Made by a program: the position numbers and the translations under genes
Part shown: in pieces, positions 1 to 42,644 of the stretch
Layout of the letters: every line of letters starts with the position of its first letter
How positions within the stretch are numbered: the stretch's first letter is position 1
DNA from: an uncultured Coxiella sp.
GTDB taxonomy: Bacteria > Pseudomonadota > Gammaproteobacteria > Comchoanobacterales > Comchoanobacteraceae
DNA: 42,644 nt
NCBI GenBank assembly: GCA_902538855.1
Contig: CACBGS010000009.1
Coordinates: 1-42,644, forward strand
Direction: 5' to 3'
The notes under the pieces: model-generated
Database searches by the model: none
What the model was told of the DNA's origin: nothing
Seen by the model: the letters and a program-made list of their open reading frames with translations, nothing else

Positions 1-1810
1 GCTATGGAAAATAAGGGGCTTAATATATTTAATACCAGCACTTTACTGACAGACCCAAATGTAACTACGGATGATGGCTATTTAAGGGTGCTAACAGTGG
101 TTGGTCATGAGTATTTTCATAACTGGACTGGTAATAGGGTGACTTTGCGTGATTGGTTTCAGCTTAGTTTAAAAGAGGGTTTAACCACATATCGCGAGAT
201 GCGTTTTGCTGTTGATGCATATGGTCCTCTGGCGCGTCTAGATTATATCTTTGATCTGGTTGAGCGTCAGTTTCCTGAGGATAAAGGTCCAACTGCACAT
301 CCAATACTTCCGGATGCTTACTTAAGTATTGATAACTTTTATACGGCAACAACCTATACTAAGGGGGCTGAAGTATTGCGGATGATGGAGGATCTTATTG
401 GTTATGATGCATTAACTGAGGGTATATGTTCTTATCTGGCGAAATTTGATGGTAAGGCTGCGACAATTGATGATTTTTTGTCTGTGTTGGCTGAACAATG
501 TGATTTTGATATTGCTGCATTTAAGTGTTGGTATTACCAGAAAGGTACGCCAGTTGTTAATCTATCGTATCGATATGATAAGTTGCGTAAGTTACTTACT
601 ATTAAGGCGCATCAGACTGCAGATTTGCCAGAGAATATGCATGATTATCAACCAAAGTTATTACCTATAGTGTGTAAGTTGTATACAGATAAAGGTGGTG
701 TTTGTTCAGTTGATGATGTGCAGGGGGGGGGCTATTGTGCGTGCTGATGAGTTTGTACTGAGTATGTCGCAAGAGCAGCAAGAGTGGAGTGTATCGGTAT
801 CTGAGCAGCCAATTGTCTCAGCATTTAGGGGTTTATCAGCGCCAGTTAAGCATAGAGATAACTTGACTGCGGCTGATAACGCGGTATTAATAGCTTGTGA
901 TGATGATGCTTATATTCGTTATACTAAAAGTCAGGCGCTGTGGCTTGGGTTGTTAAAGGACTTTGATGAGCAGTCAGATCTTGAGGTGTTTGATAAGCCT
1001 ATGCGTCAGTTGCTAGAGAATCCTGCTTTACTTAGTGTGTGCATGCGCTTACCTGCAGTGCGCTATGCACAGGAGTTGGTAGGGGGTTATGATTTTGATA
1101 AGTTGTGCGATAATTATGATATGTTAGAAGTAAGTGTCGCTAAACGCTGGTTGTCACAGTGGCAGGAGTGTTATGATTTTTACTCGGGTAAATTGGTTGG
1201 TGGTTATCAATGGCAGCCTGCAGCTGCGGATGCCAGGCGTATTCGTGCAATGGCGTTGTATTATATGATGTTATCAGGTGAGGTTAATGCTCAGCTTGCT
1301 GTTGATCTATACGAGCGTTGTGATAATTTAACAGATAGGGTTGCGGCATTGGTAGCGTTGTTGGCCTTGCCGGATTACGATGCTGATCCTGTGTTGGCTG
1401 ATTTTTATAAGCGTAGTCAGTCGCATGATCTGGTGATGGATATGTGGTTTCGTATAGCTGCTGCTAGCAAGCAGGCGCAGCCCTTACAATGGATAAGTGA
1501 GTTGCTGTTGCATAAGGATTGTCATTGGCAGCGGCCAAATCGTATAATGGCCTGTTTTGCTGGTTGGTTGTCTGGTAATTTTGCAAGTTTACATAGTGCA
1601 GACGGTGCAGGGTATGTGCTATTGAGTGATAGTGTTATGAAAATGGATGCTATTAATCCTGCAACTGCTGCAAGAATGGTAAAGCCGTTATTATATTACT
1701 CATGTTATGATAAGCAAAGGGCAGAGAAAATGAAGCAGGTGTTGCAGTCTATATTTGATAATAAAACATCACATCAGCTTCACGAGCTGGTGCAACAGGG
1801 TCTGTGTTAG
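1..1810 (+). pseudogene. pepN: Aminopeptidase N (M1 family), 5' end outside window, frameshifted at a G9 tract
   Basis: Zinc aminopeptidase that removes N-terminal residues from peptides in the cytoplasm. The window opens inside the exopeptidase motif (AMENK). The zinc site HEYFHNW lies at about codons 36-42, the third ligand is in SLKEGLT, and the catalytic tyrosine region is FYTATTYTKGAEVLRM. About 600 codons remain, matching the C-terminal two thirds of the roughly 870-residue enterobacterial enzyme. The reading frame breaks at a run of nine G at 723-731. Upstream the frame ends at a TGA (745-747). Downstream the family-like sequence (GGAIVRADEF onward) continues in another frame to the TAG at 1808-1810. 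One G fewer would restore a single frame. This may be a real inactivation, a slippage-prone switch or a sequencing error. The C-terminal half keeps family-like sequence with no further breaks, so decay, if real, is recent. Confidence 0.9.
723..731 (+). repeat. G9 homopolymer inside pepN, the frameshift point
   Basis: Nine consecutive G, the first being the last base of a CAG codon. It is out of character for an AT-rich gene and sits exactly where the two pepN frames meet. Eight G would read Q-G-G-A-I-V-R in one frame. Such tracts can gain or lose a base by slippage during replication or transcription, and are also a classic place for sequencing error. Confidence 0.85.
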
Positions 1811-1980
1811 TGTGGGTTCGTTTGGACATCCTTGTCCAGTGTGCTTTCCTTTGCAGAGATGACCCCTAACCAATCTCCAAACTCAACGATCCCGCTTAGC
1901 GTCCCAATCCATGATGTCTAAGCAGCTTAGTATGTTGCGATATTGGATTTACCCAATGTGCGCTATTTACTAAGCATTAT
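1811..1980. other. C-rich, structured spacer after pepN; possible remnant or dispersed repeat
   Basis: About 170 bases without a convincing gene. By hand count, 1811-1930 is 49% G+C (35 C, 24 G in 120), against a very AT-rich stretch just after it, and its C excess over G is opposite to the rest of the plus strand. It holds several inverted repeats: TGGACA-TCCT-TGTCCA (1823-1838), CTAAG-CAG-CTTAG (1918-1930), and GCTTAGTA (1925-1932) facing TACTAAGC (1968-1975) with ATTGG/CCAAT nested between (1942-1957). No T-run follows the first hairpin, so it is not a standard terminator. No other copy was noticed in this window. Confidence 0.5.
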
Positions 1981-2280
1981 TAAATTTTAACAGATATTTC
2001 AATAATTTCAATTGGCAAAGTTGTAACCCTCTGTTAATTGATAGTCTATTAAATTACAATGTAATGTTTATTTATCTAGTTTCTAGCGGTGTTTAATTTT
2101 TTATATGCCATCTATGTGTGTATTATCTTTATATTTTAATGGATTATATCTTACATGTATAAAATACATATCCTTTAAAATTAAGGCTTATTTCTTTATG
2201 TTTTATTTTTTTAGCGCAAATTTTACTTAAAATTTGTTGCTAGGTATAGCGAGTCTATGCCCTCAGTGTAAGTATTATGC
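1981..2280. other. AT-rich spacer between pepN and the orphan membrane protein
   Basis: About 300 very AT-rich bases. I see no gene, tRNA or clear promoter in them. The only strong structure is the palindrome at 2217-2236, listed separately. Confidence 0.5.
2217..2236. repeat. Palindrome CAAATTTTA-CT-TAAAATTTG
   Basis: Perfect 9-base arms around a 2-base centre, with AGC/GCT just outside extending the pairing after a bulge. It lies 3' of the minus-strand gene that ends at 2281. The bases beyond it are T-rich on the plus strand, so on the minus strand the hairpin is followed by A rather than U. A textbook terminator is therefore not supported. It could be an operator, a transcript-stabilising hairpin or chance in AT-rich DNA. 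Confidence 0.5.
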
Positions 2281-3366
2281 TTAGTGTCTAGTGTAGCTGT
2301 TAGTGCTTTGCCTGTAAACGTTCCTAGGTCTGTTATTGCTAAATAGCCCGAAATAATTATCGAGTTCGCTAAATAATCGCTCTGAGATTTTGGCACTTAG
2401 TTCGCTTGCATCGAGTTCGCTAAATAATCGCTCTGAGATTTTGGCACTTAGTTCGCTTGCTTTGTCATTATTTTGATTTCGTAGAGGTGACCTTTGTTGC
2501 TGTTGTTTTTTTATGTAATCCTTTTTTGGTAATTGTGCTTTCTTGTTACCATTTAATTGTCTGCTGTACTTTGTTCCTAAAGCTACGCAGCTGTTGTATA
2601 TTGAGGTAATTTTCCTTTTTAAATAATTCCATGTATAGGTTTGACATATAGTGTTTTTTATATCCTCTAGATCTTGTCCTAGTTCGTTTTTGCTAGGCAG
2701 ATTGATCAATCTGCTGGTGGTTTTTAAATACTGTTGTGTTAGTAGTAGGCTTAGTGAGGTTGCTATTCCAGCAGGTGTGCTTTTTACAAAGCTTAGTATT
2801 GTTGTGATTACTAGAGGTAATATGGCGTAACTGTAGCCTGGTATTACAATGTTATCAGAGTTTGTGAATTGATAAAAGTTATCTTTTAATTGCAGTAAGA
2901 GTTTACCTGTGCATAGTTCTCTGAGCGTTTTGCAAATATTTTGGTAGATCTGATGATATGTTTCTTTATCTGGATTGGGTATTTTATTTTGATTTAAATA
3001 GTTTTCGGTGCAGAATATTGATGCCAATCCGAATCCTAAAGCTAGTGAAAATCCTGGTATGCAGATAGGTAGCATCAAGCAATTTATAATTGTCAGTGGT
3101 CCCATTAGCCAAAAGTGTTTAACTAAAGGGGCTTTATTTGTGGGCTCTTTGTTTATACTACGCAACTCTTTTTCATCCAATTTAAATAAACTTTTTTTTA
3201 TCGGGACACCTAACCATTCAAGTGTATTTATTTTATTATTTAAAGAAGACACTCTGAGCCTTGCTGATAATGCTATCTTAGTCAACTCAACAAGCTCTTT
3301 GTGTATACTGGCTTCTATTTTTTTTTGATTAAAGAATGTATTGTATATGTCGAATAATGTACGCAT
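2281..3366 (-). CDS. Orphan membrane protein with C-terminal 17-residue tandem repeat
   Basis: 361 residues, function not recognised. The first 80 residues are charged and probably helical. Two hydrophobic regions follow, at about 86-119 and 173-210, each long enough for a membrane hairpin, so perhaps four membrane segments. Residues 280-300 are rich in K, Q and R. A 17-residue unit (SELSAKISERLFSELDA) then occurs twice at 303-336. The ATG at 3364-3366 has GGA seven bases upstream. It stands alone, with long AT-rich spacers on both sides, in the opposite direction to pepN and fabI. Base composition is more AT-rich than in the housekeeping genes. A secreted or host-interacting membrane protein is possible but unproven. 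Confidence 0.7.
   Translation of the reverse strand: MRTLFDIYNTFFNQKKIEASIHKELVELTKIALSARLRVSSLNNKINTLEWLGVPIKKSLFKLDEKELRSINKEPTNKAPLVKHFWLMGPLTIINCLMLPICIPGFSLALGFGLASIFCTENYLNQNKIPNPDKETYHQIYQNICKTLRELCTGKLLLQLKDNFYQFTNSDNIVIPGYSYAILPLVITTILSFVKSTPAGIATSLSLLLTQQYLKTTSRLINLPSKNELGQDLEDIKNTICQTYTWNYLKRKITSIYNSCVALGTKYSRQLNGNKKAQLPKKDYIKKQQQQRSPLRNQNNDKASELSAKISERLFSELDASELSAKISERLFSELDNYFGLFSNNRPRNVYRQSTNSYTRH
2360..2461 (-). repeat. Two tandem copies of a 51-base unit
   Basis: Copies at 2360-2410 and 2411-2461 differ only at the last base. The unit is a multiple of three, so it adds 17 residues in frame to the C-terminus of the orphan membrane protein. Near identity means either a recent duplication or ongoing copy-number change. 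Confidence 0.95.
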
Positions 3367-3427
3367 GATTTTTCCAGTTTTTTTGTATTTAAGATTTCGT
3401 GTACGATATATTTTTTTTGATGTGATT

Positions 3428-3441
3428 GCAAATATATTTGC
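3428..3441. repeat. Perfect palindrome GCAAATATATTTGC
   Basis: 14-base self-complementary sequence about 60 bases upstream of the start of the minus-strand orphan gene. Its size and symmetry would suit a dimeric regulator's site. No known operator is recognised, and chance is possible in such AT-rich DNA. Confidence 0.45.
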
Positions 3442-3755
3442 TGATATGCATTTTTTTTCTGGTCATGTTTTTTACTGTAATTTTTTTTTAATAAATATTA
3501 TTTTTGTTGTTGTGAATTAGGCATTTAATACTGTTAATTCTAGTTGTTACTGAAGCGATAGTTGTGTGTTAAGGTCTGTATTAGTCACTTATTTATTGCT
3601 ACCTTTTGTTTGGTTAAAAGTGCTTTTGATGCTGATGTGGGTGTTAGATATGTTCTGCGAGTTGATAGTTAATCTACGCAAAATTTTGTATAGGTTGTAC
3701 TGTGCTTTGTGGTTTTTAGACGCTATGATTTAGTGAAATAATATATTTGTATTGG

Positions 3756-3784
3756 TTGGTATTAGCGTGCTTTTTGGTTATACT
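3756..3784 (+). promoter_or_regulatory. Likely sigma70-type promoter of fabI
   Basis: A -35 box TTGGTA (3756-3761) and a -10 box TATACT (3779-3784) are separated by 17 bases. Transcription would start near 3791 and give a short leader carrying the GAGGGA ribosome site at 3795-3800. Confidence 0.5.
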
Positions 3785-3805
3785 GGTATTGTTTGAGGGA
3801 GTAAT

Positions 3806-4573
3806 GTGTTTTTATCAGGTAAAAAGGCTTTGATCGTTGGGGTGATGAGTGATCGCTCTATCGCATATGGCGTGGCTAAAAGTATGCATGAGCATGGTGC
3901 ACAACTAGGCTTTTCTTATCTTGAGCGCTTTGAGTCACGGGTCAAAGACTTAACTGCTGATTGGTCACCTTTTATGTTGTCTGCATGTGATGTTGCTAAC
4001 GATGCTGATATACAAAAGTTAGCAGATGATGTTAAGGAAACTGTTGGTGAAATTGATATATTAGTTCACAGTGTTGCTTTTGCTCCTAGAGATCACTTGG
4101 AAGGTGATTTCCTCCAGAATTTAACTCGTAGCGGTATGCAGCAGGCACACGATGTTTCAAGCTATAGTTTGCCCTTGCTTACAAAGGCCTTGTTACCTTG
4201 TATGTCAGATAATGGCTCTATTCTTACCATGACTTATCTTGGCTCGTCACGTGCTATGTCACATTATAATGTTATGGGTACTGCTAAAGCTAGCTTAGAA
4301 TCTTCTGTTAGATACCTTGCACTGTGTTGTGGTAAAAGAGGTATACGTGTGAATGCTGTATCGTCAGGACCAATTCGTACTGCTAGTGCTTCAGGTATAA
4401 AGGATTTGCGTGATATGATTGATCATGTTGCCAAAAATTCGCCAATAGCTAAGCCTATTGATATTGACCAAGTAGGCAATACCTGTGCATTCTTAGCTTC
4501 GCCACTGGCAAGTGGGATTACTGGATCGATCATTTATGTTGATCATGGTTATCATATTGCTGGTGTTGCATAA
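3806..4573 (+). CDS. fabI: Enoyl-[acyl-carrier-protein] reductase (NADH)
   Basis: Last reductive step of each fatty-acid elongation round, trans-2-enoyl-ACP to acyl-ACP, in the cytoplasm. At 255 residues it is close to the usual 260. The N-terminal nucleotide site has the FabI form (GVMSDRSIAYGVAK). The catalytic pair is Y154 and K161, in YNVMGTAK, with the second conserved tyrosine Y144 in TYLGSSRA. The start is GTG at 3806, placed six bases after GAGGGA. The overlapping ATG at 3804 is in the wrong frame. It is first in a plus-strand cluster, 15 bases before sohB. FabI is the target of triclosan and isoniazid-type inhibitors. No resistance substitution was judged here. Confidence 0.95.
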   Translation: MFLSGKKALIVGVMSDRSIAYGVAKSMHEHGAQLGFSYLERFESRVKDLTADWSPFMLSACDVANDADIQKLADDVKETVGEIDILVHSVAFAPRDHLEGDFLQNLTRSGMQQAHDVSSYSLPLLTKALLPCMSDNGSILTMTYLGSSRAMSHYNVMGTAKASLESSVRYLALCCGKRGIRVNAVSSGPIRTASASGIKDLRDMIDHVAKNSPIAKPIDIDQVGNTCAFLASPLASGITGSIIYVDHGYHIAGVA

Positions 4574-4588
4574 TTATTAGGATTTACT

Positions 4589-5593
4589 ATGTATGATTTT
4601 TTATTTAATTATCTATCGTTTTTATTAAAAGTTTTAACTGTAGTTATTGCCATAGGCTTTGTAGTTTTTCTCATTGTCAAAGCTAAAATGTCAAAACGAG
4701 ATCCTATAATTCTTGAAAGACTTAATGAAACTTATAACGATGTGAAAATGCAGATGTTGAATACGTTTGCAGAAACGGGTGCCTTACATGCTAAAAATGC
4801 TCTGAAAGCTGAAAAGAAAGCACTTAAGCTTTGTCAGAATGCTGACAAGAAAAGTATGGAGGCTAAGCCGAGATTGTTTGTATTGAATTTTAAAGGGAAT
4901 TTAAGTGCTGATGCGGTGAAGAGTTTTAGAGAGGAAGTTACGGCATTACTAATGGTTGCACAGCTAGATGATGAAGTTATGGTCAAGCTTGATAGTCCTG
5001 GTGGATCGGTTATTGACTATGGTTTGGCTGCAGCACAGATGGTTCGTATTAGAGATGCAGGTTTGCGTTTGGTAGTATGTGTTGATCGTGTTGCTGCTAG
5101 TGGTGGCTACATGATGGCTTGCGTGGCTGAGAAAATATACGCAGCACCATTTGCATTTATTGGTTCTATAGGTGTGGTTAGTCAAATGCCAAACTTTAAT
5201 GGTTTTCTTAAAAAATATGATATTGATGTTGTTGAGTTAACTTCAGGTGAGCGTAAGCGACCATTAAGTGCTTTAGGTGAAGTTACTGATCAAGGTAAGC
5301 AGCATGTGCGTGGCCAGCTTGCGGCTATACATAGCCAGTTTAAGGATATGGTTTCGCGTTACCGGCCAGATATAGATATAGATACTGTTGGTAATGGCGA
5401 TTATTGGACTGCTGCAAAAGCTGAAGAGTTAGCTATGGTCGATGCCTTAATGACTAGTGATCAATATATTACTAATGCTGTTAAAACAAAGGATGTGTAT
5501 GCTGTGCAGACTTTTACTAAGCCAGATTTAAAATCAGTATTGCTGGGTAAAGCCCAGATGTTACTTGAGCGTTGTTTTTATGGTTGTGGATAA
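4589..5593 (+). CDS. sohB: SohB-type inner-membrane serine protease (S49 family)
   Basis: Predicted membrane-bound peptidase of the signal peptide peptidase A family with its active domain in the periplasm. It has 334 residues, near the E. coli SohB length of 349. One membrane segment lies at about 10-30, followed by a helical charged stretch (35-90) and the S49 domain. The likely catalytic serine is S171 in RVAASGGYMMA and the lysine is K223 in SGERKRPL. The substrate-groove motif SPGGSV is at 136-141. ATG at 4589 follows TTAGGA. It overlaps the start of ubiG by 14 bases, so the two are probably co-transcribed. Substrates in the cell are not known from the sequence. Confidence 0.9.
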   Translation: MYDFLFNYLSFLLKVLTVVIAIGFVVFLIVKAKMSKRDPIILERLNETYNDVKMQMLNTFAETGALHAKNALKAEKKALKLCQNADKKSMEAKPRLFVLNFKGNLSADAVKSFREEVTALLMVAQLDDEVMVKLDSPGGSVIDYGLAAAQMVRIRDAGLRLVVCVDRVAASGGYMMACVAEKIYAAPFAFIGSIGVVSQMPNFNGFLKKYDIDVVELTSGERKRPLSALGEVTDQGKQHVRGQLAAIHSQFKDMVSRYRPDIDIDTVGNGDYWTAAKAEELAMVDALMTSDQYITNAVKTKDVYAVQTFTKPDLKSVLLGKAQMLLERCFYGCG

Positions 5594-6266
5594 TTCTAGT
5601 TTTGATACACAGGCTGCGTACTGGTGGGATGAGAACGGTCCTTTTAAAATGCTGCACCGTATTAATCCATTGCGTCTGGCTTTTCTAACTAGTTATGTTG
5701 CTGATTTAAATAAAAAACGTTTGTTAGATGTTGGTTGTGGCGGTGGTATTTTTTCTGAGTCTTTAGCCAGTAAGGGTGCTAAGGTCGTGGGTCTAGATAC
5801 CAGTTGTGCTAGTATTGAAGTGGCAAAAATGCATGCTGCTCAGCACGGTGTTAGTGTTGATTATAAGGCACATTCACTGGCAGAGTTGGCAAAAAAAACT
5901 AGTAAATTTGATATTATAACTTGTATGGAGATGCTAGAACACGTAGAAAACCCTGCTGATATAATTGCACAAATGTGTTACTTTACTAAGCAGGGTGGCT
6001 ATGTATTGGTATCCACAATTAACCGCAACTATTGGAGTTATGCTAAGTTGATTGTTGCTGCAGAGTATCTGCTTGGCTGGATTCCAACGGGTACACATCA
6101 ATATGCTCAGTTTATTAAGCCATCTGAGTTGATTGCTTGTGCACGTAAACAAGATTTAGATTTAGTAGGTATGGTAGGAATAGATTTTGTATTTAAGAGT
6201 CAGTCTTTTACTATGTCTGCTGATGTTTCGAGTAATTATATGGCTATTTTTAGGAAAGTGAAATGA
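5580..6266 (+). CDS. ubiG: Ubiquinone biosynthesis O-methyltransferase
   Basis: SAM-dependent O-methyltransferase acting at two steps of ubiquinone synthesis, which feeds the succinate dehydrogenase encoded at the end of this window. 228 residues, slightly shorter than the usual 240. The SAM site is LLDVGCGGGIFSESLA, followed by the acidic residue in VVGLDTS. The N-terminal pattern WWDENGPFKMLHRINPLRL is typical of UbiG. An upstream TTG (5565) is in frame, but ATG 5580 gives the family's usual N-terminus and lies within the 3' end of sohB. The stop overlaps the next gene as ATGA, which suggests coupled translation. Confidence 0.93.
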   Translation: MVVDNSSFDTQAAYWWDENGPFKMLHRINPLRLAFLTSYVADLNKKRLLDVGCGGGIFSESLASKGAKVVGLDTSCASIEVAKMHAAQHGVSVDYKAHSLAELAKKTSKFDIITCMEMLEHVENPADIIAQMCYFTKQGGYVLVSTINRNYWSYAKLIVAAEYLLGWIPTGTHQYAQFIKPSELIACARKQDLDLVGMVGIDFVFKSQSFTMSADVSSNYMAIFRKVK

Positions 6267-7465
6267 TGCAAGATAATCTAAGTAAGAGAACTTTTTCTAC
6301 GATTTGGACCGATGTATATAACAGAATTTCTGCTTTTCTGTTTAGTGCTACTAGGCTATGGCTAAATGTCTTTATCGGTAAGGTTCTGTGGACTTCTGCT
6401 GTGTATAATAAAGATACTAATTATATTAAGCAAAGACTACAGAAAAAAGGAACCCAGGTTCATTATGGTACTGTGAAAGTAAATGAAAGTTGCTTACATA
6501 GGCTAATTGTTACTCCTAAAAAGCCAAAGGGCTTACAGCTTTTTTTTCAAGGTCATGCTGTATCTATTTATAAAACTAGTACCTTAAAAAGCGTGATTCA
6601 GCAGGCTGAAATGACAGATAGTATCGTTATTGCATATGATCAGCGTGGTGTTGGTCACAGTAAAGGTCCGACACTTACTTCAAGTCATGATTTACAAAAA
6701 GACTTAGATGTGCAGGTTGCACAAACTGAAGATTATTTAGCAGAATTAAAATCAAAAAAAGTTTTGTCTCATGATACTAAATGGACGTTGTATGGTTTAT
6801 GCTTTGGTGGATTCTTAGCTGCGATGTGTGGAGCAAAGCATTATAATAATAAAGATTTCTCTCATGCAGTGATTTCTCGTTCAACACAATCGCTTAGTCA
6901 TATTTTTGGTTGGTCTAAAGACTTCTCTTTTTATTTTCCTTCTTTGTTTGCTAATCCAAAAGACTGTAGGGTGTCAACTAAGAAAAAGAAATATTCTTTG
7001 TTAACAAGGGTTAATATGTGCCTTGCAAGTGTTGTCTTACTATCAATACAGTTGATTCCTCGTTTAATACGTTTTTGTATGTTGAATATTTTCTTAACTT
7101 TCATCGGTTGGAATATGAATATTGTAAGCTCGCGCTCAATGCAGAACTTTTATAAATCGAAAAAGGTTAAGGTATTACGTGTGGAAGGAGATGAATTTGT
7201 ACAGCCAAAAGCTTGCTTAACCAATGCTAAAGTAGTAAAGCCGGTATCGCTACAACTTAAATATGTAGAGCCAAGTAAAAAAATATATGCCGAGCATTAC
7301 GCTCAATCTGAATTGTTGCGTAAGAAATATAGCAGTAGCTCAGATTGCTATAATGATCTTATTGATGAGAAGAAGACAACCAGTCATCAGGCATGGTCTG
7401 CGTGGCTATGGCACGATTATACTAATGAGTTTGATATTGTACGAGCTGCTCTTCCAGCAGCATAG
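6263..7465 (+). CDS. Alpha/beta hydrolase with Cys in the nucleophile elbow
   Basis: 400 residues, function unknown. The fold is suggested by an LFFQGHAV strand-loop (oxyanion region) at 93-100, YDQRGVGHSKGP at 125-136, and the nucleophile elbow G-L-C-F-G-G with C180 where most members have serine. Candidate acid D310 lies in VEGDEFV, and candidate histidines are H345, H375 and H384. Hydrophobic stretches at 22-43 and 250-283 suggest membrane contact, the second as a possible insert in the cap region. Some enzymes, such as dienelactone hydrolase, use Cys in this place. No further assignment is safe. It starts at ATG 6263 or 6266, overlapping the ubiG stop, after TAGGAAAG. The lipoprotein gene follows closely. 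Confidence 0.75.
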   Translation: MMQDNLSKRTFSTIWTDVYNRISAFLFSATRLWLNVFIGKVLWTSAVYNKDTNYIKQRLQKKGTQVHYGTVKVNESCLHRLIVTPKKPKGLQLFFQGHAVSIYKTSTLKSVIQQAEMTDSIVIAYDQRGVGHSKGPTLTSSHDLQKDLDVQVAQTEDYLAELKSKKVLSHDTKWTLYGLCFGGFLAAMCGAKHYNNKDFSHAVISRSTQSLSHIFGWSKDFSFYFPSLFANPKDCRVSTKKKKYSLLTRVNMCLASVVLLSIQLIPRLIRFCMLNIFLTFIGWNMNIVSSRSMQNFYKSKKVKVLRVEGDEFVQPKACLTNAKVVKPVSLQLKYVEPSKKIYAEHYAQSELLRKKYSSSSDCYNDLIDEKKTTSHQAWSAWLWHDYTNEFDIVRAALPAA

Positions 7466-7478
7466 AAGGAGGATGCAT

Positions 7479-8123
7479 ATGAATACTTGGCTTTTGTTGA
7501 TGATTTTTTTCTTGGTCGGTTGTAGCCCTACAGATGTGAGTAGCCCAAGTGATATTGGCATTAAGCAGTCTGCTTGGGATAAGATGTCGGATAGTGAGCA
7601 TGCTAGTGCTATGTCAAGTTATTATGCTAATAGCTTGAAACGCAGATCTCTTATGGGCGGTGCAATAGCATCTAATCAACAATTACATGTATCGATTTCT
7701 GGTGGACGTGCAGCTATTGGCCCTGAACTGGTTGTACAAGCTTATAAGCCTGCATCAGCTGTATTGAACGCAAGAACACGTTGTGTGAATTTACCGTTGT
7801 ACTCACGTGAAAATGTTAATGATTATACTAATTTATCCTTATGTTTAGATGATAAAAATCTATATATTGATGCCAGTGCGCAAGACAAAGCTTATGCATT
7901 AGGTAGTGTAAATGTGCCGGTTAATAATATACTTAAGCAGGGCGCTAGTTTTTGTCACCTCACAACTACTGGTACTAGTGCATTACATGATGCTTGCTTG
8001 AGCTTGCGTTTAATTGATCCTGCATTTAATAATACCAATACGCCTGCAGTATGGCAGTTAACAAAAGCAAGTAAAGATGATCGTTACCTAGAACATGTGC
8101 AAGTAGAAACAATGAAGAACTAA
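7479..8123 (+). CDS. Putative lipoprotein of unknown function
   Basis: 214 residues. The N-terminus is a lipoprotein signal: a short polar start, a hydrophobic core, and the lipobox LVGC with C15 as the predicted lipidated residue. The start is ATG 7479, six bases after a strong AAGGAGG site. The earlier ATG at 7473 touches that site and is less likely, and a longer in-frame extension into the hydrolase gene is not supported. The mature part has four scattered cysteines (in TRCVNL, LSLCLD, SFCHL and DACLSL), which could pair in the periplasm. No known domain was recognised. It sits between the Cys-nucleophile hydrolase and tsaB, and is probably in the same transcript. Confidence 0.75.
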   Translation: MNTWLLLMIFFLVGCSPTDVSSPSDIGIKQSAWDKMSDSEHASAMSSYYANSLKRRSLMGGAIASNQQLHVSISGGRAAIGPELVVQAYKPASAVLNARTRCVNLPLYSRENVNDYTNLSLCLDDKNLYIDASAQDKAYALGSVNVPVNNILKQGASFCHLTTTGTSALHDACLSLRLIDPAFNNTNTPAVWQLTKASKDDRYLEHVQVETMKN

Positions 8124-8128
8124 AATTT

Positions 8129-8854
8129 ATGGCATATTCCAACATTTTAGTAATTGATACTTTAGGGGCATCATGCTCTGTGGCATGGATTGTTAATGGC
8201 GTTATTTATAGTCATAGTGCTGCCAAAGAGCGGCATGCAGATGTGGTTGGTCAATGTTTACTTGCAGTTGCTAATATGCATGATAGTACATATGCGCAAT
8301 TAGATTTGATACTGGTTAATATTGGTCCAGGAAGTTTTACTGGATTACGTGTGGGTTTAGCCACGGTGCAAGCTATAGCATTGGTTCATGATATTTGTAT
8401 TTGGCCTGTTTCTAATTTACTTGGGTATGCTTATCAAGCACATTGGTCAAGCACTATTGCTCCATTGTTGGTTAATAAGAAGTTATCTACCTCATTACTT
8501 TCTGATGTTGCTTGGATTGAGACGCATTATGCTGTGGCAATAGATGCACGTATGGATGAGCTTTATTGTGCAGATTTTACCTGTAAGGCTTCTCCTTGGC
8601 TGACATATTCTGTATCAGATAATCTTCGTCAGGTGTCACAAGTGGCTAAAAAGAATTATACGCAGCCTTGTGTTTTTGTTGGTAATGGCTGGGATGTGCT
8701 TACTATGCATAATCCACCCATGCAAGAGTATGTACTTACATGGGCTGAAGTAATGGCTATGGTTGCTTATTATAAGCCAGAACAATCTATAAATAGTATG
8801 GATATTAGAAAGGTTAAGCTTAATTATCTACGAGATCGTATTGTGGATGCTTAG
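8129..8854 (+). CDS. tsaB: tRNA threonylcarbamoyladenosine synthesis protein TsaB
   Basis: Partner of TsaD in making the t6A modification at position 37 of tRNAs that read ANN codons. 241 residues, ASKHA fold. The N-terminal strand [15 protein letters not shown] and the conserved [16 protein letters not shown] identify the family. tsaD and tsaE are not in the window. It starts five bases after the lipoprotein stop with no strong ribosome site. Its TAG stop overlaps the TAA stop of convergent mutS within the four bases TTAG at 8851-8854, so no terminator can fit between the two genes. Confidence 0.92.
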
Positions 8855-11406
8855 ACTTGTTCTGTGTGTTCTTCTATGAGCGCTGCAAGTATATCCCATG
8901 CTTTTTTTGGACTGGTGTTTTCAATGTCTATAGCGCTAATTTTTTCACTTAATTTTTCTTCATTATCGTCGTTGTTTGCAGAAAATAGATTGCTTTGTAG
9001 GCTATGATTGTTGTTACTGTTCAGTGTTGTTAACTGTGTTTTTGCATATTGTAATGCTATTTTTGGTAAGCCTGCTATTTTAGCTACTTGTAAGCCATAA
9101 CTTTTATCTGTGGAGCCAGGGCAAACTTTATATAAAAATATGAGACTACCTTGTTGCTCTTGTGCTGCAAGATGCATATTTTGCACACAAGACAGTCTTT
9201 GTGCTAATTCAGTAAGTTCAAAGTAATGTGTGGCAAATAGTACCAGAGCTTTATTATGCTCAGCAAGATATCTTACGCATGCCCATGCTAATGCCAGTCC
9301 GTCGTATGTAGAGGTGCCCCTGCCAACTTCGTCCATTAATACTAAGCTATTGCAGGTTGCATGATGTAATATATTGGCAGTTTCAGTCATTTCTACCATG
9401 AAAGTTGAGCGGCCGCCTGCTAAATCATCTCCAGCACCCACACGACAATATATACTATCTATAAGGCTAAGCTTGCAGCTTTTTGCTGGAACATAGCTGC
9501 CTATATGTGCTAAGAGTACAATGAGTGCTGTTTGGCGCATATAGGTTGATTTTCCACCCATGTTAGGTCCTGTTATGATTTGTAGTGGTCTCTCATGTGC
9601 TAATGCTGTGTGGTTGGCTATAAAATGGATTTTTTTATTTTGTGCAGCTATAGGATGCTTGCCATCTTCTATGTGTATCCCTCTGCTTTTGGTAAAACTT
9701 GGTTGTGTATAATGATGTTCTTTTGCACATATGGCAAAACTAACAAAACAGTCCAGTTGTGCTATAGCTTCAGCTAGACTAAGCAGGCCTTGTGTTTTAT
9801 TTGCAATGGTTGCCATTATTTCAGTATATAATACTTTTTCTCTAGCTAATTTTTTGCTAGCAGCACTTAAAGCTTTGCTTTCAAATTTTTGTAATTCTTC
9901 TATGGTGTAGCGCTCTGCGTTTTTTAGTGTTTGTCTACGAATATAGTTGCCTGGTACGCGATCTTGGTATTGCTTACTTATTTCAATATAGTAGCCAGCA
10001 ATTTTATTATAACCTATTTTTAAATTCGCTATAGCAAGCTTTTCTCTTTGTTCGTTTGCTAAAGATTCTAAGTAGCTTTGCGCATTTTCATTGATGTTGT
10101 GTAATTCATCTAGTTCAGCACAAAACCCTGCTTTTATTATACCACCATCACGTATAGTTGCTGGAGGATTATCTATGATAGCATTGCTTAGTAATGTACA
10201 TTCATTTGGAAATGTTATTAGATTATTGGTCAGAGTGTGGTAGGCTTGTGAGCTTTGTAATTGTGTCAAAATTTGTAGTATGCTTGGTATGCAATGTAGC
10301 GAGTTCTTAAGTCCTATTAAGTCTTTTGGTTGTGCAGTTCTAAGGGTAATGCGTGTGAGAATGCGCTCCATATCACTAATATTTTTTAGCTGCTTGCTTA
10401 GTTCTTGGCAAACATCCTCATGTGCAATTAATGTGCTTACTGCAGTTTGTCTAGCTTGAATATTTTCTATATTTTGCAGGGGATGATGTAGCCAATGCGA
10501 AAGTTTACGTTTACCTATACTGGTACTGGTGTAGTTAATGCTGGCAAGTAGACTATGCTGTGTTTGCCCTTGGAGATTTTCTGTTATTTCAAGATGGGTT
10601 CTTGAGGCTTTATCAAGTTTTAAGAACATGCCGTTTTTAGCAATTTGGATAGTGTTGATATGATCCATTTTTTGTTGTTGTGTGATATGTATATAATCGA
10701 TTAAATTACCTGCTGCTATAATAGCTAACTGCATGTTATCACAGCCATAACCGTGTAATGTGCTGACTGCTAATTGTTCTAAAACTTTTTTTCTACAAGA
10801 GGTATAATTAAACCCTGCATCAGCGCGTCGTGTTGTTGGTATACTGTTGGTGAAAGCTTGTGATATTGCTGCTTGTGTTTCAGCAATAAGTATCTCTGCA
10901 GGTCGGATACGGGCTAAGCTGTCATTAAGCTCTTCTTGGTCGAGTTCCTGTATGTATATAGTTGTTTTAGATAGTTCTAGCCAGGCAAGACCATATTGTT
11001 TCTTCTTTGCAAAAATGCAAACAATAGTATTTTCTTGTTGCTGATCTAGTAGGGCTTCATCGCTTAGTGTTCCTGGTGTTATAATACGGCTTACTGCTCT
11101 TTTCATCGGGCCTTTACTATGTCCTGGATCTGAAGATTGCTCACATATAACAACGCTTTCACCAAGCTTAACTAATTTAGCTAAATAGTTCTCAGCAGCG
11201 TGATAGGGCACCCCAGCCATAGGTATGGGTTCGCCTGCTGATTGTCCACGCTGTGTTAGGGTTATATCTAGTAGCTTTGCTGCTTTTTTAGCATCGTCAT
11301 AAAATAGTTCGTAGAAATCTCCGAGTCTGTAAAATAATAATTGCTCTGGGTATTGTGATTTTATTTCCCAGTATTGTTGCATCATGGGTGTGTGTGGTGA
11401 TGACAT
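8851..11406 (-). CDS. mutS: DNA mismatch repair protein MutS
   Basis: Recognises base mismatches and small loops and starts methyl-directed repair with MutL. 851 residues, full length. The mismatch-reading Phe-x-Glu motif is intact in [11 protein letters not shown] near residue 30. The Walker A motif GPNMGGKST is at about 612-620, followed by the Walker B region ([16 protein letters not shown]) and the helix-turn-helix C-terminal part. The start is ATG 11404-11406, giving an N-terminus that aligns with HTPMMQQY of E. coli MutS. No clear ribosome site precedes it. It diverges from recA across about 210 bases. The gene shows the A/C-rich sense strand seen in all minus-strand genes here. Confidence 0.98.
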
Positions 11407-11614
11407 AGGAAAATGTTTGCTCTAGATTTGAATTTTAAGATAATGGTTTTTACAGGTAGATGCAAGTACACACTTTTCTTATTTTTATTTAGCTAGCGTT
11501 GTTGGTTATGGATGATGGTTGTGAAAGTATTTGTAGCTATGATGTGTAGTCCTTAGCTTGACTATTACTATGTGCATGCTAAGCTATTTTTATGAATTGT
11601 TAATTGGAATATTT
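11407..11614. other. Divergent mutS-recA spacer, no LexA box seen
   Basis: Spacer of about 208 bases that must hold the promoters of both genes. I looked for the gammaproteobacterial SOS operator pattern CTGT-N8-ACAG and found none. TTGACT at 11558-11563 has no -10 box at suitable distance. TATGAT at 11538-11543 could be a -10 box without a good -35. Confidence 0.4.
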
Positions 11615-12685
11615 ATGACGAAAACAGATAAAAAATCTTCAGCTAATGCTCAGGTTGCAGGAGGTGAGGCAAAAGATAAAGCTTTACATGCAATGCTATC
11701 ACAAATTGAACGTCAGTATGGTCGTGGTGCGATTATGCGTATGGGTGATAATCAAGTAGAGAAGTTAGCAGCTATTTCAACAGGTTCGCTAAGTTTAGAT
11801 TGTGCTATAGGTATTGGTGGTTTGCCTAAGGGTCGTATTATCGAGTTATATGGTCCAGAGTCATCGGGTAAGACGACCTTGACTTTACATGCCACTGCAG
11901 AATGTCAAAAGCAAGGTGGCACGGCAGCATTTGTTGATGCTGAGCATGCTTTAGATCCGCACTATGCGCAAAAGTTAGGTGTTGATGTAGATAAACTGCT
12001 TATATCTCAGCCGGATACTGGAGAACAGGCGCTTGAAATTACTGATATGCTAGTGCGCTCAGGTGCTGTTGATTTAGTGGTTGTTGACTCTGTTGCAGCT
12101 CTTACGCCTCGTGCAGAGATTGACGGTGATATGGGAGATACGCATGTTGGATTACAAGCTAGATTGATGTCACAAGCTTTGCGTAAGCTTACAGCTAATA
12201 TTAAGCGCTCAAATGCAATGGTGATATTTATTAATCAGATACGTATGAAGATAGGTGTAATGTTTGGTAATCCTGAAACTACTACAGGTGGTAATGCACT
12301 AAAATTCTACTCATCAGTGAGATTAGATATACGTAGAACTGGTGCGCTTAAGCGTGGTGATGAAGTATATGGTAGTGAAACAAGGGTGAAGGTAGTTAAA
12401 AATAAAGTGAGTCCGCCATTTCGTAAGGCTGAGTTTGATATTATCTATGGAGAAGGTATTTCTCGTGAGGGTGAGATAATTGACTTAGGTGTTGTGCACG
12501 GCGTTATTGAAAAATCTGGTGCTTGGTATAGTTATAATAAAGAGCGATTAGGACAAGGTAAGGATAATGTGCGTGAATTATTAAAGCAGAATACTGCTAT
12601 GGCGGAAGAAATTGAAGCTAAGATTCGGGCTATACTTATTCCACAAGGTACACAAGTAGCTGAAGAAGAGCTTGCTGACGCTTAA
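11615..12685 (+). CDS. recA: Recombinase RecA
   Basis: Forms filaments on single-stranded DNA, drives strand exchange, and promotes LexA-type self-cleavage. 356 residues from ATG 11615, which has GGA seven bases upstream. An in-frame start at 11558 would add an implausible hydrophobic extension. Walker A is GPESSGKT at 80-87, followed by [10 protein letters not shown] and the loop regions [32 protein letters not shown]. The C-terminus ends EEELADA and is moderately acidic. It is followed by a clear bidirectional terminator. recX, often next to recA, is not present. Any SOS control is unclear because no canonical LexA box was seen upstream. Confidence 0.98.
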
Positions 12686-12703
12686 ATTATTATATTTAGA
12701 TAT

Positions 12704-12738
12704 AAAAAAAAGAGTCTGTTATTGCAGGCTCTTTTTTT
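12704..12738. terminator. Bidirectional intrinsic terminator between recA and the porin pair
   Basis: Stem GAGTCTG (12712-12718) pairs with CAGGCTC (12725-12731) with one G-T pair and a TTATTG loop. It has seven T on the right and eight A on the left, so it serves recA on the plus strand and the porin operon on the minus strand. Confidence 0.9.
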
Positions 12739-12758
12739 ATTAGCTGTACTTAGACAGT

Positions 12759-13484
12759 TTAGCTGTTATAGGCAATGCTGACCCAAGTTGTTTTAGTTGT
12801 TGTTGCAGCGTTACCTGGGAATGGATCTTTACGGAAACGGTTTGATGAAACGCTAAAGGTATAATGTTGCCATTTGTAACCAAAGCTTGCTTGTGAGTTT
12901 TTGCCGTTAAGTACGCTAGTAGATTCTAAGCTGGTTATTTTTGAGTTGTATTTTGAATACAGTACTTTAGCGAAGAAATCGTTGTATGTATATACTACTC
13001 CACCTTCAGTATATTGTAATTTATCGCCGTCGAGTTGCTTTGATATTTTCACATAAGGCATGAAATTTTGAAAATAAAACTCTTGTATTGCATTCACATA
13101 ATTCCATGTCCCGCTGGTGTAGTTAGGGTATGTGGCATTGACATATTGTATATACAGTTTGTGCCAAGATCTGCCGAAATTGGTAGAAATTTGTGGTCTA
13201 AGTTTTATCTCCATAGTTGCTGGACTGGTTGTGGTACCCATGTTGACACTGCTTCCTTGGATAAATATGTTTACATTTTCTCCATACTCAACGTTAAAGC
13301 CTGCTTGTACTGAACCTTGGTTGTTACTCTGTGTTTGACCACGGAACATATAATTGTTGGTGAACTTTAGGAAGGAGTGCAGTTTTAGTTCTGGTATTTC
13401 TAGCATTGCTACAGGGTCGTTGTAGGTTGCAGCGTGTGTAAACTTGCATAAAAGCAGTAATAGTGCTGGTAGTAAATAGTTCAT
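12759..13484 (-). CDS. Putative outer-membrane porin, TorF/Gcw_chp-like
   Basis: About 241 residues with a signal peptide (MNYLLPALLLLLCKFTHA, cleavage likely after HA). The mature part alternates polar and aromatic residues like a beta-barrel. It contains FTNNYMFRGQTQSNNQGSVQAGF, close to the family's S-x-Y-x-F-R-G-x-S-Q-S signature. Later strands end in aromatic residues (WHKLYIQYV, QEFYFQNFMPYVKI). The chosen ATG (13484) is six bases after GGAG; the ATG one codon earlier is equally readable. A 35-base gap separates it from the paralogue upstream, so they form an operon ending at the terminator. Assignment to the family is by pattern only. Substrate unknown. Confidence 0.7.
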   Translation of the reverse strand: MNYLLPALLLLLCKFTHAATYNDPVAMLEIPELKLHSFLKFTNNYMFRGQTQSNNQGSVQAGFNVEYGENVNIFIQGSSVNMGTTTSPATMEIKLRPQISTNFGRSWHKLYIQYVNATYPNYTSGTWNYVNAIQEFYFQNFMPYVKISKQLDGDKLQYTEGGVVYTYNDFFAKVLYSKYNSKITSLESTSVLNGKNSQASFGYKWQHYTFSVSSNRFRKDPFPGNAATTTKTTWVSIAYNS

Positions 13485-13519
13485 CATGTGCTCCAATCAA
13501 GTAGTTATTTCATATTACT

Positions 13520-14275
13520 CTAATCAATCATGTCTGTAAAGTTGAACTTGCTAGTGCTGTTATACGCTACTCTGACTACAGGGTAGGATTTTTTAATATT
13601 ATCGTAGCTTTTAGTATTTACCACACCATAGCTAAGCGTATAGTTCTGGTAGGTGTAGCTAGCTGCAAACGCGTAATATCTACCAGTATCTTTCCAATCG
13701 CCCATGTTGGCAAATAATTTTACTGGGCCATAGTCGTAGGTTATGCCGGTTTCGGTATTATTTCTTTGTATCATAGTTTTAGTACTTGCTGTGTATGTTG
13801 AGGGCTTTATTGTTTTATTGAGCTGATGTGAATAAGTAATATAAGGTGTTAGGTTATAGCCATTGACTTGATAAGTTACAAAGAGTTCGCCAAAAGTTTG
13901 TTCAGCCTGATTGGGATACATATAGCGATTGTAGCCAAGACTTAACAGTTGCCATGAGCGTCTGAGATCGTGGCAAAATTTACTTTCAAAGGTAAGTTCT
14001 GTGAACGCATTTTGGAAATTTGTGGCTGTTGTTCCGCGCATACTGCTGGCAGAAAAACTTGCGTAAAATCTGTTAGCAAAGCTTAGTGTGGTTTTGGCGC
14101 TGACGCTGCTTTTTTTAAGACTCATATCAAGTGAGCGGAACACTTTGTCTGATTCTAGGTGAACATAACTGTCTAATTTAAAATCGCTTACAATGTATGG
14201 ATGGTCGGTGAAGTACTGCGATTTTGCAAATATTGAAGTGTTTAGTAGCGCTAAAACTGCTATCAGTAACCACAT
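13520..14275 (-). CDS. Second putative outer-membrane porin, paralogue of the next gene
   Basis: 251 residues. The start ATGTGG follows AAGGAA and begins a signal peptide (MWLLIAVLALLNTSIFA, cleavage after FAK or FA). Order of features matches the neighbour: a charged N-terminal strand (FKLDSYVHLESDKVFRSLD), repeated amphipathic strands, RRSWQLLSLGYNRYMYPN matching the neighbour's GRSWHKLYIQYVNATYPN, and a C-terminal PVVRVAYNS matching VSIAYNS. The R-G-x-S-Q-S signature is weaker here. Tandem duplication followed by divergence is the simplest reading. A C-terminal tail of about ten residues (KFNFTDMID) runs past the shared end. It is the first gene of the pair's operon. Confidence 0.65.
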   Translation of the reverse strand: MWLLIAVLALLNTSIFAKSQYFTDHPYIVSDFKLDSYVHLESDKVFRSLDMSLKKSSVSAKTTLSFANRFYASFSASSMRGTTATNFQNAFTELTFESKFCHDLRRSWQLLSLGYNRYMYPNQAEQTFGELFVTYQVNGYNLTPYITYSHQLNKTIKPSTYTASTKTMIQRNNTETGITYDYGPVKLFANMGDWKDTGRYYAFAASYTYQNYTLSYGVVNTKSYDNIKKSYPVVRVAYNSTSKFNFTDMID

Positions 14276-14362
14276 ATGTTTTCCTTGCCATAGGTTATTT
14301 CATAATAGTTTAATTTTTGCTTTGTGTAAAATGTTTTTGCTTATGCTAGAGATTTAGTTCTA

Positions 14363-15229
14363 TTATTTGCTTGGTATTGTGTCTAGTGCTTCTCTTATTT
14401 GTGTAGCACAATTACTATGTTTGCTAATTAGCTGAATAAAATTATTTTGATCGGGATTTAAATATTGTTTATAGCAAATATTTTTAAAATAGTTACTCAG
14501 TGTAAGGAAAATGCCAATGCTGGCGATGAATATTGAAAACTCTGTGCTGAATTTAAGAAATTCAGTTCTGAATAAATTGCTAGCCCAGCCAATCATCATG
14601 TTGCATAGTAGTGTTTTGATAATAATATGTTTGGTGCGTAAGGATTTGAGCTTAGCTTGGCAATCAATATAAATCTTTGTGAGTTTGGTTGTTGTGTTGG
14701 TGTTTGTATGTTGCGTTGTGGCTAGGATAAGTTGCTCTTTAGCTTGTGTGAAAGTATAGTGTCTATCAATTAGATTCCAGCATTCTGCGCATAACTGAAG
14801 GCTGCCACAAATTATAGATAATGGTATACCCTGGTATCTTAAACAGCTGGTGTCGAAATTATTTATCGTGTATCTTGTAAGGCTCATAATACTAATAGTT
14901 ATGACTATTAGGGATAATAATAGGTATGGCCAGTATTGTTTCCATCCTTTACGATTGTAAAAAAAGGTGTATTTATACAGGGCGTTTGTGCCGTTTGAAA
15001 CAATGCCTGCAGTCAGAATGATCGGTAAGATATAATTATTGGCCAGCGCAGTGCCCAAGCATTTTTCAGTTATGCTGCCAGAGAATATTCTACATATTTG
15101 ATTAAATAGGGTTCTTAATGGATCAAATTTACTGTCCATGTAGTCGATGATGTCAGGATAATTGCCTTTGAGCTTAAATACTTTATTGCGACAGAAACTG
15201 GTAGGTTTTGTGCTCAGTGTGTTTTTCAT
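14363..15229 (-). CDS. Orphan multi-pass membrane protein
   Basis: 288 residues, not recognised. The start is ATG 15229, nine bases after GGAGAG. A longer in-frame reading to 15286 lacks a ribosome site. Hydrophobic segments lie at about 57-79, 99-117, 201-220 and 231-249, with a weaker one at 134-152, so four or five membrane spans. A Thr/Asn-rich loop (173-184) lies between the halves. Both ends are charged and probably cytoplasmic or exposed. It lies upstream of the porin pair on the same strand, but 87 bases separate them, so shared transcription is uncertain. Composition is AT-rich like the orphan at 2281-3366. No sequence similarity between the two is evident. Confidence 0.65.
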   Translation of the reverse strand: MKNTLSTKPTSFCRNKVFKLKGNYPDIIDYMDSKFDPLRTLFNQICRIFSGSITEKCLGTALANNYILPIILTAGIVSNGTNALYKYTFFYNRKGWKQYWPYLLLSLIVITISIMSLTRYTINNFDTSCLRYQGIPLSIICGSLQLCAECWNLIDRHYTFTQAKEQLILATTQHTNTNTTTKLTKIYIDCQAKLKSLRTKHIIIKTLLCNMMIGWASNLFRTEFLKFSTEFSIFIASIGIFLTLSNYFKNICYKQYLNPDQNNFIQLISKHSNCATQIREALDTIPSK

Positions 15230-15507
15230 ATTTTGTCTCTCCAGTTGTATAGTTCCAACAAGCAAATCAAGCCGCTGATACTGCACAAAAAAGTTGAAAC
15301 ATTATAACATAAGATTAAGACTATGGATAGTTGTGAGGTTTGATTTGCTCATGATTTTGCATATAAATATGCTATTTTTGTGAAAGCGCTGCTTGTGTGA
15401 ATAATATATTGGCTGGATAAGTGTTGTTTTTCGGTTATTAGGGGCTTATTTGTGGTGTTTGTATGGATAGTATGTTATTATATTAGGCTAATTATTATGG
15501 TTTATTT

Positions 15508-16746
15508 ATGACCAAAGAGATGGCATATCATATTTTGTACTTGGCCGTGATGCTGGTGTTACTGCCAGTGCTAGCTGAGAGTATTTATTCACCTACGTTG
15601 CCTGATTTAGCAGCTAGTTTTGCTATTACAGGTGAATATGCGGGTCATACGATGTCAATTTACTTGTTAGGTGCCAGTTTGGGGCCTCTGATCTGGGGTA
15701 ATATTTCTGATAGTTACGGCCGTAGGCCTGTTGTTCTTTGTGCTTATGCATTGTTTTTGTTAGCTACTGCGGTCTGTATTTTCGCTAGCGAATTTAAAAT
15801 TTTTATGTTTGGTCGGCTATTGCAAGGTCTCGCTGGGGCTATAAGTTGTATGTCACCATGTATTTTACGTGATGTCTTCTCTCATGAGCAGCGTATGGAA
15901 GTCTCATCAACGGTTGGCATGGTTGTTTCTGTGGCACCTGCTATGGGTGCATTGTTAGGTGGTGCTATTGCTAGTACAGGAAACTGGCGTTTAACCTTTG
16001 TTTTTTTATTGGTTGTGGGTATTATTTTCTATTTACGTCTCTCTTACGCATTACCAGAGACTGCTAAAACAAAAATGCCGTTCAAGTTACATACTTTTAA
16101 AAAGGGATTTTATTCTGTTTTTTCTGATCCTAATTTGCTTGGTCATGCAATGATGATAGGTTTGGGCTTAGGTATTTGCTTTGCTTTTTTTGTGGAAGGT
16201 CCATTTTACTTTACTGAGAAGCTTAACTTATCAGCTCAGTGGTTTGGTTTAGTCTGTGCGCTTGGTGCTGCTGCTTATGCTATTGGTTGTAGACTGGCTA
16301 ATCATATCATACAATCCGGTGTGGTTTATACTACGCTTATGCAGTGGGGTTTGCTGTTGATGTTGTTTTCTTACACTTGTTTCACTGTTGGAGTATATAC
16401 GGTTGAGGCATTTAATCTGTTAGCTTATCATGCTTACATGCTGAGTATTTTATTAACTGGATTTTGGATATTATCACAATTTGCATTGAGTTTTGTGTTG
16501 ACGCCTTCGTTTGCATTGGCTTTGGAGAATCAAGCAGAATCTGCTGGTGTTGCTGCAAGTTGGTTTAGTTTTATTTATAACATTATGAATATGATCATAA
16601 GTGCGTTGATGGCCTATTTGCATAGTGAATCTTTACAGGTTATGCCAGTGTACTTTTTGCTCATTACATTATTGATGATTATCATTTTGTGGGTTGCGCT
16701 TGACAAAAAATGGTTGCATGCGCACAATGTAGCCGAATGTAGTTGA
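15508..16746 (+). CDS. MFS transporter, Bcr/CflA drug-resistance type
   Basis: Predicted proton-driven exporter of the inner membrane. 412 residues with about twelve hydrophobic segments. The loop between segments 2 and 3 has the MFS motif WGNISDSYGRRPVV, and segment 5 carries the drug/proton antiporter motif region (GMVVSVAPAMGALLGGAIA). N-terminal SIYSPTLPDLAASF is typical of Bcr/CflA proteins. The substrate cannot be read from sequence; drugs, sulfonamides, bicyclomycin or a metabolite are all possible. It is 11 bases upstream of alaS with no terminator between them, so alaS may be partly transcribed from this gene's promoter. The 278-base spacer upstream shows no clear -35/-10 pair. Confidence 0.85.
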   Translation: MTKEMAYHILYLAVMLVLLPVLAESIYSPTLPDLAASFAITGEYAGHTMSIYLLGASLGPLIWGNISDSYGRRPVVLCAYALFLLATAVCIFASEFKIFMFGRLLQGLAGAISCMSPCILRDVFSHEQRMEVSSTVGMVVSVAPAMGALLGGAIASTGNWRLTFVFLLVVGIIFYLRLSYALPETAKTKMPFKLHTFKKGFYSVFSDPNLLGHAMMIGLGLGICFAFFVEGPFYFTEKLNLSAQWFGLVCALGAAAYAIGCRLANHIIQSGVVYTTLMQWGLLLMLFSYTCFTVGVYTVEAFNLLAYHAYMLSILLTGFWILSQFALSFVLTPSFALALENQAESAGVAASWFSFIYNIMNMIISALMAYLHSESLQVMPVYFLLITLLMIIILWVALDKKWLHAHNVAECS

Positions 16747-16757
16747 CAGTTTTTTAG

Positions 16758-19358
16758 ATGGAATATAATACAACACAGGCGGTGCGTTCTGCCTTTTTAA
16801 ATTACTTTAAGAATAATGGGCACAATATCGTCCCTAGTGCGAGCATTGTTCCGGTCGATGATGATACTTTGCTATTTACTAATGCTGGTATGGTGCCTTT
16901 CAAACAGTATTTTCTTAATCCTAAGCAGGCACCATTTACTTGTGCTGCAAGCGCTCAACGCTGCCTAAGAGTAGGTGGTAAGCACAATGATCTTGATAAT
17001 GTCGGTTATACTACTAGACATCATACTTATTTTGAAATGTTGGGTAATTTTAGTTTTGGTGCTTATGGTAAAAAAGAAGCTATTACACATGCATTAACTT
17101 TGTTGGTAGATGTTTTCAAAATAGATATCAAACGTTTATGGGTCACAGTGTATGAGGATGATGCCGAAACAGAAAAACTGTGGTTAGAACATTTTAAATT
17201 TCCAGCACAAAGATTGGTGCGTTGTGGCGCAAAAGATAATTTCTGGTCTATGGGTGATACAGGTCCTTGTGGTCCTTGTACTGAAATATTTTTTGACCAT
17301 GGTCCTGATGTTGCTGGCGGTCCTCCTGGTAGTCCTGATGAGGATGGTGATCGCTATGTTGAAATATGGAATTTAGTCTTCATGCAGTTTGATAAGCAGG
17401 CTGATGGACAGATGATTCCACTGAAACAATTATGTGTGGATACGGGTATGGGGCTTGAACGTATTTGTGCTGTACTTCAGTCTGTATCTAATAATTATGA
17501 TGTTGATGTTTTTTCCCGTATAATAGACGCTGTGCATCTTTTGCATTCAGATAAGAAAATAGATTTAACTGCTGCAAGGGTTATTGCTGATCATATGCGT
17601 TCAATTTGCTGGATGTTGGTGGAAGGTATTTTTCCTGCTAATGAAGGTAGGGGTTATGTCCTAAGAAGAGTAATTAGAAGAGCTTTGAGGTATGCTTATA
17701 AGAGTGGTATAGCTTTGCCATGTCTTTACAAGCTTGTCCCAGTATTAGCTAAAGAATACGCCCATGAGACAATGTTTACTACCCAAGTTGCAGCAATACA
17801 AGCTGCGATAGAACAAGAAGAGCGTGCATTTGCAGCTACTATTAGTCAAGGCTTGGCTTTGTTTGAGCAAATTGCTGGGGCTAGTGATAATACTTTAGAT
17901 GGTGCTGCTGTATTTAAGCTGTACGATACGTATGGTTTTCCACTCGATTTGGTACAGGATCTTGCTCGTGAGCGTGGTTTGCATGTAGATAATGCTGGTT
18001 TTGATGCTGCTATGTCAGCACAAAAACAAAGGTCAAGACAGAATCAGAGCTTTACAGCTCAGCAAAATCAAGATTGGGCAAAAGATCTTCACTCAATTTT
18101 TGTGGGATATGATGTCATGTCAGCTTCAGGTAAATTGATCTATATTCATGCTGATCAACAAAAGAAAGAGCAGCTGCATGCTGGTGATGCCGCTTGCTTG
18201 GTCTTAGATAGTACTCCTTTTTATGCAGAGTCTGGTGGGCAAGTTGGTGATCAGGGTATGATTAAAACTGCAACTGGACTGTTTCAAGTTGAGGATACGC
18301 AAAAACTGTATCAAGCTATTGTGCATTACGGTAAGGTTATTCAAGGTAGTATTCAGTCAGGACAAGATGTTAGTTGTGAAGTTGATTTGCAAAGACAAAA
18401 AACAGCCTGTAATCACTCGGCTACACATTTACTACATGCTGCTTTGAGATTAGTGCTTGGAGAGCATGTGGTGCAGAAAGGCTCTCTGGTAACCCCACAG
18501 AGATTGCGTTTTGATTTTTCACATTCTCAGCCGTTAACTTCTGCGCAATTGTTTGAAATAGAGAATATCGTTAATGCAAAAATACAAGCTGCATTATTGG
18601 TGCAGGCTGATATCATGCCTTTTGCTGAAGCTAAATCTCAAGGTGTCATGGCTTTGTTTACAGAAAAGTATCAAGAGCAAGTGAGAGTTTTATCTATGGG
18701 TACATTTTCTAAAGAGTTGTGTGGAGGTGTCCATGTTGCTAATACAGCGCATATAGGTCTTTTTGTTATTGTTGAAGAGACAGGTATAGCTCAAGGTGTT
18801 AGGCGTATTGAAGCTTATACTGGTGAATGTGCTTTAGCTTATTATCAAGGTTTTAGGCAGCATATTCATGAGATTGCAAGTACTTTGAAGGTTTCCTCAG
18901 ATCAAGTGGTAACTAAGGTTACTCAATTACAGCAGCAGCTACAAGATAAAAACAAGCAGTTACAGTCACAGGCTGAGCGTCTCTTATTAGCTGAGGTTCC
19001 TGAGTTGTTAAAACAAAAAAAAGTACAGCAGGATGTTGGATATTTAGTAGCATGTGTTGCTCTAGACCAGCCTAATCATGTAAGATTATTAATGGATGGT
19101 ATTCTCCGTGTGGATGAAAATATGGTGGTGGTGCTGTTAAGCTGGTTTGCACCTAGTAAAGTGATAATAGCTGTTGGTGTTGCTGCTTCGCTAAAAAACC
19201 GCTTTAGTGCTGCGGATATACTGAAAAATATGCCGGCGAGCCTTGGTGTTCGCGGTGGTGGTAAGCAAAGCTTTGCGCAAGGATCTTTTAGCGGTGAGTA
19301 CGATGCTATGCAGCAGTTTCAAGTTGATATTACTTCGGCGTTAATAGCTATGGTGTAA
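16758..19358 (+). CDS. alaS: Alanyl-tRNA synthetase
   Basis: Attaches alanine to tRNA-Ala and hydrolyses mischarged Ser- and Gly-tRNA. 866 residues, close to the E. coli 876. The class II catalytic core opens with FTNAGMVPFKQYFL and RHHTYFEMLGNFSFG. The editing-domain zinc ligands are all present: H553 and H557 in NHSATHLLH, C655 and H659 in CGGVHV. The C-terminal part has a Gln-rich coiled region (about 718-748) and the C-Ala domain ending GGGKQSFAQGSF. No strong ribosome site precedes the ATG, which is 11 bases after the MFS stop. The downstream aspartokinase starts nine bases after the stop, as in the usual gammaproteobacterial alaS-lysC-csrA order. Confidence 0.98.
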   Translation: MEYNTTQAVRSAFLNYFKNNGHNIVPSASIVPVDDDTLLFTNAGMVPFKQYFLNPKQAPFTCAASAQRCLRVGGKHNDLDNVGYTTRHHTYFEMLGNFSFGAYGKKEAITHALTLLVDVFKIDIKRLWVTVYEDDAETEKLWLEHFKFPAQRLVRCGAKDNFWSMGDTGPCGPCTEIFFDHGPDVAGGPPGSPDEDGDRYVEIWNLVFMQFDKQADGQMIPLKQLCVDTGMGLERICAVLQSVSNNYDVDVFSRIIDAVHLLHSDKKIDLTAARVIADHMRSICWMLVEGIFPANEGRGYVLRRVIRRALRYAYKSGIALPCLYKLVPVLAKEYAHETMFTTQVAAIQAAIEQEERAFAATISQGLALFEQIAGASDNTLDGAAVFKLYDTYGFPLDLVQDLARERGLHVDNAGFDAAMSAQKQRSRQNQSFTAQQNQDWAKDLHSIFVGYDVMSASGKLIYIHADQQKKEQLHAGDAACLVLDSTPFYAESGGQVGDQGMIKTATGLFQVEDTQKLYQAIVHYGKVIQGSIQSGQDVSCEVDLQRQKTACNHSATHLLHAALRLVLGEHVVQKGSLVTPQRLRFDFSHSQPLTSAQLFEIENIVNAKIQAALLVQADIMPFAEAKSQGVMALFTEKYQEQVRVLSMGTFSKELCGGVHVANTAHIGLFVIVEETGIAQGVRRIEAYTGECALAYYQGFRQHIHEIASTLKVSSDQVVTKVTQLQQQLQDKNKQLQSQAERLLLAEVPELLKQKKVQQDVGYLVACVALDQPNHVRLLMDGILRVDENMVVVLLSWFAPSKVIIAVGVAASLKNRFSAADILKNMPASLGVRGGGKQSFAQGSFSGEYDAMQQFQVDITSALIAMV

Positions 19359-19367
19359 AATTAAGTT

Positions 19368-20639
19368 ATGGTAATGTTAGTACAAAAGTTTGGAGGTAGT
19401 TCTCTAACAGACTTATCCAAGCTTAGCTATATTGCAAGACGTGTACAAAAATACGTGCATGCAGGCTATGATGTTGTGCTGGTACTGTCTGCTCTACAAG
19501 GAGAGACGGATAGATTAATTAAACTGGCTAATTTAGTCACTAAGACACAATCCAAGCGTGAGTATGATCAGTTGTTAGCTGTTGGAGAGCAAACAGCTGT
19601 ATGCTTAATGGTCCTAGCTTTAGAGGATATAGGATTACATGCTTGTTCTTTGAATGCTTGGCAGGCTGGTATCCATAGTGATGCGCTACATCAGCGTGCT
19701 TCAATAAATACTATAGATACGGTTAGTATTAGGCAGTTGCTTGCTAAGGGTACGATTCCTGTTATTACTGGTTTTCAGGCGCTTGGCGCAGATAATGCTC
19801 TTACTACACTTGGTCGTGGTGGTTCAGATACCACTGCAGTTGCAGTTGCTGCTGCGCTACAGGCTGATGAATGCCAGATCTTTGTTGATGAGCAGGGTAT
19901 ATTTACTGCAGATCCGAAAATTGAACCTTCTGCAAGGTTGATTCATCGTATGGACATTCATCAATTGTTAGCTTATTCTTGTTTGGGTGCTAAGGTGATG
20001 CAAAAACGTGCTGTTGCTATTGCTGCACGTTATGCTGTGCCTATGCGTATATGTCCAACATTTACTGAGGGGTTAGGTACTGTGGTTGATTACTCTAATG
20101 CAAAAAGAAATAATGATATGATTGAGAGAACGCAAGTCTCTGCTATAGCTAGTGCTCGTAGTTATGTGTTGCTTATGGTGCAGGCGCATTTAGATGATGT
20201 TCAGGCTTTACCCGCTTTATTTGCTCTGCTATCAAAATCTGGTCTTGATTTAGATCATACTATTCGTCAGGTGCATAATAGTACTTTTCAGCTGGATTGT
20301 TTATGTAGCTTTGATGATTATGATTTATTAAGAACTTCTTTAGATACATGGTTAGCTGAAAACACCCAACGTTCTCTTCGTATCTTACGTGATAAAGCTA
20401 AGGTGTCCTTGTTGGGTTATGCGCTTGCAAGAGATATGTCAATTACTACTACGATAATGCGTGTTTTAGGTAAGGCAAATATACATTATTATCACATAGG
20501 GGCTTTGGATTATCAGGTTTCGGTTTTAATAGATGAGCAATGCTTAGAATTAGCCGTCCGTTTATTACATCAGCATTACAAACTATGTGAGGCTAAGTCA
20601 GAAGCTAATCAGGCTGTGGCCCCAGCAATTGTTGCATAG
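19368..20639 (+). CDS. lysC: Aspartokinase (monofunctional)
   Basis: Phosphorylates aspartate, the entry step to lysine, threonine, methionine and diaminopimelate for the cell wall. 423 residues. The kinase domain begins VQKFGGSSLTD and includes TGFQALGADNALTTLGRGGSDTTAVAVAAAL, with the GGSDTT substrate site. From about residue 265 to the end are two ACT domains, which in this family bind the feedback inhibitor. There is no homoserine dehydrogenase part, so this is the monofunctional type. Start may be ATG 19368 or ATG 19374; the second gives the more usual N-terminus. The stop is three bases before the glycosyltransferase start. Confidence 0.95.
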   Translation: MVMLVQKFGGSSLTDLSKLSYIARRVQKYVHAGYDVVLVLSALQGETDRLIKLANLVTKTQSKREYDQLLAVGEQTAVCLMVLALEDIGLHACSLNAWQAGIHSDALHQRASINTIDTVSIRQLLAKGTIPVITGFQALGADNALTTLGRGGSDTTAVAVAAALQADECQIFVDEQGIFTADPKIEPSARLIHRMDIHQLLAYSCLGAKVMQKRAVAIAARYAVPMRICPTFTEGLGTVVDYSNAKRNNDMIERTQVSAIASARSYVLLMVQAHLDDVQALPALFALLSKSGLDLDHTIRQVHNSTFQLDCLCSFDDYDLLRTSLDTWLAENTQRSLRILRDKAKVSLLGYALARDMSITTTIMRVLGKANIHYYHIGALDYQVSVLIDEQCLELAVRLLHQHYKLCEAKSEANQAVAPAIVA

Positions 20640-20642
20640 TTC

Positions 20643-21635
20643 ATGGTATTTACTAATTCTGAGAAACGTATTTTCTTAGTGGCCTGGTTATTAATACTAT
20701 TACATGCAGGTTTGTTGTTACTCTCTAGCTATAATCATAGATACCTAAACTTAGATATTGAAGCCAAGCGCTTTGTACATACGATGCCAGTTCGAGATCT
20801 TACTCAAGATAGTAAAGTCTTGGATTATTTGGCTAAACATCCTGTTTATTTAAGTTTGAGTACAACGCCACAGCGTATAAAGCAGCTTGATAATGTTTTG
20901 CGTCTTATTGATACACAGTTTATTACTACTATTTTTGTCAATATACCTGAGAAATTTCGTAACATACAAAATTATGATATACCTGCATCCTTAATTGCTT
21001 TACCTAAAGTTAAAATACAAAGAATTGGTCGAGATCTTGGTCCAATAAGTAAATCCTTACCCACAATTGAATATGCTTTAGCTGTTGATCCAAAAGCGTT
21101 GATTATAACTATTGATGATGATTATTTATATCCTAGAGGTGTTGTTAATGAGCATATATATGCTTTGGTTCATAATAAGGCAGTGGTAACTGGTTCACTA
21201 TTTGCTACCCTGGGTGCTGCTGCTACAAGATCTCCAGTGCATTATCAGCTTATGGATAGATTGTTGGATAATTTAGGATATACCAGTAAGTATTGGCTTG
21301 CTCAGGGTGTTGGTAGTTTAGGTTTTGTGGCAGATTCTGTAGACTTAATTGCCTTGAACAAGGTTTTGGCCATGAATGGTGCTTGTGTTTATGCAGATGA
21401 TGTATTAATTAGTTATGGGTTGCTTAGGAAGGGTGTTAAGCCAATGTTAATACATAATAAATATCTTCAGCAGGCAACGCTTAGACCTTATTGGGTTAAT
21501 CAGACTAATGAAGCGATTAGTAAAATGTCGGTGAATGATTTAAGTTATTGGATGTATATTATTTTGCCAACTTGGTATAATAATCATGCTAGAATTCAAT
21601 CTTGTTTTACTCAATTACATAGATTGGCAAAGTAG
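20643..21635 (+). CDS. Membrane-anchored GT-A-like glycosyltransferase
   Basis: 330 residues. One hydrophobic anchor at about 10-28, then a cytoplasmic or periplasmic domain. VYLSLSTTPQRIKQLDNVL (68-86) resembles the nucleotide-sugar N-terminal region of a small family of glycosyltransferases. LIITIDDDYLYP (153-164) carries the acidic metal-binding motif, and VYADDVLISYGLL (249-261) would supply the catalytic acidic pair. Donor, acceptor and product cannot be deduced; a cell-surface sugar is likely. It starts three bases after the aspartokinase stop and 37 bases before the Nif3-like gene. It sits between lysC and csrA, which are near neighbours in many relatives, so it appears to be an insertion in a conserved block. 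Confidence 0.7.
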   Translation: MVFTNSEKRIFLVAWLLILLHAGLLLLSSYNHRYLNLDIEAKRFVHTMPVRDLTQDSKVLDYLAKHPVYLSLSTTPQRIKQLDNVLRLIDTQFITTIFVNIPEKFRNIQNYDIPASLIALPKVKIQRIGRDLGPISKSLPTIEYALAVDPKALIITIDDDYLYPRGVVNEHIYALVHNKAVVTGSLFATLGAAATRSPVHYQLMDRLLDNLGYTSKYWLAQGVGSLGFVADSVDLIALNKVLAMNGACVYADDVLISYGLLRKGVKPMLIHNKYLQQATLRPYWVNQTNEAISKMSVNDLSYWMYIILPTWYNNHARIQSCFTQLHRLAK

Positions 21636-21672
21636 TAGTTTATTGTATTTGCTTTAAATAGGGGAGGTTTGC

Positions 21673-22431
21673 ATGACGGATTTGTATAAAATTGTCAATT
21701 TTACTGATACTTTGTTGCGTTTGGATTGTAAGGATGGTTGTCCAAATGGTTTACAGGTGCAAGGTAAAGATGAGGTGCGGGTGTTGGTGAGTGCTGTAAC
21801 AGCTTCAATGGCACTGCTTGAGCAGGCGCTGGCAGTTAATGCAGATTGTATTTTAGTGCATCATGGCTATTTTTGGCGCCACGATGCTAGTGTCATTACT
21901 GGGATGCACTATAAGAGAATAAAGTTGCTCATAGAGAATGGTATCAGTCTTATGGCTTATCATTTGCCTTTAGATTATCATGCGTCTTTTGGTAATAATG
22001 CTCAGCTTGCCAAAGCTATGCATTGGCATATTGATGGTCGATTAGCAAGTACGGTAGGTTTTGATTTAGGTATGTATGGGCGTCTTGCGCAGCCTATGAC
22101 AGTTGCTGAGCTAGGAGTGATGTTTACCAAGCAGCTTTCTCATGAGCCGCTTATACTAGCTTGTGATCAACAAAAAGTAATCAAAACTGTCGCTTGGTGT
22201 ACAGGTGCTGCTGGTGATGATATTCATTATGCTATTGCTCAGGGTGTAGATGCATTTATAACTGGAGAAGTTCCAGAGCGTATAGTGCATATTGCTCGTG
22301 AGGCAGGTATTGTCGTATTTGCTGCTGGTCATCATGCTACAGAGCGTTATGGTGTGCAGGCGGTGGGTAGTGCTATTGCTAAAGAGTTTGCTATTGACCA
22401 TCAATATATTGAAATTCCTAGTCCAATTTAG
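21673..22431 (+). CDS. ybgI: Nif3-like dinuclear metal centre protein
   Basis: Conserved toroid-forming protein with two metal ions, often annotated as GTP cyclohydrolase 1 type 2 homolog; the true cellular role is unsettled. 252 residues. Metal ligands are all in place: H63 and H64 in LVHHGYFW, D101 in HLPLDYH, and H220 and E224 in AAGHHATERYG. The N-terminal CPNGLQVQG motif is typical. A strong GGGGAGG site precedes ATG 21673. It follows the glycosyltransferase by 37 bases and comes before the csrA promoter. Confidence 0.93.
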   Translation: MTDLYKIVNFTDTLLRLDCKDGCPNGLQVQGKDEVRVLVSAVTASMALLEQALAVNADCILVHHGYFWRHDASVITGMHYKRIKLLIENGISLMAYHLPLDYHASFGNNAQLAKAMHWHIDGRLASTVGFDLGMYGRLAQPMTVAELGVMFTKQLSHEPLILACDQQKVIKTVAWCTGAAGDDIHYAIAQGVDAFITGEVPERIVHIAREAGIVVFAAGHHATERYGVQAVGSAIAKEFAIDHQYIEIPSPI

Positions 22432-22517
22432 ATATGTTATATATTCTAAATTATCTATAAAATTTTCTTAGTATATGGGTTTTATTATACTGTAGTTGTT
22501 GTTTTTTAAATATATAC

Positions 22518-22546
22518 TGGTAGCTTTGACTCATAGCTGCTATAAT
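22518..22546 (+). promoter_or_regulatory. Extended -10 promoter of csrA
   Basis: TATAAT at 22541-22546 is preceded by TGC, giving an extended -10 (TGCTATAAT). A -35 at 17 bases' distance (TGGTAG, 22518-22523) is poor, as is common for extended -10 promoters. The leader to the csrA ATG is about 25 bases and carries two GGA triplets (22559-22561 and 22574-22576), the second within the ribosome site, where CsrA itself could bind. Confidence 0.65.
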
Positions 22547-22578
22547 AGAAGCATAAATGGAAATATTAGGGTAGGATT

Positions 22579-22779
22579 ATGCTCATATTAACGCGAAGGA
22601 TAGGCGAAGTTCTCATTATAGGTGAGGATGTGCAATTAACTGTATTAGGGGTCCGCGGTCACCAAGTTCGTATTGGTGTTGATGCTCCTAAACATGTTGG
22701 CGTGCATCGCAAAGAGGTATACGAAAGGATAAAAGATAAAAAAGACCTTGAAAAAAAAGAAGACGCTAGCGAAGAATAG
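22579..22779 (+). CDS. csrA: Carbon storage regulator CsrA
   Basis: Small RNA-binding dimer that represses or stabilises mRNAs by binding GGA motifs in leaders. In pathogens and symbionts it often governs the switch between growth and transmission. 66 residues. The N-terminal [18 protein letters not shown] and the RNA-contact region [16 protein letters not shown] are conserved. The last 15 residues are charged and variable ([12 protein letters not shown]). The ribosome site GTAGGATT overlaps a GGA, a hint of autoregulation. It has its own extended -10 promoter and precedes tRNA-Ser by 60 bases. Other Csr components (CsrB-type RNAs) were not seen. Confidence 0.97.
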
Positions 22780-22799
22780 TTTATTTTTGTTGAAATTTC

Positions 22800-22828
22800 T
22801 TGAATATATACCGCCAAATTGCTATTAT
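22800..22828 (+). promoter_or_regulatory. Promoter of tRNA-Ser
   Basis: -35 TTGAAT (22800-22805), 17-base spacer, -10 TATTAT (22823-22828). The tRNA begins 12 bases after the -10. The same -35 and spacing occur before tRNA-Arg. Confidence 0.75.
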
Positions 22829-22839
22829 TACGTCCATTA

Positions 22840-22929
22840 GGAGAGGTGGCCGAGTGGCTGAAGGCGCTCCCCTGCTAAGGGAGTATGGGGTTATCCTCAT
22901 CGAGGGTTCGAATCCCTCTCTCTCCGCCA
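22840..22929 (+). tRNA. tRNA-Ser (anticodon GCU)
   Basis: 90 bases including an encoded CCA. The acceptor stem is GGAGAGG with TCTCTCC (one G-T pair), the anticodon stem CTCCC/GGGAG, and the loop CTGCTAA with anticodon GCT at 22874-22876. A long variable arm marks a class II tRNA. The T arm is GAGGG-TTCGAAT-CCCTC. Reads AGU and AGC codons. Downstream of csrA as in many gammaproteobacteria. Confidence 0.97.
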
Positions 22930-23054
22930 CTTTCTTTATAATAAGTGCTTCACTTTTGTATTCTACATATTATACTTAAATTTAAACATGTACTTTAGAA
23001 TATCTTTGTCATTTTCTGGTGCATTGTAGTTTTTTTTATAATGAGGGTTTGTCT

Positions 23055-23705
23055 GTGAAGTTTGCGGTTATTTTATCAGGTTGTGGTGTTTATGATGGTA
23101 CTGAAATCGGAGAAGCTATTTGTACTTTACTTGCTTTAGAGGCCTCTGATATTAGTTGGGAAGCGCTTGCGCCTAATTATGTAAGTAATAGGCATGTTGA
23201 TCATCTTACGCAACAGGAGATATCCTCTGGTGTGAATGTGTTAGAGTACTCTGCAAGAATTGTTCGTGGTCAGGTAAGGGATATCGCATTAGCAGATATC
23301 AATGATTATAATGCGGTCATTGTACCTGGTGGTTTTGGTGCAGTGCATAATTTGTGTGATTTTGCGCGCTCAGATATGGATTATACACTTTATCCACCTG
23401 TTGAGGATTTTCTAGCTCAAGCTGTTGCCAAGAAATATCCAGTAGGCTTTATGTGTATTGCGCCCATGCTAATACCAAGACTTTATAAGAATGCTTGCTT
23501 TACTATTGGTAATGACAAAGAATTAGCTGAAAAAATACAGCAGCTAGGTTGTACTCATCAAGATTGTAGGGCTGATGAAATTGTTATTGATCAGCAGCAT
23601 AAAATTGTTTCTACCCCGGCAAGAATGCTAGCAGAAAGTTTTACTGAGCTTAATATAGGTATTTCAAAGTTAGTTCGTGCTGTAAAGGAGCTTGCACTAA
23701 GCTAG
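23055..23705 (+). CDS. elbB: ElbB-type DJ-1/PfpI family glyoxalase
   Basis: Cytoplasmic DJ-1 superfamily protein; E. coli ElbB has glyoxalase activity and was first linked to isoprenoid synthesis. 216 residues from the GTG at 23055, seven bases after GAGGG; this start gives the family N-terminus VKFAVILSGCGVYDGTEI. The putative nucleophile is C134 in GFMCIAP, with the conserved acidic residue near GCGVYDGTEI. VIVPGGFGAVHNL is also typical. An in-frame ATG at 23019 would add twelve unlike residues. It stands between tRNA-Ser and trhO and appears to be transcribed alone. Confidence 0.9.
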   Translation: MKFAVILSGCGVYDGTEIGEAICTLLALEASDISWEALAPNYVSNRHVDHLTQQEISSGVNVLEYSARIVRGQVRDIALADINDYNAVIVPGGFGAVHNLCDFARSDMDYTLYPPVEDFLAQAVAKKYPVGFMCIAPMLIPRLYKNACFTIGNDKELAEKIQQLGCTHQDCRADEIVIDQQHKIVSTPARMLAESFTELNIGISKLVRAVKELALS

Positions 23706-23782
23706 TAATTATTAAGTAGTGTGCGATAGATATTTATTCTTTTGACGTTATGCGATATAATAATCTTTTTTATTAATATGTT

Positions 23783-24727
23783 ATGAGTCAATATGTTGTT
23801 GCTGCAATGTATCATTTTGTCAATGAGCCACTAGAGGATTTGCTCACTTATAAGTCTTGTCTGGAAGAAGTTATGCGGGCAGAGAATATTCGTGGTACGT
23901 TCTTACTTGCAAGTGAAGGGCTCAATGGCACTATAGCAGGTTCTGCAAAGGCAGTAGAAGTTATACTTGATACTATAAAAAAATGGCCAGCATTTAGTGA
24001 CATAAAAGTTAAGTATGCACATATTGATAAAAATCCTTTCCTTAGAGCTAAGGTGAAGCTCAAAAAAGAGATTGTTACCATGGGCATGGGTGATGTTGCT
24101 GTGGTTAAGAATACTGCAGAGCATCTGAGTACAAAGGCTTGGGATGATATGATTCAAGACCCTGATTGCGTTGTTCTTGATACGCGTAATACTTATGAGG
24201 TACAGATTGGTACATTTAAGGGTGCTGTTAACCCAGATACTGATAATTTTAGAGAATTCCCTGAATTTGTTGAGCGTACATTAGGTGCTGATAAAAATAA
24301 AAAAATAGCCATGTTTTGTACTGGTGGTATTCGTTGTGAGAAAGCATCTGCCTATATGAGAGAACAAGGCTATACTAATGTCTATCAACTTGATGGTGGC
24401 GTTCTTAAGTATTTAGAAGATAAAAACGGTCAAGATAGTCTCTGGGAAGGGGATTGTTTTGTTTTTGATAATAGAGTAGCGGTTGATAAAAATTTAAATA
24501 AAAGTAAATATAGCCAATGCTTTGCATGTCGGCGTCCCATCACAGAGATGGATAAACAGCATGCTGCTTATGTTGCTGGTGTATCATGTCACCAATGTAT
24601 TGATCAATATAATGCTAGTGATAGAGAGCGTTTTGCACAAAGACAGAAGCAGATGCAGTTGGCAAAAAAGCGTGGTGAAAATCATCTAGGTGTTAATCAG
24701 CGTTCTGTTGACGAAGTTCCGTCTTAG
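23783..24727 (+). CDS. trhO: tRNA uridine(34) hydroxylase TrhO (rhodanese family)
   Basis: Oxygen-dependent hydroxylation of U34 in certain tRNAs, the first step to 5-carboxymethoxy- or methoxyuridine. 314 residues. An N-terminal domain precedes the rhodanese domain (about 115-215). The active cysteine is C179 in MFCTGGIRCEKA, with C185 nearby. The C-terminal part has a CxxC pair (CFACRR and SCHQC), probably a zinc site. There is no strong ribosome site before ATG 23783; the ATG five bases earlier is out of frame. The 3' end overlaps the convergent hydrolase gene by 35 bases (24693-24727). Confidence 0.93.
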   Translation: MSQYVVAAMYHFVNEPLEDLLTYKSCLEEVMRAENIRGTFLLASEGLNGTIAGSAKAVEVILDTIKKWPAFSDIKVKYAHIDKNPFLRAKVKLKKEIVTMGMGDVAVVKNTAEHLSTKAWDDMIQDPDCVVLDTRNTYEVQIGTFKGAVNPDTDNFREFPEFVERTLGADKNKKIAMFCTGGIRCEKASAYMREQGYTNVYQLDGGVLKYLEDKNGQDSLWEGDCFVFDNRVAVDKNLNKSKYSQCFACRRPITEMDKQHAAYVAGVSCHQCIDQYNASDRERFAQRQKQMQLAKKRGENHLGVNQRSVDEVPS

Positions 24728-25706
24728 TGCTCAGTGCGTTATTAAAAAAGTCAGTGATATTTTTCTGATATTCTTCAGTTTTGTTAAACATTGTAAATAG
24801 GTGGTCCTCATCTTTAACAAGCCAGTGATGGATATCTACTTTTTTCTCTTTTGCTTTGTTTATGAAATATTCTGCATGGGTTATAGGTATGCGTTTATCT
24901 GCGATTCCTTGTGTGATATAGATAGCTCTGTGCTTAGCATTACTGATGGCATCAATCACAGAATGATTGGAGGGTTTAAAGCCAAAAATAAGATCTGCCA
25001 CGTAGTTAATACTCTCTTTGATAAAACTGTGGTACACAAGCCCATACCTTGAGAGCTCATGTGCAACCATTGTGTTGAAGTTAGTGAAGGGGCTGTCTAG
25101 CCATAATGCGCTGATGTTATCATCTTTACTGAACGCTATGGCACTGGTTACAGCTCCTAGTGATAGTCCTGCAACTCCTATTTGTTTAGGATGGAATTTC
25201 TTTTGTGTGACAAGCCAGTGTGCTGCAGCGATAACATCTTGGTATTCGGTTTGGCCAAGCTTGATAAATGATCCTGTTTTACTACTGCTGCCGTAATTAC
25301 GTAAGTCTATATTTAGGACGTTAATGTTTGCTTTAGCTAGAATATTGTGTACCAGTAGTGATTCTTCTTTGGCCTTACTGTTTGGTGCAATACCATGTAT
25401 AACAATTACTATTGGTTTATCAGAGTCTACAATGCTAAGCCAGCCACTTAATGTAATGTTATTGTTAACTGGTATTTGTACATTCTCATATGGTGTATCT
25501 TGCCACTTCTCTTGCTGAAAACTAACGTAGTTTTTCTTGCTTTGTGCGTCTAGTACTTGCCACTGTTTTGGGGTGTTCTTTTTAAATATATAGCTGTCTA
25601 TATGGCTTGTGTGCGTGACAAGATAAATAAATGCTATTATTATAGCAAGGTATATACCTATAGCAGTACTGGCTATAAGTATTTTGGTGTGATTTTTGGA
25701 GATCAA
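24693..25706 (-). CDS. Membrane-anchored alpha/beta hydrolase
   Basis: 337 residues. One N-terminal membrane segment (9-31) points the hydrolase domain to the periplasm. The oxyanion loop is VIVIHGIAPNS at 101-110 and the nucleophile elbow GLSLGA carries S182. The acid is probably in GIADKRIP and the histidine in KDEDHLFTMF. This is the BAAT/YqkD-like branch of serine hydrolases. The substrate is unknown; lipid, ester or peptide are all possible. Its last 35 bases overlap trhO on the other strand, and the C-terminal tail (TKTELRQQNAD) is encoded in that overlap. The secreted Cys-rich protein diverges from it. Confidence 0.85.
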   Translation of the reverse strand: MISKNHTKILIASTAIGIYLAIIIAFIYLVTHTSHIDSYIFKKNTPKQWQVLDAQSKKNYVSFQQEKWQDTPYENVQIPVNNNITLSGWLSIVDSDKPIVIVIHGIAPNSKAKEESLLVHNILAKANINVLNIDLRNYGSSSKTGSFIKLGQTEYQDVIAAAHWLVTQKKFHPKQIGVAGLSLGAVTSAIAFSKDDNISALWLDSPFTNFNTMVAHELSRYGLVYHSFIKESINYVADLIFGFKPSNHSVIDAISNAKHRAIYITQGIADKRIPITHAEYFINKAKEKKVDIHHWLVKDEDHLFTMFNKTEEYQKNITDFFNNALSTKTELRQQNAD

Positions 25707-25791
25707 AATTTCGCCTTAGGTTGTATTAGTTTAAATGTAGCAAAATTGTTGAATTATGTCTAGTCAGTGGTTGCTTATTTAAAGGGTTCTT

Positions 25792-26496
25792 GTGTTGATT
25801 ATATATATTATTTTTTTATTTTGTGCGAATATGTCTGTGTTTGCTGCTAATGATGTTTCTGGGCTAACTGAATATTTTAATGGTATTAAAACTAAGTTGC
25901 AGCATGTAGTGCCTAAAGTTGAGGCTGAAAAAGAAGAAGCTACTGTTCCTGCTCCTGAGTTTACCAATCAAGATAAATACAATTTTTGTATTAATGTGCG
26001 TGGTTGGATGCTAGCAACGCCTTCATTGTTCGATTATCTTATTGTACTAGCATACAAGCCAGGTGCTTGGGAGGATTATGATGAGAGGTTTGTCCATGCT
26101 ATGATTGCAAAAGGTTTTGGTTATGCAATGGTTAAGCTTTTTAAAAGTGTTAAGGCGCCGCAGTATTCAAGTTTAGTATCAATCATTAGAGAATATTTGC
26201 CTAACGATCCTGCTTGTCCTATTGGTTGTACTTATGCCGATTATAATTATATTAAAAAGTCTATTGCTAAGGATAATTATCAGAGTTTGCAGAAGATGTG
26301 TTCTAGGTATTGTAAGTATGTACCTGTAGTAACAGCCGCAGAAGCTCAGTGGTGTGATTGTGTGGTCAATGGTAAAAAAGATCAATGTTCTGATTATGAT
26401 AACAAGCTTGTTGAGACAGCAGATGCTGTGCATAAATATGTTTTTACAACTAAAGCACCTGAATTAGATGATGTTTTTAAGTACAAAAAGCAGTAA
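25792..26496 (+). CDS. Secreted cysteine-rich protein of unknown function
   Basis: 234 residues. The start is GTG 25792, six bases after AAAGGG. A signal peptide of about 18 residues (cleaved after VFA) precedes an acidic low-complexity stretch (residues 42-56). The rest holds eight cysteines, clustered toward the C-terminus as NFC, DPACPIGC, MCSRYC, WCDC and QC. Even number and position suggest disulfides in the periplasm or outside the cell. No family was recognised. It shares a divergent spacer with the membrane hydrolase and converges with the glutaminyl cyclase gene four bases away. A role outside the cell is an inference from export and cysteine pattern only. Confidence 0.7.
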   Translation: MLIIYIIFLFCANMSVFAANDVSGLTEYFNGIKTKLQHVVPKVEAEKEEATVPAPEFTNQDKYNFCINVRGWMLATPSLFDYLIVLAYKPGAWEDYDERFVHAMIAKGFGYAMVKLFKSVKAPQYSSLVSIIREYLPNDPACPIGCTYADYNYIKKSIAKDNYQSLQKMCSRYCKYVPVVTAAEAQWCDCVVNGKKDQCSDYDNKLVETADAVHKYVFTTKAPELDDVFKYKKQ

Positions 26497-26500
26497 GTGC

Positions 26501-27247
26501 TTATGTTTCATATAGTTGTACTGTATAAAAGTAGGGCCATAATTTACCGGTAATAAGCATAGTGTGTGCATCGAGATGTGTGATGCCATTTAGTACTTGG
26601 GCAGACTTGGGTAGTTTTGCTCGTATACTACTAAGATTAATGATGCCTACTACTTCAGCCTTATTTGGCTCTATTTTAGCAATAATATCTTTGAATAGAA
26701 TGTTGGCATATACGTAGCCCCCTTGGTAGCTTAAATCATTCAGTCGCCATTTTTTATATTTTGGATCTTTTAGGCATAATGTTTTTAACAAACTAAAGTC
26801 TTTATCTCTGTATTGTAAACAATGGTTGCCTGAGCTCATAATATAATGTTGGCCGTCTGAAGTTAAGCCCCATCCTTCACCATGAAAGCTATGAGATGTT
26901 TGTGGTTTTAGATTGCTAGTGTTATAAACTAGTGCTTTATTCTCACGCCATGTTAGCTGTATTAGTTTATCGTCTACTAAGGCAATGCCTTCAGCAAATA
27001 GTGTTTTAGGAAGTTCTATGCTGCGCTGATACTCTAATTCTGGCCATGAGTATCGTATTAACTTGCTTTGTGCATACAAACCAATACTTTCGTATAAATA
27101 GGGTGATTTAAATAAGAGGCCTTGAGTAAAGTGTTCTTGTTTGTGGCTGTGCTGTGCAAGTACCTGAAAGGGGATATTCTTAGGGATGCTTGCTTGTGTA
27201 GAAACAACAAGTGTAACTAATAAATAGGCTATAAATGTGCTAGACAT
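26501..27247 (-). CDS. Glutaminyl-peptide cyclotransferase-like protein
   Basis: Enzymes of this family convert N-terminal glutamine to pyroglutamate and fold as a five-bladed propeller. 248 residues with a signal peptide (MSSTFIAYLLVTLVVSTQASI), so it is periplasmic or secreted. Family motifs seen in order are HFTQGLLF, YESIGLY, ELPKTLFAEGIAL, FHGEGWGLTSDG, NDLSYQGGYVYAN and VLNGITH. The start codon overlaps the stop of the PAP2-like gene by eight bases, suggesting translational coupling. Its substrates cannot be inferred from context, though exported proteins are encoded nearby. Confidence 0.85.
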   Translation of the reverse strand: MSSTFIAYLLVTLVVSTQASIPKNIPFQVLAQHSHKQEHFTQGLLFKSPYLYESIGLYAQSKLIRYSWPELEYQRSIELPKTLFAEGIALVDDKLIQLTWRENKALVYNTSNLKPQTSHSFHGEGWGLTSDGQHYIMSSGNHCLQYRDKDFSLLKTLCLKDPKYKKWRLNDLSYQGGYVYANILFKDIIAKIEPNKAEVVGIINLSSIRAKLPKSAQVLNGITHLDAHTMLITGKLWPYFYTVQLYET

Positions 27248-28046
27248 AGTATAATCTGCTTGTAATAGAATTGTATAACGCTTGTATTTTTTGTTGTAGT
27301 TTTGGTCTTTGTGATGTACTCAGTGCCCAATAACTAAATATATAGCTTGGGATAAATAATAAAAATGGAACTGTACATATTTGCTCATGGATTAATATGC
27401 CTAGGTAGTAGAAAATAGCGCCTAGTATACTATGGATGCTGCTACTTATGTGCATATCTTTTTTCTGCTGATCAGCTTTGATGATTTGTGTATGGTATAC
27501 ACCAAAAAGAAAACCGATATTAAGCCAAATATGCTGTATTTTTGTGATAGGTACATTAGCTGTTGGCATATAGCAATTTATAATAATGCCAAAAATAATT
27601 AGCCAGGCTAAGTTGTGTTGTTGATGTAAGTAACTGTAATAGCAGGGGATGGTTAAAAGTGCCAGCAATATTGCTGCGCTGATATCATAGATGTCATGGT
27701 AGCCGTGATGAATCAGGCCATAGCTGATACCGCAGATAAGTAAAGTGTATAATAGGTAGGTGGCTTTATTGTGTAGGCAGTATGCTAAATAGCCATAAAA
27801 TGTTGCTGCAGCTAATGTGTGTCCACTGGGAAAGCTGTAGTCATTAATGTGCAGTGCTGGGTTTAATGGTATTGCAAAGTACATTTTTAATAATCGCCCA
27901 ATGATACTGTTAAAACACATAGCACTTAGAGCATTTATTACATTATTACGTAGGCTGCTATGCAAGCCTATGCATGCTATTGTTATCAATAATGGGGCAT
28001 TGGTAAATTGTAATAATATTTCTGCAAAAAGCCAGTTTAAGTCCAT
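27240..28046 (-). CDS. PAP2-like membrane protein with weakened catalytic motifs
   Basis: 268 residues with six or more hydrophobic segments. Motif 2 of PAP2 phosphatases is present as FPSGHT (72-77), and motif 3 keeps H117 and D121 in GYHDIYD. The Arg of motif 3 (S-R-x5-H-x3-D) is replaced (GLIHHGYH), and motif 1 has K54 but not the usual R-P (KMYFAIPLNP). It may therefore be a divergent lipid phosphatase or one with altered or lost activity. Start chosen at ATG 28046 with AGGA 12 bases upstream; an in-frame TTG at 28100 lacks a ribosome site. Coupled to the glutaminyl cyclase gene downstream. Confidence 0.75.
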   Translation of the reverse strand: MDLNWLFAEILLQFTNAPLLITIACIGLHSSLRNNVINALSAMCFNSIIGRLLKMYFAIPLNPALHINDYSFPSGHTLAAATFYGYLAYCLHNKATYLLYTLLICGISYGLIHHGYHDIYDISAAILLALLTIPCYYSYLHQQHNLAWLIIFGIIINCYMPTANVPITKIQHIWLNIGFLFGVYHTQIIKADQQKKDMHISSSIHSILGAIFYYLGILIHEQICTVPFLLFIPSYIFSYWALSTSQRPKLQQKIQALYNSITSRLYYV

Positions 28047-28130
28047 GGATTTCAATATTCCTAAGTTGAATATTGTAGTGGTTTTGTATATTGGATGCAA
28101 TACATTTAGCCTGGGAAACTTTATTTGTGC

Positions 28131-28159
28131 TTGAATTATTTATGTTAAGTGGGTATACT
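28131..28159 (+). promoter_or_regulatory. Promoter of tRNA-Arg
   Basis: -35 TTGAAT (28131-28136), 17-base spacer, -10 TATACT (28154-28159). The tRNA begins 12 bases later. Layout matches the tRNA-Ser promoter. Confidence 0.8.
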
Positions 28160-28170
28160 ATATGCTCATT

Positions 28171-28244
28171 GTGCCCGTAGCTCAGCTGGATAGAGTACCT
28201 GGCTACGAACCAGGCGGTCGGGAGTTCGAATCTCTCCGGGCACG
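28171..28244 (+). tRNA. tRNA-Arg (anticodon ACG), no encoded CCA
   Basis: 74 bases. The acceptor stem is GTGCCCG with CGGGCAC and a G discriminator, the anticodon stem CCTGG/CCAGG, and the loop CTACGAA with anticodon ACG. The T arm is GGGAG-TTCGAAT-CTCTC with one wobble pair. The A34 would be read as inosine after TadA action, so it serves CGU, CGC and CGA. The 3' CCA is absent (ATA follows), so a CCA-adding enzyme must complete it. The acid phosphatase gene starts 20 bases downstream. Confidence 0.95.
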
Positions 28245-28263
28245 ATATTTTCTATTGCGTATT

Positions 28264-28920
28264 ATGTTGTTGTTGCTTTATATTTTGTTATCGCGATTTT
28301 CTTTGGCTTGCACTCAGGAATCTATGACCGTCGCACAGCGTGCTGAGTATGTAAGTACAGGTGCTTATTATCGAGACGTTGCTGAGGCTGTGAGTCAATT
28401 TGAAGTAAATTTTTTTAAACAACGATTAGCTATTTCTCAGGGTTCTAAAGCGGTTGTTTTTGATGTTGATGAAACGCTTATCTCAAATATTTCTTATTTG
28501 CAATCTAGTCATTATATGCCTACAACAGCAGGGTTTTATCAGTATTTGTCACATAGTAAGGCTGTTGGTCTTAGTCCGGTAGTACAGCTGGCTAAGCAAT
28601 TTATTGCAATGGGATATAGAATATTTATTGTAACAGGCAGGCCGCAAAGGTTTTGCCAACTGACAAAGATGCAATTGCAGCAAATTACTGTGCCGATTAA
28701 TGGTGGGGACTTATATTGTAACAATACTAATTTGTCTACTGTTGCTTATAAAAAGCATATTTTTTCATCTATTAAGCAGCAAGGCTACACAGTGGTTGTG
28801 CATGTGAGTGATCAATGTGCTGAATTTTGGTCAGGACAGTCGTTGTGGCAGTTAAAGCTGCCAAATCCTTTCTATCAGGTTGCGGCTGATGCTAACATGA
28901 TTCCTCAATCGCAAAATTAG
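28264..28920 (+). CDS. HAD-superfamily class B-type acid phosphatase, exported
   Basis: 218 residues. A short hydrophobic leader (1-15) ends LAC, which may be a signal peptide or a weak lipobox. Motif I is VVFDVDETL (D67, D69), motif II IVTGRP (T124), motif III lysine in YKKHIF (163-164), and motif IV is probably VSDQCAEF (D183, E187). The layout resembles lipoprotein e(P4) and acid phosphatases that act outside the cytoplasm. The start is ATG 28264, with no ribosome site, 19 bases after tRNA-Arg; TTG 28255 is also in frame. It probably shares the tRNA transcript, so cutting at the tRNA 3' end would leave a very short leader. The last 29 bases overlap convergent rmuC. Confidence 0.8.
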   Translation: MLLLLYILLSRFSLACTQESMTVAQRAEYVSTGAYYRDVAEAVSQFEVNFFKQRLAISQGSKAVVFDVDETLISNISYLQSSHYMPTTAGFYQYLSHSKAVGLSPVVQLAKQFIAMGYRIFIVTGRPQRFCQLTKMQLQQITVPINGGDLYCNNTNLSTVAYKKHIFSSIKQQGYTVVVHVSDQCAEFWSGQSLWQLKLPNPFYQVAADANMIPQSQN

Positions 28921-30106
28921 CTGTTTTGTCCAGTTCTACTTTTTCAATTTTTTGAAAACGCTTATGAATTTTATCGGCTGAAATTTTCACTTGACCAACT
29001 TTATCATGGGCATCTGCGATGTGTTTGGCGACAGAGTGCATACGGTCTTGGAAGCGTTGGAAGTCAGAGGAGAGATAGTTTAAATGTTCTTGAATGATAT
29101 GTACTTGTTTTTGTGTTTCTATATCTTTAAGTAGTGCTTGTATAGTATGTATAATAGCCATCATTGTTGTGGGTGAAACTAACCAAACTTTTTTTTGATA
29201 AGCATGTTGGATAAGGTTGCTGTGATTGGCATGTATTTCTGCAAATATTGATTCGGCAGGAATAAATAAAATAGCTGCTTGTGCTGTTTCTTTCTCTATA
29301 ATATATTTACTAGCAACATCATCGATATGATTTTTTATATCTTGTCTGAAGGCTTGTGTATGTTTTACATTGTTTCTCTCAGCCTGTAAGCGACGATAAT
29401 TTTCAAGTGGGAATTTTGCATCTATGGCTATTATACCAGTGGGCTCAGGTAAGAATAGTGCACAGTCTACTCGTTTATGATTGCTGAAAGTATGCTGTAG
29501 GGCGTAGCATTTTTCTGGTAGGCAGTTGGCTATTAATTGTTGTAGTTGTACTTCACCAAAATGTCCTCGTGCTTGTTTATTGGATAGTATTTCTTGTAGA
29601 TCAACGACATTAGATGATAGATCGGTGATGCGTTGCTGTGCTTGATCAATAAGTGCTAGACGTTTGATGACATCTGTGAATATATTATTTGTTTTCGCAA
29701 AGCCTTCATCAAGTCTTTTATGAACCTGATTGGTGATGTTAAAGAGGTGTTTATCTGATTGTTGCTGCATTGTTTGTAGTTGCTGGGTGATGTTGAGGGT
29801 TTGCTGTTGTAATGTCTGTGTTATTTGTGATCTTACTTCTTGCATTATCGCCCGTAGTTCTTGTTGTTGGTGTAGTAAAAGTTGCTGATGCTGCTGGGTT
29901 ACAGTTTGGCTTAGTGTTCTATGATTAACTTCACTAGTGTTGAAATGCATTGCTAGAGGTTCGGTATGACTGAGTAGTTTGTTGAGGATTAGTTGTTGTT
30001 TATGTAACTGCTTGTAGCAATAGTATATTGCTGTAATAACCAGTATTAAACTACAAAATATTGCGCTTGTTATGTAATCAATGTCTGTCAAATTTAGTTC
30101 TATCAT
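28892..30106 (-). CDS. rmuC: DNA recombination protein RmuC
   Basis: RmuC proteins limit inversion at short inverted repeats and have a predicted nuclease fold; the precise reaction is not established. 404 residues. A membrane segment lies at about 12-29, followed by a long Gln-rich coiled coil (about 60-150). The conserved domain follows, with QARGHFGEVQLQQLIANCLP, VDCALFLPEPTGIIAIDAKFPLENY and WLVSPTTMMAIIHTI. The C-terminus returns to a coiled coil. The start is ATG 30104-30106, and the divergent spacer to pyrG holds a palindrome. It overlaps the acid phosphatase gene by 29 bases at the 3' end. Confidence 0.93.
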   Translation of the reverse strand: MIELNLTDIDYITSAIFCSLILVITAIYYCYKQLHKQQLILNKLLSHTEPLAMHFNTSEVNHRTLSQTVTQQHQQLLLHQQQELRAIMQEVRSQITQTLQQQTLNITQQLQTMQQQSDKHLFNITNQVHKRLDEGFAKTNNIFTDVIKRLALIDQAQQRITDLSSNVVDLQEILSNKQARGHFGEVQLQQLIANCLPEKCYALQHTFSNHKRVDCALFLPEPTGIIAIDAKFPLENYRRLQAERNNVKHTQAFRQDIKNHIDDVASKYIIEKETAQAAILFIPAESIFAEIHANHSNLIQHAYQKKVWLVSPTTMMAIIHTIQALLKDIETQKQVHIIQEHLNYLSSDFQRFQDRMHSVAKHIADAHDKVGQVKISADKIHKRFQKIEKVELDKTANFAIEESC

Positions 30107-30157
30107 ATACTAACTTTGCCATGAATGTTTTCTTAACACAAGCTTTGCTTGTAGAGG

Positions 30158-30175
30158 ATGTTATTGTGATAACAT
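30158..30175. promoter_or_regulatory. Inverted repeat ATGTTAT-TGTG-ATAACAT in the rmuC-pyrG spacer
   Basis: Seven-base arms around a four-base centre, located between divergent genes. It may be an operator or form a hairpin. No known regulator's site was recognised. Confidence 0.45.
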
Positions 30176-30210
30176 GTATTTGTGTACTGGTCATCATATT
30201 TTAAAACCTT

Positions 30211-30237
30211 TTAACTCAAGTTAATATCTGTTAATAT
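30211..30237 (+). promoter_or_regulatory. Palindrome and direct repeats just before pyrG
   Basis: TTAACT-CA-AGTTAA (30211-30224) merges with two direct repeats of GTTAATAT at 30220-30227 and 30230-30237, ten bases apart, one helical turn. The second copy could also act as an extended -10 (TGTTAATAT). The pyrG start is 26 bases further on. Confidence 0.45.
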
Positions 30238-30263
30238 AGAAGTACAGCAAAAACTAAAGCTTT

Positions 30264-31868
30264 ATGATATTTATATTTGTTACAGGTGGAGTGGTCTCCT
30301 CATTAGGTAAAGGTATTTTATCTGCTTCCCTTGGTGCGTTACTGGAAAGGTCGGGTTGTAGTGTCACATGTATGAAGTTAGATCCATACATAAACGTAGA
30401 CCCTGGTACTATGAGTCCATCTGAGCATGGAGAGGTATATGTGACTGTAGACGGTGCCGAAACAGATCTTGATTTGGGTCATTACGAGCGTTTCTTATCG
30501 GTGCAGATGTATAAAGAAAATAGTGTAACCTCTGGACAAGTGTATGCTGAAGTTATCCGCAAAGAGAGACAAGGTGATTATCTAGGTGCAACAGTGCAAG
30601 TTATTCCTCATATTACAGATCATATTCAGTCACTTATAGAGAATGTAGGTGAGCGCTATGACGTTACTTTAGTTGAGGTTGGTGGTACTGTTGGTGATAT
30701 TGAGTCATTACCTTATCTTGAGGCAATTAGACAGATGCGAGTGCGTCATGGTGCTGATAAAGTCATGTATATACACCTAACTTTGTTGCCTTACATCAAA
30801 ACTGCAGGAGAATTAAAAACAAAGCCTACTCAGCATTCTGTTAAAGAGCTTCGTTCCATTGGGATACAGCCTGATATCTTGGTTTGTCGTTCAGATAGTT
30901 TATTAAGTGATGCTGCGAGAAAAAAAATTGGTCTATTTACTAACGTAGCGCCAGAGAGTGTGGTTGCTGTCCCTGATGTTGATAGTACTTACAGTGTGCC
31001 TGAAGTTCTAGCTAAGCAGTCAATTATATCTCTTATCGCTAAACATACGGGTCTGCAGTGTACAGCAACTGATATTGCTCCTTGGATAGACTTGGTAAAG
31101 CGCGAGCAAGAGGCGCAGTCAACAATCAAAATTGCAATGGTAGGTAAATACTGTGGTTTAGGTGATGCTTATAAGTCACTTCGGGAAGCTGTTAGGCATG
31201 CAAGCATAGCTTTGGGTGTGCAAGCAGAGTTGGTCTTTATTGATGCAGAACACAGTAGTAAAGAGCAGCTTGTCGATGCTCTACAAACTGTGTCAGGTCT
31301 TATAATTCCTGGTGGTTTTGGTCCTAGAGGTAGTCAAGGTAAACTAGATGCTATTACTCATGCGCGTAGCAGTGGACTGCCTTTTTTGGGTATTTGTTTT
31401 GGTATGCAGCTGGCAGTTGTAGAGTTTTGTCGCACGGTATTGCAAATAGATGCTAACAGTACTGAAATTGATCCTGATTGTAAGGAGCCAGTAGTTTGTC
31501 TAATTAGCGAACTTGCAGAAAATAAGCATGCAGAGGTTACTGATAAAGGTGGCACTATGCGTTTGGGTAAGATTAAAGACAAGCTTGCCTTAGATAGTAA
31601 GGTCTATGCAGCTTACCAAAAAGAAGAAATTGCTGAAAGACATAGGCATAGATATGAGGTTAATCCAAATTATGTCGATAAAATGGAACAATCAGGTATG
31701 CGTGTGAGCGCTAGATCAGTTGACGATGACTTTGTTGATGTTGTTGAAATACCTGAGCATCCATGGTTTGTTGCTTGCCAGTGTCATCCTGAGTTTGAAT
31801 CAAAGCCTTTGGCCCCGCATCCATTGTTTGTATCTTTTTTACAGGCAGCAATTAAAAGGAGAGGTTAA
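30264..31868 (+). CDS. pyrG: CTP synthase
   Basis: Amidates UTP to CTP with glutamine as nitrogen donor. 534 residues. The N-terminal synthetase part begins FVTGGVVSSLGKGI and includes KLDPYINVDPGTMSP and HGEVYVT. The C-terminal glutamine amidotransferase holds C378 in GICFGMQ and the CHPEFESKP histidine-glutamate pair near 513-515. The start is ATG 30264 with no clear ribosome site. It heads a tight operon with kdsA (TAATG overlap at 31866-31870), eno and ftsB, an order also seen in other gammaproteobacteria. The C-rich attenuation signal known from some Gram-positive pyrG leaders was not seen. Confidence 0.97.
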   Translation: MIFIFVTGGVVSSLGKGILSASLGALLERSGCSVTCMKLDPYINVDPGTMSPSEHGEVYVTVDGAETDLDLGHYERFLSVQMYKENSVTSGQVYAEVIRKERQGDYLGATVQVIPHITDHIQSLIENVGERYDVTLVEVGGTVGDIESLPYLEAIRQMRVRHGADKVMYIHLTLLPYIKTAGELKTKPTQHSVKELRSIGIQPDILVCRSDSLLSDAARKKIGLFTNVAPESVVAVPDVDSTYSVPEVLAKQSIISLIAKHTGLQCTATDIAPWIDLVKREQEAQSTIKIAMVGKYCGLGDAYKSLREAVRHASIALGVQAELVFIDAEHSSKEQLVDALQTVSGLIIPGGFGPRGSQGKLDAITHARSSGLPFLGICFGMQLAVVEFCRTVLQIDANSTEIDPDCKEPVVCLISELAENKHAEVTDKGGTMRLGKIKDKLALDSKVYAAYQKEEIAERHRHRYEVNPNYVDKMEQSGMRVSARSVDDDFVDVVEIPEHPWFVACQCHPEFESKPLAPHPLFVSFLQAAIKRRG

Positions 31869-32707
31869 TGGTGGTACAACACACATTGCAACCATATGGT
31901 ATCGGGAATGAGCAGCCATTTACTTTAATTGCTGGCCCATGTGTTGTTGAAAGTGCTGATAATGTCTATGAGATTGCATCTCATTTGCAAGCATTATGTC
32001 GCTCTTTAGGTATTAACTATATTTTTAAGGCTAGTGTGGAAAAGGCTAATAGAACCTCACATAGAAGCTTTGTGGGTGTTGGTAGAGAAAAAGCTCTGGA
32101 TATATTAGCTAATGTAAAAAAAGATCTTGGGGTGAAGATTATTACTGATGTGCATGATATTGCTATGGTTAATATGGTAGAGCCGGTTGTTGATTTTTTA
32201 CAAATACCAGCATTTTTATGTCGACAGACAGAGTTATTGCAGCATGCTGCCGCCACTATGTTGCCTGTTAATATAAAAAAAGGTCAGTTTTTAGCACCTA
32301 AAGATATGCGTCACGTGTTAGATAAAGTGCTAACTGTGGGTAATGAAAATATACTTTTATGTGAGCGGGGCTCATGTTTTGGCTATAATAATCTTGTAGT
32401 TGATTTCCGTGGACTTGCCATTATGAAGTCTTTTGGATATCCGGTGGTATTTGATGCAACTCATTCTGTGCAGTTGCCAGGTGCTGGAGATGGTCGCTCG
32501 CAAGGTGAGCGTGAATATGCGCCTATGTTAGCCAAAGCTAGTCTTACCATGGGGATTGCTGCAATATTTATGGAGACGCATCCAAACCCTGATAAAGCTT
32601 TAAGTGATGGTCCAAACTCCATTCCGCTTCATGAGATGAAGGCTCATTTGCAATCTTTTTCTGCTGTTGATCGTTTGGTTAAGCATGATTTAGTTTATGC
32701 AGATTGA
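31868..32707 (+). CDS. kdsA: 3-deoxy-D-manno-octulosonate 8-phosphate synthase
   Basis: Joins phosphoenolpyruvate and arabinose 5-phosphate to give Kdo 8-phosphate for lipid A-core assembly, so the cell makes Kdo. 279 residues. Motifs in order: FTLIAGPCVVES, YIFKASVEKANRTSH (the family's substrate loop, slightly altered), IPAFLCRQTELLQHA, NIKKGQFLAP, ERGSCFGYNN and VVFDATHSVQLPGAGDGRSQG. The start shares one base with the pyrG stop and has AGGAGAGG inside pyrG. Eno, next, makes its substrate phosphoenolpyruvate and overlaps its 3' end by 11 bases. Confidence 0.96.
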   Translation: MVVQHTLQPYGIGNEQPFTLIAGPCVVESADNVYEIASHLQALCRSLGINYIFKASVEKANRTSHRSFVGVGREKALDILANVKKDLGVKIITDVHDIAMVNMVEPVVDFLQIPAFLCRQTELLQHAAATMLPVNIKKGQFLAPKDMRHVLDKVLTVGNENILLCERGSCFGYNNLVVDFRGLAIMKSFGYPVVFDATHSVQLPGAGDGRSQGEREYAPMLAKASLTMGIAAIFMETHPNPDKALSDGPNSIPLHEMKAHLQSFSAVDRLVKHDLVYAD

Positions 32708-33983
32708 ATCCTTACATGCCATTGAGCTGCTTGATTCCAGAGGTATGCCTACTGTTGGCTGTCGATTGCAACTAGCCGATGGTGCTGTAGGTATAAGTGT
32801 TGTTCCTTCAGGTGCTTCTACTGGTAAGCATGAATCATGTGAGTTGCGTGATGGTGATGAGCAACGTTATTTTGGGAAGGGAGTTCAACGAGCAGTTGCA
32901 CATATTAATGGCTTTTTTGCTAAAGCTATTCAGGGTAAATTTTTTGAGTCTCAGCAAGTTTTAGATATTTGTCTTTGTGAGCTTGATGGTAGTGTAAATA
33001 AAAAAGTATATGGTGCAAACGCAATATTAGCTATTTCGCAAGCATTTTGTGTGGCACAGGCTAAATCTCGTAATATACATCTATTTCAATACTTTGATGC
33101 TACCGCTTCACAGTTACCAGTGCCATTTATGAATATAGTCAATGGTGGTGCGCATGCAGATAATAATATTAGGATACAAGAGTTTATGCTGGTTCCTTTT
33201 GGTTTTTCTTGTTTTGCAGAAGCGTTGCGTGCAGGGTCTGAGATACATCATGTTTTAGGTATGTTGCTGAAGCAAAAAAATATTGTTACTTCTAAAGGCG
33301 ATGAGGGTGGATATGCTCCTTTTATGGATAATATTGAAGCAGTGCTTGATTTACTTGTCTTGGCAATCAAACAGTCTGGTTATGGCATCAATCAGGTAGG
33401 TTTGGCTTTGGATCTAGCAAGTAGTGGTTTTTATCAAGAGAATTCATACAGTCCAAATATAGGTAGTTCCAGTCAATTTTCAAAGCAGCAGTGGGTTGAT
33501 TATTTATCTTTTCTAGTTGATCAGTATCCGCTGTTGTCTCTAGAAGATGCTGCTGCAGAGGATGATTGGCAAACATGGACCATGTTGAATAATGCTGTTG
33601 GTGAGCGTGTGCAGCTTGTTGGTGATGACTTATTTGTCACACAAAGTCAGCGTTTATCAGAAGGGGTAGTGAGTAATGCAGCTAATGCTATTTTGATAAA
33701 ACCAAATCAAGTTGGTACTGTAAGTGAGACTATAGCAACTATTAAATTAGCTAAAGATAATGATTATGCATGTATGATATCGCATCGCTCAGGAGAGACT
33801 GAGGATACCTTTATTGCTGATCTTGCAGTAGGTATGTCTACTGGACAAATTAAGGCAGGCCCTGCAAGACAACAAGATAGGGTGGCAAAATATAATAGAT
33901 TATTATGGATTGAGTCAATTTTAGCAGAAAACGCTTGTTATCAGGGCCATGCTTTGGCAAGATATAAAGAATCTATCAGTTAA
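32697..33983 (+). CDS. eno: Enolase
   Basis: Interconverts 2-phosphoglycerate and phosphoenolpyruvate. 428 residues, near the usual 432. Catalytic and metal residues by motif: VPSGASTGKHES, NGGAHADNN, GDEGGYAP (general acid glutamate), ALDLASS (metal aspartate), SLEDAAAEDDW (metal glutamate), LVGDDLFVT (metal aspartate), ILIKPNQVGT (catalytic lysine) and SHRSGETED. The ED-A-A in place of the common ED-G-L is a mild change, with all ligands kept. Starts inside the 3' end of kdsA and is followed by ftsB seven bases after its stop. Confidence 0.96.
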   Translation: MQIESLHAIELLDSRGMPTVGCRLQLADGAVGISVVPSGASTGKHESCELRDGDEQRYFGKGVQRAVAHINGFFAKAIQGKFFESQQVLDICLCELDGSVNKKVYGANAILAISQAFCVAQAKSRNIHLFQYFDATASQLPVPFMNIVNGGAHADNNIRIQEFMLVPFGFSCFAEALRAGSEIHHVLGMLLKQKNIVTSKGDEGGYAPFMDNIEAVLDLLVLAIKQSGYGINQVGLALDLASSGFYQENSYSPNIGSSSQFSKQQWVDYLSFLVDQYPLLSLEDAAAEDDWQTWTMLNNAVGERVQLVGDDLFVTQSQRLSEGVVSNAANAILIKPNQVGTVSETIATIKLAKDNDYACMISHRSGETEDTFIADLAVGMSTGQIKAGPARQQDRVAKYNRLLWIESILAENACYQGHALARYKESIS

Positions 33984-33990
33984 AGCTGCT

Positions 33991-34278
33991 ATGCTGCATA
34001 AATTAGGTTTGGTTCTTTTTAGAACGCTGTTACTCTTCGCTTTTCTCCTTTTGCAGTATACCTTATGGCTCAGTGATGCTAATGTTGCTAAGTGGTATGA
34101 TTTAAAAGTTAGGATTAGGCAGGAAAGGCAAGCGGTAAAGCATATTAACGATAAGAATACTCAATTGCAGGGTTTAGTCAACAACTTGAAGAAAGGCGGC
34201 GCATTAACTAAGCATTATGCCAGAGAAAAAATGTATATGATCGGCGAGGGCGAGGTTTTATACCAATTTACTGATTAA
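33991..34278 (+). CDS. ftsB: Cell division protein FtsB
   Basis: Bitopic divisome protein that joins FtsL and FtsQ and helps activate septal cell-wall synthesis. 95 residues from ATG 33991. A membrane segment lies at about 5-26, a periplasmic coiled coil at about 30-72 (LKVRIRQERQAVKHINDKN), and the conserved C-terminal part is YAREKMYMIGEGEVLYQF, matching the family's R-x-E-L-x-M-x-x-x-G-E-x-x-Y-x. An upstream in-frame TTG inside eno (33949) is not supported. Position after eno is usual in gammaproteobacteria and supports the call for such a short gene. Confidence 0.9.
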   Translation: MLHKLGLVLFRTLLLFAFLLLQYTLWLSDANVAKWYDLKVRIRQERQAVKHINDKNTQLQGLVNNLKKGGALTKHYAREKMYMIGEGEVLYQFTD

Positions 34279-34362
34279 GAGTGATTTTAATGGCTTTTTA
34301 CAGAATTATTAACGGTTTGCCACTATAATATATATATAAGATATATATAATCAGGTGGTTAT

Positions 34363-34737
34363 ATGTCAAAAGATAGTAATGATACTAATGAAATTCATCA
34401 ACGTGCGCAGATGTTGGTCATGGCAAAACTGGTGGATGCGAAAAATCAAGTTAGAGATTTACAAGCATGGATGCGGATACAGTTTGTTGTAGTTATTCTA
34501 GCTATCTGTGTGACTATAGGTATTTTGGCTTTATATGCAATTGGTGCGCCTATACCATATATCACTTTAACTAGCATATTTATAACACTGGCTTTATGGG
34601 TTAAATATTGTATGCTTAGCTATCATTGTGCCTATCAATGCAAGCAGCTTGAGCGTGCACAACATGCTATGCACACTTTGGCTAATCATCATTATACGCA
34701 AGAGCAGCATGCGTCTATAGTGCGTAAACGAGCTTAG
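34363..34737 (+). CDS. Small two-span membrane protein, unknown
   Basis: 124 residues. A charged helical N-terminal part (1-38) precedes two hydrophobic segments, about 40-61 and 66-88, and a His- and Gln-rich C-terminal part. AGGTGG lies eight bases before ATG 34363. The region upstream (34324-34351) is an alternating TA run containing TATAAT twice, so a promoter is likely but its exact boxes cannot be chosen. The stop overlaps that of the convergent 809-residue gene within TTAG (34734-34737). No family was recognised. Confidence 0.65.
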   Translation: MSKDSNDTNEIHQRAQMLVMAKLVDAKNQVRDLQAWMRIQFVVVILAICVTIGILALYAIGAPIPYITLTSIFITLALWVKYCMLSYHCAYQCKQLERAQHAMHTLANHHYTQEQHASIVRKRA

Positions 34738-37163
34738 ATAGCTGGTCTTTGCTCTTGTCTATTTTCAGTGCCACTGCATACGAAGATGCTTTCATCGTTT
34801 AGACTGAACTTTTCTCTTAGAATCTTCATGCCTTCTTCTTTAGCTGCAGTTACAAATGCATTGTTTTTACTATCAATTGGTATTTTGCTATCACGGTTGA
34901 CTGTGTGGGTTGCAAGATACCAACGCATCGCTTTTCTACCAGCTTCCTCTGCCTCGTTATCTCCTTTCCATGAGGTGCTTACTTTTTGTATCTTATTGTA
35001 TACATCGCAATGTAGGCTAATGTTTTCTTGTATTTCTACCGTGTAGTTATTGCTATCATCTACAGCTTTCTTAGTGAGTGTAGCCGTTTCTTTTGCTGCA
35101 AGTATATCATCTGATGTTATATTTATATCGAAGGAATTTAGGTGTCTCTTTTGATTCTCGCATGTCTTTTGCATTAGTCTATCTATGTGATCGCTTATGT
35201 GATCGCTGGTAATAGTATTGTTATCATCTAAGTCTGTTATTATAGCATCGTAACACATTGGCGTGCAGTAACCGTTTTTGTAGCTAAATTTATCAAAAAT
35301 AGCTAATAGCTCAACTTCTACTGTATTGTCATTATTGTTCTCATTTCTTGTAACAATTGGTTGTTGCATTGTTACTCTAGAGCCGCCACCGCTGTTTGTG
35401 TTTGAGCCGTTGTTGTTAGAATTTGTGCCTGTATTGCTTGTGCTTGAGCTACCGATACTACCATAATTATTGTGATGGGAAGCTCGTGTGCCAGTATTAT
35501 CTGCTGCTGTGGCACTGTCTGCGTAAGAATTAGTATATTCTCTATGCGTATCGCCTGTATCACCACCGATCCTGCCACTTTGATTGGTCGTGTCTTCTGC
35601 AGTCTCAAATGCTACTCTATCATGGCTGTTTGCTGTATCTGTCTGATGTGGATTTTGTATTATCTTAGAGTTTCTTATTAAATATTCGGCAAGCTGTTGT
35701 AGAATTGCTGGCTCAACCCAAAATGTATTGCTATCTTTTTTACTTAAAGTCTCATTTGCTATAGTTAATGTTTCAACACTAGCTTTTTTTGAGAGGGTGC
35801 TACTTAATCTTTCTAGTGGTCTGGGGAGTTGTCTAGGTAATGTTAGCTCTATGCTTTTGCTCAAGTTTTCTTGCATTAGTTTTTCTAGTTTAAATCCGCC
35901 AAAAGCGTAATTAAGTGTACTAGAATCCCTATGTTGTTCTGTTGTTGCAATAGCAGCCTTATTATTCCATAGTAGCAGACTGGCTTGCATACTAATTCTT
36001 TTGTCTGTTTCAGCAAATAATGTTGTTGCTATTTTCGATAAAATCATTGGTAATACTCTTGGTGCAAGTATGATTTTGCTATGTGGTTGTTCTGTGGCTT
36101 GGGTAAGTAACTCAATAATTTTTTGTACTGGGCTACTGCATATTTTTTCCGTAATATAATAGGTGATTTCTTGATTTTGACTAATATATTGGGCTGTTGT
36201 GTTTTTAGGGCTTGGTGTCATAGTGTTGTACTCTGCAGTTTTTGTAGTTGTTAATGCTGATGTGGTTTTTTCAGGTTCAATAGAGCTGTATGTTTTGTAC
36301 TCGTTGAGAAAATAAATGACTAGATGTTGTATAATTCTTGGATTTATCCAAAGACTGTTATTGTTATTTTTACTAGAGTATTTCTGCTTATTGCTGTTTC
36401 CTACACTTGTTTTTACTAAGCTAGCGCTGTTTTTTTCTGTATTGTTTTGTATAACTGTGTTAATTTTTTCAGTCATTTTATGACAAAACTGTATTTGAAT
36501 GCTTTGAGTTGTGTTTTGCTTGAGTAATCGCTCTAGCTTATATTTTAGTTTTGGTGTTTGAAGAGAGAGATTATTGCTTATACGCTCAATTATTTGTGGT
36601 GTGCTGCTATTGTAATTGCTAGTACTTGCTTGTAGTGCATTATTAGCTTCACTATCTTCTAATACAGATAAGTTGCTAGGTAATTTAGCTAAAATCATAG
36701 GTAGCACTTTTGGTGCAAATATGATTTTACTATTTGGTTTTGTGCTGGCTTGTGCAAGTAAATCAATAATATGCCCAATTGAGTTTTGGCATATTTCTTC
36801 ACTGATGAAGTATACAGGTGCTTGTGTTGTGGATACAGAATTTTGTGCTGCTACACTTGTTTGGTTATTATGTAGTGGGCTATAAAAATTTGCTTTTTTA
36901 GAAATTTTTCTTGCCATGTTCCAATGTGTAAAAGGTCTGTATGCTGTTGTTGTGTTCCCTTGGTGTAGCTGTATGCTTGAAGGTATAGCAATATTTTCGA
37001 TATGCTTACTAATGCCACTCTGTACTACCTGATTTTTTTTGTTTTTGTTGGTAAATAAATTACGTATCCAAGTAAACTTTTGAAAATGTTTTTTCTGTAG
37101 TTGTATTAATCTGCTGCTAATGCTTACTAACAAAAGCAAATAAATTATATTTCTCATAATCAT
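34734..37163 (-). CDS. Large orphan protein with a duplicated 170-residue module
   Basis: 809 residues, no family recognised. A hydrophobic N-terminus (5-20), signal or anchor, is followed by a basic stretch. Two copies of one module follow, at about 116-290 and 332-500. Matching landmarks: EEICQNSIGHIIDLLAQA and EKICSSPVQKIIELLTQA; KIIFAPKVLPMILAK and KIILAPRVLPMILSK; LERLLKQNTTQSIQI and LEKLMQENLSKSIEL; SLWINPRIIQHLVIYF and TFWVEPAILQQLAEYL. Residues 501-612 are Asn/Ser/Gly/Thr-rich and disordered-looking. The C-terminal 190 residues hold five cysteines (633, 637, 668, 719, 796) and no known motif. Codons ATG-ATT-ATG start it, without a clear ribosome site. A surface or secreted host-interaction protein is possible, but not shown. 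Confidence 0.7.
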   Translation of the reverse strand: MIMRNIIYLLLLVSISSRLIQLQKKHFQKFTWIRNLFTNKNKKNQVVQSGISKHIENIAIPSSIQLHQGNTTTAYRPFTHWNMARKISKKANFYSPLHNNQTSVAAQNSVSTTQAPVYFISEEICQNSIGHIIDLLAQASTKPNSKIIFAPKVLPMILAKLPSNLSVLEDSEANNALQASTSNYNSSTPQIIERISNNLSLQTPKLKYKLERLLKQNTTQSIQIQFCHKMTEKINTVIQNNTEKNSASLVKTSVGNSNKQKYSSKNNNNSLWINPRIIQHLVIYFLNEYKTYSSIEPEKTTSALTTTKTAEYNTMTPSPKNTTAQYISQNQEITYYITEKICSSPVQKIIELLTQATEQPHSKIILAPRVLPMILSKIATTLFAETDKRISMQASLLLWNNKAAIATTEQHRDSSTLNYAFGGFKLEKLMQENLSKSIELTLPRQLPRPLERLSSTLSKKASVETLTIANETLSKKDSNTFWVEPAILQQLAEYLIRNSKIIQNPHQTDTANSHDRVAFETAEDTTNQSGRIGGDTGDTHREYTNSYADSATAADNTGTRASHHNNYGSIGSSSTSNTGTNSNNNGSNTNSGGGSRVTMQQPIVTRNENNNDNTVEVELLAIFDKFSYKNGYCTPMCYDAIITDLDDNNTITSDHISDHIDRLMQKTCENQKRHLNSFDINITSDDILAAKETATLTKKAVDDSNNYTVEIQENISLHCDVYNKIQKVSTSWKGDNEAEEAGRKAMRWYLATHTVNRDSKIPIDSKNNAFVTAAKEEGMKILREKFSLNDESIFVCSGTENRQEQRPAI

Positions 37164-37266
37164 AATTGTTGTTTTTAAGTCTTTTATTTTATCATATTTT
37201 TACTAATAAAGTCAATATTATATGCTTTTATTATGTGGCTTGTTGTGAGTCTTTTCTGTAAAGTGC

Positions 37267-37295
37267 TTGGCAATTGATTTCGGAATCAGTAATAT
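37267..37295 (+). promoter_or_regulatory. Promoter of trxB
   Basis: -35 TTGGCA (37267-37272), 17-base spacer, -10 TAATAT (37290-37295), in the divergent spacer between the 809-residue gene and trxB. The leader would be about 25 bases. Confidence 0.6.
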
Positions 37296-37300
37296 GATGA

Positions 37301-38281
<981 letters not shown>

Positions 38282-38349
38282 CCCTGCTATTGCTTGCAAC
38301 TGTCGTGTAGAGTGGGTATAGTGTATTTAACTCTTATTTAAGATATAAC

Positions 38350-38748
38350 ATGGTGCTTTTTGGTGACAAGCCTGACGATACCCGGCCTGTTTTTTTAGAC
38401 TTAACCAAGATCGCTTTGCCAAGGACAGCGTTAGTATCGATATTACATCGAGTAAGCGGTATTTGTTTAATTTTGAGCTTGCCTCTCTTGGCAGGCCTTT
38501 TGTATTGTTTGGTGCATCCATACTTTAGTGACGCATTCATCGCTTCTATTGCACAGCATATACTTTTTCAGGTCTATATATTCTTAGTTATTATAGGAGT
38601 TGGCTATCACTGGCTAGCTGGTTTAAGACATTTACTAGCAGATGTTTTTGGTTTGTATACTCTCGGCGTTGCTCGTTTCACTGCCGATACAGTGCTAGTT
38701 TTATGGTTATTATGGGTATTTTTCTGTGTTTATAGGATTTGGTTTTGA
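38350..38748 (+). CDS. sdhC: Succinate dehydrogenase cytochrome b subunit
   Basis: Membrane anchor that carries heme b and part of the ubiquinone site of complex II. 132 residues with three hydrophobic segments (about 33-52, 67-85 and 113-130). RPVFLDL and SILHRVSG are family motifs, the serine and arginine lying near the quinone site. The probable heme ligand is the histidine in GYHWLAGLRHLLADV. First gene of sdhCDAB-sucA. The upstream 68 bases hold no unambiguous promoter. Its TGA lies within the start region of sdhD. Confidence 0.93.
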   Translation: MVLFGDKPDDTRPVFLDLTKIALPRTALVSILHRVSGICLILSLPLLAGLLYCLVHPYFSDAFIASIAQHILFQVYIFLVIIGVGYHWLAGLRHLLADVFGLYTLGVARFTADTVLVLWLLWVFFCVYRIWF

Positions 38749-39083
38749 ATATATATCAACAGACAGGCTATGAAGATTGGTTATTGCAACGCTTTAGCTC
38801 AGTCGTATTGCTATTATACATAGGAATATTACTTGGGTTTTGGGCTATCTATGCAGACAGCTTAACAAGAATAATCTGGTATGATTTTTTGATGTCACCG
38901 GCTATGCGTCTTCTAGGTGGCTTGTCATCAGTTGCCCTCATGGTTCACGCAATTATAGGCTCCTGGGTGGTGTTAACTGATTATGTAAAGATAAACTGGT
39001 TGCAATTATTTCTTATTTTTATTTTCTATGTAATTATTGTCGGTAGTAATGTGCTATCTATCTATGTTTTTTTGCAGTTTTAG
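38745..39083 (+). CDS. sdhD: Succinate dehydrogenase hydrophobic membrane anchor
   Basis: Second membrane subunit of complex II. 112 residues from TTG 38745, which has AGGA seven bases upstream and overlaps the sdhC stop; TTG 38739 is also in frame but too close to that site. TGYEDWLLQRFSSVVLLLY is the usual N-terminal quinone-site region. The conserved HAIIGSWVVLTDYVK matches the E. coli H-A-W-I-G-M-W-Q-V-L-T-D-Y-V-K, whose histidine region lies by the heme. Three membrane segments. Followed by sdhA after 15 bases. Confidence 0.88.
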   Translation: MNIYQQTGYEDWLLQRFSSVVLLLYIGILLGFWAIYADSLTRIIWYDFLMSPAMRLLGGLSSVALMVHAIIGSWVVLTDYVKINWLQLFLIFIFYVIIVGSNVLSIYVFLQF

Positions 39084-39098
39084 CGAGTTAAGTTTGTT

Positions 39099-40865
39099 AT
39101 GATAGAAATACAAAAGCGGGTATATGATGCTATTATTGTCGGTGGAGGCGGTGCTGGCCTTAGGGCCGCGATTGAATTGGCTGATAGTGGCCTTAACGTG
39201 GCCGTCGTATCTAAGGTGTTTCCTACGCGGTCACATACTGTTGCTGCCCAAGGTGGTGTTAATGCTGCGCTTGGTAATGCTAGTGAGACAGATGATTGGC
39301 GCTGGCATATGTATGATACAATCATGGGCTCTGACTTTCTTGGTGATCAAGATGCTATTGAGTATATGTGTAAGGAAGCTCCTCAGACTATAATAGAATT
39401 AGAAAATATGGGGTTGCCTTTTAGTAGGGACGCAGATGGTAAGATATATCAGCGGGCTTTTGGTGGTCAGACTAAAAATTTTGGTGGAGATCTAGCTCAT
39501 AGAACTTGTTGTGCTGCAGATAGGACTGGTCACGCGCTACTACATACTCTGTATCAACGAAATGTTGCATGTCAAACTAATTTTCTAACGGAATGGTTTG
39601 CTTTGGATTTAGTGACAGATGCTCAGGGTCGTGTTGCTGGAGTTAGCGCTATAGAGATGCAAACAGGTGATTTGTATTATTTAGAGGCTAAATGTACCGT
39701 GCTAGCAACTGGTGGGGCGGGTAAAATATTTGCCTCTAATACTAATGCGAGTATCTGTACTGGCGATGGTGTGGCAATGTGTCTACGTGCAGGCATAGCT
39801 GCACAAGATATGGAGATGTGGCAATTCCATCCAACAGGGCTGTATGGTGTTGGTATACTTATAAGTGAAGGGACGCGCGGAGAAGGTGCGTATTTGGTTA
39901 ATGGAGATGGTGAGCGTTATATGCAGCGCTATGCTCCTCATTTAATGGACTTATCTTGCAGAGATGTAGTTGCTAGATGTTCTATGTTGGAAATAAGAGA
40001 GGGTCGTGGCTGTGGACCTAAAAAAGATCATGTTTATCTTAAGCTTAATCATCTAGATGATAAGGTTTTTGAGCAGAGACTGCCTGGAATAACAGAGCTG
40101 GCAGAGACTTATGTGGGTGTTGATCCAAGGAAAGATTTAGTTCCAGTTGTGCCTACCTGTCATTATATGATGGGAGGTATACCTACAACTCGCTATGCGG
40201 AAGTTCTGTATAGTAAGAATAATAATGATAGTACCAAAGTTGCAGGATTGTATGCTGCTGGTGAATGTGCTTGTGTATCTGTACATGGTGCAAATAGGCT
40301 TGGGGCCAATTCTTTGCTTGATATCGTTGTATTTGGTAGAGCTGCAGGTAAGCAAATTAAATTAAGCCTAGATCAGGGTTGTGATATTGCGTCACCTTCG
40401 GCTGCTGATGTAGATCATAGTTTTCGTCGCTATTATGCACTTGAAGATAAAAGTAATAAAGAAGCTATGGAGTCAGTAAGATTTGATATGAAGCAAGTTA
40501 TGCAGCAAGATTTTGGTGTTTTTCGTGAAGCAAAAGCTATGCAACAGGGTTTGGTTAAATTAAAGGATTGTTGGCAGAAGTCTTCTAAGTTTCAGTTAAC
40601 TGATACATCAAAAACTTTTAATACCGCACGTTTTGAGTTGCTGGAATGTCAAAATATGCTTGAAGTTGCTTATGCAACGGCTATAGCTGCGAGTACAAGA
40701 AAAGAAAGTAGAGGCGCGCATTCTCGTGTTGATTATCCAGATAGAGATGATAAGAATTGGCACTATCACATAGCTGTACACAATGATGGTAATTATGTGC
40801 GCCGTGATATAAATATGCAGCCTAATGAGGTTGAACCTATTCTATTAAAGGAGAGAGACCATTGA
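39099..40865 (+). CDS. sdhA: Succinate dehydrogenase flavoprotein subunit
   Basis: Catalytic subunit that oxidises succinate to fumarate and passes electrons to SdhB. 588 residues, like E. coli SdhA. The FAD site begins AIIVGGGGAGLRAAIELA; the histidine that binds FAD covalently is in RSHTVAAQGGVNAALGN. Substrate-binding and catalytic residues lie in QFHPTGLYGVGILISEGTRGEG and in RCHYMMGG-type HYMMGGIPTT. The C-terminal DRDDKNWHYH is also conserved. sdhA ends four bases inside sdhB. Operon order and motifs leave no doubt. Confidence 0.98.
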   Translation: MIEIQKRVYDAIIVGGGGAGLRAAIELADSGLNVAVVSKVFPTRSHTVAAQGGVNAALGNASETDDWRWHMYDTIMGSDFLGDQDAIEYMCKEAPQTIIELENMGLPFSRDADGKIYQRAFGGQTKNFGGDLAHRTCCAADRTGHALLHTLYQRNVACQTNFLTEWFALDLVTDAQGRVAGVSAIEMQTGDLYYLEAKCTVLATGGAGKIFASNTNASICTGDGVAMCLRAGIAAQDMEMWQFHPTGLYGVGILISEGTRGEGAYLVNGDGERYMQRYAPHLMDLSCRDVVARCSMLEIREGRGCGPKKDHVYLKLNHLDDKVFEQRLPGITELAETYVGVDPRKDLVPVVPTCHYMMGGIPTTRYAEVLYSKNNNDSTKVAGLYAAGECACVSVHGANRLGANSLLDIVVFGRAAGKQIKLSLDQGCDIASPSAADVDHSFRRYYALEDKSNKEAMESVRFDMKQVMQQDFGVFREAKAMQQGLVKLKDCWQKSSKFQLTDTSKTFNTARFELLECQNMLEVAYATAIAASTRKESRGAHSRVDYPDRDDKNWHYHIAVHNDGNYVRRDINMQPNEVEPILLKERDH

Positions 40866-41593
40866 GTACAATGTATAACATGAAGATCTATCGTTTTAAT
40901 CCAGATGTGGATAAGCAACCGTATATGCAGGATGTTAGCGTAAAAAAGGAAAATGTCTCCGGTATTATGTTGTTGGATTTGCTAAAAGCAGCTAAAGAGC
41001 AAGATGCTAGCCTATCATTTCGCCACGCATGTGGTGCGGGTGTCTGTGGTTCTGATGGTATGAATATTAACGGTAAGAATGGTCTAGCCTGTATGACTCA
41101 GTTAAATAATTTAGGAGATAATATAACACTAAGACCTATGCCTGGGTTACCAGTGATACGTGATCTGATAGTTGATCTTGATCAATTTTATAAGCAATTT
41201 CACTCTATTAAACCTTTTCTACAAGCCAAAGCTCCAGCTAATGGCCTCGAGCATATACAATCTGAGCAGGATAGGCAAAAAATGGATGGGCTATACGAAT
41301 GTATACTTTGTGCATGTTGTACTACTTCTTGTCCTTCATGGTGGTGGAATCCAGATAAGTTTGTTGGACCAGCGGGTTTGTTATGGGCTTGTCGTTTTAT
41401 AGTAGATACACGTGATCAAAAACAGGAAGAAAGGTTGGCAGATCTTGAAGGTCTTTATCGTTTATTTCGATGTCGTGGCATTATGAATTGTGCTGTGGTA
41501 TGTCCAAAAGGTTTAAATCCGACTAAGGCAATTGCTACTATTCACAAGACTATGATTAATGCTAAGCTTAGTGGTGGTTCGAATGTACAATAG
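40862..41593 (+). CDS. sdhB: Succinate dehydrogenase iron-sulfur subunit
   Basis: Carries electrons from FAD through [2Fe-2S], [4Fe-4S] and [3Fe-4S] clusters to ubiquinone. 243 residues. Clusters by motif: CGAGVCGSDG and LACMT for [2Fe-2S]; CILCACCTTSCP, CRGIMNC and VCPKGLNP for the other two. The start is TTG 40862, eight bases after AAGGAG and overlapping the sdhA stop as ATTGA; ATG 40871 is the alternative but is poorly placed. sucA begins 11 bases after the stop. Confidence 0.96.
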   Translation: MSTMYNMKIYRFNPDVDKQPYMQDVSVKKENVSGIMLLDLLKAAKEQDASLSFRHACGAGVCGSDGMNINGKNGLACMTQLNNLGDNITLRPMPGLPVIRDLIVDLDQFYKQFHSIKPFLQAKAPANGLEHIQSEQDRQKMDGLYECILCACCTTSCPSWWWNPDKFVGPAGLLWACRFIVDTRDQKQEERLADLEGLYRLFRCRGIMNCAVVCPKGLNPTKAIATIHKTMINAKLSGGSNVQ

Positions 41594-41604
41594 GACTGTT
41601 TGTT

Positions 41605-42644
41605 ATGGCTGATAGTTATAAATTAAAACTTGCGCAATCTGCTCTATCTGCTGAGAATCTGCTTTATATTGAAAACAAATATTTGTCTTATGTGCATGAA
41701 GATTTAGATAATGAATTGTGGCAAACTTTTTTTAATGATTATATTGAGGATGCTTCGGTTGATAGTACTTATAAGTCGGCAGAGCAAATTGCGACTGAAT
41801 ATGCTTTGACTCAGTCGTCTTTAGACGTTAGTTCTGGTCCATCATATGCATTAAATACGCATCAGCTTATCCAGGATTATAGGCGTTATGGACATTATTA
41901 TTGCAACTGTGGTTATTTTAAATCGCCTGATATAAGCAAAAGTTTAAATCTTGCTGATTATAATTTATCCTTAGATTTAGCATTACAACCCAGCGTTGAG
42001 TTTGCAGGATGTCAGTATGATAATATGCGTTCATTACAGACTGCTCTGTCTGATATCTATTGCGGTTCAATAGGTTATGAATATAGTCATATAGATAATG
42101 AACAAGAGCGTACATGGCTGCAGCATAGGATAGAGAAATATGCTGATAAACCTGCTAGTGAAGATCGTATCGCTGCTTTGTCTGAGTTGGTGCGTTCTGA
42201 AGTATTCGAGCAGTATTTAGGACGGAAATTTGTTGGTCAAAAACGTTTTTCACTAGAGGGTGGTGAAGCTTTTATTCCTTTACTTGAAAGGTTGTTATTA
42301 CGCTCTTCTGAGAATGGTGTAGATGATGTTGTGATTGGTATGGCACACCGTGGGCGTTTAAATGTATTGATGAATGTCATGGGTATGCCAAGTTCGCAAA
42401 TTGAAGAAAAGTTTCATGGTTCAAGAAATGATTTAGGTATTTCAGGTGATGTGAAATATCATCTTGGTTATTCTGCTAATAGAACGTTTTCTGGGCGTGA
42501 TGTACATGTGACCCTAAGTTTTAATCCTTCACATCTTGAAGTAATTGCCCCAGTTGTGATGGGCTCTGTAAGGGCACGCTTAGATAAAAATACTAGCTTG
42601 CATAAAAATAGTTGTGCTGCAATGGCTATCTTAGTGCATGGAGA
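41605..42644 (+). CDS. sucA: 2-oxoglutarate dehydrogenase E1 component, 3' end outside window
   Basis: Thiamine-diphosphate enzyme that decarboxylates 2-oxoglutarate and passes the succinyl group to E2 (SucB). The first 346 codons are open to the window edge. Motifs: YLSYVHEDLDNELWQTFF at the N-terminus, RRYGHYY where relatives have R-F-R-G-H, EQYLGRKFVGQKRFSLEGGEAFIPLLE, GMAHRGRLNVL, SGDVKYHLGYS, and LSFNPSHLEVIAPVVMGSVRARLD. ATG 41605 is 11 bases after the sdhB stop. Position after sdhCDAB is standard in gammaproteobacteria; sucB should follow beyond the edge. Confidence 0.95.
   Translation, partial: MADSYKLKLAQSALSAENLLYIENKYLSYVHEDLDNELWQTFFNDYIEDASVDSTYKSAEQIATEYALTQSSLDVSSGPSYALNTHQLIQDYRRYGHYYCNCGYFKSPDISKSLNLADYNLSLDLALQPSVEFAGCQYDNMRSLQTALSDIYCGSIGYEYSHIDNEQERTWLQHRIEKYADKPASEDRIAALSELVRSEVFEQYLGRKFVGQKRFSLEGGEAFIPLLERLLLRSSENGVDDVVIGMAHRGRLNVLMNVMGMPSSQIEEKFHGSRNDLGISGDVKYHLGYSANRTFSGRDVHVTLSFNPSHLEVIAPVVMGSVRARLDKNTSLHKNSCAAMAILVHG

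What the first reader, a model, noticed from the sequence alone, without database searches (positions are those of the whole stretch)
34734..37163. 809-residue protein built from a duplicated, unrecognised module
Two copies of a 170-residue unit align along their whole length, with conserved I-C, A-P-x-V-L-P-M-I-L and W-x-x-P-x-I-x-Q motifs. Conservation at the same spacing despite divergence elsewhere implies selection on a real fold. An exported-looking N-terminus, a long Asn/Ser/Gly linker and a separate C-terminal domain complete a modular plan I cannot match to a known family.
Basis: partly seen in the sequence, partly recalled or inferred. Interest (0 to 1): 0.7.

Follow-up and report, generated by a model that had tools for sequence, protein, structure and literature searches.

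The report
Orphan exported-looking protein with duplicated module
A small, probably host-dependent marine bacterium carries an 809-residue protein made of two ancient copies of a module seen nowhere else that was searched, a flexible linker and a tail domain shared with one other protein in the genome; the duplication is real, but the protein's job is unknown and such lineage-only proteins are common in bacteria of this lifestyle.

Summary
An 809-codon ORF runs 37163→34734 on the minus strand. Its two ~175-residue units are truly homologous: 30% identity, BLASTP E=2e-26, score 237 against 42±7 for shuffles. All three quoted motifs are invariant. No family was found in Pfam, NCBIfam, PHROGs, PADLOC or the PDB. 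No homologue was found in 13 family members, ~770 sampled class and phylum genomes, GTDB r220 by seed scan, IMG/VR, phages or plasmids. The C-terminal domain has one paralogue, a 328-aa protein on contig C7 that lacks the modules and any hydrophobic N-terminus.

The genome belongs to a one-family gammaproteobacterial order that fits UBA7916/Comchoanobacterales, the choanoflagellate associates. Thirteen of 14 family genomes carry Dot/Icm genes. This 54%-complete assembly shows none, but it holds two ATP/ADP translocases.

Best reading: a lineage-restricted, Sec-targeted envelope or host-interface protein with tandem binding modules held out on disordered linkers. Export and binding are both inferred. 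The main rival is a Dot/Icm effector. AlphaFold2 with two rows gives a partial α/β core (pTM 0.53) without a fold match. An ElbB-like elbow and a YkuD-like stretch were tested and fell to background. It is a new orphan protein family of an ordinary kind.

The parts
34734..37163 (-). 809-aa ORF (P0001), whole gene including stop
   Evidence: chance open frame ~1e-26; GC3 0.279, like its neighbours at 0.24-0.35
37186..37215 (-). possible sigma-70 promoter TTGACT-18-TAAAAT with TG before the second hexamer, 22 nt before the ATG
   Evidence: best-scoring site in the region, but the number of sites there is no more than chance gives
37089..37163 (-). residues 1-25: signal-peptide- or anchor-like N-terminus (MIMRNIIYLLLLVSISSRLIQLQKK)
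   Evidence: maximum 11-residue hydropathy 2.73, in the range of evident exported proteins of this genome; no cleavage predictor available
36819..37088 (-). residues 26-115: basic (net +10) Asn/Thr/Ser-rich spacer
36294..36836 (-). module copy 1, residues 110-290
35664..36185 (-). module copy 2, residues 327-500
   Evidence: AlphaFold2 core E15-18 H27-39 E44-47 H51-63 ... H98-114 E118-122 ... H166-179 in numbering of residues 320-510
35334..35618 (-). residues 516-610: Asn/Thr/Ser/Gly-rich linker, probably disordered
34737..35333 (-). residues 611-809: C-terminal domain; residues 703-783 are the part clearly shared with the 328-aa paralogue P0002 (G000:C7:33996-34979)

Best explanation
The gene encodes a lineage-restricted, probably Sec-targeted protein of an obligately host-associated gammaproteobacterium, one that fits order UBA7916 / Ca. 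Comchoanobacterales. Shown: two homologous ~175-residue modules in tandem, spaced by a short Thr-rich linker; a 95-residue Asn/Thr/Ser/Gly linker; and a C-terminal domain that also occurs in a second, module-free protein. Inferred: the hydrophobic N-terminus takes the protein to or across the inner membrane; the modules are small alpha/beta domains that act as tandem binding units (not enzymes: no conserved set of catalytic residues stands out in the two copies); the disordered linkers hold them away from the envelope; and the protein works at the boundary with the eukaryotic host.
For: Real duplication and protein-level conservation. The hydrophobic N-terminus is comparable with the signal sequences of other exported proteins of the window. 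The Asn/Ser/Thr/Gln content is the highest of 68 ORFs surveyed (35% against 22 +/- 5), the style of exported or effector proteins. The gene is absent from all relatives while the trxB beside it is kept in 10 of the 13 (60-65% identity where full length), as expected for fast-turnover interface genes. Host dependence: two ATP/ADP translocases in the genome, Dot/Icm markers in 13/14 family genomes, and the published description of this order as host-dependent (PMC9418006).
Against: No experiment and no signal-peptide predictor. No clear Ala-X-Ala cleavage site. The paralogue P0002 shares the C-terminal domain but has no hydrophobic N-terminus, which sits badly with a purely Sec-exported family. 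The binding role rests on architecture alone.
Confidence: 0.42

Rival explanations
1. It is a Dot/Icm (type IVB) translocated effector. The C-terminal domain carries the transport signal, the hydrophobic N-terminus is a membrane anchor used inside the host, and the modules bind or alter host factors.
For: 13/14 family genomes have DotI and DotC. The order is described as rich in host-interaction proteins and expressing its pT4SSi (PMC9418006). A domain shared at different positions between two otherwise unrelated orphans, one without a signal sequence, is typical of shuffled effectors (from memory of Legionella work, not tested).
Against: No Dot/Icm gene was found in the held 54% of this genome: DotI, DotC and DotL were all negative. 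They often cluster, so one missing contig could explain this. The last 30 residues show no obvious E-block. A Sec-like N-terminus is unusual for Dot/Icm substrates.
Confidence: 0.3
2. It is an envelope protein with a housekeeping or structural role (periplasmic, inner-membrane anchored), not directed at a host.
For: Signal/anchor-like N-terminus. The paralogue P0002 lies directly downstream of an L,D-transpeptidase (YkuD), a peptidoglycan enzyme.
Against: Absent from every relative, which is unusual for a structural envelope gene. P0002 itself has no signal.
Confidence: 0.18
3. The gene is a drifting orphan without present function.
For: No homologue; low-complexity regions; single genome.
Against: The 809-codon frame is intact. 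The two copies keep long invariant motifs after third codon positions have largely decayed (44% identical), and GC3 matches resident genes.
Confidence: 0.06

Closest known systems
P0002, 328-aa protein of the same genome (G000:C7:33996-34979)
   Same: C-terminal domain, 35-37% identity over ~80-90 residues (E 7.5e-10 to 1.9e-11), including N-[IN]-[ST]-L-x-C, K-V-x-x-x-W and R-W-Y-x-A-T-H
   Different: No tandem modules, no hydrophobic N-terminus, different N-terminal half
Lineage-specific Dot/Icm effectors of Legionella/Coxiella (described from memory)
   Same: Orphan, modular, Asn/Lys-rich, from a lineage carrying Dot/Icm
   Different: No known effector domain; secretion untested; Sec-like N-terminus; Dot/Icm not found in the held part of this genome
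ElbB / DJ-1-PfpI family (NF008747, PRK11780.1)
   Same: Local helix-strand-elbow-helix resemblance over ~48 residues: 'KIILAPRVLPMIL' against 'GAICIAPAVLSKAL'
   Different: The nucleophile Cys is an Ile in the module, the VPGGFG motif is absent, and the profile score of 26 is barely above an unrelated protein (24.8)

Membership tests
Dot/Icm (type IVB) effector | Genome encodes a Dot/Icm apparatus | tested here: inconclusive
   13/14 family genomes have DotI and DotC; the window's own 54%-complete assembly shows no DotI, DotC or DotL
Dot/Icm (type IVB) effector | Translocation dependent on the apparatus / C-terminal signal | not testable with these tools
   No translocation assay; the C-terminus ...SGTENRQEQRPAI shows no obvious E-block by eye
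Sec-exported envelope protein | N-terminal signal peptide or signal anchor | tested here: inconclusive
   Basic n-region and 11-residue hydrophobic core, KD 2.73, as in evident exported proteins of the window; no dedicated predictor, weak cleavage site
Any Pfam / NCBIfam / PHROG / PADLOC family | Match above the curated cut-off | tested here: not met
   No match near a cut-off for the whole protein, the module or the C-terminal domain
Any solved fold (PDB) or viral predicted fold | Sequence or fold match | tested here: not met
   Sequence. Foldseek of a mean-pLDDT-52 model: no E<=0.001. Weak test because the model is weak
ElbB / DJ-1-PfpI | Conserved nucleophile Cys and glycine-rich motif of the fold | tested here: not met
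   Cys replaced by Ile, no VPGGFG; score at the edge of background
YkuD L,D-transpeptidase (C-terminal domain) | HxGT...SxGCxR catalytic motif | tested here: not met
   Pairwise score 63 against 31 +/- 5, but P0002 aligns in another register and does not exceed shuffles; catalytic motif absent; not among the 12 best profile scores

The most novel reading that the evidence does not exclude
The ~175-residue module and the ~190-residue C-terminal domain are two new domain families, found so far only in one genus of an uncultured order of protist-associated bacteria. They would form the visible part of a home-grown toolkit by which these bacteria hold on to or manipulate a single-celled eukaryotic host.
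Probability: 0.3. Interest if true: 0.5.

Novelty: new member of a known kind. Interest (0 to 1): 0.3.

Why it matters
If the protein is exported, it is a candidate for how a genome-reduced, energy-parasitic relative of Coxiella and Legionella deals with its protist host. It would also offer two uncharacterised domain families for structure work. As it stands it is one orphan among many in such genomes, and its value depends on finding orthologues.

Tried and rejected
(1) Known families: Pfam, NCBIfam, PHROGs, PADLOC and PDB all gave only chance-level scores. (2) Homologues: 54 relatives, 369 class genomes with the module profile and with the C-terminal profile, 398 phylum genomes, GTDB r220 contigs, IMG/VR, plasmids and phages. 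None was found beyond G000; the weak hits opened were rpoS and elbB. (3) Descent from ElbB/DJ-1: rejected. (4) Descent of the C-terminal domain from YkuD: rejected. (5) Sub-repeats inside the module: the best off-diagonal score was reached by 15 of 300 shuffles, so not claimed. (6) Fold of the C-terminal domain: single-sequence model, pLDDT 37, discarded. (7) Shared neighbourhood in relatives: trxB has other neighbours (ftsK, serS, dapA and others) in nine relatives, and no counterpart of the gene.

Full report
What is there. On the minus strand, 37163 to 34734, there is an intact 809-codon ORF. The other frames are full of stops, and a chance frame of this length has probability near 1e-26. 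Its GC3 (0.279) equals that of neighbouring housekeeping genes, so nothing suggests recent arrival; its low GC1 follows from its Asn/Lys/Ile-rich composition. A promoter-like TTGACT-18-TAAAAT lies 22 nt upstream, but such matches are not enriched in the region.

The duplication. Residues 110-290 and 327-500 are homologous (30% identity over 182 columns, E=2e-26, score 237 against 42 +/- 7 in 1000 shuffles). Identity by codon position is 56/60/44%: synonymous positions have decayed further than the protein, so the duplication is old and the protein was conserved. I looked for a smaller repeat inside the module and found nothing beyond shuffles.

The rest of the protein. Residues 1-25 are signal- or anchor-like: basic start, 11-residue hydrophobic run, weak Ser-based cleavage site. 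Two segments, 26-115 and 516-610, are low-complexity spacers. The C-terminal domain is not unique: a 328-aa protein on contig C7 shares it (E 7.5e-10; 2e-11), without modules and without a hydrophobic N-terminus. It lies between an L,D-transpeptidase and a GHMP kinase next to an HMG-CoA-reductase-like gene (kinase and reductase named from sequence by eye). The module and the C-terminal domain are not related to each other.

Where it lives. The genome has 790 kb in 21 contigs and is 54% complete. Its CTP synthase is gammaproteobacterial. The family has 14 held genomes of 0.7-1.4 Mb, one a single contig of 1,007,335 bp and one a genome in two contigs. This matches Comchoano-1 (circular, 1.01 Mb, 39% GC) and Comchoano-2 (two contigs, 1.07 Mb) of order UBA7916, obligate associates of choanoflagellates with a Coxiella-like type IV secretion system (PMC9418006). 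Markers agree: DotI and DotC are in 13 of 14 family genomes, all but this incomplete one. DotL is also not found here. Two ATP/ADP translocases are in this genome.

Distribution. Nothing homologous was found in 13 family members, in 369 class genomes, in 398 phylum genomes, in GTDB r220 by seed scan, in IMG/VR, in plasmids or in phages. The neighbouring trxB is kept in 10 of the 13 relatives (one match partial) but in other surroundings. The nearest held relatives are only ~60-65% identical even in TrxB, so absence does not show that the gene is young; a fast-evolving gene would be unrecognisable at that distance.

Structure. AlphaFold2 on module 2 with module 1 as the only other row gave mean pLDDT 52, pTM 0.53, with better blocks (68-82) around a strand-helix-strand-helix unit carrying A-P-x-V-L-P-M-I-L, and around a later helix-strand. 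Foldseek found no match in PDB or BFVD. The C-terminal model is meaningless.

Leads tested and dropped. The module gave weak, repeated pointers to ElbB, a DJ-1-like protein. The profile score of 26 beats column shuffles (maximum 17), but an unrelated protein scores 24.8 among ~530 real ORFs. The ElbB used was itself picked by the search, the nucleophile Cys is Ile and the glycine motif is missing. A C-terminal resemblance to the YkuD protein next to P0002 is in different registers for the two paralogues and lacks the catalytic motif. Neither is claimed.

How it most likely works. I commit, at about 0.42, to a Sec-targeted envelope or secreted protein that presents two related binding modules at the host boundary. 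A Dot/Icm effector is second at about 0.30; the signal-less paralogue and the lineage's secretion system speak for it, the N-terminus against. An envelope protein without host role is third. Shown: duplication, protein-level conservation, shared C-terminal domain, lineage restriction, host-dependent lineage. Inferred: export, binding, target.

Verdict. But orphan modular proteins are expected in this lifestyle, and nothing here shows a new kind of system. Interest 0.3.

Noticed in passing
26501-27247 (-): Glutaminyl-peptide cyclotransferase (Glu_cyclase_2, E 1e-62) with a signal peptide, in a strongly reduced, probably host-dependent genome.
   Followed up: partly
12759-14275 (-): Two adjacent paralogous exported proteins of the Gcw_chp (PF09694) beta-barrel-like family, the second below the curated cut-off; followed by an orphan membrane protein at 14363-15286.
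   Followed up: partly
2281-3366 (-): 361-aa Asn-rich orphan with central hydrophobic hairpin and a duplicated 'DASELSAKISERLFSEL' near the C-terminus; no family match. A candidate of the same host-interface class.
   Followed up: no
L004:3759-5498 (+): 579-aa orphan with a central transmembrane hairpin upstream of pckA on contig C7, no NCBIfam match. Looks like another membrane-targeted effector candidate.
   Followed up: no
L004:7997-8983 (+): P0002, the paralogue of the C-terminal domain, begins with a P-S-A-P-P stretch (late-domain-like) and sits next to an L,D-transpeptidase and mevalonate-pathway-like genes.
   Followed up: partly
28162-28920 (+): The longest ORF of the acid-phosphatase-like gene starts inside tRNA-Arg (28170-28245); the true start must lie downstream.
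   Followed up: no
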